Origin: Halobacteriales archaeon QS_5_68_33
Lineage (GTDB): Archaea; Halobacteriota; Halobacteria; Halobacteriales; Haloarculaceae
DNA: 64,000 nt
Assembly (NCBI GenBank): GCA_003023785.1
Contig: PXRS01000032.1
Span: 34,275-98,274, forward strand
Reading direction: 5' to 3'
Part shown: one piece after another, positions 1 through 64,000 of the stretch
Layout: each line of letters begins with the position of its first letter
Numbering within the stretch: the first letter of the stretch is position 1
Made by a program: the position numbers and the translations under genes
Notes under the pieces: generated by a model
Databases searched by the model: none
What the model saw: only the letters and a program-made list of their open reading frames with translations
Told to the model about the DNA's origin: nothing

Positions 1-654
1 GCGCAGGTCGACCGGGTCGTCGACCGCGTGCTGGAGGAGACGGGCCGCATCGACTGCCTGGTCAACAACGCCGGCTACGGCCAGTACGGCCCCGTCGAGG
101 ACGTCCCGCTCGACGCGTTGCACGACCAGTTCGACGTGAACGTCTATGGCCCCCACCGGATGGTGCGGGCGGTCCTGCCCCACATGCGCCGCCGAGAGCG
201 GGGGACGGTGGTCACCATCTCCAGTCCGCAGGCCCGCGTCACCACCGCCGGCGGCGGCCCCTACGCCGCCTCGAAGGCCGCCGTCGAGTCGCTCTCGGAC
301 GCGCTCCGCGTCGAGGCCGACGAGTACGGTATCGACGTGGTGGTCGTCGAACCCGGGCCGGTCCGGACCGCCTTCGGCGACCGCGCCGAGGACCAGTTGC
401 GTCGACTTGAGCGGCGGGGCAACTACGAGTCAGTCTACGACCTCATCGAGGGCTCGACCGTCCTCGCGAGCGGCGGCGACGTGGGACTCCACCCCTCGGA
501 GGTCGGCCGGGTCGTCGTCGACGCCGCCAGCACGTCCGACCCCGACCCGCGATACGTCGTCGGGACGACCGCCCGCCTGGTCGCGGCCTCGCGCCACCTC
601 CCGGACCGCTGGCGCGACGGCGCCTCCCGCCTCGTCCGGTGGCTCGTCTCGTGA
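1..654 (+). CDS. SDR-family short-chain oxidoreductase, 5' truncated by window edge
   Basis: Frame open from base 1; LVNNAGYGQYG...YAASKAAVESLSDALRVE (NNAG and YxxxK motifs). Confidence 0.9.
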   Translation, partial: AQVDRVVDRVLEETGRIDCLVNNAGYGQYGPVEDVPLDALHDQFDVNVYGPHRMVRAVLPHMRRRERGTVVTISSPQARVTTAGGGPYAASKAAVESLSDALRVEADEYGIDVVVVEPGPVRTAFGDRAEDQLRRLERRGNYESVYDLIEGSTVLASGGDVGLHPSEVGRVVVDAASTSDPDPRYVVGTTARLVAASRHLPDRWRDGASRLVRWLVS

Positions 655-1997
655 CCCGCGACCGCCTCGCCCGCTCGCCCGCCCACGAAACCGCCCTCGC
701 CTGCGTCGAGGCCGGGATCGAGGTCGCCCACCCCGAGCGCGTCGTCGCGGACGCCGTCTCCCGCGAGGGTGACAGCCTCCGGATCGCCGACGCGAGCTAT
801 GACCTCGCCGGCTACGACGAGGTCGTCGTCGTCGGCGGCGGGAAGGCCGCCGCGGGCGTCGCCGCGGCGCTCGAATCCCGCCTGGGCGAGGCGCTCGACG
901 GCGGGGTCGTCGTCACGGACACCCCCGTCGAGACCGACCGCGTCGACGTCGTCGAGGCGAGCCACCCGGTCCCCGACGAAGCGGGCGTCGCCGGCGCGCG
1001 ACGGGTCCGCGAGACGGTCGAAACCGCGGGAGCGGGGACGCTCGTGCTCGCCGTGATGACGGGCGGCGGCAGCGCCCTGCTCCCCGCGCCCGCCGGCGAC
1101 CTCTCGCTGGCGGACCTGCAGGCGACGACCGACGCGCTCCTGGAGAGCGGCGCGGCCATCGGCGAGATAAACGCCGCCCGCAAGCACTGCTCGGCGCTGA
1201 AAGGGGGTCGCCTCGCGGCGGTGGCCGCGCCGGCGACCGTCGCGACGCTCGTCTTCTCGGACGTCGTCGGCGACGACCTCGGCGTGATCGCCAGCGGGCC
1301 GACGGTCCCCGACCCCACGACGTACGCCGACGCCGTCGCCGTCCTCGACCGCTACGACCTCGACGTGCCCGCCGTGGTTCGCGACCACCTCGCGGCCGGC
1401 GTGGCCGGCGAGATCCCGGAAACGCCGGGGGCCGACGCCGACTTCGGCCACGTCACGACCCACCTGCTGGCGAACGCGTGGACGGCCGTCGACGCCGCCC
1501 GCGAGGTGGCCCGCGAGCGGGGCTACGACCCGCTCGTCCTCTCGACGCGGGTGCGCGGCGAGGCCCGCGAGCAGGGGCTGGCCCACGTCGCCGTCGCCGA
1601 GGAAGTCGCCGCGACGGGGACGCCGGTCGACCCGCCCGCAGTCGTGCTGTCGGGGGGCGAGACGACCGTCACCGTGCGCGGCGAGGGCGACGGCGGCCCG
1701 AACCAGGAGTTCGCGCTCCGGGCGGCGCTCGAACTCGGCGGGGGCGGGAGCGACGGCGGTTCCGTCGGGGGTCCCGTCCTCGCGGCGGTCGACACGGACG
1801 GCCGGGACGGCGCGAGCGACGCCGCCGGGGCGCTCGTGGACGCCGGGACCGTCCCGGACGCCGACGCGGCTGACGCGGCGCGCGCGGCGCTGGCCGACAA
1901 CGACGCCGGTACCTACCTCGACGGCCGGAACGCCCTCGTTCGCACCGGCCGGACGGGGACGAACGTCAACGACCTGCGCGTCGTCGTCGTCGAGTGA
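651..1997 (+). CDS. Glycerate 2-kinase (DUF4147/MOFRL family)
   Basis: VVVGGGKAAAGVA, MTGGGSALLPAP, SGPTVPDPT, LSGGETTVTV, NQEFALRAA motifs; GTGA overlap with SDR stop. Confidence 0.88.
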   Translation: MTRDRLARSPAHETALACVEAGIEVAHPERVVADAVSREGDSLRIADASYDLAGYDEVVVVGGGKAAAGVAAALESRLGEALDGGVVVTDTPVETDRVDVVEASHPVPDEAGVAGARRVRETVETAGAGTLVLAVMTGGGSALLPAPAGDLSLADLQATTDALLESGAAIGEINAARKHCSALKGGRLAAVAAPATVATLVFSDVVGDDLGVIASGPTVPDPTTYADAVAVLDRYDLDVPAVVRDHLAAGVAGEIPETPGADADFGHVTTHLLANAWTAVDAAREVARERGYDPLVLSTRVRGEAREQGLAHVAVAEEVAATGTPVDPPAVVLSGGETTVTVRGEGDGGPNQEFALRAALELGGGGSDGGSVGGPVLAAVDTDGRDGASDAAGALVDAGTVPDADAADAARAALADNDAGTYLDGRNALVRTGRTGTNVNDLRVVVVE

Positions 1998-2087
1998 CGG
2001 TGCTCGCCGCGACAGCAGGTATTCCCGGGCGCCGCAACACTCGCGGCCGCCGGCAGGTTTTCGCGTGGGGCGGCCCACCCCACCGGT

Positions 2088-2723
2088 ATGACGGACCGGA
2101 TCGGGATCCTCGCCTTCGAGGGGTTCGAGGAACTGGACGCGGTCGGCCCCTACGAGGTATTCGGCAACGCCGCCAAGCGCGGCGCCGACCTTCGAGTGGA
2201 GCTGCTGGCGACCGACCCGACGGATAGGGTGACCGCCGCCTACGGCCTTCGGGTCGAACCCGACGGCGTCCTCGCGTCGGGGACGGGTCTGGACTTCCTG
2301 GTCGTTCCGGGGGGCGGGTGGAACGACGGCGACGCGGACGGGGGAGCGCGCGCCGCGGCAAACGACGAGGACCTGCTGGCGACGCTCCGCGAGTGCCACG
2401 AGGCGGGCACGACGCTCGTATCGGTCTGTACCGGCGGGATGGTACTCGCCGCAGCGGGCGTCCTCGACGGCCGTCCGGCGGTCACCCACCACGGCGCGAT
2501 GAGCGACCTGCGCGAGACGGAGGCGGAGGCGGTCGACGCGCGGGTCGTCGACGACGGCGACGTCGTCACGGCGGGCGGGATCACCTCGGGGATCGACTGC
2601 GCGCTGTGGCTAGTCGAGCGCGAGTACGGTGCCGACCTCACCGAGCGCGTGGCCGCGACCATGGAGTACGAGCGCCGGTCCGACATCTGTCGCCCGGGCG
2701 GCGTTGACGATAGCAGTTCCTGA
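2088..2723 (+). CDS. DJ-1/PfpI family protein
   Basis: IGILAFEGFEELDAVGPYEVF...SVCTGGMVLAAAGVLDGRPAVTHH. Confidence 0.9.
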   Translation: MTDRIGILAFEGFEELDAVGPYEVFGNAAKRGADLRVELLATDPTDRVTAAYGLRVEPDGVLASGTGLDFLVVPGGGWNDGDADGGARAAANDEDLLATLRECHEAGTTLVSVCTGGMVLAAAGVLDGRPAVTHHGAMSDLRETEAEAVDARVVDDGDVVTAGGITSGIDCALWLVEREYGADLTERVAATMEYERRSDICRPGGVDDSSS

Positions 2724-2768
2724 AATCGCGACGAAACAGCGAAATCCCTCGACGGAGGCCAGTATCCC

Positions 2769-3145
2769 ATGTCAGGGGCAGGCTTCGACGACTTGGTCGC
2801 GTATCTGCGAGAGCGGTTCGGTGACGAAGTCCTCATGGCTGTCCACTACAGCGAGGACAGTTCGGACTTCCTCCTCGGGAGCAGTGGTTCGAGGACTACG
2901 TTGCGACGGCCGACACGCGGTCGCCGGACCGGATACGGCAGGACGCCGTCTCGGAACTCCGGCACGCGGGCGTCAGCAGCGACCGCTACGGCAACGAGAT
3001 CCGGGCCGAGGTCACGGTCACCGAGAACGGAACGGGGATCAACCTGTTTCTCGACCGGGAGGGGGTCTACGTCTGGTTCGCCCCCGAGGCCACCGTCGAG
3101 GTGCCCGACGACGTCGAAGCCTGTCTGAAACGCGTCGACTTCTGA
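2769..3145 (+). pseudogene. Small haloarchaeal protein (DUF7522-like) split by a frameshift
   Basis: ATG frame MSGAGFDDLVAYLRERFGDEVLMAVHYSEDSSDFLLG; coding continues in another frame as REQWFEDYVATADTRSPDRIRQDAVSELRHAG...EACLKRVDF* ending at 3145. Confidence 0.6.
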
Positions 3146-3168
3146 CGGGACCGTCGCGACCGCTGAAG

Positions 3169-4278
3169 TCAGTCCTCGATGCAGGCGGCGACGACCCGCA
3201 GCAGTTTCTCGCCCCGGACTTCGTCGGCGAAGAGGGGGACCCGGCGCACGTCGTGACCGCGGAAGATGTCCTGTGAGCGCCCCAGGGCGTCGCGCTGGAC
3301 CGACCAGCGACGCTGACAGAACTCGCAGTGTTCCAGGTCGGGGCTGACGAACCAGTCGGCCTCGACGTCGGCGACGTCGGTCAACTCCTGCATCACCCTG
3401 TTGACCACGACGGTCCCCACGGGGACGCCGAAGTCCGCGAGGCGGTCCAGCAGGCGCTCGGACTCGCGCACGGAGAGCTCCTCCGGGACGATCACCACTC
3501 GGAAGTCCGTCCGGGACGGGTTCTGGAGGACGTCGCGCAGCACCTCGACGCGCTCTCGCAACTCGCGCAGGTCCTCGACGTCCATCTCCTGACCCTCCTC
3601 GTCGTCGCCGAACATGCCCGTGACGCTGTCCATCATCCCCGAGAGGCGCTGGCGGAGTGTGACGACGCGCCCGAGCATCGAGTCCATCACTTCCGGGAGT
3701 TCGAGCAACCGGAGGGTATGGCCCGTCGGCGCCGTGTCGACGACGACGCGCTCGAAGCGCGGGTCGTCCATGTACTCCAGCAGGAGCCGGACTGCGGCGG
3801 CCTCGTCGGCACCGGGCATCGACCCGCCGAGCGGGTCGACCATGCCCTCGCCGTCGTCGCTCGTCGGGTTACCGCTCGCCGGGCCGTCGCCACCCATCGG
3901 CCCGCCGCCGCCCATCGCCTCGCCGAGGCCGCCCAGCATGCCGCCCATGGGGTTCTCGCCGTCGCCGGCGAACGGGCCCTCCTCCAGGGCCTCGTCGGGG
4001 TCGATCTCGGCGGCGTAGAGGGGGTCGTCGTCGCGGATCTGTGCCGGTTCGGCGGGGATCGACGTTTCGAGCGTGTCGGACAGCGAGTGCGCGGGGTCGG
4101 TGGAGACGACGAGCGTGGGGGTGTCGTCGCGAGCGCTGGCGAGCGCGGTGGCAGCGGCCATCGTCGTCTTGCCGACGCCACCCTTGCCGCCGTAGAGGAC
4201 GTACTCCGGCGCGTCGACGCCCGCGGGGACCGCCGCGTCGTCGATCTCCTCGACCGGTTCGACGTCGATCTCGCTCAT
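3169..4278 (-). CDS. Get3/ArsA-family ATPase
   Basis: YGGKGGVGKTTMAAATA P-loop, STDPAHSLSDTL, DTAPTGHTLRLLELPE, CEFC motif. Confidence 0.92.
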   Translation of the reverse strand: MSEIDVEPVEEIDDAAVPAGVDAPEYVLYGGKGGVGKTTMAAATALASARDDTPTLVVSTDPAHSLSDTLETSIPAEPAQIRDDDPLYAAEIDPDEALEEGPFAGDGENPMGGMLGGLGEAMGGGGPMGGDGPASGNPTSDDGEGMVDPLGGSMPGADEAAAVRLLLEYMDDPRFERVVVDTAPTGHTLRLLELPEVMDSMLGRVVTLRQRLSGMMDSVTGMFGDDEEGQEMDVEDLRELRERVEVLRDVLQNPSRTDFRVVIVPEELSVRESERLLDRLADFGVPVGTVVVNRVMQELTDVADVEADWFVSPDLEHCEFCQRRWSVQRDALGRSQDIFRGHDVRRVPLFADEVRGEKLLRVVAACIED

Positions 4279-4441
4279 ACCGGGAGTGGTGCCGGCCGAC
4301 GGATGTACCCGTCGATGACATCCTCCGCGCCGTCCCGGAACCGGTGGCGCTGGGGGCCGGAGCGAGGCTGTGGCTGTGGAGCGCGACACGGACCGTGGGT
4401 CGGCCGTCCCCCCGGACGGCCGGCGAGTCGGGGGCTGACGC

Positions 4442-4597
4442 CTATGACCGCGACGAGCGGGCCTCGCGCACCTCTGCGCCGTCGCGGAGCTTGTCCTCAC
4501 AGAACGGACAGACGCGGGGGCCGGTGTGACCGTCCGGCGTGAACACCCGCGTGTACGCCTCGGTCACGAACGACCCGCAGTTCTGGCACTCCGGCAT
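4442..4597 (-). CDS. Small zinc-finger protein (DUF7563-like), 51 aa
   Basis: MPECQNCGSFVTEAYTRVFTPDGHTGPRVCPFCEDKLRDGAEVREARSSRS: two CxxC pairs. Confidence 0.75.
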   Translation of the reverse strand: MPECQNCGSFVTEAYTRVFTPDGHTGPRVCPFCEDKLRDGAEVREARSSRS

Positions 4598-4705
4598 CCT
4601 CTAGACAAGGCCGATCATCCGACATATTAGTTCCGGCCGGGCGGTCCGGTAAGGGCCGTCCTCGTCGACCGGTGGCTCCGGTCCGTGAACGGCTCCACGA
4701 CCCGT

Positions 4706-7210
4706 TCACCCCGGGTCCCGGTCGCTCCAGAACGCGTCGCGCTGGGATCCGAGAAACTCCGCGGTGAGCCGGGTGAACTCCGTGCGCTCGGCCGGCGAAA
4801 GGTACTCGTGGACGGAGTGGCGCGTCCCGGGGGCGTACCGGCTGTCGGCGAACGCGCGCACGCCACACTCCTCGGTGCCGCGGATGACCCGGCCGATGGC
4901 CTGGCGCGCGCGCCGGACGGCGGGGACGGTCAGCGCGTATTCGAAGGCGTTGTCCTCGCCGAAGGCGTCGGCGTAGGCTCGCCGTACCGCCCGGACGCGG
5001 GGCGACCCGACGTTGACCAGCGGGACGCCGACGACCAGCGCCGCCGCGAGTTTCTCCCCGTCGTAGTCGACTCCTTCCGTGAGCGTCCCGCGCGTGCTCG
5101 TGACGAGCACCTTCCCGCCCCCGCGGAAGAACTCCTGTTTCAACTCCTCCGTGGCCTCGTTGCTCGAACTCTCGTCGACGAGCACCGGCTTCTCGACGGC
5201 CTCGTCGAGGTAAGCGCCCGCCCACGTCGCCTCGCGGTAGTTGGGCATCGCCACGAGGGCGTTCCCCGGCGTGCGGGCCATCCCCCGGAGGACGTGCGCG
5301 TACTCGTCGCGGGTGCGGTTCCACTCCCCGCCCAGCGGCTCCATCTCGCCGGGGTCGCCGCGGTTGCGCGCCGTGAACGGTTCGGCGTCGACCAGCCAGC
5401 TCGCGCGGTTCGCCTCGGGGAACCTGAGCGGGTAGGACTTCGTGACGACCGGGCGGCCGTCGTCGGCGCCCTCGGGTGTGTCGGAGCCCGCGCCGTCGCT
5501 CCCCGGCGCGGACCCGCCCTCGCGGAGCGATCCGAGGCCCGACACCTCGGTGAAGACGTCCAGCGGCGAGAGCGTCGCGCTCATCAGGACGCCGCCGCCC
5601 AGCGTATCGAATATCTCCTCGAGCGACTCGCCGGGCATACAGTCGAAGAGGACGAGCCCGGCGGTGTAGACTCGCTCGTAGGCCGGGCCGGTCGCGCCCG
5701 GGTCCTTCGGTGCGTGTTCGAGTTCGACCTCGCGCAGGTACCGGGCGTGGTCGCGCTCCCACCAGCGGGTCAGCACGACGCCCGTCGGCGCACAGACCGG
5801 CGAGCGCGAGAGCCCGAGGCCGTCGATGGCGTCCTCGACGGCGGCGCCGACCGCCGCCAGCGAGCGCCACACCTCGCCGTCGTGGCCCGCCCGCTCGGCC
5901 CACCGCGTGAGCTCGTCCGGCTGTTCGGTCTCGGGGTCCCGGAGCGGGATCTCCACGTCGTACTCGGGCAGCGTCTCGGCGGGGTCGCCGACCCGCCAGT
6001 CCCGATCGATTTCCTCGTCGAGGTGGGCCTCGACGCGCTCGTCGACCCAGTCGAGCAGGTCCTCGTAGAACTCCCGGGCGCGCTGGACGGCCGAGAGCGA
6101 CACCTCGTGGGTCGCCAGGCGATCCCGGACGGCCTCCCTGTTCTCGTCGCTCTCGCGGGCCCGCGAAACCAGCGTCGCGCAGTCGTTGCGCGCCCGGACG
6201 ATGGTGTCCCGCCCCACGCGGTCCGAGAGGAGGTCGCGGACCCGCTCCTCTAACCTGTGGGCCTCGTCGACAACGAGGAAGGTTCCGGAGTCGAGGATCG
6301 ACGCCACGAGGGGTCGCGTCCCGGGGTCGAAGAGGTGGTTGTAGTTGCCGACGACGACGTCGGCGTTCTCCAGCAGGACACTCATCACGCGGTGGGGGCA
6401 GGTCCCCCGCTCGGTCGCGGCGGGCAGGTACTCCTCGGCGGTGACGACCGAGTGCCGGCCCGCGGAGAAGTCGACCGGCGAGCCCCTGTTCCGGGCGAAC
6501 CAGTCGGCCTCGAACGGACAGTAGAGGGGCGGATCCGACCCCTCGACCATCGACTCGGGGGCCTGGGGCTGGCTCCGCGGGTAGGGCGACTCCGCGCCCG
6601 CCGTTTCGAGTGCGTCGTCGAGCGTGCGGTACGTCTCGGCGTCGCGGCGCGCCTCCCTGACGAGGTCGCTCGCGCGCTCGGGGTCCCACCAGACGTCGTC
6701 GGACTCCGCGGGGATGGCCGCCTCCGCGACGGGTTCGTCGCCGGAGCGGCCCTCCGCCTCGACGAGGCCCGCCGTCGCCTCCCGGAGATCCTCACAGCGG
6801 TCGTGGGTCGAGACGTCCTCGGGGAACGCGCCCTCGCGGCCGTAGGGACAGAGGTCGCGCTTGCCGGTCAGCGCGACGCCCGCCAGCGGGTCGGGGGCGT
6901 CCTCGTCGGCGGCGAGGCGCTCGTTCATCGCGCGCAGGTCCGCGACGAACTGGGCGCGTTGCTGTTTGACGGGCGTGACGACGACCACCCGCTCGTACTT
7001 GCGAGTGTGTTCGACCAGGGTCGCCCCCGCGGTCAGGGCGGCCATCGTCTTGCCGGTGCCACAGGGGCCCTCCATCGCGAGGTAGCCCTCGCGCTGGCCG
7101 ACCTCGATCGCCGTCTCGATGGCGTCGGCCTGGCTCTCGTAGGGCTCGTCGAACGCGAAGAAGTCGCGCCAGCCCGCCGCGGCGTCGGCGGCCGTCCCGT
7201 CGCTGCTCAT
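4706..7210 (-). CDS. ATP-dependent DNA helicase, Rad3/XPD/DinG type
   Basis: MEGPCGTGKTMAALTAG Walker A, VVDEAHRLEE (DEAH), LMSATLSPLDVF, QAIGRVIRG motif VI. Confidence 0.92.
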   Translation of the reverse strand: MSSDGTAADAAAGWRDFFAFDEPYESQADAIETAIEVGQREGYLAMEGPCGTGKTMAALTAGATLVEHTRKYERVVVVTPVKQQRAQFVADLRAMNERLAADEDAPDPLAGVALTGKRDLCPYGREGAFPEDVSTHDRCEDLREATAGLVEAEGRSGDEPVAEAAIPAESDDVWWDPERASDLVREARRDAETYRTLDDALETAGAESPYPRSQPQAPESMVEGSDPPLYCPFEADWFARNRGSPVDFSAGRHSVVTAEEYLPAATERGTCPHRVMSVLLENADVVVGNYNHLFDPGTRPLVASILDSGTFLVVDEAHRLEERVRDLLSDRVGRDTIVRARNDCATLVSRARESDENREAVRDRLATHEVSLSAVQRAREFYEDLLDWVDERVEAHLDEEIDRDWRVGDPAETLPEYDVEIPLRDPETEQPDELTRWAERAGHDGEVWRSLAAVGAAVEDAIDGLGLSRSPVCAPTGVVLTRWWERDHARYLREVELEHAPKDPGATGPAYERVYTAGLVLFDCMPGESLEEIFDTLGGGVLMSATLSPLDVFTEVSGLGSLREGGSAPGSDGAGSDTPEGADDGRPVVTKSYPLRFPEANRASWLVDAEPFTARNRGDPGEMEPLGGEWNRTRDEYAHVLRGMARTPGNALVAMPNYREATWAGAYLDEAVEKPVLVDESSSNEATEELKQEFFRGGGKVLVTSTRGTLTEGVDYDGEKLAAALVVGVPLVNVGSPRVRAVRRAYADAFGEDNAFEYALTVPAVRRARQAIGRVIRGTEECGVRAFADSRYAPGTRHSVHEYLSPAERTEFTRLTAEFLGSQRDAFWSDRDPG

Positions 7211-7449
7211 CTACTCACCGCTGGGGCGCCCTCGCCTATGAACGATCGGATACGCTCGACGGGATCCGGGATCCGGACCAGCGATCTGGGGGGATAGTCG
7301 TGGCGCGCGCTGTCGAGCGTGGCGAGGCGGGACTGGAGGGACCGCCTCGAAGCGAGCGGGGAACGGAGTGACCCGCGAGCGTTTCATCGCGAGACAGCGT
7401 CGCGCGAGGGATGAGCGAGGAAACGGAGTGACCGAGCGAATCGGCTGGG

Positions 7450-7520
7450 GAGGTGTGTGGCTCGCGGTCGCGGTGCGGGGCGGTCCCTGGTGGACTGAAA
7501 GGGCGAAGCCCGGTCGCGTT
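7450..7520 (+). repeat. Family 3 dispersed sequence, copy 1
   Basis: TGTGTGGCTCGCGGTCGCGGTGCGG...TGGTGGACTGAAAGGGCGAAGCCCGGTC. Confidence 0.55.
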
Positions 7521-7737
7521 CAGTTCAGTCGCTGAGGCGGCCCTATTCGAGCGAACGTAGTGAGCGAGAATATCCGTCTCAGCGACCGCGAGCGGGCCGA
7601 GGGCTTTCAGCGAGTGCCGTGAGTCGCGGTTGGGTTGACTGCTAGCGAGCCGAGGACTTTCGTCGCCTGTTGTCGAGTGCGGTCGATCCGGCTCCTCACG
7701 ACCGGACGAAACCACCCAGTCCACGCGCTCGATTCAC

Positions 7738-8226
7738 TCAGACTTCGTGGACGGTCACGTCAACCTCGCCCTCGGCCACCTCGGCCGTCAGCATGGTCGT
7801 CCGGTCGGCGGGCGCGGCGCCCGTGGCGCTGCCCGGGTTCAACAGTCGCACGTCGGCGTGGACGGTGTCGACCACCTCGTGGGTGTGCCCGGCGATGCCG
7901 ACCCGCGGTTCGTCGGCCTCCTCGCGAACGACGTCGACGACGCGGTTGTGCCAGCGGTGGGGCGGCCCGGCCCCGTGTGTGACGACGAACGTGACGCCAC
8001 CCAGTTCGACCGTCGCGACCGCCGGGAGGCCGACCCGGGGGTCCATGTTTCCGCTCACGGCGGTCAGTTCGGGCGCGAGGTCGCGCGTGTCTGCGATCGC
8101 CCCCTCCGAGTCGAAGTCACCGGTGTGGACGACGTGGTCCGCGTCGCGGACCCGCTCGCGGAACTCCCCGGGGATCCGTTGCGCGCGCGAGGGGATGTGC
8201 GTGTCGCCGAGGATCGCGACGTGCAT
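7738..8226 (-). CDS. Metallophosphoesterase (YfcE/MJ0936 type)
   Basis: MHVAILGDTHIPSRAQ...VVHTGDFDSEG...VSGNMD...THGAGPP...GHTHE. Confidence 0.9.
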   Translation of the reverse strand: MHVAILGDTHIPSRAQRIPGEFRERVRDADHVVHTGDFDSEGAIADTRDLAPELTAVSGNMDPRVGLPAVATVELGGVTFVVTHGAGPPHRWHNRVVDVVREEADEPRVGIAGHTHEVVDTVHADVRLLNPGSATGAAPADRTTMLTAEVAEGEVDVTVHEV

Positions 8227-8381
8227 GTCGGCCCTTCTCGGCGCTCCGACAAGTGGATTGCGGCGATGGGGTGTGAGAATCGGATCGGGTGGGTGCCCGG
8301 TCGGAATCGCTTCCGGGAGCGTGGGGTGACCGTTCGTTGTCTGTTCTCCCGGATCCGAACCCGGGACAGATAACGTGAAAT

Positions 8382-8401
8382 AAATCGCTGTCGGGCGATT
8401 T
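8382..8401 (-). terminator. Candidate terminator hairpin downstream of 8452-8856
   Basis: AAATCGC-TGTCGG-GCGATTT, 7-bp stem. Confidence 0.35.
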
Positions 8402-8451
8402 CGTGCTTCGTTTGCGTTTCGGACACAACCTATGACGTACAGTAGTCGCTC

Positions 8452-8856
8452 TCACTCCGCGTCCCGGTCCTCGGCCCGCTCCCGCCAGCCCTGCTGTTGT
8501 CTGCGTTCCGTGATGTGCTCCTTTCCGTCTGCGAGTTCCTCCCGAACGTCCTGCTCGAATCCGCTCACCTCGGCCAGAAACTCCCGCTCGAACGACTCGA
8601 CGATCTCGTAGGTCCACTTGTCCTCGAGGACACCGGTCGGTAACGCTTCGTCGCGAAGCATATCGGCCCGCTTCTCGTGTCCGGCTTCCCTGAGTACCTC
8701 CTCCGCGTCGTGCAGATGGTCCATCCCCCGACCGATGGCGTGATGGAAATCGAGCAGACTTCCGTATCCTCGATAGAGGTTCTCGACACCGAGCTGTAGC
8801 TCGTGAAGTGCCCGCTGTTCCTCCTCGGTTAAATCGATGTCGTCAGCGCCGGACAT
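8452..8856 (-). CDS. Conserved hypothetical haloarchaeal protein
   Basis: 134-aa acidic ORF MSGADDIDLTEEEQRALHELQLGVENLYRGYGSLLDFHHAIGRGMDHL. Confidence 0.75.
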   Translation of the reverse strand: MSGADDIDLTEEEQRALHELQLGVENLYRGYGSLLDFHHAIGRGMDHLHDAEEVLREAGHEKRADMLRDEALPTGVLEDKWTYEIVESFEREFLAEVSGFEQDVREELADGKEHITERRQQQGWRERAEDRDAE

Positions 8857-9075
8857 GCCGTTGTTTCCTTCGACTCGACAGGTAAAAAGCAATCGTCGCC
8901 CGACCCGGCCGTGACCACTGCCATCGTCCGGGGTCTCCGGAAACGTCTCCGGAGACAGGAATCGTCCGATACGCAGCCAGCGCAGCGTACTGTGGCGAGT
9001 ATAGCGGGACATGAGTGCAATGCCGCCTCCCCGAGTCGGACCGGCTACGCTCGACGATGTGCGTCGAGAGCCCCC

Positions 9076-9185
9076 GGACCGGGCCTCGCCCTTTCAGTCC
9101 GCCAGGAGAGCAAGCTCTCCTGAACCCTGCCTCGCTCCGCTCGGCAGGACGCCAGGAACCGCACCGCGACCGCGAGCCACGCGCC
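9076..9185 (-). repeat. Family 3 dispersed sequence, copy 2 (inverted, with ~50 bp extra hairpin sequence)
   Basis: Reverse complement reads CGTGGCTCGCGGTCGCGGTGCGGTTCCTGGC...CCTGGCGGACTGAAAGGGCGAGGCCCGGTCC. Confidence 0.55.
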
Positions 9186-9311
9186 TCGCACCGTTCGGCA
9201 CGCTCACGGTTCGCTCCGCTCACCGTTCGCATCGAGGCGTTCCCTTCGGTCACGCCTCGCACCGCTCGACAGCGCGCGCCACGGCGGTCGTCTGGAATCG
9301 AAACACCACCC

Positions 9312-9419
9312 TAGTGTTTATCACGAGAGATTCGACGATACCCCGCCAGTCCGGTCCGGAGAAACGCTCTCACCCGGTGACCCGGCCGACTCACCGGTAC
9401 ATGCTCGTGAGAAACACTA
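9312..9419 (-). repeat. Family 2 TIR element, copy 1 (~108 bp)
   Basis: TAGTGTTTATCACGAG...CTCGTGAGAAACACTA; interior is reverse complement of copy at 21528. Confidence 0.85.
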
Positions 9420-9489
9420 CCAACGTCCCCACCCACGAACCGCGAGGTCGACCCGGACGCTGATACCGTCCGGCGACGAAGGTCCGGCG

Positions 9490-10785
9490 ATGACCGACGA
9501 CGAACTCGAAAAGCGGGGGGTCGTCACGGTCTTTCTGCGCCACGAGGCGGCGGTGCTCCTGTTGCGGCGCAGCGCCGAGGTCGGGTCCGACAGCGGCCAG
9601 TGGGGCGGGGTCGCCGGTCACGCGGAGGGGGACCCGGACGGCGCCGCCCGCCGGGAGATCCGCGAGGAGACGGGCCTCGGTGCGGAGGCGGTGACGCTCG
9701 TCCGTGCGGGCGACCCCTTCGAGGCGGCGGACCCGGACCTGGGGACGCCGTGGGTGGTCCACCCGTTCCTCTTCGACGCGGCGACCCGCGCGGTCGAACC
9801 CGACGACGGAACGACGGCCTACGAGTGGGTTCCGCCGACCGAGATCCGCCGGCGCGAGACCGTCCCGGACCTCTGGGGGTCTTATGACCGCGTCCGACCG
9901 ACTATCGAGACGGTCCGGAACGACCGCGAGCACGGGTCGGCGTCCCTCTCCGTCCGCGCGCTCGAGGCCCTCCGCGACGAGGCCGCGCTCGCCGGCGAAT
10001 CGGGGGACGCGACCGACACCTGGCCCGCGCTCGCCGACCTCGCGCGCGACCTCGGAAACGCGCGGCCGGCGATGCCGGTCGTCGAGAACCGGGTCAACCG
10101 GGCGATGGCCGCCGCGAGCGACGAGCGGACCGCCGCGGGCGTCGAACGCGCCGCAGGGGACGAGATAGACCGGGCGCTCGCCGCCGACGAGCGCGCCGCG
10201 GCGCGCGCGGCCGAGCGACTCCCCGCGCGGGTCGCCACCCTCTCGCGGTCGGGCACCGTCCACGGGGCGCTCCGCCGGGTCGACCCCGACGCCGTCCTCG
10301 TCGCGGAGTCCCGGCCCGGTCGGGAGGGGGTCGACACCGCCGAGCGCCTCGCCCGCGAGACGACGGCCGACGTGACGATAACGACCGACGCGGCCTTCGC
10401 CGGGGCGCTCGCCGACGCCGACGCCGAGGCGCTGGTCGTCGGTGCCGACGCGGTCCGCCCGGACGGGAGCGTCCTGAACAAGGTCGGGACCCGCGGGGCG
10501 ACGGCCGCGGCCGCCCGCGAGAAACTGGAGTGCCTCGTCGTCGCCGCGAGCGACAAGGTCCTGCCCGCGGATGGGGACGAAGACGGTCCCGCTCGCGTCG
10601 ACCGCGAGGAGCGCGACCCGGCGGCGGTGTACGACGGCCCGGCCGACGTCGCGGTGGCGAACCCCACCTTCGACCTGACGCCCGCCGACCGCATCGACGC
10701 CGTCGTCACCGAGGACGGCGTTCTCGACGCTGCCGACGTGCGCGAGGTGGCCGACCGACACCGCGACCGGGCCGGCTGGGACTGA
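9490..10785 (+). CDS. NUDIX hydrolase-eIF2B-like (translation initiation factor 2B subunit family) fusion
   Basis: GQWGGVAGHAEGDPDGAARREIREETGL NUDIX box; C-terminal VVGADAVRPDGSVLNKVGTRGATAAAAREKLECLVVAASDKV as in eIF2B/R15P isomerase family. Confidence 0.88.
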   Translation: MTDDELEKRGVVTVFLRHEAAVLLLRRSAEVGSDSGQWGGVAGHAEGDPDGAARREIREETGLGAEAVTLVRAGDPFEAADPDLGTPWVVHPFLFDAATRAVEPDDGTTAYEWVPPTEIRRRETVPDLWGSYDRVRPTIETVRNDREHGSASLSVRALEALRDEAALAGESGDATDTWPALADLARDLGNARPAMPVVENRVNRAMAAASDERTAAGVERAAGDEIDRALAADERAAARAAERLPARVATLSRSGTVHGALRRVDPDAVLVAESRPGREGVDTAERLARETTADVTITTDAAFAGALADADAEALVVGADAVRPDGSVLNKVGTRGATAAAAREKLECLVVAASDKVLPADGDEDGPARVDREERDPAAVYDGPADVAVANPTFDLTPADRIDAVVTEDGVLDAADVREVADRHRDRAGWD

Positions 10786-10860
10786 TACGGTCGGTTGACT
10801 GTGTACCGGTGATTCGCCGGGCGGGCGAATCCCGGAAATGAGTTACAACCGACTGTATCA
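10783..10860 (-). repeat. Family 1 stop-codon palindromic element, copy a
   Basis: TGATACGGTCGGTTG...CAACCGACTGTATCA TIRs; fills convergent 3'-3' gap and supplies both stop codons. Confidence 0.9.
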
Positions 10861-12801
10861 GGAAGGAACGACGGTGATCGTCTTCCCGCGGTCGATGGCT
10901 CGCTCCAGTTCCTCGGCGATGGCCGACCCGCGGGAGACCTGCACCTCGCCGCCCCGCGAGACGGTGGCGGTGAAGAGGTAGTCGTCGTCGGCCTGCATCT
11001 CGACGGTGTCGCCCTCGTAGCCCTCCATCGGGATGAGGACGTGCCGGGAAGTGATCTCGGGGGTAACGACCTCGCCGCCACCGCTGTCACCGGGGCCGCT
11101 CGCCCCGCCCGGTCCCCCGCTTCCGCCGGACCCGCTCCGGCCGCCGGGCTTGTCACTGAACGTCCGCACGTCGATGTCGATGCCCAGCCTGTTCTCCACG
11201 TCCGAGATGCGGCCGCCGCCCTTTCCGATGACCTGCGAGATGTCGTCGTCCTCGACGTACACGACGGCGGTGTTGGGGTCGCGGATCTGCACCTCGACGT
11301 GGCCGCGGGCGATAGAGCGGATCTCGCGCTCGACCTCCTGTTTGGCGAGGCGCTCGGTGCCGCTCTCCTCGCTCTCGGCGTCGCCCAGCGGGACCGTGAC
11401 GACCTGGCGGTTGAAGGTGTAGATCTCGTAGGCGGGCCGCCCGGTCTCGAAGTCGGTGATCGTGATGACCGGCCGGGCCAGGTCCTCCTCCATCAGGCCC
11501 TCGGGGACCTTGACCTCGGTCGCGACGTCGTAGACGGTCTCGATCTCGCCGGCCTCGATGTAGACGACGGTGTCGACGATCTGCGGGATGAGCCCGAGTT
11601 CCACGCGGCCGATGAGCCGCTGGAGGGCGTCGATCCCGCGGGTGGCGTGGACGACGCCGACCATCCCGACGCCCGCCAGTCGCATGTCGGCGAACACCTC
11701 GAAGTCGTCGGTCTTCCTGACCTCGTCGTAGACGGTGTAGTCGGGCCGGACCATCAGAAGCGAGTCGGCCGTCTTGTCCATTCGGCCGCCGAGTTCGGTG
11801 TACTGGGTGACCCGCTCGTCGACCTGCAGGTCGCGGGGTTTCTCCATGGTCTTGACCGCGAACCCCTCGTCGGCGAGATAGCCCGCGACTGCCTGGGCGA
11901 ACGTCGACTTGCCGGCGCCCGGGGATCCGGAGATGAGGACGCCACGCTGGCGTTCCGCGAGGCGCTCGCGCAACTCGTCGGCGTACTCGTAGTCGTCGAG
12001 TTCGGTCTCGACGACGGGCCGGACCGCCGTGATCTCCATCGCGTCCGAGAACGGCGGGCGGGCGATGGCGATGCGCAAGTCCCGGAACTGGACGATGGTC
12101 ATCCCCGGTTCGTCGAGTTCGACGAACCCCTCGGGGGAGGCCCGCGCGCTCTCCTCGACGTCGTGTGCGAGGGATTTGACCGCCGCCTCGGTCATGCGCT
12201 CGTCGCCGACCCGCCCGTAGGTCATCTCGCCGACGGACCCGCGCTTTGCCATCGGTTCCAGCCCCACGCGCAGGTGGACGCTCATCGTGGACTCGTCGAA
12301 GAACTCCTCCAGGTCGAGGCGCTCGACGTCACGACCGTGGGGTTCGAGGTAGAGCACGTCCAAGCCCTTCGCGCGGGCCACCTCGCTCTGGACGACGTCG
12401 CTCGTGACGAGCGTGGCGTCGTACTCGTCGGCGAGGTCGCGGATGATCGCGTCTGCCTTTCCCTCGCCGGCCTCGGGCTGTTCGGTCTCGGCGGGGCGGC
12501 GACCGACGTACTCGACGCTGATCGTGCCGTCCTCGTGCATGTCGGCGAGGCGCTGGAGCTCTTCGAGACCGTCCCAGCCGCGCCGGCGGCCGTCGTTGGC
12601 CTGGGCCTCGAGTTCGCCGACGACTGCCTCGGGGACGTAGACGGTGGCACCGGCGAACCCCTCGCCGGCCGCCGCCGAGTCCGGGTCGGCGTCGGCGTCG
12701 GCTTCGGCGGCTTCGCCGCCTTCTCGTCGCGCCTCCGGCGCGACGCACTGCTCGGACACGCGGCCATCGACGACCACGCTCGTGTCCGGAAGGATGTTCA
12801 T
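10858..12801 (-). CDS. PIN domain-ATPase-KH protein (PINc/VapC family ATPase)
   Basis: N-terminal PIN (ILPDTSVVVDGRV), ISGSPGAGKSTFAQAVAGYL Walker A, C-terminal KH IGKGGGRISDVENRLGIDI. Confidence 0.9.
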   Translation of the reverse strand: MNILPDTSVVVDGRVSEQCVAPEARREGGEAAEADADADPDSAAAGEGFAGATVYVPEAVVGELEAQANDGRRRGWDGLEELQRLADMHEDGTISVEYVGRRPAETEQPEAGEGKADAIIRDLADEYDATLVTSDVVQSEVARAKGLDVLYLEPHGRDVERLDLEEFFDESTMSVHLRVGLEPMAKRGSVGEMTYGRVGDERMTEAAVKSLAHDVEESARASPEGFVELDEPGMTIVQFRDLRIAIARPPFSDAMEITAVRPVVETELDDYEYADELRERLAERQRGVLISGSPGAGKSTFAQAVAGYLADEGFAVKTMEKPRDLQVDERVTQYTELGGRMDKTADSLLMVRPDYTVYDEVRKTDDFEVFADMRLAGVGMVGVVHATRGIDALQRLIGRVELGLIPQIVDTVVYIEAGEIETVYDVATEVKVPEGLMEEDLARPVITITDFETGRPAYEIYTFNRQVVTVPLGDAESEESGTERLAKQEVEREIRSIARGHVEVQIRDPNTAVVYVEDDDISQVIGKGGGRISDVENRLGIDIDVRTFSDKPGGRSGSGGSGGPGGASGPGDSGGGEVVTPEITSRHVLIPMEGYEGDTVEMQADDDYLFTATVSRGGEVQVSRGSAIAEELERAIDRGKTITVVPS

Positions 12802-12868
12802 ACCCGCACTTCGGCGTCCCGCCCGGATAAGCGCCCGGATAGCCGTCGACGAGTCGCCGGTCGCGGCG

Positions 12869-13393
12869 TCACCCCCAGTGTTCGTTCCCGGTCATCCGCG
12901 GGGACTGCCGACCGCCGCGTCCTTCGTCCGCGGCCGTGTCCGCGACGCGGGGGTGATACGTGCGCTCGCGACGACCGATGTCCTCTGTCTCTTCGGTCTC
13001 GAGTTTCTCCCCGAACCAGAGGACGTTTCCGTTGCAGTCCAGGACGGCGAACTGCCGCCAGCCGAAGTCGGTCGTGTGCGGGGATTTGACCACCTCCACG
13101 CCGGCGGCGTCGAGGTCGGCATACAGGTCCTCCGCGTCGTCAGTGTCGACGTACAGCGGCACCGAACCGCCGATGGTGGCCCCTTTCAACACGGGAAGTT
13201 TCTCCGCAAGCGACTCCCGCTCCTGGAACATCAGCGCGCTGTCCCCGACCATCACCTGCGCCCAGGACGGGTCCGTCTCCCCGTCGGTCGGGAGCGTCGC
13301 GACCGGTTCCGCGTCGAAGACGCGCTCGTACCAGTCGACGGTCGTCTCGACGTCCTCCACCACCAGGTCCGGAGTGATCGAATTCACCGTCAT
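12869..13393 (-). CDS. VOC family protein (glyoxalase/bleomycin resistance fold)
   Basis: MTVNSITPDLVVEDVETTVDWYERVFDAEPV...VLDCNGNVLWFGE. Confidence 0.88.
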   Translation of the reverse strand: MTVNSITPDLVVEDVETTVDWYERVFDAEPVATLPTDGETDPSWAQVMVGDSALMFQERESLAEKLPVLKGATIGGSVPLYVDTDDAEDLYADLDAAGVEVVKSPHTTDFGWRQFAVLDCNGNVLWFGEKLETEETEDIGRRERTYHPRVADTAADEGRGGRQSPRMTGNEHWG

Positions 13394-13415
13394 CCGTGGT
13401 CGACGTGACGGAGTA

Positions 13416-13438
13416 AATCATAATAAATCATTATGATT
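13416..13438. promoter_or_regulatory. Perfect palindrome AATCATAAT-AAATC-ATTATGATT upstream of the VOC gene
   Basis: 9-bp perfect arms centred ~34 nt upstream of the VOC ATG, i.e. over the expected TATA region. Confidence 0.55.
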
Positions 13439-13475
13439 GCGGCGTCATACATCACGGGAGGTCTGTGGGACGGGC

Positions 13476-13556
13476 GATACGGTCGATGTAGATCATTTCC
13501 GGATTTCGTCGAATCGGTCGGCGAAATACCGATAAATCGCCAAACCGGCCGCGTCA
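13476..13556 (+). repeat. Family 1 element, copy b
   Basis: GATACGGTCGATGTAGATCATTTCCGGATTTCGTCGAATCGGTCGGCGAAATACCGATAAATCGCCAAACCGGCCGCGTCA; right TCA is histidine kinase stop. Confidence 0.88.
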
Positions 13557-15833
13557 GTCGTCGGTCACCAGCGTTCCGGTGCCGTCCGGTTCGCCGTCGC
13601 CCGCGGCCAGGGGCAGTTCGACGACCGCGACGGCGCCGCGCTCGTCGTCCCCGTGCCCGTCGGACGGGGCCCACTCCGACCTGTCCTCGAACCAGACGTC
13701 GCCGCCGTATCGGTCTATCATCAACCGCACGAAGTAGAGTCCGAAGCCGATCGAACCTGACTCGTCCGACGTGAACGCCTCCTCGAAGATCTCCTTTTTG
13801 TACTCGTCTTCGACCCCGGGGCCGTTATCGGCGATCTCGACGGTGACGGCGTTGGCTGTGGCGGTGCCATCGACGACGATCTCGACGTGGTCCCGGTCGT
13901 TGTGTTCGATGGCGTTACCGAGGAGGTTCTCGAACACTTCCCCCAGGAAGTCGTCCGCCCGGACCGCCGAGAGGCGGTCGAGGTCGGTCGCGATGTCGAT
14001 ACTGACGTGGTCGTGGCCCCTGCGCATCTTGGTTACTTTCTCCGACAGCATCGCGCCGGGATCGACCGCCCGCAGTTCGACCGCCTCGTCGTCGCCGACG
14101 ACGGTGGTGACGGTACGCACGTTGCGGGTGAGCGCGGTGATATCCGTGACCCAGTCCTCGATAACGTCGACGTGTTCGCTCGCTTCCCCGTCGACGTGCC
14201 CCCGGAGGCCGTCGAGGTGTCCTCGGATCACCTGCATCCCGTTGAGCAGGTCGTGTCGAAGGACGCTGTTGAAAAACTCGATCTGCTCGGTGCGCGCCGC
14301 CAGGAGTTCGCGACTCTCGCGGAGTTCCTGTTCGCTCCCGACGCGGTCGAGGGCGTTTTCCGTCGACGACGCGAGGATTTCCGCCAGTCGCCGCTCCTCG
14401 TCGGTGAACCCGTCGTGGTCGGGTCCGGCGCTGATCCCGATGACGCCGTACCCACCGAGCGGATACAGCAGGGACCCGCCGAGGTTCAGCGAGACCTCGC
14501 CGGTTTCGACCTCGACGGGGTCCCCCAGCATCGGTTCGCCGGACTCGAACACCCGCCAGACGTCGCTGTCTCCCGGCCCGACTGTCACCTCGCTACGGGC
14601 CAACTGGTCCCCGAACGCCGCCTTGAGCGACTCGGCGAAGGCCGCTGGACGCAACACGTCGTCCTCGTCGTCGTACAGCATGGCGCCCGAATAGTGGTAC
14701 CCCAGCAGTTCTTCGGCGGCAGTGACCGAGATCTCGAGCACCTCCTCGGGCGTCTCGGCGGCGAGAAACCGCTGACTGACCGACTGGAGTCGTTCGAGCG
14801 CCTGTTCGCGCCGTTTCCGGATCGAGACGTCCCGGAGGACGACAACCGTCCCGCGAACCCGGTCGTACTGGTCGCTGATCGGGGCGGCGTTCAGGTCGTA
14901 GACTTCGACGCCCTCCCCGGATCCCGCCGTGGCTCCGGGCGGGACGTACTCCCCGTCTTTCGCGGCCGCTCCCAGGATACCGGGCAACAGGTCGTTGACC
15001 GGAACTCCCACCGGGTCAGGCTCGTCGATGAGCATTCTGGCAGCCGGGTTCGTGTCGACGACGACGTCGGAGTCGTCGAGGACGAAGACGGGGTCGTCTA
15101 TCCGTTTCAGGACCACCTCCGGAGCGAGCGGTTCGACGTTCAGGAACTCGTATCGAAACAGCGCAAGCGCGATGAGTACCGATTCGGCGGAGTAAAACAG
15201 GGTATTGAGACGTAGACCCGGGTGGAACTGGATGCCGGCCTCGTAGACCACCGCGCCGACGACGGTGAGCCCGATAGCTCCGGTGATAAGTCCCGTCTGC
15301 TTGCGGTACATGTTCCGCGACGAGATGAGAAACCGGACGAGGAGTCCGGTCCCCACGAACACGCCCACGTAGGCGGACACTATCGCGACCAGATACGCGA
15401 TCCCCTCGGTTCGGGTCGGCAACACCGGGAATGTAAGTCCGTTGACTGTTCTGATCACCACCGGTTTGGTGAACATGTCGACGCCACTGACCGCTGCCAT
15501 GATTGCGAAATAGCCCAGCAGCAGCCGGCGACGCCGCCGCGTCAGCCACTCGTCCCGTCCGGTGTAGGTCACCGCGAACAGCAGAAAAAATCCCACCGCG
15601 AGAAGCCACAACACGTACTCGGCGGCCAACAGCAGGTTGGTCGCTGGGGAATCGGGGACGGCGACCAGCGCGGCCAGGCCCAGTCCCACGACCCCCGGCA
15701 GTCCGGCGATCCCGGCCAACGGGCGGGCAGCCGGATGGTCGCGGTGTTTCAGCGCGACGTACGCGACGCCGAGCCCGGTCACGCCGCCGACCGCCAGCGC
15801 TCCCCCTATCAAGACGGCAACTGGGGAAGTCAT
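13554..15833 (-). CDS. Sensor histidine kinase: N-terminal 7TM, PAS, GAF, HATPase
   Basis: Hydrophobic N-terminal segments; SVLRHDLLNGMQVIRGHLDGL phosphoacceptor box; ENLLGNAIEHND (N box), VEIADNGPGV (G1), GSIGFGLYFVRLMIDRYGGDVW (G2). Confidence 0.92.
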   Translation of the reverse strand: MTSPVAVLIGGALAVGGVTGLGVAYVALKHRDHPAARPLAGIAGLPGVVGLGLAALVAVPDSPATNLLLAAEYVLWLLAVGFFLLFAVTYTGRDEWLTRRRRRLLLGYFAIMAAVSGVDMFTKPVVIRTVNGLTFPVLPTRTEGIAYLVAIVSAYVGVFVGTGLLVRFLISSRNMYRKQTGLITGAIGLTVVGAVVYEAGIQFHPGLRLNTLFYSAESVLIALALFRYEFLNVEPLAPEVVLKRIDDPVFVLDDSDVVVDTNPAARMLIDEPDPVGVPVNDLLPGILGAAAKDGEYVPPGATAGSGEGVEVYDLNAAPISDQYDRVRGTVVVLRDVSIRKRREQALERLQSVSQRFLAAETPEEVLEISVTAAEELLGYHYSGAMLYDDEDDVLRPAAFAESLKAAFGDQLARSEVTVGPGDSDVWRVFESGEPMLGDPVEVETGEVSLNLGGSLLYPLGGYGVIGISAGPDHDGFTDEERRLAEILASSTENALDRVGSEQELRESRELLAARTEQIEFFNSVLRHDLLNGMQVIRGHLDGLRGHVDGEASEHVDVIEDWVTDITALTRNVRTVTTVVGDDEAVELRAVDPGAMLSEKVTKMRRGHDHVSIDIATDLDRLSAVRADDFLGEVFENLLGNAIEHNDRDHVEIVVDGTATANAVTVEIADNGPGVEDEYKKEIFEEAFTSDESGSIGFGLYFVRLMIDRYGGDVWFEDRSEWAPSDGHGDDERGAVAVVELPLAAGDGEPDGTGTLVTDD

Positions 15834-16022
15834 CGAACAGAGGTCCGTCGTTGCCCGTGATATACTTTACTCCGGAAATGATACTAGTGATACTGGCGCC
15901 TGTGGTCGGACAGAGGCGGTGTTCCGCAGTACGGCGGTCCATCATGAGGCCGGATACCGGCCGGCATGGTCCACCACGCCGGTCGCCTGCGCGGCCGTCG
16001 TTCGACGGGTCGTTCGTGGGAT

Positions 16023-16036
16023 AGCCGACCGTATCA
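16023..16036 (+). repeat. Family 1 half-site (single terminal repeat)
   Basis: AGCCGACCGTATCA; TCA is stop of zinc-ribbon gene 16034-16240; no partner TIR seen. Confidence 0.5.
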
Positions 16037-16240
16037 GCGCTCGTCGCTCGCCAGTCCGCGAGCCGCGATCGTCTCGCGACAGACCGGACAGACCGCGACG
16101 GTCCGGCCGTCGCGTTCCCGGACCAGCCAGTCGCCGGTCGCGGGGCTCTCGTGGCCACAGGCCGAACAGTACAGCGTCGTCTTGGGTGGCGTGTCGTCGG
16201 GGGGCGGTGCGCGCTCGGTGTCTGTCGCGGGGACGCTCAT
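16034..16240 (-). CDS. Small zinc-ribbon protein
   Basis: TTLYCSACGHESPATGDWLVRERDGRTVAVCPVCRETIAARG: two CxxC knuckles. Confidence 0.7.
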   Translation of the reverse strand: MSVPATDTERAPPPDDTPPKTTLYCSACGHESPATGDWLVRERDGRTVAVCPVCRETIAARGLASDER

Positions 16241-16383
16241 TACAACGGGAGTAGGGGCTGGACACTAATAACTCTGTTTTCGACATGTTAGACCGTGACA
16301 GAAGGGATCTGAGTCGGTCGACCCCGCGATGGTGTGTCACAGAAGCGCGGTGGGGACGACCGGGACTGCGGGCCGTGCTCGAA

Positions 16384-16462
16384 CTGTCGGTTGTAAATCA
16401 GTTCCGGATGTCGTCGAACCGGTCGGCGAAATACCGGTAAATCGTTGCAACGGACCGTATCA
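16384..16462 (+). repeat. Family 1 element, copy c
   Basis: CTGTCGGTTGTAAATCAGTTCCGGATGTCGTCGAACCGG...CGGACCGTATCA; right TCA is agmatinase stop. Confidence 0.88.
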
Positions 16463-17572
16463 GTCGTCGTCGGCCGGCGTCTCGACGCTACCGTTCGGGC
16501 CGAGCGGTTCCTTGGGCTTGACCGGCGAGCCCTCCTCGAGATCGTTCTCGGCCAGTGCCATGCTGCCCATGACCTCGATGATGAGGCGGTTGGCGAAGCC
16601 GCTGGTGATGCCGCCGTTGTAGGAGTTCCGGTCGCTGACGTCGTAGGCGGGCGACACCTCGACGACGTCGAACCCGAAGTCATCGGGGTCGAGCGCCTTG
16701 ACGACCTCGCGGACCATGTAGATCGCTTCGCGGGGGATCAGACCGCCGGGTTCGGGTTCACCGGTGCCCGGCGCGTAGGCGGGTTCCATCACGTCGACGT
16801 CGAAGGAGACCCAGACGGCCTCGGTCCCGTCGGTCGCACGCTGGACGGCGTCGGCGACGATGTCGTCCAGGTCCATGTTGCCGACTTCCGTCGCGGTGTA
16901 CCACTTCATGCCGATGTCGCGCATGTCCTCGTAGGTGTCGGGCCCGGGCCAGAACCCGCGGGGACCGATGAGGGTGTAGTTGTCGCCGTCCAGGATGCCC
17001 TCGTCGTAGACGCGCTTGACCCAGGCACCGTGGTCGTACTCGAAGCCGGTCAACCCGTCCTCGCCGGTGTCGGCGTGGCAGTCGAAGTGGATCAGGCCGA
17101 TGTCCTCGTAGCCGTTGGCCTCCGCCCAGCCCTTGATGTCGGGGTGGGAGATGGAGTGGTCGCCGCCGATGACGATCGGCGTCGCCTGCTCGCTGATCTC
17201 GGAGACGGCGTCTTCGATGTTGAGCTGGCTCTGACGGGTGTCACCGGGCGAGACCTGCGCGTCGCCGGTGTCGGCGACGCTGTAGGTATCGAACGGGTCG
17301 ACGCCCGTCTCGATGTTGAAGTGCTCGTAGGGCGGGGACGGTACCGTCGAGGCCGCCCGCACCGCCCGCGGGCCGTACCGGGTCCCGGGCCGGATCGTCG
17401 TCGCCGTGTCCAGGGGCGCGCCCAGGATCCCGATGTCGACGTCCTCGTCGTCGAGTTCGTCGCGCTCGACCTCGGGCAGTTTCAGGAACGTCGGGACGCC
17501 GCTGAAGATCGGCTCGTTCGCTTCCTTGTGCTTCTCGCCGTAGATGTCCTCTCCGGACCTCTCGTCTGTCAT
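16460..17572 (-). CDS. Agmatinase/arginase (ureohydrolase) family protein
   Basis: IVIGGDHSISHPDI, LIHFDCHADTG, VSFDVDVMEPAYAPGTGEPEPGG metal-binding motifs. Confidence 0.92.
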   Translation of the reverse strand: MTDERSGEDIYGEKHKEANEPIFSGVPTFLKLPEVERDELDDEDVDIGILGAPLDTATTIRPGTRYGPRAVRAASTVPSPPYEHFNIETGVDPFDTYSVADTGDAQVSPGDTRQSQLNIEDAVSEISEQATPIVIGGDHSISHPDIKGWAEANGYEDIGLIHFDCHADTGEDGLTGFEYDHGAWVKRVYDEGILDGDNYTLIGPRGFWPGPDTYEDMRDIGMKWYTATEVGNMDLDDIVADAVQRATDGTEAVWVSFDVDVMEPAYAPGTGEPEPGGLIPREAIYMVREVVKALDPDDFGFDVVEVSPAYDVSDRNSYNGGITSGFANRLIIEVMGSMALAENDLEEGSPVKPKEPLGPNGSVETPADDD

Positions 17573-17827
17573 TTTTCGTGTGGCTCCTTCGTACGAGCGT
17601 GCGCTCGTTCGCGACGTTCTGGTGTGTACCGTTCGATAGGAAAAGGCTTGCCTGGGATGTATCCAAGTTCCTCCCACGAACCCCTGCGGACATGAACTCC
17701 TAATATGCCCTTCGAGACCGCGGGGTGGGTGCCGGCCGCGGCGACTCGGTCGAGGCGACAGCACGGGCATCCCCGGTACGGGTCCGGGAACGGCCCCGTC
17801 GCACGGACCGGAACGGGAAGCGGTGTG

Positions 17828-17911
17828 TCGTACGGTCGGTTGCAAGTCATTTCCGGGTTTCGTCGAACCGCCCGGCGAATCACCGGTACACAGTCACAAC
17901 CGACCGCATCA
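17828..17911 (+). repeat. Family 1 element, copy d
   Basis: TCGTACGGTCGGTTGCAAGTCATTTCCGGGTTTCGTCGAACCG...ACAACCGACCGCATCA; right TCA is PhoU-like stop. Confidence 0.88.
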
Positions 17912-18961
17912 GCTGTCGTCGGTAAAGACCGCGGGCGTCGAGCGGAAGGCGAAGTGCGTAGCGACATTGAGGCTGTCGCCGGCGTGGTCGCCGCTGTTGT
18001 GGAACGCTGTGAGCGTCCGCTGGAGTTCCAGGAGCGGTTCCGGGCGGGCTTCCTCGATGTGGGTCTGGGCCTCGGCGACCCGGCCGTCGAAGGCGTCGAC
18101 GGCGTCGTGGCCGTCATCGGTCGCCGCTGTCGTGGGTGTGGTGACCGCCTGCCGGGTCGCGTCGGCGACACGGTCGAGCGCCGCCGCGACGGCTTCCATG
18201 TGGCACCCGGTCGCGTCGTCGAGCGCGAAGCCGTCGGTCTCGATGACGAGTTCGGCGACGTCGCGGGCCGCCTCGGCCATCAGGACGACGTCCTGGGCGA
18301 CCGACCGGTAGCCGATGAGCGGGAAGCCGGTTTCGAGGCCGACCGAGCGGTTGAGCCGCGGGTTTCGGTAGGTGGTAAACACCAGCCGCAAGAAGAGATA
18401 AAACAGCTTCTCGACCTGGCGCTGGCGGTCGACGGCCCGGTGTGCGGCGTCGACGTCGTCGGCGAGCAGCCCGTCGACCGTCTCCGCGCGCATCGTCGCC
18501 TCCGTCCGCCAGAGCCGCTCCATCAGCGTCGGCAACTCGAAGTCCCCGGGGTCGACCGAACACCGGATCGCGACCGTGTCGATGCCCTCCTCGACGACCC
18601 CTAGCCCCATGAGCTGGCGTTCGGTCTCGGTGATGGCGTCGAACACTGCCGGGTCGAAGGGCCTCTCGCTCTCGCTCTCGATCTCGATGAGCTGTCGGCC
18701 GAGAACGTACTGTGCGAGGACGGCCCGGCGCACCGACTCCGGCGTCAGCGAGTCCGCGTCGACCGTCGTCGTCGCCTCGGTAGCCTTCGGCCGGTCAGGG
18801 ACGACCAGCAGCGACCCGCCGTTCTCGTCGCGCTGGACGACCAGTTCATCGCCCTTCGAGAGGCCCTGCTCGCGGGTCCACTCCGCCGGAAGCGTCACCG
18901 CCAGCGTCGACGACCCCAGCTGCTGGATCTTCCGTTTCATCCGGAGGTCGTCCATGCTCAC
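17909..18961 (-). CDS. PhoU-domain phosphate uptake regulator with N-terminal AbrB/SpoVT domain
   Basis: MKRKIQQLGSSTLAVTLPAEWTREQGLSKGDELVV followed by PhoU-like helical repeats. Confidence 0.85.
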   Translation of the reverse strand: MSMDDLRMKRKIQQLGSSTLAVTLPAEWTREQGLSKGDELVVQRDENGGSLLVVPDRPKATEATTTVDADSLTPESVRRAVLAQYVLGRQLIEIESESERPFDPAVFDAITETERQLMGLGVVEEGIDTVAIRCSVDPGDFELPTLMERLWRTEATMRAETVDGLLADDVDAAHRAVDRQRQVEKLFYLFLRLVFTTYRNPRLNRSVGLETGFPLIGYRSVAQDVVLMAEAARDVAELVIETDGFALDDATGCHMEAVAAALDRVADATRQAVTTPTTAATDDGHDAVDAFDGRVAEAQTHIEEARPEPLLELQRTLTAFHNSGDHAGDSLNVATHFAFRSTPAVFTDDS

Positions 18962-19119
18962 CGTCGACCACCCCGGGACTGTACCGACACGCTACACATT
19001 ATCAATGGGTTGTGGGAACGGCTGTAAATGGTCTTTGGTCCGAACAAATATCCCATTCCATGTCCGTTGACACGTATATTGTTCCGGTGAATCGGATCAG
19101 AAACGACTACACGTCCGAT

Positions 19120-20673
19120 TCAGTCCTCCTCTTCGCCGGCCGCAGTGATCGTCCGGCGGCCCTGTCGGTCGAGGGTGCGGGTTCCGTAGGTGTCCTTGGT
19201 TGCGTAGGCGACGACCAGGAACGCCGCGAGGCCGACGATAGGGGCGATGAACGTCGGCAACCCGTCGAACGCGGGCGTGAAGACGCCGTTCTCGAAGTAC
19301 AGCAGGTCGTTCTGGATCCCGTAGGTCGTCGGCACGAGGACAAAAAAGACCAGCCGCGTGAACGACCCGGTGAGCATCCCCGCCAGCGCTGCCGGCGTCG
19401 TCGCAATGCCGGGCCTGTAGATGCCGAACACGAGCGGGACGAGCAGGCCGGCGAAGGCGACGTCGAACGCCAGCACGAGCAGCATGCCCGTCGCACTGAC
19501 GCGGATGGCAAAGAGCGCGCCCAGGATCGTGATCGGGATCATCATCGCGCGGGTGGTCCAGAGCAGTTTGTCCGAGCCCTCGCGCAGGATGCCCTTGCCC
19601 TCGGACTCGACGCCCTCACCGGGGCTGTCCTCGTCGCGGACGCCCAGGACGTTCCGTGCCAGGGCCGCAGAGGTCCCCAGGATGGCGCCGTCGCCGGTCG
19701 ACAGCGACGCGGCGGTGATCCCCGCGAGCACGAGCACCGCCAGCCACGGCGGGACCGCCTCCTGGAGCAGCGTGTACAGCACCGCCTGGTCGCCGGCCTG
19801 GACGCCGATCTCCGAGAGGATCGCACCCGACGAGAGCGCGACAACCGAGAAGGGCACGCCGATGATGACCGTCCCGGCCGAGCCGATGAAACAGGCCTTC
19901 TGTGCCGTCTCCGGGTCCTTGGCGGCGAAGACCCGCTCCATGAAGTCGATGGCGACGATGTCACCCAGGCCCAGCGCCGCCAGCGTCGCGAGGTTGATGT
20001 ACGCGCCCTGTCCGGGGTCGGTCAGCTGGCCGAGGTTCCCGGGACCCATCCCGCTGGGGATGGTAAAGCCGTAGTTCAGCGCGACGTATGCGACGAGACT
20101 CGTCGACCCGACCAGCGCGATGACCGCCTGGATGACGTCCGTGTACGCCACCGAAACCAGCCCCCCGGCGAACGTGTACACGAAGATGATCGCCGAGATG
20201 AGGACGACCCCCTGCGTGAAGGTCGTCCCCAGGAAGACCTGGAAAAGGAACCCACCAGCGACGAGGTTCCCGCCCAGCAGCAGCGAGAAACTCAACACCA
20301 TGATGACCGCGGCGACGGTCTCCGTCGTGGAGCCGTACTTGCGCCGGTAGAAGTCCGGCAGCGTCATCAGGTCCATCCGGTTCATCGGCTTGGCGAAAAA
20401 GAGTCCCGTGAGGAACAGGCAGGTCGCCAGCCCCAGCGGAAGCGCCGCACCCGCCCAGAACCCGAACGATGCCGACAGGTCCGTGTTCCCCAGCGTCGCG
20501 TTCGAGTCGAGCGACTGGGCCATCAGCGTCGCCGCCGCCAGCGGGAGTATCAGGTTCCGCCCTGCGACGATGTAGTTGACGCTGTCGCCCTGGACCTTCT
20601 TCGAGACGTACAACCCGACCCCGATCATCGCCAGGAGGAAGACGACCAGTCCCCAGAACAGCACTCCCGCCAT
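19120..20673 (-). CDS. Sodium:solute symporter (SSS) family transporter
   Basis: ~12-TM protein; VNYIVAGRNLILPLAAATLMAQSLDSNATLGN; LVFGIYRPGIATTPAALAGML. Confidence 0.9.
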   Translation of the reverse strand: MAGVLFWGLVVFLLAMIGVGLYVSKKVQGDSVNYIVAGRNLILPLAAATLMAQSLDSNATLGNTDLSASFGFWAGAALPLGLATCLFLTGLFFAKPMNRMDLMTLPDFYRRKYGSTTETVAAVIMVLSFSLLLGGNLVAGGFLFQVFLGTTFTQGVVLISAIIFVYTFAGGLVSVAYTDVIQAVIALVGSTSLVAYVALNYGFTIPSGMGPGNLGQLTDPGQGAYINLATLAALGLGDIVAIDFMERVFAAKDPETAQKACFIGSAGTVIIGVPFSVVALSSGAILSEIGVQAGDQAVLYTLLQEAVPPWLAVLVLAGITAASLSTGDGAILGTSAALARNVLGVRDEDSPGEGVESEGKGILREGSDKLLWTTRAMMIPITILGALFAIRVSATGMLLVLAFDVAFAGLLVPLVFGIYRPGIATTPAALAGMLTGSFTRLVFFVLVPTTYGIQNDLLYFENGVFTPAFDGLPTFIAPIVGLAAFLVVAYATKDTYGTRTLDRQGRRTITAAGEEED

Positions 20674-20676
20674 CCG

Positions 20677-20781
20677 TCAGTGCCTCCCCGCGACCGCGGT
20701 CCCCGTGGTCGTCCGCCCGATACGCGATCGATCCGAACACTCGTCCACCCAGAACGAGTTCGAGTGGTTGAACGTAGCCAT
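20677..20781 (-). CDS. Candidate 34-aa leader ORF upstream of the SSS transporter
   Basis: MATFNHSNSFWVDECSDRSRIGRTTTGTAVAGRH*, stop 3 nt before the transporter ATG (TGA CGG ATG). Confidence 0.35.
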   Translation of the reverse strand: MATFNHSNSFWVDECSDRSRIGRTTTGTAVAGRH

Positions 20782-21020
20782 TAGTTCGACAGAAGCGGAA
20801 AGCGAATCCCTCATGAAAAGGTTTGTCGTAAGATTGTTCATCGTATTGGAATAACCCCCTGCGGGCATGTACCGTACCCAACTCCTACCAGTTGTACCCG
20901 TGCGTATGAGGGAATATAAGGTCACGACGATGACCGGTTCGAAGCGGATCGGAAACGCGTCACACGTGGGTCGCGGCGTGGCGACGCTGTCGACGGCCAC
21001 CGCTCGGGGAGAGCGACCGG

Positions 21021-21485
21021 TCAGTGGGGGTCGGTCCGTGGGTGCGGTATCGGGGTTTCGACGTTCGTTTCGGAGCGGTCGGTGACTGCAATGGCGTGCC
21101 AGCGAACGAGACCACGCTTGAACGCCCGGAAGGTGAACACCTCGCCGTCGGGGGCAAACAGCACGAGCGCGTACTGCTCGGGGATCCGCTTGCGGTCGGT
21201 CTCGGTGAGGCTGGCGGGCGCAGAGGGCAACGTGTGGGAGTGATAGAACACGCGAGGCAGTCCCGGCGCACGCTCGTCGACGGTCGTCTCGAACCGCCGT
21301 TCGGGGTCGTCGGCGTCGTTTTCGACCGGGACCACCTCGGTGGCGACCAACGCGTCGCCGCGACGCTCACAGCGGAGGTAGCCGCCCGCCTCCTCGGGGT
21401 GTCTGTCCGCGACGTGTCGCTCCAGCGCCGCCCGGACCCGCTCCGGGACGACGAGCGTCCGCACCGGTCGAGGGAACTGCACCAC
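21021..21485 (-). CDS. JAB/MPN (JAMM-like) domain protein
   Basis: HPEEAGGYLRCERRGD...VFYHSHTLPSAPASLTETDRKRIPEQYALVLF. Confidence 0.75.
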   Translation of the reverse strand: MVQFPRPVRTLVVPERVRAALERHVADRHPEEAGGYLRCERRGDALVATEVVPVENDADDPERRFETTVDERAPGLPRVFYHSHTLPSAPASLTETDRKRIPEQYALVLFAPDGEVFTFRAFKRGLVRWHAIAVTDRSETNVETPIPHPRTDPH

Positions 21486-21527
21486 CCTCCCCCTACGTGC
21501 CGGGTGTTTAGGTCGGTTTCGGCCCCG

Positions 21528-21630
21528 TAGTGTTTCTCGCGAGCATGTACCGGTGAGTCGGTCGGGTCACCGGGTGACAGCGTTTCTCCGGACCGGCGGG
21601 GCATCGTCGGATCGCTCGCGAGAAACACCA
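21528..21630 (+). repeat. Family 2 TIR element, copy 2 (~103 bp)
   Basis: TAGTGTTTCTCGCGAGCATGTACCGGTGAGTCGGTCGGGTCACCGGGTGACAGCGTTTCTCCGGACCGGCGGGGCATCGTCGGATCGCTCGCGAGAAACACCA. Confidence 0.85.
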
Positions 21631-21659
21631 TCAGTGGCGCCTCCGACCCCGGATCGCCG

Positions 21660-22305
21660 GCCCCGGTGATCCCTTCTCCCACGAACACGTGGAGGCGGCG
21701 CTCCAGGACGATGAGCGACTGGTATCGACAACGCGATGGTGTGGTCCGACGGGACGACCCACGGCCGGACGAAACACCAGCTGTTCGAGTACTTCCGGCC
21801 GGATGTCCTGGCCGACCTCCGGGACGGCATCGAGGCGGTCCCCGAGGCGCGACTCGACGCCGCTCTCGCCGACGGGCGGACGTTCGACTTCGCCGCGGAG
21901 GTCGCCGTCCCCGTCCCGTTGCGAGTGGTCATGGACCTGGTCGGAGTCCCCCGCGAGGACCACCGGCAGGTGTTGTCCTGGCTGGAGACCTTCCGGTTGG
22001 TGATGAACAAGGAGTACAGCGCGGCAGAGAGCGCGAACCCCGACGCGATGACCGAAACGGTCGCGTACTTCGAGGATCTGGTGGCCGAGCGGACGACCGA
22101 CGGCGCGACGCTGGACGACCGCCTCGACGTCGACGAGGCCGACCTGCCGCCCGCCGAGTACCTGGTCACCAAGCAGCGCTACAACTTCTTCCACCGGACG
22201 GACATTCCTCACATCCTCGACACGTACGACGTCGACACGGTGATCCTCGTGGGCTTTATGACCCACATCTGCGTCCACTACACGGCCCACGGCGCCCACG
22301 GCTCC
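21660..22305 (+). pseudogene. Chimeric remnant: cytochrome P450 N-terminal part (frameshifted near 21735) joined to a truncated isochorismatase-like cysteine hydrolase
   Basis: DPFSHEHVEAALQDDERLVSTTR / MVWSDGTTHGRTKHQLFEYFRPDVLADLRDG...PLRVVMDLVGVPREDHRQVL (P450-like), then LPPAEYLVTKQRYNFFHRTDIPHILDTYDVDTVILVGFMTHICVHYTAHGAHG (cysteine hydrolase); no C-termini. Confidence 0.7.
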
Positions 22306-22341
22306 ACCGGGGTCGTGGGGGCCGCGGTCGAGGGCGACCGA

Positions 22342-23043
22342 TCAGACGGCCAGGTACTGCGCGATGGCGTCCTCGTCGGTCAGTTCGGGACCGGTGAGTT
22401 CGTCGGCGATCTCGCCCCGGTCTATCGCGTAACAGCGGTCGGCCATCGTGCGGATGACTCCGAGGTTCTGCTCGACGAACAGCACCGTCGTCCTCAATTC
22501 GTCGTTGATCGCGCGGATGTCCTCGCTGATCCGGTCGACGATCGAGGGCTGGACACCCTCGCTGGGTTCGTCTAGCAGGAGCAGGTCGGGGTCGCCGACG
22601 AGCGCGCGGCCGATGGCGAGCATCTGCTGTTGCCCGCCGGAGAGCGTGCCGCCGTCCTGGTCGGCGCGCTCCTCCAGGACGGGAAAGAGGTCGTACACCT
22701 CCTCGTAACGGGTCACGTCGCTGTCGCCGCCGACGTGTTCGCCCATCTGCAGATTCTGCTCGACGGTGAGTCCGGGGAAGATGTCCCGGCCCTGCGGGAT
22801 GTAGCCGATCCCCTCGCGGGCGCGGACGTCCGGCGGGTCGTCCGTGACGTCCCGGCCGTCGTAGGTGACCGTCCCCTCGGTGGGTTCGAGCAGGCCCATG
22901 GCGGTCTTCAGCAGGGTGGTCTTGCCGACGCCGTTCTTGCCGACGACGCCGACGATCTCGCCCTCCTCGACCGCGAGGTCGATCCCCCGGAGGACAGGGG
23001 TGTCGTAGCCGACGGTCACGTCCTCCAGCGCGAGGACCGTCAC
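22342..23043 (-). CDS. urtE: Urea ABC transporter ATP-binding protein UrtE
   Basis: GKNGVGKTTLLKTAMGLLEPTEG, LSGGQQQMLAIGRAL, LLLDEPSEGVQPSIV; last gene of urt operon. Confidence 0.88.
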   Translation of the reverse strand: MTVLALEDVTVGYDTPVLRGIDLAVEEGEIVGVVGKNGVGKTTLLKTAMGLLEPTEGTVTYDGRDVTDDPPDVRAREGIGYIPQGRDIFPGLTVEQNLQMGEHVGGDSDVTRYEEVYDLFPVLEERADQDGGTLSGGQQQMLAIGRALVGDPDLLLLDEPSEGVQPSIVDRISEDIRAINDELRTTVLFVEQNLGVIRTMADRCYAIDRGEIADELTGPELTDEDAIAQYLAV

Positions 23044-23855
23044 CGGCGGTCACCTCCCGAGTCGCCGTCGGTTCCCAGGTAGATCCGCTGTATCGCCGGG
23101 TCGGACTCGATCTCCTCGGTCGAGCCCTCTCGGAAGATATCGCCCTCGTGGAGGACCGTCACCTTGTCGGCGATCTCGGCGACAAAGTCGGTGTCGTGTT
23201 CGATGACGACGAAGGCGATCCCCTCCTCGTCGTTGAGCCGCGTCACCCGGTCGGCGATCTCCGACCGCTCCTCGACCGAGAGGCCCGCGACGGGCTCGTC
23301 GAGCAGGAGGAGGTCCGGTTCCAGCGAGGCGACCATGCTGATCTCGAGTTGCTGCTGCTGGCCGTGTGAGAGGCTGCTGGCGGGGACCTCCTCGCAGCCC
23401 GCGAGACCTGCGGCCTCGATCGACTCGGCGACGAGGCGGCGGCGTTCCTCGCCGTCGGCGAACTGCTGGACCGGGAGGCGAGCGTTCTCCCGGACCGTGA
23501 GGTCGCCGTACACCGACGGGACCTGGAACTTCATGCTGATGCCGCGCCCGACGCGCTCGTTCGGGGCGAGGCCGGTGATGTCGTGACCGTCGTAGTAGAT
23601 CCGGCCGTCGGTCGGCGTCAGGGTGCCGGTGATGAGCTTCAGCAGCGTCGATTTCCCGGCTCCGTTGGGACCGATGAGACAGCGCAGTTCGCCCTCGTCG
23701 ACGCCGAAGTCGATCTCGTCCGTGGCGGTGAACCCGCCGAAGGTCTTGACGAGGCCGTCGGTCCGGAGCAGGGTATCGGTCCGGTCGCCGGTGGCCTTCT
23801 CGGCGGCGGTCTGGCGGACGTTCGGGTCCAGCCGCTTGGACTCGGCGTCGCTCAC
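23040..23855 (-). CDS. urtD: Urea ABC transporter ATP-binding protein UrtD
   Basis: GPNGAGKSTLLKLITGTLTPTDGRIYYDG, LSHGQQQQLEISMVASLEPDLLLLDEPVAGL. Confidence 0.88.
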   Translation of the reverse strand: MSDAESKRLDPNVRQTAAEKATGDRTDTLLRTDGLVKTFGGFTATDEIDFGVDEGELRCLIGPNGAGKSTLLKLITGTLTPTDGRIYYDGHDITGLAPNERVGRGISMKFQVPSVYGDLTVRENARLPVQQFADGEERRRLVAESIEAAGLAGCEEVPASSLSHGQQQQLEISMVASLEPDLLLLDEPVAGLSVEERSEIADRVTRLNDEEGIAFVVIEHDTDFVAEIADKVTVLHEGDIFREGSTEEIESDPAIQRIYLGTDGDSGGDRR

Positions 23856-25009
23856 GAGTCACTCACCTCCGCGCGGGCGTCCGGCCCGTCGACGTCGGCC
23901 ACCGGGACCTGGCTGCCCGAGAGGCGCTCGTCGATCCAGGGGACGATCCCGCCGGGTAGAAAGAGGATAGACAGCAGGAGCAGGGCGCCGACGGCGACCA
24001 GCGCCAGTTCGCCGCCCAGCGCCAAGCGGACGTACTCGACGCCGATCGTGGCGACGACCGCCCCGAGCAGGCTCTTGCGACCGCCCACGCTCACCCAGAC
24101 GACCGGCAGAGTCGCGAAGTACAGCTGGAACACCGACGGGTCGATGTAGACGTTCCGCGCTGCGTAGAGCACGCCCGCGAGGCCGGCAAGTCCGCCGCCG
24201 ATCGTGAAGGCGACGAGTTTGGCCCGCTCCACGTTGTAGCCGAACATCATGGTCCGGTCCTCGTCCTCGCGGATCGCGACCAGCACGCGCCCGAAGTCCG
24301 TGTTGACGAGTACCCGCAGCCCGAGGTACGCGAGCAGCAGGACCACGAGCGACAGGTAGTAAAACGGGTCGAAGGTCCGGGTTCCCAGCAGCGGGACGAA
24401 CACCTCGTAGTCGTTGAAGACGAACTGGAAGGTGAACACTCCCTCCACGCCGAGCGTGAGCAGCGGGATCGCCGGCATCCCGTTGAACCCGCCCAGCGCG
24501 GCCTCCCCGATGGTCCACTCCGAACCGGCCGTCTGGGACATGAACGTGAGCATCACCAGCGTCGAGACGAGGGTGATGATCGTGACGTAGACGTTCCTGA
24601 CGCCGCCGTAGAACATGAAGTACCCGAGCAGTCCCGCGACGACGGCGCCGGCGACGGTGCCCGCGATGACGGCACCGGTGATGCCCCCCGGTGTCGGGAA
24701 GTTGATCGAGACGACGCCGAAGGTGTAGGCGCCGATCCCGAAGAACACGACCTGTCCGAAGCTCAGGACGCCGGCGTAGCCCCAGACGAGCGACAGCGAG
24801 AGGCCGAGCAGCGCCAGGACCAGAAACAGCGAGAACTGGGCACCGGTCCCGCCCGTGGCGATCGGGAGCGCGACGAGCGCCAGCACGGCCACGGCGAACC
24901 CGACCCAGTACCGTCGGGAGTTCCCGACGGTGTTCGGGCCCTCCAGTCGGCGCCGGAGGCGGGCGAGCGGCGACCCGGAGTGCTCGCCGGTCGACGGCTC
25001 CGTGGCCAT
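23852..25009 (-). CDS. urtC: Urea ABC transporter permease UrtC
   Basis: LivM-type permease; ...IREDEDRTMMFGYNVERAKLVAFTIGGGLAGLAGVLYA. Confidence 0.88.
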   Translation of the reverse strand: MATEPSTGEHSGSPLARLRRRLEGPNTVGNSRRYWVGFAVAVLALVALPIATGGTGAQFSLFLVLALLGLSLSLVWGYAGVLSFGQVVFFGIGAYTFGVVSINFPTPGGITGAVIAGTVAGAVVAGLLGYFMFYGGVRNVYVTIITLVSTLVMLTFMSQTAGSEWTIGEAALGGFNGMPAIPLLTLGVEGVFTFQFVFNDYEVFVPLLGTRTFDPFYYLSLVVLLLAYLGLRVLVNTDFGRVLVAIREDEDRTMMFGYNVERAKLVAFTIGGGLAGLAGVLYAARNVYIDPSVFQLYFATLPVVWVSVGGRKSLLGAVVATIGVEYVRLALGGELALVAVGALLLLSILFLPGGIVPWIDERLSGSQVPVADVDGPDARAEVSDS

Positions 25010-26023
25010 CTACGACCCCTCCTCGATGCGGTCGCGCACTCTGTCGACAACGCCGGTGATCCCGCCCGGCAGGAACCGGAGCGCGAGCATGGCGGCGAAA
25101 AGCAGCGCGATCCGGCCGGCGAACTCCCCGAACTGGTCGGAGAAGAGCGCGTCGACGGGACCGAGCAGCAGGCCCGACAGCGACGTCCCGACGACGACGC
25201 TCGCCCCGCCGACGACGACGGCGACGAACGCCTCGACGAGGAACTGGTCGCCCAGCGTCGGCTGCATCGACAGCAGCGGGGCGAACAGCGCGCCGGTAAA
25301 GCCCGCCAGTCCCGACCCGATCGCGAACGTGACCATGTAGACCCGTTCGGTGTCGACGCCGAGAGCTTTCGCGGTCTCCTCGTCCTGCATCGTCGCGCGG
25401 ACGCGCGTGCCGAACGTCGTCTGCGTGAACAGCACGTACACAAGCGCGAGCACGCCGGCCGCGACGCCCACGAGGGCAATGCGGTAGTCCGGATACCCCG
25501 CGGTGGACCCGAACGGGACGCCGATCTGCTCGATCGAGTTGCCGAAGACGATGCGAGCGCCCTGGGTCATGATGAGGCTCAGGCCGAACGTCGCCACCAT
25601 CGAGTCCGCGAGCCGGTCGTAAAAGGGCGTGATCAGGTCGCGCCCGACCGTCCGCCGGCCGATCCAGTTGGGTACGAACCCCGAAATGACGACCCGTTCG
25701 ACGGTCAGCCCGAACAGCGCGGTCACGAGCGCGCCGACCCCCATCGCGAGCGGGAGCGGGAGCCCGCCCTTGACCGCCGACAGCGTCGTCGCGTACGCGC
25801 CGAGGAGGATGAACTCCCCGTGTGCGAGGTTGATCACGCCCATGATCCCGAAGATGATCGCGAGGCCCACCGCCGCCAGGACGACGAACGAGACCGCGTA
25901 GGAGACGCGGAACGTGAGGTTCGGGTCGACGAGGACGCCGACCGCGAGCGACGCGACGACCGCCACGACGGCTCCGAGGCCGTAGCGGACCTGAAACGCC
26001 TGCTGTTTCAGGCCGTTCGACAT
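25010..26023 (-). CDS. urtB: Urea ABC transporter permease UrtB
   Basis: LivH-type permease; GVINLAHGEFILLGAY; RVRATMQDEETAKALGVDTERVYM. Confidence 0.88.
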   Translation of the reverse strand: MSNGLKQQAFQVRYGLGAVVAVVASLAVGVLVDPNLTFRVSYAVSFVVLAAVGLAIIFGIMGVINLAHGEFILLGAYATTLSAVKGGLPLPLAMGVGALVTALFGLTVERVVISGFVPNWIGRRTVGRDLITPFYDRLADSMVATFGLSLIMTQGARIVFGNSIEQIGVPFGSTAGYPDYRIALVGVAAGVLALVYVLFTQTTFGTRVRATMQDEETAKALGVDTERVYMVTFAIGSGLAGFTGALFAPLLSMQPTLGDQFLVEAFVAVVVGGASVVVGTSLSGLLLGPVDALFSDQFGEFAGRIALLFAAMLALRFLPGGITGVVDRVRDRIEEGS

Positions 26024-26024
26024 G

Positions 26025-27404
26025 TCACTCCGCCTCCTCGTAGAAGTCGACCGGCGTATACTGGGTCTGTTCGTCCTCCTGAGTCAGGTCGCAGCCGACC
26101 GTCTCCGAGAGGAACTGCTCGGGGATCTTCCGGTTCTCGACGGCCTCGATGTTGTGCTCTTCGTCCGCGCGGAGCACCCACATGTGGTGGTCGACGTGGT
26201 GGGTCTCGGGATCGAGTTCGATCGACTCGCCCTCGGGGGCTTCGGGCGCCCGGTCGCCGCTGAGGCTGATGCCCGACTCCAGGGCCTCGATGACTTCCGG
26301 CTGTTCGAGCGTGCCGGCCTGCTCGACGGCCTCCTTGTACATGTAGGTCGTGAAGTAGTTGGTCTCGGCCTCCTCGTTGAGGTAGGGGGCGTCGGGGTAC
26401 ATCTCGAAGTAGCGGTCGACGAACCCGCCCTCTCTGGTGTTGGCCTCGGTCGGGACCTCCTCCATGTAGTTGACGCCGGCGTAGATGTTGGCCATCGCGG
26501 GCGGGTCGATCCGCCGGTGCTCGTAGCCCTGGGCCATCGCCGTCGAGGTGCCGATCGGCACGTCCAGGCCCGAAGAGGCCTTCTGTTCGTAGAACGCGGT
26601 GTGGTTCGCGCCCACGAGCATCGACATCACGAAGTCCGGGTCGGCGTCCTGGATGTTGCTGATCGTCGAGCCGAAACTGGACTCGCTGAGCGGGATGAAC
26701 TCCTCGCCGACCACTTCGGCGTCGTTCTCGTTGGCTAGGACCTTCACCCAGTCGGCCGACAGTTGGCCGAAGTTGTAGTCGGCCGCGATGGTGTAGATCC
26801 GGGGGCCGAACTCCTCGCGCAGGTACGGGAGGACGCTCCCGAGCTGCTGGCGGGCGGTCGGTCCACAGGCGAACGTCGTCCAGTCACAGACACCGCCCTC
26901 GTACTGGGTCGTGTAGAAGTACAGCTGTTCGTTGCGGTTGATGACCGGCCGGATCGCCTCGCGCGTCGCCGACGAGTACCCCGCCCAGAGGACGTCGACG
27001 TCCTCCTCGTTGATGAACTCCCGCGTGAGTTCCTGGTAGCGCTGGTTGTCCGACTGGGGGTCCCGGGAGACGGCCTCGATTTCCCTGCCGTCGATACCCC
27101 CGTCGTTGTTTATCTCCTCGATCGCGAGCATCGACGCCTTGTGCTTCGGGTCGCCGACGAGCGCGAAGTTCCCGGATTGGTCCTCGAGGACGCCGATCTT
27201 CACGGTATCGGCACTGCTCATCGTGTCCGTTGTCGCCCCGCCGCCACCGCCGCTATCGCCGCCACCGCCGCCACCGCCGCCACCGCCGTCACCGCCGCCA
27301 CCGTCGCCGTCACTGGCCTGGGAACACCCCGCGAGCGCCGACGCCATCGCTGCACCGCCGACCGTGAGAAACCGCCTGCGGCTGACCGACGACCGGTCGC
27401 TCAT
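26025..27404 (-). CDS. urtA: Urea ABC transporter substrate-binding protein UrtA, Tat lipoprotein
   Basis: SRRRFLTVGGAAMASALAGC Tat/lipobox; VKIGVLEDQSGNFALVGDPKHKASMLAIEEINNDGGIDGREI; WAGYSSATREAIRPVI. Confidence 0.9.
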   Translation of the reverse strand: MSDRSSVSRRRFLTVGGAAMASALAGCSQASDGDGGGGDGGGGGGGGGGDSGGGGGATTDTMSSADTVKIGVLEDQSGNFALVGDPKHKASMLAIEEINNDGGIDGREIEAVSRDPQSDNQRYQELTREFINEEDVDVLWAGYSSATREAIRPVINRNEQLYFYTTQYEGGVCDWTTFACGPTARQQLGSVLPYLREEFGPRIYTIAADYNFGQLSADWVKVLANENDAEVVGEEFIPLSESSFGSTISNIQDADPDFVMSMLVGANHTAFYEQKASSGLDVPIGTSTAMAQGYEHRRIDPPAMANIYAGVNYMEEVPTEANTREGGFVDRYFEMYPDAPYLNEEAETNYFTTYMYKEAVEQAGTLEQPEVIEALESGISLSGDRAPEAPEGESIELDPETHHVDHHMWVLRADEEHNIEAVENRKIPEQFLSETVGCDLTQEDEQTQYTPVDFYEEAE

Positions 27405-27763
27405 CGGCTCCCCCCGAGATATTTACGTTCGAATGCTTTTCTCCCACTGAATGCGTTTTTCGTCCACCCATCTCCGACAAACGGAACGTGATCGTCGATC
27501 ATTTCCGGACGTCACGTTGATTCTACAGGGGATACTTAAGGTTTTATACTCGTATGTTACAGATATTTAGGTATGTTCTCGATAATATAAGGTCTTTAGT
27601 ACTGTTGGAAAATGAGAAGAATATGAGGCTGTTTTACGATTAGAAGTGGATGAATGAAAACCATGGGGAGGTGGACGATAGTCCAGTTCTGGGGGTGACG
27701 TGTCACCGACAGTGTGATACATGGGACTGACCCGGTTCGACAGCAAGCGGTCGTCAGTCGCGT

Positions 27764-28174
27764 TCAGCTGTCGACGATGACCACTTTCACCTGCCGGACG
27801 CCGTCCAGTGCCCGAAGTCGGTTGGCGAGTTCGGTGATCGCCGACCCCGGACCGTCGACGACGAGTGTCTCCATGCAGGTCTCGTGCGAGAGGTGGATGT
27901 GCTGGACCGACGTGATGTGGTCGGCCATCTCGTGTTGGATCGTCTGGAGCGCGTCGGCGACCCCGTCGACGTGGTGGTCGTGGACGACGACGACCGTCCC
28001 GCGGTGAACCGTCTCGTCTCCTGTCTCCCACTCGTAGACCGAGAAGAAGTCCCGCAGCGCGTCGCGGATCGCCTCCGACCGGCTGGCGTACTCCCAGTCG
28101 TCGACGATGCCGTCCAGTCGCTCGACCATCGACGGCGGGAGCGTCAGACTGATCCGGTCTACGTCCTCTCCCAT
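27764..28174 (-). CDS. nikR: NikR-type nickel-responsive ribbon-helix-helix regulator
   Basis: RISLTLPPSMVERLDGIVDDWEYASRSEAIRDALRDF; HDHHVDGVADALQTIQHEMADHITSVQHIHLSHETCMETLVVDG metal-binding domain. Confidence 0.92.
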   Translation of the reverse strand: MGEDVDRISLTLPPSMVERLDGIVDDWEYASRSEAIRDALRDFFSVYEWETGDETVHRGTVVVVHDHHVDGVADALQTIQHEMADHITSVQHIHLSHETCMETLVVDGPGSAITELANRLRALDGVRQVKVVIVDS

Positions 28175-28252
28175 ACCCCCGATTGACCGTCCCCCCTCAT
28201 GAGGCTTGATACCCGCGGCGTCCACGTCGCCCGCGGGCGGCGGCGTGACGGG

Positions 28253-28278
28253 TAATACTACACCGACGAAAAGTATTA
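28253..28278. promoter_or_regulatory. Candidate NikR operator: TAATACT-N12-AGTATTA
   Basis: Perfect 7-bp inverted repeat between divergent nikR and cbiM, 25 bp upstream of the cbiM ATG. Confidence 0.6.
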
Positions 28279-28303
28279 TCAGGTCGCTCCCGGAAGCAGC
28301 GGT

Positions 28304-28942
28304 ATGCACATCCCGGACGGGTACGTCAACCTGTCGGTGGCCGTCACAGTGGCCGTCGTGACGGTGGTCGTACTGGCGGTCGCCGCGCGCCGCGTGGACG
28401 GCGACATCGACGGGGAGCGCGCCCCGCTGGTCGGCGTCGTCGCGGCCGGTATCTTCGCCGCACAGATGTTGAACTGGCCCATCCCGGGCGGCACGAGTGC
28501 CCACTTCGTCGGCGGGGCGCTCGCGGCCGTCCTCCTGGGACCGCACCTCGGCGCGCTGGCCGTCGCGACGGTCGTGACCGTCCAGAGCCTCGTCTTCGGC
28601 GACGGCGGAGTGGTCGTCCTCGGCGCGAACGTGTTCAATATGGCGGTCATCGAGGTGTACGTCGGCTACGCGGTCTATCGGCTCCTCGCCCCCTACAGCC
28701 GGTTCGGTGCCGCCTTCGCCGCCGGCTGGCTCGGGATCACAGCGGGGGCCGTGGCGGCCGCGCTGCAACTGGGCGTCTCGTCGGCGTTCGCCTACGAGAC
28801 GCTGACCGTCCTCGCAGTCATGGGCGTCAGCCACCTCCTGCTGGGTCTGGTCGAGGGTGCGATCACGGCCGTCGTCTCCCGGTCGCTGGTCGACGCGCGG
28901 CCCGACCTCTGGCCCGACCGGACGGAGGTGAGCGCCCGATGA
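28304..28942 (+). CDS. cbiM: CbiM/NikM-family nickel/cobalt transporter S component
   Basis: MHIPDGYVNLSVAV; FAAQMLNWPIPGGTSAHFVGGALAAVLLGPHLGAL. Confidence 0.92.
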   Translation: MHIPDGYVNLSVAVTVAVVTVVVLAVAARRVDGDIDGERAPLVGVVAAGIFAAQMLNWPIPGGTSAHFVGGALAAVLLGPHLGALAVATVVTVQSLVFGDGGVVVLGANVFNMAVIEVYVGYAVYRLLAPYSRFGAAFAAGWLGITAGAVAAALQLGVSSAFAYETLTVLAVMGVSHLLLGLVEGAITAVVSRSLVDARPDLWPDRTEVSAR

Positions 28943-29307
28943 CCGAGTCGGGAACGCCCGACGGGCCCGACGGGCCCGACGCGTCCCCGGGCGGCCGGAC
29001 TGGCGGTCCGCCCGACTGGTTCCGGTCGGCGCTACTCGTCCTGCTCGCCCTGGTCGTCCTCGCGCCCGTCTTCGGCTGGGCGGCCGGCCAGGTCGGCTAC
29101 GCCGAACCGATGGAGAACGCCGCCGAGGCGACGGGTGCGGCCGACCAAGCCGACGCCCTCCACCACGGACTCATGCCGGACTACAGCGTCCCCGGACTCG
29201 GGAGCGCCGCGGGGACGCTCGTCGCCGCGCTGGCCGGGACGGCCCTGACACTCGCGGTCGCGACGGGATTCGGTCGCCTCCTCGCCAACGGGAACGGTGC
29301 GGACTGA
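28939..29307 (+). CDS. PDGLE/CbiN-like nickel transporter subunit
   Basis: TM segment, GYAEPMENAAEATG...MPDYSVPGLGSAAGTLVAALAGTALTLAVA; between cbiM and cbiQ. Confidence 0.8.
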   Translation: MTESGTPDGPDGPDASPGGRTGGPPDWFRSALLVLLALVVLAPVFGWAAGQVGYAEPMENAAEATGAADQADALHHGLMPDYSVPGLGSAAGTLVAALAGTALTLAVATGFGRLLANGNGAD

Positions 29308-30091
29308 CGTCCTCTCGCGGACGGTTGCGGACCTGTCCGCACGCGTCCGCTGGGTCCTGCTCGCCGAGCGGGGCGCCGAGCGCGACGGCCTCCTCCAGCG
29401 GGTCGCGCCCGGCGTCAAACTCGCCGGGACCGTCGCGCTCGTCGTCGTCGCAGTGACCCGCGCGACCCTCGGCGGGGCAGCAGCGATGCTCGCGCTCGCG
29501 GTCGCGCTGGCAGCGGCGTCACGGCTTCCGCCCCGTGCCGTCGCCGGTCGCGTCGGCGGGCCGACCCTCGTCGCGGCCGTCGTCGTCGCACCGCAGGCGG
29601 CGTTGCTCCCGGGTCCGTCGCTGTGGGGCACACCGCTGACGACGACCGGCACGACGTACGTCCTCGTCTTCGTCACTCGCGTCGCCGCGGCCGCGACTCT
29701 CCTGACAGTGCTGGTCCTGACTACCCGCGTCTCGGCGCTGCTAGCAGGCGCCCGGCGACTCCGCGTCCCCCGGACGGCGGTCGTCCTCGTCGGCGTCACA
29801 TATCGGTACCTGCTCGTCTTTTTCGGCGAACTCGGGCGGATGACGGGAGCGAGACGCGCTCGCACCCGCCGCGAGCCGACGCTCCGAGAGACCTGGCGCG
29901 ACTCCGGGGCCTTTCTGAGCACGTTTCTCGTACGGACGATAGAGCGCAGCGAACGAGTAGGTCGCGCGGCACGGGCACGCGGGGGCGGCGGCGTCGGTGG
30001 CTACGACCGCACGACGGCGCTGACCCGCGCCGACGCCGCCTTCGGAGCGGTCGTCGTCACGGTCGCGGCGACGGCGGTGGTTCTCGCGTGA
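29297..30091 (+). CDS. cbiQ: CbiQ-family ECF transporter T component
   Basis: VAPGVKLAGTVALVVVAVTR; TRVAAAATLLTVLVLTTRVSALLAGARRLRVPRTAVVLVGVTYRYLLVF; RARGGGGV. Confidence 0.9.
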   Translation: MRTDVLSRTVADLSARVRWVLLAERGAERDGLLQRVAPGVKLAGTVALVVVAVTRATLGGAAAMLALAVALAAASRLPPRAVAGRVGGPTLVAAVVVAPQAALLPGPSLWGTPLTTTGTTYVLVFVTRVAAAATLLTVLVLTTRVSALLAGARRLRVPRTAVVLVGVTYRYLLVFFGELGRMTGARRARTRREPTLRETWRDSGAFLSTFLVRTIERSERVGRAARARGGGGVGGYDRTTALTRADAAFGAVVVTVAATAVVLA

Positions 30092-30960
30092 CCGACGACG
30101 CCGGTCCGACGGTCGATACCGACGGCTCCCGGTCCCGGGCGGAGGAGAGCGACCCGGCCATCGAGGCGCGGGGGCTCACCTACACCTACCCGGACGGGAC
30201 GGTCGCAGTCTCCGACCTGGACGTGACCGTCCGGGCGGGCGAGCGCCTCGCCCTGCTGGGCCCCAATGGTGCCGGCAAGAGCACGCTGCTCCAGCTTCTG
30301 GGGGGAGTGCTCGACCCCGACGCGGGAACGCGCCGGTACTTCGGGGTGGACGTCTCTCCCGACGACGTGCGCGACCGGCTGAGCGTGCTCACGCAGGACC
30401 CTTCGGACTACCTGTTCAACCCGACCGTCCGCGAGGACCTGGAGTACGGTCCGGCCCAACTGGACGTGCCCGCCGCGGAGGCCGACGCTCGCGTCGCGTG
30501 CCTGGCCGAGCGCCTCGGACTGGCCGACCTGCTCGACAGGCCCCCGTTCCGACTGAGCGGCGGGCAACAGCGCCGGGCAGCCCTGGCGAGCGCGCTGACC
30601 GTCGAACCCGACGTGCTCTGTCTCGACGAACCGGTCTCGAACGTCGACGCGGCCAACCGCGCGACCGTTCTCGACCTGCTGGCGGGCCTTCACGCCGACG
30701 GCACGACGCTCGTCGTCTCGACGCCCGATACGGAACTCGTCCCCGCCGTCGCCGACCGCGTCCTCCTCCTCGCCACTGACGGTACCGTCGCCGCGACCGG
30801 CCCGACCCGCGAGATACTGACTGACCGTCCACTTCTCGAACGCTGCAACCTGGCACCGCCCCGGGTCGTCGAACTCTTTGACGAGGTCGGCGCCGACGAC
30901 GTCCCGCTCACCCTCGTGGAGGCCGTCGCGCGACTGAACGAAACGGATGTCCAGTTCTGA
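30088..30960 (+). CDS. cbiO: CbiO-family ECF transporter ATPase
   Basis: GPNGAGKSTLLQLLGGVL, LSGGQQRRAALASALTVEPDVLCLDEPVSNVD; GTG start overlapping cbiQ stop. Confidence 0.9.
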   Translation: MTDDAGPTVDTDGSRSRAEESDPAIEARGLTYTYPDGTVAVSDLDVTVRAGERLALLGPNGAGKSTLLQLLGGVLDPDAGTRRYFGVDVSPDDVRDRLSVLTQDPSDYLFNPTVREDLEYGPAQLDVPAAEADARVACLAERLGLADLLDRPPFRLSGGQQRRAALASALTVEPDVLCLDEPVSNVDAANRATVLDLLAGLHADGTTLVVSTPDTELVPAVADRVLLLATDGTVAATGPTREILTDRPLLERCNLAPPRVVELFDEVGADDVPLTLVEAVARLNETDVQF

Positions 30961-31065
30961 TAATACGAGGTGCAAATATTCCGTCCACCGGTAGTGTTTT
31001 GCGCGGGTCCGCGTAACCTCCAACCGAATGCCGGTACACGCACGAACGAATGGAGGGATCCGTCG

Positions 31066-31491
31066 GTGACCGACGGGGTCGTCCCCGGCGAGGTCCGGAC
31101 GGGCGAGGGCACAGTCGTGATAAACGAGGGCCGCGAGACGAGCGAGGTGACAGTGGCGAACACCGGTGACCGACCGGTACAGGTCGGGTCGCACTTTCAC
31201 TTCTTCGAGGTCAACGCCGCCCTCGAGTTCGACCGCGCGGCGGCCTTCGGGATGCGACTGGACATCCCCGCCGGGACGGCCGTCCGGTTCGAACCCGGCG
31301 ACGAGACGACGGTCGACCTCGTCGCTATCGGCGGCAAGCGCGTCGCCCACGGGATGAACGACCTCGTGAACGGGAGCGTCGACGACGACGCGGCCGCGGC
31401 CGTCGAACGGGCCCGCGAGCAGGGGTTCGGCGGCATCCCGGCACAGGCCGGCACGCTACCCGACGACAGTGATTCGGAGGCCGAGGAATGA
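31066..31491 (+). CDS. ureB: Urease beta subunit
   Basis: [74 protein letters not shown] start assumed, ATG at 30970 also possible. Confidence 0.93.
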
Positions 31492-33206
31492 CCCGCGAGG
31501 TCGACCGCGAGACCTACGCCGAACTCTACGGCCCGACGACCGGCGACCGGGTCCGACTGGGCGACACCGACCTGTTCGTCGAGGTGGAAGCCGACCTCCG
31601 GACGCCCGGCGACGAGGCGGTCTTCGGCGGCGGGAAGACACTGCGGGACGGCCTCGGGATGTCACCCGGCACGACACAGGCGGAGGGCGCGCTCGACTGG
31701 GTGCTGACCAACGCGCTCGTGCTGGACCCGGTCCTGGGGATCGTCGCCGCCGACATCGGCATCCGCGGCGGTGAGATCGCCGGCGTCGGCAAGGCCGGCA
31801 ACCCCGACACGATGGACGGCGTCGATATGGTCGTCGGCCCGTCGACGGACGTCTACCCCGCCGAGGGAAAGATCGCGACGCCCGGTGGCCTGGACATCCA
31901 CATTCACTTCAACTCCGCACAACTCCACGAGCACGCGCTCGCCTCCGGGATCACGACGATGCTCGGCGGCGGCTACGGCGGCGGCGCGACGACCTGTACC
32001 ACCGGCCCGGAGAACGTCGAGCGGTTCCTCCAGGCCGCCGAGGCGTGGCCGGTCAACGTCGGCTTCTACGGGAAGGGCAACGCCTCGAAGCCCGGGCCGC
32101 TCTACGAACAGGTCGAGGCCGGCGCCTGCGGGCTGAAACTCCACGAGGACTGGGGGTCGATGCCCGCCGCCATCGACACCTGCCTCGACGTCGCCGAGGA
32201 CGAAAACGTCCAGGTCTGCATGCACACGGACACTCTCAACGAGGCCGGGTTCGTCGAGAACACGTTCGCCGCCGTCGACGGCCGGACGATGCACCTCTTT
32301 CACATCGAGGGCGCGGGCGGCGGCCACGCGCCGGACATCATGGAGATGGTCGGCCAGCCCAACATGCTGCCCTCCTCGACGAACCCGTCGATGCCGTACA
32401 CGGTCAATACGTTCGACGAGCACCTCGACATGGTGATGGTCTGTCACCACCTCAACCCGGACGTCCCCGAGGACGTCGCCTTCGCCGAGTCGCGCGTGCG
32501 AGCGGAAACCATCGGCGCCGAGGACGTCCTCCACGACATGGGGGCCATCTCGATGATGACCTCCGACTCCCAGGCGATGGGCCGGATGGCGGAGGTGATC
32601 TGCCGGACGTGGCAGACCGCCTCGAAGATGAAAGCGGCCCGGGGGACTCTCCCGGCGGACGAGGCCGCCGACACACACGAGGAGGCGGACAACGTCCGGG
32701 TCAAGCGCTACCTCGCCAAGCACACGATAAACCCCGCTATCTCGGCGGGTATCGACGAGTACGTCGGGACGCTCGAACCCGGGAAACTCGCGGACGTGGT
32801 GCTGTACGAGCCCGCTTTCTTCGGGATCAAGCCCGCGATGACGTTCAAGGGCGGGTTCCCGGTCTACTCGGAGATGGGCGAGGCCAACGGCTCGCTGATG
32901 ACCTGCGAACCGGTCGTGCAGCGCCCGCGTGCGGGGGCGGTCGGCAAGGCGAGACACGCGCTCTCGCTGTCGTTCGTCAGCCCCGCCGCGGCCGAGGCGG
33001 ACGTCGGCGAGAAATACGGCCTCGACTCGCCGGTCGTGCCCGTCTCGGGCGCTCGCACGCCCGATAAGGGCGACATGCACTACAACGACTACTGCCCGGA
33101 CGACATCGAGGTCGACGCCGAGACGTTCGAGGTGCGGGTCGACGGCGAGCCGGTCGCGTGCGAACCGAGCGAGGAACTCCCGCTCGCACAGCGGTACATG
33201 CTTTGA
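31488..33206 (+). CDS. ureC: Urease alpha subunit
   Basis: [39 protein letters not shown] (carbamylated Lys); MCHHLNP region. Confidence 0.97.
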
Positions 33207-33219
33207 GGAGCCACACCAC

Positions 33220-33624
33220 ATGAATCTCACACCCAAAGAACAGGAGCGACTGACGGTGTTCATGGCCGCAGAGCTCGCCCGGCGCCGCAAGGAGCGCGGC
33301 GTCAGGCTGAACCACCCCGAAGCCGTCGCCTACATCTCCGACTGGTGCGTCGAGCGCGCCCGCGACGGCTGGTCGGTCGCCGAGATCCGCGCCGAGGCCT
33401 CGCAACTGCTCGGCCGCGAGGACGTCATGCCCGGCGTCCCCGAGATGGTCGACATGATCCAGGTCGAACCGGTCTTCCCCGACGGCACGAAACTCGTCAC
33501 CGTCCACGACCCGATCCGCTCGGAGTCGGCGATGGACCCGACCAGTGACGACGAGGCCGCGACCGATGGCGGTCGCGAACGGTGGACAGACGACACCACT
33601 CGTGACGCAGGGACCGACCGATGA
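33220..33624 (+). CDS. ureA: Urease gamma subunit with charged C-terminal extension
   Basis: [42 protein letters not shown]...[21 protein letters not shown]. Confidence 0.95.
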
Positions 33625-34244
33625 GTCTCACCCACCGCGACGTCGCGACGGTCGGCATCGGCGGCCCCGTCGGGTCGGGCAAAACGACGCTCGTGAGCGA
33701 ACTCGTCCCGAAGCTGCGCGACCGCGGACTGGACGTGGGCGTCATCGCCAACGACATCCTCACCCGGGAGGACGCCGACGCGCTCCGGGAGCGTTTCGCC
33801 GGCGTCGTCCCGGCGGACCTCGTCGCTGGCGTCGAGACCGGCGCCTGTCCTCATACGGGTATCCGCGAGGATCCCTCGATGAACCTCACGCAGATCGAGG
33901 ACTTCCTCGCGGACCACCCCGACCTGGATCTCGTCCTCGTCGAGAGCGGCGGCGACAACCTCGCCGCGACGTTCAACCCCGAACTCGCGGACTACTCGCT
34001 GTACGTCATCTCCGCGGCGGAAGGCGAGGACATCCCGCGCAAACGCGGCCCCGGCGTCGTCGAGTGTGACCTCCTGGTCGTGAACAAAACCGACCTCGCG
34101 CCCCACGTCGGCGCCGACCTCGACGTGATGGAACGGGACGCCCGCGAGGTGCGGGACGGTCCGACCGTCTTCACGAACTGCAGGGCCGGCGAGGGCGTCG
34201 ACGCCGTCCTGGAGCACGTCCGCGAGGGGGTGCTGTTCGCGTAG
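33621..34244 (+). CDS. ureG: Urease accessory GTPase UreG
   Basis: [62 protein letters not shown]. Confidence 0.96.
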
Positions 34245-35261
34245 ATGGCGACCGACTCCGCCGGCGGACCCGGCGACCCCGCTGTGCCGGCCGACGAGTC
34301 CGCGAGCGCCAGCGACCTCCCGCATTCCGCTTTCGCGGTCTACGCCGGGGAGTCACTGCCGGGCGCGGGCGTCGGCGCGGCGGGCAAGGACGGCCGCCTC
34401 GACCTGGCGTTCGCCCGCGACGGCGGGGAGACGCGGCTCGTCCGCGACCTCGCGCGGGTACCGTTCCACGTCAGCGGGACGCTCGGCCACGACCCCCACC
34501 CCGCTGGCGAGACGGTATACGTCCAGTCGCCCTCGGGCGGCGTCGCGCAGGGCGACCGCCACGACGTCTCGGTCGCCGTTGGCCCCGACGCCGTCGCCCA
34601 CGTCACGACCAGCAGTTCGACGAAGGTGCTCTCGATGGAGCGCAATTACGCGGCGGCGGCGGTCACCCTCTCGGTCGGCAGCGGCGGCCACCTCGATTAC
34701 GTCCCGGCGCCGACCATCCTCCACCCCGAGGCGCGCTTCGGTCGGACGACGGCAGTCGACCTCGCGCCTGACGCGACGGCGGTCGTCGGCGAGGTCGTCG
34801 TGCCGGGGCGGCTCGCCCGCGGCGAACGCTTCGACTTCGAACGCTACGCCTCGACCTGCGAGGTCCGTTCGGACGACGAGTTGCTCGTCGCCGACGCGAC
34901 CCATCTCGCGCCCGGCGGCGACGACCCGGCACCGACCGCGCCCGGGATGCTCGGCGAGTTCGCCGTCCTCGGGACGCTGTACGTCCTCGCGCCCGCGGCC
35001 GATGCCGCGGCGCTGGCCGACCGGCTACACGCGGCCGTCGCGCCGGCCGACAGTCCGTCCGGGGGAGCATCTGTGGACGCAAACGGCGACGCCGACCGGG
35101 GGGTCGCGGCTGGCGCGACGCGACTCCCGAACGGCGCGGGCGTTCTCGTCCGTGTCCTGGGCCACCGCGCCGACCCCGTCACGGACAGACTGCACGCCGC
35201 CTGGGACAGCGCGCGCGAGGGCCTGCTGGACGTCGGCGCACCCGCCGACAGGAGGCAGTGA
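34245..35261 (+). CDS. ureD: Urease accessory protein UreD
   Basis: YVQSPSGGVAQGDRHDVSVAVGPDAVAHVTTSSSTKVLSMERNYA; LDYVPAPTILHPEARF. Confidence 0.92.
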   Translation: MATDSAGGPGDPAVPADESASASDLPHSAFAVYAGESLPGAGVGAAGKDGRLDLAFARDGGETRLVRDLARVPFHVSGTLGHDPHPAGETVYVQSPSGGVAQGDRHDVSVAVGPDAVAHVTTSSSTKVLSMERNYAAAAVTLSVGSGGHLDYVPAPTILHPEARFGRTTAVDLAPDATAVVGEVVVPGRLARGERFDFERYASTCEVRSDDELLVADATHLAPGGDDPAPTAPGMLGEFAVLGTLYVLAPAADAAALADRLHAAVAPADSPSGGASVDANGDADRGVAAGATRLPNGAGVLVRVLGHRADPVTDRLHAAWDSAREGLLDVGAPADRRQ

Positions 35262-35836
35262 TGCTGGTCGCAGACGGGTTCCTCGGCACGCTCGACGACC
35301 CCGAGATCGCGGCCCGCGTCGACGACGACAGCCTGACGGTCACGCTCGACGACACCGAGCGCCGCCGCTCGCGGGTGCGGACCACTGCCGAGGACGGCAC
35401 CGACGTCGGCATCGTCGTCGGTCGCGAGTTGCGCGACGGTGACGTCCTCGCCGCGGAGGGCCACACCGTCGTCGTCTCGCTCGAACCCGTCGAGGCTTTG
35501 GTCCTCGACTTCTCGGGGGTCGACGACGGGACGGCGGCCGCGACGGCCGCGCTCGAACTCGGCCACGCCGTCGGGAACCGCCACCGGGACCTCGCGGTCG
35601 AGGGAGCGCGGGCCTACCTCCCCGTCTCCGAGGACCGCGAGCGGATAGACGCCGAAGTCCGACCGCACCTCCCCGAAGACGTGACCGTCGGTCCGGGGCT
35701 GGTCTCGCCGGCGCTGTTCGACGACGCGACGCCCGACCACGACCGCTCGCACGGCGAGGACAGTCACGACCACGCGCACAGCCGGGCCGACCAGCCGGTC
35801 CGGTCGCTCGACGCGGAGGGGGGTGACGAGTCGTGA
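35258..35836 (+). CDS. ureE: Urease accessory protein UreE with His-rich C-terminus
   Basis: DDTERRRSRVRTTAEDGTDVGIVVGRELRDGDVL; ALELGHAVGNRH; DHDRSHGEDSHDHAHS tail. Confidence 0.92.
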   Translation: MMLVADGFLGTLDDPEIAARVDDDSLTVTLDDTERRRSRVRTTAEDGTDVGIVVGRELRDGDVLAAEGHTVVVSLEPVEALVLDFSGVDDGTAAATAALELGHAVGNRHRDLAVEGARAYLPVSEDRERIDAEVRPHLPEDVTVGPGLVSPALFDDATPDHDRSHGEDSHDHAHSRADQPVRSLDAEGGDES

Positions 35837-36582
35837 GCGACGGCGAGGGCGATAGCACGGGCGAGAGTCGACAGTCGGACACGGCAGTACTGGAGTCGCT
35901 GCGGCTCGCGGACTCGTCGCTCCCGGTGGGGACCGACAGCGTCTCGTACGGGCTGGAGACGTTCATCGCCGCCGACCGCGTCGGGGACGCCGACGACCTG
36001 GCGGCGCTGCTGGAGACGTACCTCCGGCGGCAACTCGGGCCCGGCGACCTGGTGGCGCTCCGGGCGGCCCACGCCGCGGCCCGTGACGCGTCCGGCCGCG
36101 AGGACGAGGACGCTCTCGCGGCGGTATGCCGGGCCGACCGCCGGCTCGTGGCCGTGACGCTCCCCGCGGAGTTCCGCGAGAGCGCCACCCGCACCGGGGG
36201 ACGCCTCCTCTCGCTCCAGCGGGAGTTGCGCGAGGACTCGTTCGTCGAGGCGTACGCCGAGTCCGTCGCCGACGGCGACGCGGCGGGCGTCTACCCGGCG
36301 GTGCTGGGCCTCGTCGCCGCTCGCACCGGCGTCGGCGAGCGGCGCGCCTGTCTGGTGGCGTGCCAGGAGTTCGTTACCGCGCTCGCCGGCGCCGCACAGC
36401 GGCTCCTGGGACTGGGCCATACCGACGTCCAGCGCGTCGTCGTCGCGTGCCAGCCCACGATGGAGGCGGCTGTCGCGGACAGCGCCGACCGCTCGCTCGC
36501 GGAGATGACACCGTTCGCGCCGCTGGTCGACGTCCAGTCCGCCGCCCACGAGCGCGCCGACCGGCGGCTCTTTTCGAGCTAA
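35833..36582 (+). CDS. ureF: Urease accessory protein UreF
   Basis: LESLRLADSSLPVGTDSVSYGLETFIAADRV; GTG start overlapping ureE stop. Confidence 0.92.
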   Translation: MSDGEGDSTGESRQSDTAVLESLRLADSSLPVGTDSVSYGLETFIAADRVGDADDLAALLETYLRRQLGPGDLVALRAAHAAARDASGREDEDALAAVCRADRRLVAVTLPAEFRESATRTGGRLLSLQRELREDSFVEAYAESVADGDAAGVYPAVLGLVAARTGVGERRACLVACQEFVTALAGAAQRLLGLGHTDVQRVVVACQPTMEAAVADSADRSLAEMTPFAPLVDVQSAAHERADRRLFSS

Positions 36583-36740
36583 TCGCTCGCGCTCCCCCCG
36601 GAGAAGACCATCGTCCCCGCCCCGTGGCCAGGGCGCGCCGGTCGGGGAACCGCCTGGTCGCGGTGTTGACTGCGAGCCGGCCTGGAAGACGCCGCCGTCC
36701 GTGTCGTTGCTTCTCGCCGTCGGGGTCCGTCCGAGGGCGT

Positions 36741-37757
36741 TCACAGGCCGTCGAGGTCGATATCGACGGCGTACCAGTCGAGAACGAGGACGACAATTAC
36801 GCCGACGAGGGCGGCGCCGGCGAACGCGCCGGTCGTCCCGGTCGTCCAGGCGACGTCGTAGTCGGGGCCGTTCAGCGTCGCGACGGGTGCCCGGAGCGCC
36901 CCGATGACGAGCGCGACGAGGAAGGCGAAGGTCACCTCGCGGTTGGCGTCGATGGCCCGCCGGATGACCCGCGATATCGTGAACAGGCCCGCCAGGCCGC
37001 CGAGGACGAACGTGGCCACGTCGGCGGCCGGCCCGACGAGACCGGCGAGGGTCCGGTCGGTCACGACCGCGACGAGGCCGTCGATGAACGCGCCGAGGCG
37101 TCCGTACATGAACGTGTACTGCCCGAGGATCACGAGGATGAGCGACCCCGAGAGACCGGGGAGGATCATCGCGCTGACCGCGACGGCGCCGGCGAGGAAG
37201 ACGACGGGCGTGCCCCCGCTCCCCAGGGCGCTCTCGGAGTAGCCCGACGCGACGAACGCGACGGCGATGCCCGCGAGAACGGCGACCGCTTCCGGAACCG
37301 TCCGGACCGACACCTCGCGCAACAGGACCGCCGCGGAGGCGCCGATCAGTCCGAAGAACAGACCGAACAACAGGACTGGAGCGTGCTCGTCGGCGTACTC
37401 GACGACCTGGCCGACGGCGACGACGGCGGTGCCGACCCCGGCGACCAGCGCGAGCAGGAACCAGCCGTCGACCTCTTCGAGGACGGCGGCCGCGCGGTCC
37501 AGCGACGGGCCGCCGTCGAGCGGGGTGAGCGCACGTGCGCCGTCGAGGAGGCGACCCGGCGTGACCGCCGTGATGGCGGCGATGAGCCGCTCGTAGACGC
37601 CGGCGATGAGCGCGATGGTCCCGCCCGAGACCCCGGGCACCCCGTCGGCGGTCCCCATGAACAGGCCGACGACGAACGTCCGCGCCCACTCCCGGAGCGG
37701 CGGGACCGACTCCCGGAAGGTCACGTCCTCGCGAGCGCGGTCGGGTGCCGTCGTCAT
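36741..37757 (-). CDS. DUF368 membrane protein
   Basis: FVVGLFMGTADGVPGVSGGTIALIAGVYERLI; LPGLSGSLILVILGQYTFMYG. Confidence 0.9.
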   Translation of the reverse strand: MTTAPDRAREDVTFRESVPPLREWARTFVVGLFMGTADGVPGVSGGTIALIAGVYERLIAAITAVTPGRLLDGARALTPLDGGPSLDRAAAVLEEVDGWFLLALVAGVGTAVVAVGQVVEYADEHAPVLLFGLFFGLIGASAAVLLREVSVRTVPEAVAVLAGIAVAFVASGYSESALGSGGTPVVFLAGAVAVSAMILPGLSGSLILVILGQYTFMYGRLGAFIDGLVAVVTDRTLAGLVGPAADVATFVLGGLAGLFTISRVIRRAIDANREVTFAFLVALVIGALRAPVATLNGPDYDVAWTTGTTGAFAGAALVGVIVVLVLDWYAVDIDLDGL

Positions 37758-37867
37758 TCACTCGTGATTGTGCTATCGGCGTCAAGGCTCTTGTGGAGTG
37801 GTTCGGGCGCTCGCCGGGCCCCTGCCGGCGCCGCGCCCTTGAAGTCCGGGCCCACCGTTCGGCGGGT

Positions 37868-38837
37868 ATGGACGTCACCGACCTCGCCCGCGACCTCGTC
37901 TCGATACCGAGCCACGAGTCCGAGGCCGCCGCGGGCGACTGCATCGAGGACTGGCTGCGCGAGCACACCGACACAGAGGTGACCCGCGACGACGCCGGCG
38001 ACGAGCGCCGGGGCGGCAACGTCATCGCCCGCAAGGGCTCGGGCGTGACGTCGCTCGCACTCGTCGGCCACCACGACGTCGTCCCGCCGGACGACTCGCA
38101 ACTCGCCGACGGGGCCGACGACGCTGACGATGCTGACGACGCCGCCAGCGACAGCGGGTACGTCGTCGAACAGCGCCGCGAGGACGGCGACCGGCGCCTC
38201 TACGGCCGGGGCAGCGCCGACATGAAAGGCGCCGTGGCGGCGGCCATGTGCGCGTTTCGCGACGCCGACCCGGCGGGCGAACTCGTCTTCGCGTCGTTCG
38301 TCGGCGAGGAGGTCGGCGGCGCGGGCGCGCCCGGCGTCACGGACGTCGCCGTCGCCCACAAGGGCCGACGCGGGTCGACCGTCGCGGCCGAGGGGCGGGC
38401 CGCCCACGCCGGCGAACCCGACGCCGGCACGAACGCCATCTACCGGGCGAGCGACGCCGTCGACGTCGTCCGCGACCTCGATTTCCCGGCGACGGAGGTG
38501 CTCGGCCACCGGCTCCGGGGAAGCGTCGCCGTCACCGAAATCGCGGGCGGGTCGGCCTGGAACGTCGTCCCCGAGGCCTGCGAGGTGACCGTCGACGAGC
38601 GCACCGTCCCGGGTGAGCGCGCACCGCTCGACCGCGTCGAGTCGGTCGAGGGGGTCTCCTGGGACGTCGACCAGGACCTCCCGCCGATGGCCTGTGACGA
38701 CGCCGAGTTCGCCGACAGGGTGCTGGCGGTCGCACGGTCGGTCCACGCCGAGGAGTCGACCGACGCGCCGGGCGAGGGGACGCCCGAACAGGCGGTGTTA
38801 CCGGATCTACCGCGACGTGGCCGAGTCCCGGCCGTGA
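37868..38837 (+). pseudogene. M20-family peptidase (ArgE/DapE-like) with C-terminal deletion/frameshift
   Basis: LVSIPSHESEA, GHHDVVPP, YGRGSADMKGAVAAA, SFVGEEVGGAG; expected distal segment missing, terminal peptide RCYRIYRDVAESRP* in another frame. Confidence 0.65.
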
Positions 38838-38941
38838 GGAGCGTGGGGGACGGTTAACGCGCGGCGTCTCGGCCGTCCCCGGGGACCCGTCTCGTCGCCG
38901 TCAGGCGGGACTGTTTTGTCGCCGCCGGCCGACGTTCGGGT

Positions 38942-39598
38942 ATGCGCCGCCGTGCGTTCCTCGCGATCTGCCTGGCCGCCGGGCTCGCGGGCTGTTCCGG
39001 CAATGAGGGGTCCGTCGGGAGCCCCGATGAGGGAGCGACGCCCACCCCGACGGCCGGCGGGACATCGACCGAACGCGCCGGCGGGGCGGCCGACTCGTCC
39101 TCCGGGACGCCGACGGGGAGACCGGCCGCCGGGACGCCCGAAACGGGGCGCATTCCCTCGCGGACGGTCACAGCGACCGGTCCAGCCACCCCGACGCCGA
39201 TCCACCCCGGCTACGAGACCACGGAGGTCCGGGTGACGACGCCCGAGGGGGACCTGCTCGGGTCGGTGACGGCCGCCATCGCCGACACGCCCGACCTGCG
39301 CTACACCGGCCTCAGCGACACCGAATCCCTCCCGAAGGACCGCGGCATGCTGTTCGTTTACGAGACGGTCGACGACCACACCTACGTGATGCGGCGGATG
39401 GATTTCGGGCTGGACATCGTCTACGCCGACGACGAGGGCGTCATCAGTACCATCCACCACGCGCCCGCGCCCGGACCCGACGAGGACGGCGAGGACCAGC
39501 GCTACCCCGGTCGCGGCCAGTACGTCCTGGAGGTCACCTACGAGTGGACGACCGAAAGGGGCGTCGAGACCGGCGACGTCCTCCAGTTCGACCTGTAG
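38942..39598 (+). CDS. DUF192-family lipoprotein
   Basis: RRRAFLAICLAAGLAGC lipobox; TPDLRYTGLSDTESLPKDRGMLFVYETVDDHTYVMRRMDFGLDIVYAD. Confidence 0.88.
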   Translation: MRRRAFLAICLAAGLAGCSGNEGSVGSPDEGATPTPTAGGTSTERAGGAADSSSGTPTGRPAAGTPETGRIPSRTVTATGPATPTPIHPGYETTEVRVTTPEGDLLGSVTAAIADTPDLRYTGLSDTESLPKDRGMLFVYETVDDHTYVMRRMDFGLDIVYADDEGVISTIHHAPAPGPDEDGEDQRYPGRGQYVLEVTYEWTTERGVETGDVLQFDL

Positions 39599-39691
39599 GC
39601 GCGGGCCCGGTAGCGCCCCTCGGCCGGCGGGTCCCTCCGTCGCGTCGCCGTATCCGGACATTGATGATCGTCCGGCCGTAACCCGTGGAGG

Positions 39692-41194
39692 ATGGCAACC
39701 GAGAGTCCCGACGTACCCGACCCGTATCCCGAGTTCCTCGCCCACGTCCGCCGGGTATCGTACCTGAACGACGCCGGGAGCGTGCTGGGCTGGGACCAGC
39801 AGGTGACCATGCCCGAGAGCGGCACGCCCGCCCGCTCGAAGCAGTCGGCCGCGCTCTCGTCGGTTACCCACGACCTGCTGACCGACGAGCGCGTCGGCGA
39901 GTGGCTCGACGACCTCGCCGAGGCCGACCTCGCGGCCGACCGGCGGGCGGTCGTCCGGGAAGTCCGCCGCGAGCACGAGCGCGCCGCGAGCGTCCCCGAG
40001 GAACTGGTCTCCGAGATCTCCGAGACGGCCTCGAACGCCCTCCCCGTCTGGGAACAGGCGAAAGCCGAGGACGACTTCGAGGCGTTCGCGCCCACCTTAG
40101 AGGAGATGGTCGAACTGAAACGCGAGTACGCGGCGGCGATCGACCCGGACCGCGACCCCTACGCGGTGCTGTTCGAGGAGTACGAACCCTACCTCGGGCT
40201 GGACACCGCCGAGCGGGTCCTCGAACGCTTGCGCGACGAACTCGTCCCGCTGATCGAGGAGGTCGAGGCGAGCGACGTCGACCTCGCGGACCCGTTCCCT
40301 GGCGAGTACGACCCCGACACCCAGGAGAAACTCGTCCGGACGGCGCTGGACGAACTGGGTTACAACTGGGAGCGCGGCCGCCTGGACACGGCGCCCCACC
40401 CCTTCTCGACGGGAACCCAGTTCGACGCCCGCGTAACGACGCGGTTCGACCCCGCGGACCCCCTCGGCGCGCTCGGGTCGACGATCCACGAGTTCGGCCA
40501 CGCCACCTACACGCTGGGGCTGCCCGACGACCAGTACGGAACGCCGCTGGGCGAGTCCCGCGACCTCTCGGTCCACGAGTCACAGTCGCGGCTCTGGGAG
40601 AACCACGTCGGCCGCTCGCGGGCCTTCGCCGAGTACTTCACCCCGCGGGTGAACGACCACCTCGCGACCGACGTCTCCCCCCGCGAGTTCTACGAGGCGG
40701 CAAACCGGATCTACCCGGACAACCCGATCCGCGTCGAGGCCGACGAACTCACCTACCACATGCACATCATCCTCCGGTTCGAGATCGAGCGTGACCTGAT
40801 CTCGGGCGACCTCGACGTCTCGGAGGTGCCGGCGGTCTGGAACGACAGGATGGCGGAGTACCTCGGGGTCCGCCCGGAGGGCGCGGGCGAGGGCTGTCTC
40901 CAGGACATCCACTGGACCCACGGCAACTTCGGCTACTTCCCCACCTACTCGCTGGGCAGCGTCCTCGCGGCGCAACTGTACGCCAGCGCCGCGGAGGAGG
41001 TCGGCGGGCTCGAGGAGGGGATCCGCGAGGGCGAGTTCGACGCGCTCCACGAGTGGCTCACCGAGAACGTCCACCGCCACGGCTGTCGCTACGAGACCGA
41101 CGACCTCGTCCGGGAGGCCACCGGCGAGGCCTTCACCGCGGACCACTTCCTGGAGTACGCTCGCCGGAAGTTCGGCGACCTCTACGAACTCTGA
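39692..41194 (+). CDS. M32 carboxypeptidase
   Basis: TIHEFGHATYTLGL (HExxH-type site as HEFGH); ESQSRLWENHVGRS; HIILRFEIERDLISGDL. Confidence 0.95.
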   Translation: MATESPDVPDPYPEFLAHVRRVSYLNDAGSVLGWDQQVTMPESGTPARSKQSAALSSVTHDLLTDERVGEWLDDLAEADLAADRRAVVREVRREHERAASVPEELVSEISETASNALPVWEQAKAEDDFEAFAPTLEEMVELKREYAAAIDPDRDPYAVLFEEYEPYLGLDTAERVLERLRDELVPLIEEVEASDVDLADPFPGEYDPDTQEKLVRTALDELGYNWERGRLDTAPHPFSTGTQFDARVTTRFDPADPLGALGSTIHEFGHATYTLGLPDDQYGTPLGESRDLSVHESQSRLWENHVGRSRAFAEYFTPRVNDHLATDVSPREFYEAANRIYPDNPIRVEADELTYHMHIILRFEIERDLISGDLDVSEVPAVWNDRMAEYLGVRPEGAGEGCLQDIHWTHGNFGYFPTYSLGSVLAAQLYASAAEEVGGLEEGIREGEFDALHEWLTENVHRHGCRYETDDLVREATGEAFTADHFLEYARRKFGDLYEL

Positions 41195-41275
41195 TACGGC
41201 CGGTTGTAAACCATCTCCGGATTTCGTCGAATCGGTCGGCGAAATACCGGTACATCGTCACGACCGACCGTACGA
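41192..41275 (+). repeat. Family 1 element, copy e
   Basis: TGATACGGCCGGTTGTAAACCATCTCCGGATTTCGTCGAATCGG...CGACCGACCGTACGA; left TGA is M32 peptidase stop. Confidence 0.9.
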
Positions 41276-41293
41276 CGCTCTCGTCTCCGCGTC

Positions 41294-41914
41294 CTATCCT
41301 GCGAGGTTCAACAGGAACCCCACCAGACCGACGACGACCGTGAGCGCGAACGCCTTGCCGGTGTCCATCCCCTGGCTCTCGGCGAGGCCCACCGCCTGGA
41401 CGACCGCCTTCCAGCAGGTGCCGACGAAACTCACCAGCAGGAGCAGCGGCGTGTCGGACGAGGCCGCCTGCTGGAAGAACTCCGCCGCTGCCTGCGGGTC
41501 CGACGGCGTCCCCCCGGCCAGGTTCAACAGCGCGAGGCCGGTCACCGGCAGGAGGACGACGCCGACGAGTTCCGCCTCGCCGACGATGGCCAGCGTCGTC
41601 CCGAACCCCCGGTCGCCGTCGGCGAACCACACGAAGACGTGCAGGATGGCGGCGAGCAGGAACCAGCCCACGAACAGCAACACGACGACGCCGACCACCG
41701 CGCCGATGACCGCCGACTGGACCTCGGCCCGTTCCGCCGGCGGGACGTCGACCTGCGCGATGACGCGCTGCACGAACAGCCAGAGGACGAGGGCGGTCGC
41801 GATACCTTCGACGAAGACGACCCCTGCTGCCCGCGCCAGCGACGGGTGGTCGTACTGACGGAAGTACTCGGAGGGGGCCACGAGCGGGGTCCTGGGCACG
41901 TCGGAGGCCCGCAC
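41294..41914 (-). CDS. Yip1-domain-like membrane protein
   Basis: VAPSEYFRQYDHPSLARAAGVVFVEG; multiple TM segments. Confidence 0.75.
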   Translation of the reverse strand: MRASDVPRTPLVAPSEYFRQYDHPSLARAAGVVFVEGIATALVLWLFVQRVIAQVDVPPAERAEVQSAVIGAVVGVVVLLFVGWFLLAAILHVFVWFADGDRGFGTTLAIVGEAELVGVVLLPVTGLALLNLAGGTPSDPQAAAEFFQQAASSDTPLLLLVSFVGTCWKAVVQAVGLAESQGMDTGKAFALTVVVGLVGFLLNLAG

Positions 41915-42015
41915 GCCCGGCGAAATAAGTCTTTTCGGACGACGCGTCGGTAGCGTTCAAATAAGCCGCCAGAATGAGAGCGATATTTCGAGACAGCGTG
42001 AAAGCCCCCGCTGTT

Positions 42016-42059
42016 CGCGGCGGCGTTGCGCCGCGAGCCCGAGAGAGCTTCGCTCTCTC
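42016..42059. promoter_or_regulatory. Two adjacent hairpins directly upstream of ubaA
   Basis: CGCGGCG...CGCCGCG then GAGAGAGC-TTC-GCTCTCTC ending 6 nt before the ATG. Confidence 0.5.
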
Positions 42060-42065
42060 ATCATC

Positions 42066-42824
42066 ATGGACGAGATCGGGCCCGAGGGCCAGGCCGCGTT
42101 GCTCGACGCCGCAGTGCTGGTCGTCGGCGCGGGCGGACTGGGCTCGCCGGTCCTGCAGTACCTCGCCGCGGCCGGCGTCGGCCACCTCGGGATCGCCGAC
42201 GACGACGTCGTCGAGCGCTCGAACCTCCAGCGCCAGGTCGTCCACGCCGACGCCGATGTCGGCCGCCCGAAGGTCGAGAGCGCCCGCGAGTTCGTCGCCG
42301 ACCGCAACCCCGACATCGACGTGACCACCCACGAACGCCGGGTCGAGGCCGACACCGTCACCGACCTCGTCGCCGACTACGACCTCGTCGTCGACGCTTC
42401 GGACAACTTCCCGACGCGGTACCTCCTCAACGACGCCTGCGTGCTCGCGGGCATCCCGGTTTCCCACGGCGCCATCTACCGCTTCGAGGGCCAGGTCAGC
42501 ACGTTCGCCGGCGGCGAACCGTGCTACCGGTGTCTGTTCCCCGAGGCGCCGCCCGACGGCACCGTCCCCGACTGCGCGACGACGGGCATCCTCGGGGTCC
42601 TCCCCGGCACCGTCGGGACCATCCAGGCCACCGAGACGGTCAAACTCCTCACCGGCTTCGGGGAGACGCTGGCGGGTCGCCTCGTGGCCTACGACGCCGC
42701 CGACCTCACCTTCGAGGAGGTGTCGGTCCGCCCGAACCCCGTCTGCCCCGTCTGTGGCGAGGACCCCAGCGTCACGTCGGTCCGGGACGTCGAGTACGGC
42801 GGCCGCTGTGCCGTCGGCGACTGA
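42066..42824 (+). CDS. ubaA: E1-like ThiF/MoeB/HesA protein (UbaA-like SAMP activator)
   Basis: VLVVGAGGLGSPVLQYLAAAGVGHLGIADDDVVERSNLQRQVVH; DASDNFPTRYLLND; CxxC zinc sites. Confidence 0.9.
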   Translation: MDEIGPEGQAALLDAAVLVVGAGGLGSPVLQYLAAAGVGHLGIADDDVVERSNLQRQVVHADADVGRPKVESAREFVADRNPDIDVTTHERRVEADTVTDLVADYDLVVDASDNFPTRYLLNDACVLAGIPVSHGAIYRFEGQVSTFAGGEPCYRCLFPEAPPDGTVPDCATTGILGVLPGTVGTIQATETVKLLTGFGETLAGRLVAYDAADLTFEEVSVRPNPVCPVCGEDPSVTSVRDVEYGGRCAVGD

Positions 42825-42996
42825 CGGCACAGTCGCCCGTATCGGTCCCGTCGCACACGATTCTCAGGCCTGATACCCGGTCGCGCAGGTTGACGTTCCG
42901 ACCGCCGACAGGTGCGAGTACCGTGGATTCGACGTCGTCCGACGGGAGCTTCGCCGACGAACTCGACCCGCGCACGGTTCGACTGGAAAAGCCCGG

Positions 42997-43989
42997 CTAC
43001 GTCGGCCTCGCCTCGCTGTCCGTGGTCTGATCCCCCTCGGACTCGTCGCGCCCGTCGCTCTCCTCCTGTTCGACCCCCAGCGGTCGGACCGCTTCCTCGG
43101 GCGGGTCGCCGAACACGTCGGGATGAAGGACGCTCGCGAGGTGTTCGAGCGTGTCGACCAGCCGCGGACCCGGGCGGTTGACGTAGTGGTGGCCGTCCAT
43201 CGCCACCGCGCGCCCGTCGGCGACCGCCGCGACGTCGGCCCAGCCCGGCCGGTCGGTGAGTTCCGCGCGGTTCGCGAGGGTCTGGCCGAGTCCAAACCCG
43301 CAGGGCGCGGCGACGAGCACCTCGGGGTCGTACTCGCGGACCTCTGCCCACTCGCGGGGACGGGAGCGCTCGCCGGTCGCGGCCATGCCGTAGCGCCCGC
43401 CGGCCAGGTCGACCAGTTCGGGCACCCAGTGGCCGGCGACCATCACGGGGTCGAGCCAGTCCAGCACCGCCACGCGGGGCCGCTCTCTATCCTCGTCCGC
43501 CTGCAAGGCCTCGTCCACCCGCCGTTCGACGGCCGCCACCCGCTCTTTCAGGTCCGCGACCACCTCGGCGGCCTCCGCCTCGCGGCCGGTGGCCGCGCCG
43601 ATGGTCTCGATGTCGGCATAGAGGTCCCCGAGCGTGTGGGTGTCGAGGGTGAGCACCTCGCAGTCCAGGCCGAGGTCCGCGACGGCGTCCCGGACGAGCA
43701 CGGAGTCGACCGCACAGACGTCACAGACGCCCTGGCTGACGACCAGATCCGGGTCGGCCGCGGCGAGGGCCTCGCGGTCGACCGCGTAGACGCCGCCCTC
43801 GTCTTCGGCGGCGGCGACCTGTTCGTCGATCTCGGCGCTCGACGCGTCGGGGTCGACCCGCGAGCGGTTCATCGCCGGCAACTCCCGGGCGGCCGGCGGG
43901 TAGTCACACTCGTGGGAGACGCCGACGGGTTCGACCCCCAGCGCGTAGCAGATTTCGGTGGCCGACGGCAGCAGCGAGACGACGCGCAT
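42997..43989 (-). CDS. Cobalamin/iron ABC transporter substrate-binding protein (BtuF-like)
   Basis: MRVVSLLPSATEICYALGVEPVGVSHECDYP...VVSQGVCDVCAV; no obvious signal peptide. Confidence 0.85.
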   Translation of the reverse strand: MRVVSLLPSATEICYALGVEPVGVSHECDYPPAARELPAMNRSRVDPDASSAEIDEQVAAAEDEGGVYAVDREALAAADPDLVVSQGVCDVCAVDSVLVRDAVADLGLDCEVLTLDTHTLGDLYADIETIGAATGREAEAAEVVADLKERVAAVERRVDEALQADEDRERPRVAVLDWLDPVMVAGHWVPELVDLAGGRYGMAATGERSRPREWAEVREYDPEVLVAAPCGFGLGQTLANRAELTDRPGWADVAAVADGRAVAMDGHHYVNRPGPRLVDTLEHLASVLHPDVFGDPPEEAVRPLGVEQEESDGRDESEGDQTTDSEARPT

Positions 43990-44123
43990 ACCGGCGTTCG
44001 GGACGCCAGCGACGTAAAACCCGTCTTCGAGCACCGGACGGCGGTGACGTGCTCGTCGACGTTCGGGGACGTGCGTCTCGAACACCCCGAGACAGTCACC
44101 GAAGCGGTCGCATCGCTCGTGTC

Positions 44124-44134
44124 CGACCGTATCA
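44124..44134 (+). repeat. Family 1 half-site (single terminal repeat)
   Basis: CCGACCGTATCA-like end whose TCA is the rps27ae stop; no partner TIR seen. Confidence 0.5.
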
Positions 44135-44266
44135 GTCCCACTCGGCGTAGCCGCACTTCCCACAGTGTTTCCGGTCGCCGTGGTCGGCGAGGAAGGTGTC
44201 GCCACAGCGGGGGCACTGTTCGCGTTCGGTGGTGCCGTCGTCGTCGTAAAACTCGTGGCGGGGCAT
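44132..44266 (-). CDS. rps27ae: 30S ribosomal protein S27ae
   Basis: [44 protein letters not shown]. Confidence 0.95.
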
Positions 44267-44581
44267 CTACGCCTCCTCGGCTTCCTCGCCGGCGACGATC
44301 TTGTTGCGCTCGAGCATGTGGTCCTGCTCGACGTCCTGGGCGTACTCGGGGCTGTCGTAGACCTTCGCGTAGCCGACGGTTTTGCGCATGCCGAACTTCG
44401 TGTCGAGTTCGTGGACGACCACTTCCGAGGCGTCCTTGTTGAGCATCGCCGCGAGCGAGTCACGCACCGACAGCCGGGAGGGCGTCGCCTCCTCGTGGGT
44501 CACCTCGAACCGGACGTCCGTCCGGTGGAGCATGGGGTTGTCGTCTTCCTCGATGATGTCGACGTCCATTGTTACTTTCAT
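44267..44581 (-). CDS. rps24e: 30S ribosomal protein S24e
   Basis: MKVTMDVDIIEEDDNPMLHRTDVRFEVTHEEATPSRLSVRDSLAAMLNKDASEVVVHELDTKFGMRKTVGYAKVY. Confidence 0.95.
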   Translation of the reverse strand: MKVTMDVDIIEEDDNPMLHRTDVRFEVTHEEATPSRLSVRDSLAAMLNKDASEVVVHELDTKFGMRKTVGYAKVYDSPEYAQDVEQDHMLERNKIVAGEEAEEA

Positions 44582-44643
44582 TCCCTGCGAAACGCCTAAA
44601 AGGATTTCGAACGGGGCGCAGTGCCGGGATGCGAGTCAGCGCG

Positions 44644-44718
44644 GCGGTGTAAATCAGTTCCGGATTTCGTCGAATCGGTCGGCAAAATACCGGTACATCG
44701 GTACAACCGACCGTATCA
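44644..44718 (+). repeat. Family 1 element, copy f (left TIR lost)
   Basis: GCGGTGTAAATCAGTTCCGGATTTCGTCGAATCGGTCGGCAAAATACCGGTACATCGGTACAACCGACCGTATCA. Confidence 0.85.
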
Positions 44719-44763
44719 TAGTGATCGTTGTAAGCCATTGCGGGATCGACCGCATCACTATCA
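44719..44763 (+). repeat. Family 1 internal-deletion derivative
   Basis: TAGTGATCGTTGTAAGCCATTGCGGGATCGACCGCATCACTATCA; last TCA is cofG stop. Confidence 0.6.
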
Positions 44764-45936
44764 GTCGGCGGCGCCGCCCGCGAGGACAGTCCGGTAGCGC
44801 TCGCCGGCCTCGTTGCCGGCGTCGATGGCCGCCGCGATGCGGTCCGGGACCCAGCGGTCGGCCTCCGCGGGCGGCGGTGCCGGTTCGACGTCCGTCCGGC
44901 GGAGGTCGGGCGGGAGGTACCGCTCGTAGACCGGGAGACGCTCGCGCAGGGGGACGCCCGCGTAGTCGGCGACGTCTTCGAGTTCCTGCATGGCCGGCCA
45001 GGCGTAGTCGGGGTTGATGTGGTCGTCCGTCACGGGCGAGACGCCGCCCAGGTCGTCGACGCCGCAGTCGACCACCTCGCGGGCGTCGGTGAGGTTGGGA
45101 GGGACCTGCACCGACACCTCCTCGGGGAGCGCGGCGCGGGCCATCGCGACCGCCCGCCGGAGCGTCGCGACGTCGGGCGTCCCCGACTGCCAGCGCTCGT
45201 TCTCCCGCACTGGCTGGACGATGACCTCCTGGACGTGCCCGTGGCGCTCGTGTAACTCGCGGACCGCCAGCAGGCTCTCGGCGCGGTCGCGCCAGCCCTC
45301 GCCGATGCCGACGAGGATCCCCGTGGTGAAGGGGACGCCGAGTTCGCCCGCCGTCTCGATCGTATGCAGGCGCTGGCCCGGCGACTTGGCGCGGGGGCCG
45401 CCGTGGGCCTGCACGTCGGCGGTGGTTTCGAGCATCACGCCCATGCTCGCGTTGACGTCGGCGACGGTCGCCATCTGCTCGCGGGTCTGGTCGCCGGGGT
45501 TGGCATGGGGGAGGAGCCCCTCCTCCAGGGCGATCTCGCAGGCCTCGCGGAGGTACTCGTGGATGGAGTCGTGGCCCCACTCGTCGAGTTGCTCGTGGAT
45601 GCGGGTGTAGCGGTCGTCGGGGTCGTCGCCGAATGTGAACAGGGCCTCCGTACAGCCGGCGTCGGCGCCCATGGCGACGAGTTCCCTGACCGCCTCGGGC
45701 GACATGAGCGACGCCTGGCCCGGCGGGTCGTAGTAGGTGCAGTAGGTGCAGGTGTACCGGCAGGCCGTGGTGAGCGGGACGAAAACGTTGCGCGCGAAGG
45801 TCAACTCCCCGGTGGGGTCGACGTCGGCGGGGTCGACCTCGAGCAGTCGGTCGATGGCCGCGTCGCTGACCGTCACCTCGACGTCGTAGTCCGCGGCGCC
45901 GGGTATCACGGTCGAGGGTCGTCGTTCGACCGGCAA
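44761..45936 (-). CDS. cofG: FO synthase subunit CofG, radical SAM
   Basis: FVPLTTACRYTCTYCTYYDPPG radical SAM CxxxCxxC; LPHANPGDQT; GGVSPVTDDHINPDYAWP. Confidence 0.94.
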   Translation of the reverse strand: MPVERRPSTVIPGAADYDVEVTVSDAAIDRLLEVDPADVDPTGELTFARNVFVPLTTACRYTCTYCTYYDPPGQASLMSPEAVRELVAMGADAGCTEALFTFGDDPDDRYTRIHEQLDEWGHDSIHEYLREACEIALEEGLLPHANPGDQTREQMATVADVNASMGVMLETTADVQAHGGPRAKSPGQRLHTIETAGELGVPFTTGILVGIGEGWRDRAESLLAVRELHERHGHVQEVIVQPVRENERWQSGTPDVATLRRAVAMARAALPEEVSVQVPPNLTDAREVVDCGVDDLGGVSPVTDDHINPDYAWPAMQELEDVADYAGVPLRERLPVYERYLPPDLRRTDVEPAPPPAEADRWVPDRIAAAIDAGNEAGERYRTVLAGGAAD

Positions 45937-46021
45937 AGGCGTGACGTTCCCGGCCAGTCCCGGGGGAAGTCGATGACACCGAAAAAACGGGACGGCGACA
46001 CCGCCACGAACCCCGGTCCGG

Positions 46022-46681
46022 TCAGCGAGTCGCTTCCACGCGGCCGTCGGTCGCCGTCACCGCGAAGCCGGCCTCGCGAAGCCACGCGGCCGCCCGGCCG
46101 TCGGCGTGCAGGAGGACCTCGACCAGGTCGCCGGGTTCGTCGACGTCGGTCGCCAGCCTGAACGAGTCGACCGTCGCCGTCGACGCGCCGACGTCGCGGG
46201 CGATGGCCCGGTGGTCGCGGATCGAGGCCCCGTGGTAGTCCACGCGAAAGCCCGGGTGCCGGACGACGAGCGCGTTGGTGCCCCCGCCCCGCCCCGGCGC
46301 GAGGACCACGTCGGCGTCGGGCGCGAACAGCCGTTCGAGCGCCGCCGGGGTGGCCAGCGCCAGGTCGGCCATGACGACCGCGACCGGGTCGGGACGGTCG
46401 TCTTCGGCCGCTGCGCCGGCGTCGGCCGCCGCGTCGTCGCCCGCACCACCGGGGAGGCGGTCGTTGACGGCCTCGGTCAGCGGGCGTTCGTCGACCTCGA
46501 CGGGGGCGTCACAGTCGACGGGCGCAGTAGCGACGACGGTCGGGTCGTGGCCGGTGCTCGCGAGCGCGTCGAGCACGTCACGCACCATTGCGCGGGCGAA
46601 CGCCCGGCGTTCGTCGGCGTCGAGAACGGGTGAGAGGCGCGTTTTCGGCCGCTCGGCGCCGAACGGCACGACGACGCGCAT
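46022..46681 (-). CDS. cofC: 2-phospho-L-lactate guanylyltransferase CofC
   Basis: [71 protein letters not shown]. Confidence 0.92.
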
Positions 46682-47461
46682 CTACTGGAGCTTGGTGGGT
46701 TCGTCCTGGTTGGCCCGCCAGTAGTAGACCCCGCCGCCGAGCATCGCCAGCACGACGAGCGCGATGGCGGCGTAGATCAGCGTCCGGGTCTGTTGCTGGG
46801 ACTGCTCGGCCTGTTCGGCCGTGTCCCGGGCGTCCTGGGCCGTGTCGATGGCGAGGTCGAACTGCCCGCCGTTGTACGCCTCGACCGACCGGTTGAGCTG
46901 GTCCTGGGCGTCCTGATTGCCGGAGCCGCTGACCGCCATCGTGGCGTTGTCGATGGCGTTGCGCGCCTCGCGGCTGTCGTTGGTGTAGTGGTGGACCGTC
47001 GAGGTGTTCAGCGTCGACTCGCTGCTGCCCGTGACCGAGACCAGGTCCCAGAGCACGTAGGTCTCGGGCGGTTCGTAGGTGTGGTTCTCGACCGCGGGCG
47101 TGTCGCCCACGAGGTCGATCCGGACCTCGTCGCCGCCGTTCTCGAGGCTGAGAGTCTGTTCGAACGTCCGGTCGCCGTAGACGGTCTCGTTGACCTGATT
47201 GCCCTGCTGGAGGACGGTCACGGTCCAGCTGACGTTCTCCAGTTCGGTCGAGCCCCTGAGCGTCCACTCGTCGGGCTGGTCGGTAAACGGGTCCTCGATG
47301 ACCACGGTCGTCGAGACCGTTTCCCCGACCCGCGAGTCCTCGAAGTCCGTCCGGTCGGTGATCGTCAGCGCTCCGGCCGGCCCGGCCGCGGCGAGCAGGA
47401 GGGCGAACAGTGCCACCAGCGTCGCGCTCTTAGAAGAGCGGATCCAGCTCATCCTGATCAT
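46682..47461 (-). CDS. Secreted, C-terminally membrane-anchored hypothetical protein
   Basis: Signal peptide SATLVALFALLLAAAGPAGA; C-terminal TM LIYAAIALVVLAMLGGGVYYW. Confidence 0.8.
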   Translation of the reverse strand: MIRMSWIRSSKSATLVALFALLLAAAGPAGALTITDRTDFEDSRVGETVSTTVVIEDPFTDQPDEWTLRGSTELENVSWTVTVLQQGNQVNETVYGDRTFEQTLSLENGGDEVRIDLVGDTPAVENHTYEPPETYVLWDLVSVTGSSESTLNTSTVHHYTNDSREARNAIDNATMAVSGSGNQDAQDQLNRSVEAYNGGQFDLAIDTAQDARDTAEQAEQSQQQTRTLIYAAIALVVLAMLGGGVYYWRANQDEPTKLQ

Positions 47462-48617
47462 CTTCGACCAACTCCTCTAATTGCGCTTCGCTTTGCTGGC
47501 GGATGTCGTCGATGTTGTCCTGTGCCTCGATAGCGACCTGCTGGAGCTCCTTGATCCGCGGGACGTTGTGGACGCCCGACAGCAGGATGGAGGCGGCGAC
47601 GTTGTTCTCGCTGACGGGGTAGTCACCGCCGCGGACCTCCATCGACCCGGTCTGCTCCTCGAGCCACTTGCGCCCCCGCTCGATGCCCTTCCGGTTCAAG
47701 TGCTCGGGCGGGCCGCTCATCACGAGCAGCGCCCGCTCGGCGCCGTCTATCTCGCAGGGCAGGGTCAGCCGTCCCAGCGCCGCTTTCCGGACGAGCGAGG
47801 TGATCCGGTTGGTGGTGTTAGCGGCGTCCATGCCGCTGTCGTCGAGTCCCCCGTCGTCGCCGCCGGTGAATCGGGAGAGCAACCCGCTGTCGTTTGTCGG
47901 TTCGACGCCCTCGGCGGCGTACCCGATCGTCGAGACGCCCCCGCCCGCGAGCGTGTTGATGATCTCCGAGGAGTCCACCACGCTTTCGGCGACCGCATCC
48001 CCGGCACCGACCTCGCCGGCGCCGAAGAGCACGCCGAACCGCCGGACGATCTCGTCGTTGATCTCGTCGTAACCGCCCTCCATCGACTCGCCGGACTTGC
48101 GCCAGGCGTCGTTGTCGAACACCAGCAGGTTGTCGACCTCGCGGACGAACGTCTGGAACGACCGCGCGGCGTTCAGCGTGTAGATGCCGCCCTCGTCGCC
48201 GCCGGGGAGGACGCCCAGTCCGTACACCGGTTCGGTGTAGATCCGCTTGAGGTGCTTCGCGAGGACCGGCGACCCGCCCGAACCGGTGCCGCCGCCGAGA
48301 CCCGCGATGATGAGGAACGCGTCGATCTCGTGGACCGGGATGTTGTCGATCGCGCCCTGGACCTCGTCGATATCCTCCTCGGCGATCTCCGCGCCGAGTT
48401 CGTTGTCCGCGCCCACGCCGTGGCCCTTCACCCGAGCCTGGCCGATGAGCACGCGATGCTTCTTGGGTATTCGTTCTAACCCGAGCAGGTCGGCTTTCGC
48501 CGTGTTGACCGCGACTGCGGAGCGGACGATCCCGCTCCCCGTCGCCTCGTCGTATTCGAGGAATTTGTCGACGATCTTCCCGCCGGCCTGCCCGAAGCCG
48601 ATCATCGCCAGTTTCAT
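47430..48617 (-). CDS. cetZ: CetZ/tubulin-FtsZ superfamily GTPase
   Basis: MKLAMIGFGQAGGKIVDKFLEYD; IIAGLGGGTGSGGSPVLAKHLKR; VYGLGVLPGGDEGGIYTLNAARS. Confidence 0.95.
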   Translation of the reverse strand: MKLAMIGFGQAGGKIVDKFLEYDEATGSGIVRSAVAVNTAKADLLGLERIPKKHRVLIGQARVKGHGVGADNELGAEIAEEDIDEVQGAIDNIPVHEIDAFLIIAGLGGGTGSGGSPVLAKHLKRIYTEPVYGLGVLPGGDEGGIYTLNAARSFQTFVREVDNLLVFDNDAWRKSGESMEGGYDEINDEIVRRFGVLFGAGEVGAGDAVAESVVDSSEIINTLAGGGVSTIGYAAEGVEPTNDSGLLSRFTGGDDGGLDDSGMDAANTTNRITSLVRKAALGRLTLPCEIDGAERALLVMSGPPEHLNRKGIERGRKWLEEQTGSMEVRGGDYPVSENNVAASILLSGVHNVPRIKELQQVAIEAQDNIDDIRQQSEAQLEELVEDDQDELDPLF

Positions 48618-48771
48618 AGGTGGTGCTGCCGTTGCAAAATAAAGAGTCCCAAGGTAGCAATAAGTTTTTTGTCCGTATATCGAATGCGATACTTAAGCCC
48701 CGGGGGACGCACCTGGCGTTCGACTGACTCGCGTCCGACGATTTACCGGAGATGCGGAGGACGACGGGCGG

Positions 48772-49671
48772 TCACCCGGCGAGGCCGAGATACGACCGGA
48801 ACGTCGTCAGCCCGGACTCCTCGACGCCGAACGCGTCGACGGCGTTGTCGTCGGTGACGTTGTCGAACTGCAGCGAGCGGTACTGGTCGCGACCCATCGG
48901 GAAGCCCAGGCCGCCGAGCACCGAGAGGCCGACCTTCGCCATCCCCATCGGCAGGGGGACGACGCTGACCGACCGGCCCTCGGACTCGTAGACGAGGTTC
49001 GTGATCTCGCGCAGGGTCAACACGTCGGGGCCGCCGACCTCGTAGGCCTCGCCGACGTGGTCGTCGTCCTCGACGGCGTCGGCGATCATCGGGACGAGGT
49101 CGCCCACCCAGACCGGCTGGAACCGGACGCTCGTCCCGCCGCCGGGCAGGGGATAGACCGGAACGAGCGGCGCGAACAGTTTCTTCAGGCGCTTGGTGAA
49201 CCCGACGAACTCCCCGCCCTCGCCGAAGACGACCGACGGGCGGAAGATCACCCGCTCCAGGTCCGAGTCCCGGACGGCCTCCTCGGCCCGGCCCTTGGAG
49301 CGGATGTAGTGGGTCGCCCCCTGGGGGTCGGCCCCCAGCGCGCTCAACTGGACGAACCGGTCGACGCCGTGTTTCTCGGCCGCCCGGACGCAGTTCTCGG
49401 TGCCGCCGCGGTGGACCCGGTCGTGCATCTCGTCGCCTCCGTCGGGTTTGAACAGCGGCGACAGCGCCACCAGGTTGACTGCCGCGTCCTGCTCCTCGAA
49501 GGCCCCCTCGATGGAGTCGTAGTCGGTCACGTCCCCCGTCGCCGTCGCGACACCGTCGGGGGCGTCCCCCGGTGACCGCGAGAGGACGGTCACGTCGTGG
49601 CCCCGGTCGACCAGTTCCTCGCTCAAGTGCGTCCCGATGAACCCGCTGCCGCCGACGACGAGTACGTTCAT
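48772..49671 (-). CDS. Atypical SDR, NDUFA9-like NAD(P)-binding protein
   Basis: [57 protein letters not shown]. Confidence 0.9.
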
Positions 49672-49842
49672 ATCAGAAAGACCGAAGGCCAGTCCCCTAA
49701 ACGTTCCTCCCCAACCTGTCGGGTACGGTGCCACCGGCAGGGACCGGTCTCTCCGGTGGTCCGGGCGGTGTGGCGGCCGGCGCCCCCCTCCGGGGCCGAC
49801 GCCGTCCGGGGCGTTTACGTGTGGCGGCCGCGAGGTGGAGGT

Positions 49843-50445
49843 ATGCTCGTCACGCTGGAGGGACTCGACGGCAGCGGCAAGTCCTCGGCGGCCGCCCGCC
49901 TGCAGGAGTCAGACGCGGTCCCCGAGGACGCCGTCTTCACCCGCGAACCGACGGGGTCGTGGTACGGCGACGCTGTCCGGCGGTCCATCGAGTCCCCGGA
50001 GGCCGACTCCCTCGCCGAGTTGTTCCTCTACACCGCGGACCACGCCGCCCACCTCGCGGAGACAGTCCGGCCCGCCCTCGCCGAAGGCCGGGTCGTCGTC
50101 TCGGACCGCTACTCCGACTCGCGGTACACCTACCAGGGCGCCACTCTCGCGACCCACCCCGGTCTGGACGTGCCGGACCCCCTGGAGTACGTCCGCGAGG
50201 TCCACGAGCCCTGGACGCGCCCGCCGGACGCGACTATCTACCTCGACGTCGACCCCGAGACGGGGGTCGAGCGCGCCGACGCGTCGAACAAGATGGAGCA
50301 GGTCGCGTTCCTCGAACGCGTCCGGGACAACTACGAGCAACTGCTCGCCGACGACCCCGACCGGTTCGTCCGCATCGACGCCACCCGCCCCCAGGACGAG
50401 GTGGCGACGGACGTCCGCGAAACCGTCGGGAACCTCCTCGCCTGA
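49843..50445 (+). CDS. tmk: Thymidylate kinase
   Basis: [52 protein letters not shown]. Confidence 0.95.
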
Positions 50446-50543
50446 CCGGACCAACGGCCGTCGCGCCGATGCCGTTTGCATTCCGCGAGCGGGCCGGGTT
50501 TCGTGCCAGCAACGTTTACGTCGGTGGGGGCCGGCGGGCCGAC

Positions 50544-51662
50544 ATGGACTACGAGACGCCCCAGTTCTTCCGGGTCATGCAGTACGCCGCCCGGGCGGAA
50601 CGGGACGTCGTCGACATGGTGAGCGGCAGTCCCGACTGGGAGCCGCCCGAGACGCTACGCGAGGGACTGCGCGAGTACGCCGACCGCGAGGCCGACGCGT
50701 TCGCGTACCCGCCCAGCATCGGTCTCACGCCCCTGCGCGAGGGGATCGCCGAGCGCCGCGGCGTCGACCGCTCGCGCGTCCTCGTCACGAACGGCGCCGG
50801 CGAGGCCAACCACCTCGCGATGACCGAGGCCATCGACCGGGGCAGCGGCCGCGAGATCCTCCTGACCGACCCCGTCTATCCCTACTACGCCGGTCGCGCG
50901 AACCTGCTCGATGCTCCCACGCACTACCTGCCCGTCGACCACGACGGTCAGCTTGACCCCGCAGTCGTCCGTGAGGCCGCGAGCGACGAAACCGCCGTCA
51001 TCGTCGTCAACTCCCCCAACAACCCCACCGGTGCGGTCTACCCCGCGGAGACCCTCGCCGAACTGGCCGCTATCGCCGAGAAACACGACGCCGTCCTCGT
51101 CAGCGACGAGGTGTACGACCACTTCGACTACACGGGCGCCTTCGAGAGCGCACTGGCCCACGACTCGGACCACGTCGTCGTCACCAACGCCTTCTCGAAG
51201 TCGATGGCCGTCACCGGGCTGCGCGTCGGCTACGCCGTCTTCCCGCCCGAGGACGGTCCGATGAGCGACCTTCTCGATGCCGCGCGTACCCGGCACATGC
51301 TCTCGGTCGTCGCCGGGAGTCACCCCGCGCAGTTCGCCGTCCTCCGGGCGCTCCAGGAGACCCCGCCGGACTACTACGAAGACAACCGCGCGCTGCTACG
51401 CGAGCGGATCCGGACGTTCACCGACGCGCTCGACGCCGCCGGCGCCGACTACACCACGCCCGGCGGGTCGTTCTACGTCATGGCCCGCTTCGAGGGGTTC
51501 CCCGGGACGATGGCGAACGTCCAGCGACTCGTTGACGAGGCCGGCGTCGCCGGGATGCCCGGCGAGGCCTTCGGCGAGTCCCGGGCCGACTGGTTCCGCT
51601 TCGCCCTCGTGACCCCCCGCGTCGAGGAGGCCACGAACCGGCTGGCCACGTTCTTCGAGTGA
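50544..51662 (+). CDS. Class I/II PLP-dependent aminotransferase
   Basis: VNSPNNPTGAVYP; SDEVYDHFDY; NAFSKSMAVTGLRVGYAV (PLP Lys). Confidence 0.92.
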   Translation: MDYETPQFFRVMQYAARAERDVVDMVSGSPDWEPPETLREGLREYADREADAFAYPPSIGLTPLREGIAERRGVDRSRVLVTNGAGEANHLAMTEAIDRGSGREILLTDPVYPYYAGRANLLDAPTHYLPVDHDGQLDPAVVREAASDETAVIVVNSPNNPTGAVYPAETLAELAAIAEKHDAVLVSDEVYDHFDYTGAFESALAHDSDHVVVTNAFSKSMAVTGLRVGYAVFPPEDGPMSDLLDAARTRHMLSVVAGSHPAQFAVLRALQETPPDYYEDNRALLRERIRTFTDALDAAGADYTTPGGSFYVMARFEGFPGTMANVQRLVDEAGVAGMPGEAFGESRADWFRFALVTPRVEEATNRLATFFE

Positions 51663-51734
51663 GCGAACGGTTGATAGAATTCGCCCCCGCCACGTCTCGG
51701 CGAATATCTATCAGGGCCTCTGTCGACCAGTATA

Positions 51735-52547
51735 CTACCAGTTCCAGGGGCCCCAGGAGGGGTCGATCTGCCGCTCGCGGCGGTCGATGGAGTCGATCAG
51801 TTCGACGTCTGCCTCGTCCAGTTCCAGCTCCAGCGCCGCCAGGTTCTGGGCCAGGTGCTCACGACCGCTGGCTTTCGGCACCGCGGCGACATTGTCGTGG
51901 GAGAGCAGCCACGCGAGCGACACCTGCGCGGGGGTGGCGTCGTGCTTCGTAGCGACCTCCTGGATCTCGGGGACGTCGAACACCGCGCCCTTCCCGAGCG
52001 GGGAGTAGGCGACGAACCAGTAGTCGTGTTCCTGGGCGTGGGCGACCAGGTCCTCGCGGAGGAGGAGCGGGTGCATCTCGGCCTGGTGGGCGAAAAGCGG
52101 CGCGTCCAGGGTGGCCATCGCCTCGTCGAGCAACTCGGTCGAAAAGTTCGAGACGCCGACGTTGCGGGTCTTGCCCGCCTCGTAGGCCCCGTCGTAGGCC
52201 GACAGAACCGTCTCGTGGTCGTAAATACCGGAGGGCCAGTGGACGTACAGCAGGTCCACGGCGTCGACGCCCAGCCTGTCGAGACAGCCGTCGATAGCCT
52301 CGGGGACCTGCTCGGCCGACTCCGGGACGTCGTGGTGGACGGTCTTGGTCGCGAGAAAGACGTCCGCGCGGTCCACGTCGGAGTCGCGCAGTCCCGCGCC
52401 GACGTACGCTTCGTTCTCGTAGACCTGCGCGGTGTCGACGTGCCGGAACCCGACGTCGAGTGCAGCGTGAACGCGCTCGCGCCACTGCGAGCGGTCGTCT
52501 TCGGAGTAGGTACCGAGGCCGAGTCGCGGCATCGTCTTGCGTGCCAT
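51735..52547 (-). CDS. Aldo/keto reductase
   Basis: MPRLGLGTYSEDD; DVGFRHVDTAQVYENEAYVG; DLLYVHWPSG; GVSNFSTELL. Confidence 0.94.
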   Translation of the reverse strand: MARKTMPRLGLGTYSEDDRSQWRERVHAALDVGFRHVDTAQVYENEAYVGAGLRDSDVDRADVFLATKTVHHDVPESAEQVPEAIDGCLDRLGVDAVDLLYVHWPSGIYDHETVLSAYDGAYEAGKTRNVGVSNFSTELLDEAMATLDAPLFAHQAEMHPLLLREDLVAHAQEHDYWFVAYSPLGKGAVFDVPEIQEVATKHDATPAQVSLAWLLSHDNVAAVPKASGREHLAQNLAALELELDEADVELIDSIDRRERQIDPSWGPWNW

Positions 52548-52767
52548 AGAGAGCAATTCGGATGAAACGGCTTCACTCTGGCCCCTCCGGTCAGTTCCAC
52601 CGGGTTGACGGATGGATCAACAGCGACGCCCCTCGTTCGAGATCGCTCGACGAAACCGGATCGGCAGCCGGCAAGAAAGCGGTTCGTATCGGAGTAGCGA
52701 ATTCGGATGGAGTATCAAAATGTCTTATGCGTCGGACGTATGTCATACGGACCGACGGTGGACCACG

Positions 52768-53013
52768 ATGGGAGTTCGAACGAGACTGGCCACACTGCTC
52801 CGGGCGGATAGCCGCGAGCGACCGTACGAGTGTCGCATGTGTGGCCTCGAACTTGACCTCGTTTACCACACCTGTCCCGGATGTGGGTGTTTCCGCGTCG
52901 ACCGGCGGTCGGAGTGTTTCGACGAGGAGGGGTGCTTCCGGTCGTCGGTTCCGGCCGGGGCCGCCAACCGCTCGCCCGACCGGGCCCGGCGCGGACCCAC
53001 CAGTCCCGACTGA
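52768..53013 (+). CDS. Small zinc-finger protein
   Basis: MGVRTRLATLLRADSRERPYECRMCGLELDLVYHTCPGCGCFRVDRRSECFDEEG: two CxxC pairs. Confidence 0.65.
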   Translation: MGVRTRLATLLRADSRERPYECRMCGLELDLVYHTCPGCGCFRVDRRSECFDEEGCFRSSVPAGAANRSPDRARRGPTSPD

Positions 53014-53112
53014 CATGTCTCCGGAATCCCGGTCGTCACCCGCCGCTCCATCGAATCCGTGATTCCGACCGCAGAGCCGCCGGGATATCGCCCCCACGGG
53101 CTTTGTGACTCG

Positions 53113-53895
53113 CTACCAGTCCAGGGCTGTCCGGTCACCGACCGCGACGCCGAACGCGCGGTCGCCGCGGCCCCGGTTCACCGCGAGTTCGACGTTGCCG
53201 TGGCTCCCGACAGTCACGAGGCGGTCCCCGGCGTCGAGTTCGGCGTAAGCCGCCCGGACCGGCACCCGCTCGCCGTCGACGCGCACGGAACCGAGGCCCG
53301 CGACGACCTCTCCCGGAACGTTCGTCACCGCGTTCCCGAAGTCGTCGACGACCAGTATCTCCCCGACCGCACCCTCCTCGCCGACCTCGGGGTCGGGAAA
53401 GCGAAGGTCGACCCACTCGTCGGTTCGGACACAGCGGTCCAGTTCGCCGGGGCCATCGGCGTCGTGGACCGCGGCGGCGGTGGGCGCGAAGAGATCCCGG
53501 CCGTGGAACGTCGAGGAGGCCATCTCGCTGTTCTCGTACTCGTACTCCCAGACGTCGAAGGCCTCGGTCTCGTCGTCCGGGCGGCCATCGGTCGCGTTGC
53601 CGAGCCGCCGGGCGACCGGCACGACGACGCCGTTGTCCGGCGCGACGAGTCGGTGCCCGTCGGCCTCGACGACGACGGCCGCGCGGTCGGTCCCGACGCC
53701 GGGGTCGACGACGACGCAGTGGGTCGCGGGCGGAAAGCACGGAAGGACCTCCCGGACCCAGAAAGCCGCCGCGCGAACGTCCTGTCGGGGGAACTCGTGG
53801 GTCACGTCGACGATGCGGCCGTCCGTCCGGGCACAGATGACCCCGCGCATCGCCGCGGGGTACGGGCTGCCGAAATCGGAGGCGAGCGTGATCAC
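53113..53895 (-). CDS. SAM hydrolase/SAM-dependent chlorinase-fluorinase family (DUF62)
   Basis: MITLASDFGSPYPAAMRGVICARTDGRIVDVTHEFPRQDVRAAAFWV; VVVDPGVGTDRAAVVVEADGHRLVAPDNGVV. Confidence 0.94.
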   Translation of the reverse strand: MITLASDFGSPYPAAMRGVICARTDGRIVDVTHEFPRQDVRAAAFWVREVLPCFPPATHCVVVDPGVGTDRAAVVVEADGHRLVAPDNGVVVPVARRLGNATDGRPDDETEAFDVWEYEYENSEMASSTFHGRDLFAPTAAAVHDADGPGELDRCVRTDEWVDLRFPDPEVGEEGAVGEILVVDDFGNAVTNVPGEVVAGLGSVRVDGERVPVRAAYAELDAGDRLVTVGSHGNVELAVNRGRGDRAFGVAVGDRTALDW

Positions 53896-54150
53896 GGGTA
53901 GGTGCTAGTCGACGGAGGTGAAAAGGGATCGCGTCGGAGTCGGAGTTCGCTGTTCACCCAACCGGTCCGAGGCGGAGGCCCCGTCCTGCCGAGCGAACCG
54001 CGCCACGTCCACGCACGGGGGCAGGCCGAAACCGCCACCGCGGAGAAACCCCCGCCCTCGACGAGCGAGCCGAAAGGCCAGCGAGCAGGGCGGGGTAGTT
54101 TACCCGCTCCGCTCGTGATGAACCATCCTAATCGGGCTTTTGACCGGCCC

Positions 54151-54234
54151 TCATACGGTCGGCTGTACCGATGTACCGGTATTTCGCCGACCGATTCGAC
54201 GAAATCCGGAAACGATTTACAACCGACCGTATCA
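54151..54234 (-). repeat. Family 1 element, copy g
   Basis: TCATACGGTCGGCTGTACCGATGTACCGGTATTTCGCCGACCGATTCGACGAAATCCGGAAACGATTTACAACCGACCGTATCA; right TCA is stop of 59-aa zinc-finger gene. Confidence 0.9.
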
Positions 54235-54411
54235 GAGGTCGATCTGACAGCGCGCGCCCTCGGTCAGTTCGTTCTCGTCGATGTACGCCGAAAGACAGGC
54301 GTAGTTGCAGAACTGTCCGGCCGGGTGGCGGTCGCCATCGTCTTGCTCCTCGACGAAGATGGGGTCGTGATCGTATACATCGCTTTCACAATACGTGCAG
54401 GCAGTCTCCAT
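54232..54411 (-). CDS. Small zinc-finger protein, 59 aa
   Basis: METACTYCESDVYDHDPIFVEEQDDGDRHPAGQFCNYACLSAYIDENELTEGARCQIDL. Confidence 0.72.
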   Translation of the reverse strand: METACTYCESDVYDHDPIFVEEQDDGDRHPAGQFCNYACLSAYIDENELTEGARCQIDL

Positions 54412-54547
54412 TACCAGTCGGTGGGACTCCAGACGATAAGTTCTTTCTCTCTAACGAACGCGAACGGGCTTTCCAGACCACAGGTGGCCGGACGAAACGC
54501 TACGCGGCGGCAGCGACCGGAAAAAGCGACGTTCCCGGACCCGGTTT

Positions 54548-54610
54548 CGTTTCCGGATCTCGTCGAACCGGCCAGCGAGACACCGGTAAATCGGTACAAC
54601 CGACCGTATG
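54548..54610 (+). repeat. Family 1 element, copy h (5'-truncated)
   Basis: CGTTTCCGGATCTCGTCGAACCGGCCAGCGAGACACCGGTAAATCGGTACAACCGACCGTATG. Confidence 0.8.
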
Positions 54611-54611
54611 A

Positions 54612-54639
54612 CGGGGTATCGTCGAATCTCTCGTGATAA
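54612..54639 (+). repeat. Family 2 fragment abutting family 1 copy h
   Basis: CGGGGTATCGTCGAATCTCTCGTGATAA matches the reverse complement of the 9312 end of copy 1. Confidence 0.65.
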
Positions 54640-54645
54640 CCGCTG

Positions 54646-55170
54646 TCAGTCCTCGAGCGCGTCGGCGATCCGGTCGAGGGTTCGGCGGACGTCGTGGAGT
54701 TCGTCGCGGAGTTTCCGGACCTCGCGGACGAGTTCCTCGTCGCTGCCGCTTTCCTCTTCACGCCCCCGACCGCCGGGGCCGCCGGGGCCGCCGGGGCCGC
54801 CGCCCATACCCGGGGGGCCGCCGCCACCGCCCATCATGCCGCCCATCATCTGTGCGAAGGGGTTGCCGCCCATGCCGCCGGGGCCACCCCCACCGCCCAT
54901 CATTTCCTCCATGCGCTCCTCGCGACTGGGGCCGTCGCCCTCGCCCTCCCCTTCCCCCTCCTCCGCGCGCTGCTGGCGGATCTCCTCGACGCGCTCGCGG
55001 AAGGACTTCGAATCGTCGCCCTCGCCGTCGCTCTCACCTTCGTCCCCGTCGGTGGACGGCGCCTCGCCGCCGGTTTCGGCATCGGGGTCCGTCTCGGTGG
55101 GGGGTTCGGAACCGCTCTGTTCCTCGCTGTCTGCGGGCGCTCCCGACTCGTCGGAGTCGTCGTCTGCCAT
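54646..55170 (-). CDS. Acidic protein with Met/Gly-rich segment and C-terminal coiled coil
   Basis: RMEEMMGGGGGPGGMGGNPFAQMMGGMMGGGGGPPGMGGG... then DEELVREVRKLRDELHDVRRTLDRIADALED. Confidence 0.72.
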   Translation of the reverse strand: MADDDSDESGAPADSEEQSGSEPPTETDPDAETGGEAPSTDGDEGESDGEGDDSKSFRERVEEIRQQRAEEGEGEGEGDGPSREERMEEMMGGGGGPGGMGGNPFAQMMGGMMGGGGGPPGMGGGPGGPGGPGGRGREEESGSDEELVREVRKLRDELHDVRRTLDRIADALED

Positions 55171-55204
55171 ACCCGGGGTAGCCGCGGGCGTCTCAAAAGG
55201 GTTG

Positions 55205-55585
55205 TTACCCGAGGCGACGCACCAGAAGGGACACGCTGTAGAGACAGACGACGAGCACCAGCAGGTTGAACGCCGCCTGAAAGACCAAGACGTAGTCGTC
55301 GGCGATCCACACGGTGATCGCCTCCGAGGCCGCGAAGTAAAACCGGAACGTCGCCAGGAGCGCGACCAGCGACAGGACGACCAGCGCCCCGACCTGGACG
55401 ACCCACGCGAGGCGCTCGCCGGTGGTCCGGTCCTCCGACCCCGCGCCGGGTTCGGCCGCGGTGCTCTCGGCGGCGTCCGTCTCGGCCGTCGTCGCGTCGG
55501 CCGTCCCGCCGTCCGCCGACAGCGTGTCACCGTGGTCGTCCGCACCGTTCGTCGGTCCGTCGGTCGTGGAGTCGTCTCCGGTCAT
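55205..55585 (-). CDS. Small membrane protein
   Basis: Acidic N-terminus plus two predicted TM helices (VVQVGALVVLSLVALLATFRFYF; VFQAAFNLLVLVVCLYSVSLLV). Confidence 0.7.
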   Translation of the reverse strand: MTGDDSTTDGPTNGADDHGDTLSADGGTADATTAETDAAESTAAEPGAGSEDRTTGERLAWVVQVGALVVLSLVALLATFRFYFAASEAITVWIADDYVLVFQAAFNLLVLVVCLYSVSLLVRRLG

Positions 55586-56506
55586 GGTCGCCTCCTGTGT
55601 GCCACGAACGCGCCAGCCAACAGCGCGAGGACCGCCGCGGCGACGCCGAATCCGGGACCGTTCTGGACCGTTGCCGCCGCCGGCGTCTCCTCCTCGCGTT
55701 GCGGTTCGGGCGTCTCCGAGGTGAAGTCGCCGGCGTCGAACTCGACCTCCTCGCGGGTCGTGTTCTCCGGGACGGGCCGCGAGGGGTCGAGCATCGCGCC
55801 CGACGTCGCGCTGCCGACGACCACGCCGTCGCGCAGCAAGATTCCGTCGAGGTAGTAGTTGTAGTTCGAGGGGACGTCGAGTTCGACCGTCGGCGTCGCG
55901 GTCCGGCCGGGTCCGACCTCGTCGATCCGGACCGTCGCCCGGTCGGCGATCAGGTTGGACTCGACCTGCCGGGCGCGGACGACCAGTTCGAGGCCGCCCG
56001 CGGGTTCCTCGCCGCGGTTGGTCAGCCACGTCCGCGTTTCGAGGGCCGTCCGGTTGTCGTCGGCCTCGGTGGGGCTGTAGCTGATCACCGGCAGGTCGGC
56101 GCCGCCGGAGGCGAACCGATGGAACTCGAGCGAGGTCCCGGCGTAGTCGGGCGTCAGCGAATCGACGCCGCGCGCGAGTACGGCAAGGAGACGGACGAAC
56201 AGCACCGGTACCGCATCCAAGTCGCTATCGACGGCGACCACTTCCTCGAACATCGATGGCCTGGACCTCTATCGTGACGTTGCGCGCGGGCCCGCCGCGG
56301 TGGTCGAGGCGCAGGTCCAGCGACAGTTCGACCGTCTCGCCGCCCACGTTCCCCGCCGCGACGCGGGGCTCCTGGAGCGTGAGATAGCTCGACCGGACGG
56401 GTTCGTCCGAGCGGTCCGCGACTGCGCCCGGCGCGAGTGCCGCCACCGCGACCGCCCCGAGGACCACCACAGCCGCGACGACCGCGAGCGTCCGCTGGAG
56501 GTTCAC
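55582..56506 (-). pseudogene. Haloarchaeal surface protein (DUF7490-like) disrupted by deletion/frameshift
   Basis: N-terminal part VNLQRTLAVVAAVVVLGAVAVAAL...GGPARNVTIEVQAID in one frame; LTPDYAGTSLEFHRFASGG...GFGVAAAVLALLAGAFVAHRRRP in another. Confidence 0.6.
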
Positions 56507-56618
56507 GATCCGATAGCGCACCCCCCACCAGTATATGTCTTGTGTCCAACAGGCCGCTGAATCGGGCGGACTGCCGGCCCGGGCGAGCCACTGTGCCGGC
56601 CAGACCACCGGTCCGGTC

Positions 56619-57318
56619 CTACCCGAACGATCCGAGACTCGACTGTCGGTCCCGGTCGGGAGCACCGGCGGTCACGTCGTAGCCCACCAGGTCGTGCATG
56701 TTCACGGCGTACCGAGAGCATCGTCTCGCCGACCGGGCGGTCGGCCAGGTCCAGGCCGTAGTCGAACGTAAACGCGGTCAGGTGGTCGTGGTCGGAGAGC
56801 AGCGACTGCCAGGCGTCCTCGTCGACGGAGCGGTGGAGGCCCCGCACTTTCGCCGGGACCCGCACCCGGTCGCCCACCTCGGTCGCGATGTCGGCCTCGA
56901 TCTGTCGGGCGATCCGTCCGTTCTCGACGGTCCGGAGGTGGGCGCCGCGGTCGGCGCCCTGTTCGCGCAACCGCCGGTCGAGCCGCCAGGACCGCGTGAC
57001 ACCCACCTTGAACGTCGCGGGCGCGAACGCCGCCAGGTAGACGGCGTGTTCCTCCCGGCAGGAGTCGAGCGGGAGCGAACACTCGCCGGTACACCGGGCA
57101 CAGGGCCAGCGGTCGGTGTGGCGGTCGCAGTACGGCGCCGCCGGGCGGTCGCAGGCGGTGTGTGTCTCCCCGTCGAAACTCCCGGCACAGTGGCGCTCGC
57201 CCAGGCTGTAGGCGAGGGCTTCCCCGGGTGGCAGCGACACCCGGTCGAGACCTTTCCCGGTCGAGACGAGGAGGGCCGCGGGCCCCTCGACGGCGGCGTC
57301 GTACCCGACTATCTGCAC
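56619..57318 (-). pseudogene. DUF2797 protein with internal deletion/frameshift
   Basis: VQIVGYDAAVEGPAALL...CARCTGECSLPLDSCREEHAVYLAAFAPATFKVGVTR...DRPVGETMLS then YAVNMHDLVGYDVTAGAPDRDRQSSLGSFG* in a different frame. Confidence 0.65.
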
Positions 57319-57509
57319 GGCCGTCGCTTGGACAGGCCCGGGTTTAGGGGTGACGTTCCCGGTCGCCTCCCGACCGGTGTCACGGTGAGCGGCCCGACGG
57401 CCCGTCCGCGGGGCTGCAGGTCCCCGGAGGGAGGGCCCGAGACCGGAGGCCGACGGTGAACGGGGATCCGGGTTTATGTCAGGGGCACCCGACACGACCG
57501 ATCGGTACC

Positions 57510-57971
57510 ATGGCCGACCTCACACTCACGAGCCCGGCGTTCGACGACGGGGAGCCGATACCGGAGCGGTACGGCTACACGGAGAACAACGTCAATCCGC
57601 CCCTGGAGGTGTCGGGCGTGCCCGAGAGCGCCGAGACGTTGCTCCTCGTGGTCGACGACCCGGACGCTCGCGAACCCGCGGGGAAGATCTGGGACCACTG
57701 GGTCGTCTGGGACGTCCCTACCGACGTGGGGACGATCAGCGAAGGCTGGGACGCGGCCGACGCGGGCGCGACCGAGAGTGAGAACGACTTCGACGAAACC
57801 GGGTGGGGTGGCCCGAACCCGCCGGACCGCGAGCACACCTACCGATTTCTCCTCTACGCGCTCGATGCGACGCTCGGGCTCGACCCGAGCGCGACCAAGG
57901 ACGAGGTCTACGACGCCGCCGAGGGGAGCGTCGTCGCCAAGGACCGTCTCGAAGGCACGTACGCGCCCTGA
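57510..57971 (+). CDS. YbhB/YbcL (PEBP/Raf kinase inhibitor-like) protein
   Basis: MADLTLTSPAFDDGEPIPERYGYTENNVNPPLEVSGVPESAETLLLVVDDPDA...WDHWVVWDVP. Confidence 0.95.
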   Translation: MADLTLTSPAFDDGEPIPERYGYTENNVNPPLEVSGVPESAETLLLVVDDPDAREPAGKIWDHWVVWDVPTDVGTISEGWDAADAGATESENDFDETGWGGPNPPDREHTYRFLLYALDATLGLDPSATKDEVYDAAEGSVVAKDRLEGTYAP

Positions 57972-58069
57972 ACGGCTCGCTTCGCTCGCCGTTCCGAGGT
58001 TCTCGAGGCGCCGAGACCGCCGGAGGTGGGGACGCCTGCATCGAGCACGACTACCGCTCCGACGCGTCC

Positions 58070-58990
58070 TCACTCCAGCAGTTCTCCCGTCGCCCGCCTG
58101 ACGGCGTCGTCGCTGGAGCCGTCGGGTTCCCAGCCCAGCGCCGACAACTTCTCCACGGAGAGGCGCATCCGCGGGACGTCGCCGACCCACCCGCGGTCGC
58201 CGCCGGTGAACTCGTAGGCGGGGTCGAGCCCCATCTCGTCGGAAACGATGTCGGCGATGGTCGTCACCGACGTCGTCGTGCGCGTCCCGAGATTGTAGGT
58301 GTTGACCGCCGCGTCGGCGTGTTCGGCGACGTGGCACATCGCGTCGACGCAGTCCTCGACGTGCATGTAGGACTTCTCCTGGCGGCCGTCCCCGAGGATG
58401 GTCAGCGTCTCGGGGTCCTCGCGCAGTTTTCCGATGAAATCCGGGATCACCGACCCCGGCTGGAGGCGGGGGCCGACGATATTGGCGAAGCGGTAGTTCC
58501 ACACGGTGAAGCCGTGGCTGTGAGCGTACACCGAGAGGAGTGACTCCTCGCCGAGTTTGCTCGCGCCGTAGATGCTGATGGGCTCCAGCGGCGCGTAGTC
58601 CTCCGGCGTGGGCCGGGGCGCCTCGCCGTACACCACCGAGGAGGAGGTGAAGGCGACGTTCGAGACGCCCACCTCGTCCATCCGGGTCGCGACCGTCTCG
58701 GTGAGGCGGTTGTTTCGGCGGAACTGTTCGACGTCGTCGGCGGCGGCGTTCTTGTCGGCCGCGAAGTGAAAGACCACGTCGACGTCTCCGGTGATGGCCG
58801 CGGCGGCGACGTCCGGGTCGGTCAGGTCGCCCTCGACGAGTTCGACACCGTCGGGCAGCCAGGACCGCTCCCCGTTCGAGAGGTCGTCGACCGCGAGGAC
58901 GTCGTTGTCGGGCGCGAGTCGCTCACAGAGGTGTGACCCGACGAACCCCGCCCCGCCCGTCACGACGATGCGTTTCCCTGTCAGGTTCAT
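58070..58990 (-). CDS. NAD-dependent epimerase/dehydratase (extended SDR)
   Basis: KRIVVTGGAGFVGSHLCERL; FHFAADKNA; SIYGASKLGEESLL. Confidence 0.93.
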   Translation of the reverse strand: MNLTGKRIVVTGGAGFVGSHLCERLAPDNDVLAVDDLSNGERSWLPDGVELVEGDLTDPDVAAAAITGDVDVVFHFAADKNAAADDVEQFRRNNRLTETVATRMDEVGVSNVAFTSSSVVYGEAPRPTPEDYAPLEPISIYGASKLGEESLLSVYAHSHGFTVWNYRFANIVGPRLQPGSVIPDFIGKLREDPETLTILGDGRQEKSYMHVEDCVDAMCHVAEHADAAVNTYNLGTRTTTSVTTIADIVSDEMGLDPAYEFTGGDRGWVGDVPRMRLSVEKLSALGWEPDGSSDDAVRRATGELLE

Positions 58991-59155
58991 ACTGTCCCCT
59001 CGGACACTCGGCGCATGTGTGTTGTGGTCCGGGGCGACGGGGGGAACCACCCCGCCGGGAGTCCGGTAGACCGCCCCCCAGCGGCGACCTGCCCTCCGGC
59101 GCCTCCTCGCTCGTGGTCGGAAGACTCCTAAACGGGCCTCCCGTAACCGCGGCCG

Positions 59156-59755
59156 ATGCAGGGGGAACCCGCCGTCGTCGTCTGCCGACTGGGCCACCGC
59201 CCCGGCCGCGACGACCGCATGACGACCCACGTCGGCCTGACCGCGCGGGCGCTGGGCGCGGACCGCGTCTTCCTCCCGACGGACGCCACCGGGTCGGCCG
59301 ACACCGTCCGGGACATCACCGACCGCTTCGGTGGCCCGTTCGAGGTGGAGGTGGGGTCACCCATCTCGGAACTCCGCGAGTGGGACGGCACGATCGCCCA
59401 CCTGACGATGTACGGCGAACCCGTCCAGCGGGTGGCCGGCGAGGTCAGGGAGACGTACGCTGGCGGCGACCCTCTCCTCGTCGCCGTCGGCGCCGAGAAG
59501 GTCCCCTTCGAGGTGTACGAGCGCGCCGACTGGAACGTCGCGGTGACGAACCAGCCCCACTCCGAGGTGGCGGGGCTCGCGGTGTTCCTCGACCGCCTCT
59601 TCGAGGGGCGCGAACTCGACCGGGAGCGGGCCGACGCGGACAGAGTCGTCGTTCCCCAGGAGAGCGGCAAGCGCGTCGAACAGCGGGACGGGAACGCCGG
59701 CGCGAACCCCGGGGGGACGAACGCCGAGGACGCCGGGACACCCGACGGAGGCTGA
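59156..59755 (+). CDS. trm56: tRNA (cytidine(56)-2'-O)-methyltransferase
   Basis: VCRLGHRPGRDDRMTTHVGLTARALGADRVF; HLTMYGEPV; VAVGAEKVPFEVYERADWNVAVTNQPHSEVAGLAVFLDRLFEG. Confidence 0.95.
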   Translation: MQGEPAVVVCRLGHRPGRDDRMTTHVGLTARALGADRVFLPTDATGSADTVRDITDRFGGPFEVEVGSPISELREWDGTIAHLTMYGEPVQRVAGEVRETYAGGDPLLVAVGAEKVPFEVYERADWNVAVTNQPHSEVAGLAVFLDRLFEGRELDRERADADRVVVPQESGKRVEQRDGNAGANPGGTNAEDAGTPDGG

Positions 59756-59836
59756 TACTGCCGGCTGTACCGATGTACCGGTATTTCGCCGACCGGTTCG
59801 ACGAAATCCGGAACTGATCTACAGCCGACCGTATGA
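59753..59836 (-). repeat. Family 1 element, copy i
   Basis: TGATACTGCCGGCTGTACCGATGTACCGGTATTTCGCCGACCGGTTCGACGAAATCCGGAACTGATCTACAGCCGACCGTATGA; left TGA is trm56 stop. Confidence 0.9.
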
Positions 59837-59911
59837 CGAGCCCAGAATGCCCAGAACGCTCGGGCGGGCCTTCCGGTGGGTTTAAACGCGTCACGGACCC
59901 AGACGGACGTG

Positions 59912-60445
59912 ATGGCTTTTGAGGACCTCCTGGAGGACCCGGTGATACAGAAGTACCTCCACGAACTGGTCGGCCCGAAGGGGATGCCTGTCGCGGCGGC
60001 GCCGCCGGACGGCGAGGTGACCGACGAGGAACTCGCGGAGGAACTGGGACTCGAACTCAACGACGTGCGCCGGGCGCTTTTCATCCTCTACGAGAACGAC
60101 CTCGCGAGCTACCGGCGCCTGCGCGACGAGGACTCGGGGTGGCTGACCTACCTCTGGACCTTCGAGTACGAGAAGATACCCGAACAGCTGGAGTCGGAGA
60201 TGCACCGCCTGCTGGAAGCCCTCGAGAACCGGTCGGCGTACGAACACGACCACGAGTTCTACCTCTGTGAGCACTGCGGGATCCGCTTCGAGTTCGGCGA
60301 GGCCATGGAGTTCGGCTTCGAGTGCCCCGAGTGCGGGAACCCGGTCGAGGCGATGGAGAACACCCGCCTCGTCGAGGCGATGGACGAGCGCATCGCGGCC
60401 CTGCGGGACGAACTGAACGTCGACCGTGCCGAAGTCGAGGTCTGA
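59912..60445 (+). CDS. tfe: Transcription initiation factor E alpha subunit (TFE)
   Basis: Winged-helix N-terminus VTDEELAEELGLELNDVRRALFILYENDLASYRR; C-terminal zinc ribbon YLCEHCGIRFEFGEAMEFGFECPECGNPVE. Confidence 0.95.
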   Translation: MAFEDLLEDPVIQKYLHELVGPKGMPVAAAPPDGEVTDEELAEELGLELNDVRRALFILYENDLASYRRLRDEDSGWLTYLWTFEYEKIPEQLESEMHRLLEALENRSAYEHDHEFYLCEHCGIRFEFGEAMEFGFECPECGNPVEAMENTRLVEAMDERIAALRDELNVDRAEVEV

Positions 60446-61125
60446 TGGTCGTCCTCGCCACCGGGTGCTACGTCGAGGGCGACGCCCGCGAGCGGGCGAT
60501 GGACTCCCTCGGATCACAGGTCGATGACGCGCTGGGCGAGCTGGACGTGGAGACGACCGTCGGACTGCGCGACGACGGCTTCCCGACCGTCACCGTCTCG
60601 GGACCCGACGAAACGGTCGCGCGGGCCGTCCTCGCCGAGGAGTGGGGGGAACTCACCCCGCAGGTCCGCCCCGGAGAAGTCGCAGCCGGCACCCTCGAAG
60701 CCTGGGACGACGACGGGTTCGTCCTCGACACCGGCTTCGGCAACGAGGTGCGGGTCCCCGCCGGCGAACTCGGCCTGGGCCAGGGCACACCCGACCAGAT
60801 CCGGACGCGCTTCGGCCTCGTCCAGCACGTCCCGCTGCGGTACGTCGTCGCGGAACCGGGCGAACCCGCCCGGCTGGCCGACGCCGAGCGCGACAGGCTC
60901 TACGACTGGACGCGGGGCGACGGCCGGGTGAACGTCAACTCCGCGACCCGCTCGGAGGTTCGCGCCACGGTCAACCGGGCGGGCCACGCCGCGGACATCG
61001 TCACCGTCGAGCGCCTCGGGTTGCTCGAACAGAGCGTCGTCTGCCGAGAGGGGACCGACCCGCCGGGCCTGCTCGCGAGCATCGGCCAGTACCTCCCCGC
61101 CGAGTTGCTCTGTGTCGTGTCATGA
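60445..61125 (+). CDS. DUF2110 family protein
   Basis: MVVLATGCYVEGDARERAMDSLGSQVDDALGEL; next to tfe. Confidence 0.85.
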   Translation: MVVLATGCYVEGDARERAMDSLGSQVDDALGELDVETTVGLRDDGFPTVTVSGPDETVARAVLAEEWGELTPQVRPGEVAAGTLEAWDDDGFVLDTGFGNEVRVPAGELGLGQGTPDQIRTRFGLVQHVPLRYVVAEPGEPARLADAERDRLYDWTRGDGRVNVNSATRSEVRATVNRAGHAADIVTVERLGLLEQSVVCREGTDPPGLLASIGQYLPAELLCVVS

Positions 61126-61898
61126 AGGGGCGACTGCTGATCGCGGTGGGACTGGTCGCGCTGCTCGCGGGCCTCGCGGGGTGTACCTCGGTGTTCGGGC
61201 CGGGCCAGCCCGACCCCGACCAGTTGGCCGAGAACGCCAGCTACGACTGGGACACCAACGCGACGACGACCTACACCATCTCGCGGTCGTCCTACACCGC
61301 CGTGGTCGAGACGGGCAACCGCTCGTTCGTCGTCGTCTACCAGACCGACGAACTCGGCACCGACCAGCCCCTGACCCCCAGAGGGTTGCAGTTCCGCTAC
61401 GCGAACGGGACGGTCATCCGGTCCAACTCGACGGCCCTGAACGCGACCAACCAGGGCCAGCGGACCAACATCACGGTCCCCGAGGCGGACGGGAAGGTGG
61501 CCTTCACCGCGAAGCGACCGAACGCCAAGCGGTTCGCGACGCCCGTCTTCGTCGAGGGGTCACACGAGGTGGTCATGCCGCCCAGCGCGCGGGTCGGCAT
61601 CCCGCTGCTCTCGCAGGTGTCCCCGCCGGCCGACGACAGGAACGTCTCCGAGGGGCGGATGACCGTTCGATGGAACGGAATCGAGCGCGGCCCGGTCGTC
61701 GTGCGCTACTACCTCCAGCGCGACATCCTCCTGTTCGGCGGGCTGGGCGGCGTCCTCGCCGTCGCCGGCGTCGTCGGCGCGCTCTACTACTACCGCCAGA
61801 TCCGCACGCTGGAGAAACGCCGCGAGGAGATCGGCCTCGACGTCGAGACCGAGGACGACGACTTCGGCGACGACGGCCCGCCGCCGGGCATGCGCTGA
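61122..61898 (+). CDS. DUF5803-like lipoprotein with C-terminal TM
   Basis: LIAVGLVALLAGLAGC lipobox; ILLFGGLGGVLAVAGVVGALYYYRQIR. Confidence 0.82.
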   Translation: MKGRLLIAVGLVALLAGLAGCTSVFGPGQPDPDQLAENASYDWDTNATTTYTISRSSYTAVVETGNRSFVVVYQTDELGTDQPLTPRGLQFRYANGTVIRSNSTALNATNQGQRTNITVPEADGKVAFTAKRPNAKRFATPVFVEGSHEVVMPPSARVGIPLLSQVSPPADDRNVSEGRMTVRWNGIERGPVVVRYYLQRDILLFGGLGGVLAVAGVVGALYYYRQIRTLEKRREEIGLDVETEDDDFGDDGPPPGMR

Positions 61899-61979
61899 CC
61901 GTCGGCGACCGCTGTGTCGCGGCGGGCATCGACGACCGCGGACGGGCGTTCTTTTGACCCCCGAGTCCCAACGGCGGGT

Positions 61980-62669
61980 ATGCGCGTCGCGATAGTCACG
62001 GTGGGGGACGAACTCCTCGTCGGCGACACGGTGAACACGAACGCCGCCTGGCTCGGTCGGCGACTGGACCAGCGCGGCGTGACTGTGGCCCGCGTGACGG
62101 TCCTGCCCGACGACGTCGGGGAGATCGCCCGCGTCGTCAACGAGTACCGCGCCGCCTGCGACGCGGTGCTCGTGACCGGCGGGCTCGGCCCCACCCACGA
62201 CGACCTGACGATGGAGGGCGTCGCCGCCGCGTTCGGCCGCGACGTCGCCGCCAGCGACGAGGTCCGCGAGTGGCTGGAGGCCGACGGCTACGCGGCCAGC
62301 GACCTCGCGGCGGGCACGACCGAGATCCCCGAGGGCGCACGCATGCTCGAAAACCCCGAGGGCGTCGCTCCGGGGTGTGTCATCGGCGGCGTCTACGTCC
62401 TCCCGGGCGTGCCCGACGAGATGAAGGCCATGTTCGAGACGGTTGCCGACGAGTTCGAGGGCGAGCGCCAGTTCTCGGCAACGGTCACGGCCGCCGAACC
62501 CGAGAGCGCGCTCCTGGACCGGATCGCCTCCGTGCGCAAGGAGTTCGACGTCACCGTGGGGAGCTACCCCGGCGAGAACGTCCGGCTGAAGGTCCGCGGT
62601 CCGGACGAGGGTGTCGTCGAGGAAACGGCCGCGTGGCTGCGCGAACGCGTCGAGTCACCCGAGGAGTGA
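61980..62669 (+). CDS. CinA/MoaB-like molybdopterin-binding domain protein
   Basis: VAIVTVGDELLVGDTVNTNAAWLGRRLDQRGV; LVTGGLGPTHDDLTMEGVAAAFGR; VYVLPGVPDEMKAMFE. Confidence 0.93.
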   Translation: MRVAIVTVGDELLVGDTVNTNAAWLGRRLDQRGVTVARVTVLPDDVGEIARVVNEYRAACDAVLVTGGLGPTHDDLTMEGVAAAFGRDVAASDEVREWLEADGYAASDLAAGTTEIPEGARMLENPEGVAPGCVIGGVYVLPGVPDEMKAMFETVADEFEGERQFSATVTAAEPESALLDRIASVRKEFDVTVGSYPGENVRLKVRGPDEGVVEETAAWLRERVESPEE

Positions 62670-62750
62670 TGCGGTCGGTCGTCAATCAGTTCCGGATTTC
62701 GTCGAACAGGTCGGCGAGATACCGGTACATCGGGACAACCGACCGTACGA
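62667..62750 (+). repeat. Family 1 element, copy j
   Basis: TGATGCGGTCGGTCGTCAATCAGTTCCGGATTTCGTCGAACAGGTCGGCGAGATACCGGTACATCGGGACAACCGACCGTACGA; left TGA is CinA-like stop. Confidence 0.9.
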
Positions 62751-62769
62751 GCGCCCGAGCGGTCGGCGG

Positions 62770-62886
62770 CTACCGGTAGAGGTACCGGAGCCACAGCGCG
62801 GTGAACAGGAGTCCACCGAGCAGCATCACCCAGCCCGCGGCGTCGACGAGTCCCGGCACGACGGTCTCCTGCAGGAGGAGGGTCAT
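62770..62886 (-). CDS. 38-aa candidate membrane microprotein
   Basis: MTLLLQETVVPGLVDAAGWVMLLGGLLFTALWLRYLYR*. Confidence 0.5.
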   Translation of the reverse strand: MTLLLQETVVPGLVDAAGWVMLLGGLLFTALWLRYLYR

Positions 62887-62972
62887 ACGCGTGGATCGTC
62901 CACCTCCGATATAAAATCCGGCGAAGCGCGGGAGCCGCGTCCCTTTTGCACCGTCCCGCCCAACGCCCGGTG

Positions 62973-64000
62973 ATGCGACGGATCGGGTTCGTCGTCAACC
63001 CCATCGCGGGGATGGGCGGCCCAGTCGGACTGAAAGGCACCGACGGCAAGGTCGCGGAGGCGCGCCGGCGGGGCGCCGAGCCGCGAGCGCGGGAGCGGGC
63101 GCGTGTCGCGCTCGACGCACTCGCCGGGAGCGGTGCCGACGTGGAGTTGCTGACCTACGGAGCAGCGATGGGCGAGAGGGTCGCCCGCGCGGCTGGGTTC
63201 GACCCGGTGGTCGTCGGGCGGCCCGACAGCCCGGAGGGTCGAGACGACGATGGCAACGACGTGGCCTCGGCAGCCGACAACGACGTACCCCCGGGAGACG
63301 AAGACGGGACGCGGACGACGGCGGGCGACACGCGAGCGGCGGTCGCGGCGTTCGTCGACCGGGGCGTCGACCTGATACTGTTCGTCGGCGGTGACGGCAC
63401 GGCGACCGACGTGGCCGAGGAACTCGACCGTCTTCACAGCGACGTGCCGATACTGGGCGTCCCAGCGGGCGTCAAGATCTACTCGTCGGTGTTCGCGGTC
63501 AGGCCCGCGGCGGCCGGGCGGGTCGCCGCGACCTTCGCGGAGACCGAAACGGGCGAGGTCAACGACATCGACGAGGACGACTACCGCGAGGGGCGGGTCT
63601 CGACGAACCTCCGGGCGGTCGTGGAGACGCCGGCGGCCGCCGAGCGACAGGCGAGCAAGCAACTGGGCGGCGGGAGCGTCGAGACGCTCGCCGAGGGCGT
63701 CGCCGAGGACGTCAGGGACGGCGTCACCTACGTCCTCGGCCCCGGCGGGACGCTCGCAGCAGTCAAGGACGCGCTCGGGTTCGAGGGGTCGCCCATCGGC
63801 GTGGACGTCTGGCGGGACGGCGAGGTCCTCGTCGGGGACGGCGGCGCGGCCGGGATCGAGGCGGCGCTGGGCGAGGAGAACGTCGTCGTCGTCTCGCCCA
63901 TCGGCGGACAGGGGTTCGTCTTCGGCCGGGGCAACCAGCAGATCTCCCCCGCCGTGATCCGGCGGTCGACAGTCGAGATAGTGGCCTCCCGGTCCAAACT
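62973..64000 (+). CDS. ATP-NAD kinase family protein, 3' truncated by window edge
   Basis: IGFVVNPIAGMGGPVGLKGTDG; LILFVGGDGTATDVAEEL; VPAGVKIYSSVFA. Confidence 0.92.
   Translation, partial: MRRIGFVVNPIAGMGGPVGLKGTDGKVAEARRRGAEPRARERARVALDALAGSGADVELLTYGAAMGERVARAAGFDPVVVGRPDSPEGRDDDGNDVASAADNDVPPGDEDGTRTTAGDTRAAVAAFVDRGVDLILFVGGDGTATDVAEELDRLHSDVPILGVPAGVKIYSSVFAVRPAAAGRVAATFAETETGEVNDIDEDDYREGRVSTNLRAVVETPAAAERQASKQLGGGSVETLAEGVAEDVRDGVTYVLGPGGTLAAVKDALGFEGSPIGVDVWRDGEVLVGDGGAAGIEAALGEENVVVVSPIGGQGFVFGRGNQQISPAVIRRSTVEIVASRSK

Follow-up and report, generated by a model that had tools for sequence, protein, structure and literature searches.

A copy of a mobile palindrome family fills the interval between two convergent haloarchaeal genes and bears both of their stop codons at its ends

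MITEs of haloarchaea are mobilised in trans (PMC3119063). Members of the IS1031 subgroup of the IS5 family use TNA targets, TGA included, and generate a 3-bp duplication (PMC12016507), and in E. coli the REPs located within 15 nt of stop codons affect translation (PMC12306157). The intergenic terminators of Haloferax are T-stretches, and one test of a hairpin on its own yielded 59% termination (PMC7237163). We compared with these systems a palindromic interval of Halobacteriales archaeon QS_5_68_33, located between two convergent genes of contig PXRS01000032.1; the window is the whole stretch of 64,000 nucleotides that was analysed, and coordinates are positions within it unless a contig is named.

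The plus-strand gene (9490-10785) codes for a protein of 431 aa with NUDIX and IF-2B (eIF2B-like) domains and the minus-strand gene (10858-12801) for a PIN-domain ATPase of 647 aa with a T2SSE-type ATPase domain, as given by the open reading frames and their Pfam matches. Both identities agree with the first-pass annotation except for the KH domain that it had added to the second protein, which was absent from the Pfam matches at E ≤ 0.001. The whole 3'-3' interval had also been described as one single element, and these coordinates hold: a near-perfect palindrome, of 78 bases when both stops are counted in (10783-10860), extends from the TGA stop codon of the NUDIX/IF-2B gene (10783-10785, +) to a TCA (10858-10860) which reads TGA on the minus strand and ends the PIN-ATPase gene. 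The predicted fold of the 78 bases reached -47.5 kcal/mol (z -8.4), with -41.8 kcal/mol for the opposite strand (z -7.5), and none of 200 shuffles was equally stable. No structured RNA family of Rfam matched the interval. Elsewhere in the window, positions 31779-31923 (-) scored above the gathering score of Rfam 5_ureB_sRNA (RF02514); in this archaeal genome, the match may be to coding sequence and due to chance.

Rather than a one-off terminator, the interval is a member of a large family of mobile palindromes, whose copy number is far above chance. The arm TGATACGGTCGGTTG, with two mismatches or fewer, occurs 621 times (313 + 308) in the 2.42-Mb assembly, compared to once for the reversed control, and 143 copies, about one per 5 kb, were found in the 737 kb of stretches of this assembly on which the census of copies and genes is based. 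Most of the measured copies are 84 bp long, with an additional subfamily of 80 bp to which the window copy belongs, being 2 bases short, and the ends are uniform across the high-copy family. The window contains ten copies. Terminal triplets coincide with the stop of a minus-strand gene in the copies at 13475-13557 (-; terminal TGA, gene 13554-15833), 16379-16462 (-; gene ending at 16460, far end TCG) and 17828-17911 (-; gene ending at 17909, far end TCG), and with the stop of a plus-strand gene in those at 41192-41275 (-; gene 39692-41194, far end CGA), 59753-59836 (+; TGA at both ends, gene 59156-59755) and 62667-62750 (-; gene ending at 62669, far end CGA). The copy at 54151-54234 (+) exhibits matching target triplets, TCA and TCA, at no called stop; one arm is decayed in the copies at 44634-44718 (-), also at no called stop, and 54536-54611 (-). 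Unrelated to the palindrome, the window also holds a 70-bp dispersed repeat (9351-9420 and 21527-21596, 96% complementary, in opposite orientation) and a GC-rich inverted pair of 84 bp (7299-7382 and 9200-9283, 85% complementary).

Other haloarchaeal genera also carry related copies; Halomicrobium, Natronosalvus and Natronococcus are among them, as are MAGs named Haloarcula and Halovenus. In Halomicrobium katesii, which can be cultured, one copy sits on a stop codon. The viral contigs gave no match to the family, nor did the plasmid collection searched in distant mode, and a literature search with the arm sequence returned only papers that were unrelated, as judged by title. The core GATTTACCGG...CCGGAACAGACTTAC was kept in copies from two genomes (G067 and G023) with other arms, TAGTGATTACTGTA and TAGTGACCGTTGTA, both arms having changed together, and most of these copies were again flanked by matching TNA triplets. 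Across the loci L198-L217, which include a third genome (G054), the terminal arms TAGTGATTACTGTA, TAGTGGTTGCTGTA, TAGTGACCGTTGTA and TACGGATGATTGTA were found on the common core, each time on both sides, which looks like arm swapping. A sister element with arms TACTGCCGGCTGTA, core CGCCGCCCCGGGGCGGCG and the same TNA flanks was seen in G000 (C77:25288-25386), where a leftover arm of the main family lies beside it, and in the loci L219, L221 and L230.

The target triplets were most clearly read in a related genome with near-identical young copies (G003), where all 20 of the copies examined were flanked by identical triplets on both sides: TGA/TGA, TCA/TCA (the same as TGA/TGA read on the other strand) and, once, TAA/TAA. 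In G000, the TGA/TGA and TCA/TCA copies amounted to 40 cases versus 11 mixed ones (G/C triplet pairs, p = 7e-6). An empty site was also identified: three congeners devoid of the element (85-89% DNA identity) share, down to the codon, the end of the 306-aa gene that precedes the copy at locus L147 (...TAC GAG/GAA TGA). The TGA was therefore already the stop of this gene before the insertion duplicated it. Judged from these flanks and this site, insertion of the element yields a 3-bp TNA target duplication. The first-pass annotation had stated that the element provides both stop codons of the pair; the stops are indeed its terminal triplets, but they are not strictly provided by it, the TGA being the target triplet that is duplicated on insertion.

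Exact coincidence with stop codons is characteristic of the family. With genes called by a home-made codon-usage caller, 77 of 706 genes in the 737 kb (11%, about one in nine) end on an element-terminal triplet. For the near-full copies, 42 of the 86 ends that face a stop fall exactly on a stop codon; this count includes 12 ends displaced by 2 nt solely owing to the model, which lacks 2 nt there, and the remaining offsets are scattered. The stop-anchored share was 23/42, compared to 19% expected from the available TGAs (p = 3e-7), and in a further set of 20 loci, selected largely on sequence similarity, 10 of the 17 copies with matching triplets were stop-anchored (counted from the tabulated loci). 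Of the 143 copies, a single one falls within a called gene, which is a doubtful short ORF. Copies are over-represented in convergent gaps (23/68 vs 80/455, p = 0.003) and under-represented in divergent ones (7/68 vs 123/455, p = 0.002); many copies are found in tandem gaps or distant from any stop. The stop-anchored share was larger in the old family (33/59) than in the young family of G003 (5/20), p = 0.02 to 0.03 in what is a weak comparison of ages. Because this share is only 5/20 in the young family, we infer that copies insert at any TNA and that selective survival, rather than targeting, accounts for the enrichment at stops.

The ends of both genes were then compared with those of relatives. 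The PIN-ATPase orthologues have the identical stop residue in 28 of 29 relatives and the NUDIX/IF-2B orthologues end at a median of +2 residues (28 relatives). The refuting condition named with the initial reading, orthologues with long C-terminal extensions, therefore falls away, and truncation of either gene by the element is excluded, the C-termini of the orthologues lying at essentially the same residues. By this comparison both genes of the window have kept their ancestral C-termini. No PIN homologue was found in the flanking 1.5 kb of the NUDIX gene in any of the 29 relatives, so the NUDIX-PIN pair is a newer junction. Just 3' of the stop of the NUDIX/IF-2B orthologue, three relatives (L011, L021 and L025) have in common the motif GTTACCCCC[TA]CCGAGCCCC...TGTGACGAG, possibly another 3'-end element.

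We consider it very probable that the interval represents a fully palindromic, non-coding transposable element of the MITE kind, of about 84 bp, which inserts at TNA and preserves stops, the window copy probably having come from two copies. The element inserts at TNA, mostly TGA, and duplicates the triplet, as the matching triplets and the empty site in a relative show; where the target is the TGA stop of a gene, the stop is kept and the protein is unchanged. Insertions at stops would survive and others would be lost, a step for which the near-absence from genes, the depletion of divergent gaps and the enrichment at stops give partial proof. Both window genes have retained their ancestral ends. 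Two copies, one at the stop of each gene, probably recombined, the DNA between them being lost or distant genes being joined, and the RNA hairpin may secondarily influence transcript 3' ends on both strands.

The origin of the double stop can be read in more than one way, the window copy's own insertion event not being directly visible because its flanking triplets do not match. The TGA ... TCA configuration is a minority type with 10 cases, the reverse TCA ... TGA having a single one, and both stops lie on element ends in 5 of 126 convergent pairs, more rarely than a single stop does. Doublets with one triplet in common occur, and one of the five pairs, ValS-DUF1405, carries two such copies; that pair is ancestral, its relatives having similar gene ends and other spacers. 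The window copy is probably the product of recombination or deletion involving two copies that each sat on a stop. A single insertion at one stop, followed by a base change or a palindrome-guided correction from TGA to TCA, would account for the excess of TGA ... TCA (10 vs 1), which correction together with selection on the used stop predicts. We nevertheless find this unlikely, since the PIN end falls on the conserved terminal residue (28/29 relatives) and the NUDIX end is the ancestral one, so that both triplets look like original stops and a coincidence would be needed.

Bidirectional termination, which the first-pass annotation had proposed, may be a property of the element, a reading that the present evidence neither establishes nor rules against. 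An archaeal intrinsic terminator with a 3' T-tract was rejected, as the window element has no T-tract, T4+ is present in only 4 of 77 stop-anchored copies, and downstream T-runs are not enriched (6/77 at stop-anchored copies vs 79/629). In a broader form, the element would be a functional two-way terminator or a stabiliser of mRNA 3' ends, selected at the 3' ends of genes, with mobility only as its spreading route; from the sequence data we rate this as possible, though on the unlikely side. The very stable predicted hairpin on both strands, the termination of about 59% that Haloferax hairpins can reach, the convergent and divergent gap biases and the larger stop share of the old family (p = 0.02) are all in line with such a role, but the loss of harmful insertions explains the placement bias equally well, most copies have no T-tract inside or after them, and many lie in tandem gaps or far from stops, with only 23 of the 69 copies with clear context in convergent pairs. 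The arm mutations are moreover uncompensated: Watson-Crick pairing was seen for 13 of 98 rare arm changes overall and 2 of 42 in the outer stem, and no compensatory change was seen within the family. As the copies are placed by transposition, their position is no evidence for a terminator role. A repeat of the REP/BIME type moved by TnpA-REP, an IS200/IS605-like single-strand transposase, would likewise be a high-copy extragenic palindrome near gene 3' ends, at times in doublets, as REP/BIME/REPIN sequences are. IS200/IS605-type elements, however, make no target duplication (PMC3119063), and the duplication in 20 of 20 young copies led us to reject this origin, which we hold to be highly improbable; the exact coincidence with stop codons and the longer palindrome also set the family apart from REP/BIME/REPIN, and no evidence of a TnpA-REP was found.

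The mobile element of the MITE kind thus remains our preferred reading, and it indicates that mobile DNA can fill gene ends harmlessly when the target triplet is a stop codon that is then duplicated. For about 11% of the sampled genes, the 3' untranslated region starts in mobile-element sequence, and a hairpin may fill a 3'-3' gap exactly without having evolved as a terminator. It is a speculative and quite improbable extension that the mobile palindrome serves as the standard 3' end for a large part of a haloarchaeal gene set, its hairpin acting as a transferable two-way signal for 3' ends that is retained above all at positions where it closes a gene. With hundreds of copies in several genera as natural replicates, the family allows one to ask whether a stem devoid of a T-tract ends transcription in haloarchaea.

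Compared with the described systems, the element combines known traits. Its TNA target with an exclusive 3-bp repeat is that of the IS1031 subgroup, but the published terminal repeat GAACCTGTCTAGTATCT (ISLrh) is unlike its own, TACGGTCGGTTG. In a limited search of the PF01609 (DDE_Tnp_1) transposase loci of 8 genomes, no autonomous element with these terminal repeats and no link to an IS1031-subgroup DDE transposase with a related terminal repeat were found, and arm pairs at IS length in the 737 kb showed no preferred spacing. The SMR-A of Haloquadratum (roughly 110 bp, with prominent inverted repeats, tens of copies and no known transposase) is similar in appearance but makes no target duplication and targets other mobile elements (PMC3119063). 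Because this search gave no transposase with matching ends, we describe the element as MITE-like and do not assign it to a named family; it is known in kind, by its TNA target as in the IS1031 group. With the haloarchaeal MITEs, for example those of Haloquadratum walsbyi (PMC3119063), it has in common a short non-coding sequence, terminal inverted repeats, a target duplication of fixed length (3-bp TNA, in the young copies and at the empty site) and many copies, the 84-bp palindrome being too short for a transposase. It differs from them in that the PF01609 loci and the arm pairs revealed no partner transposon, and in that the whole element, of only about 84 bp, is palindromic and carries swappable arms on a conserved core.
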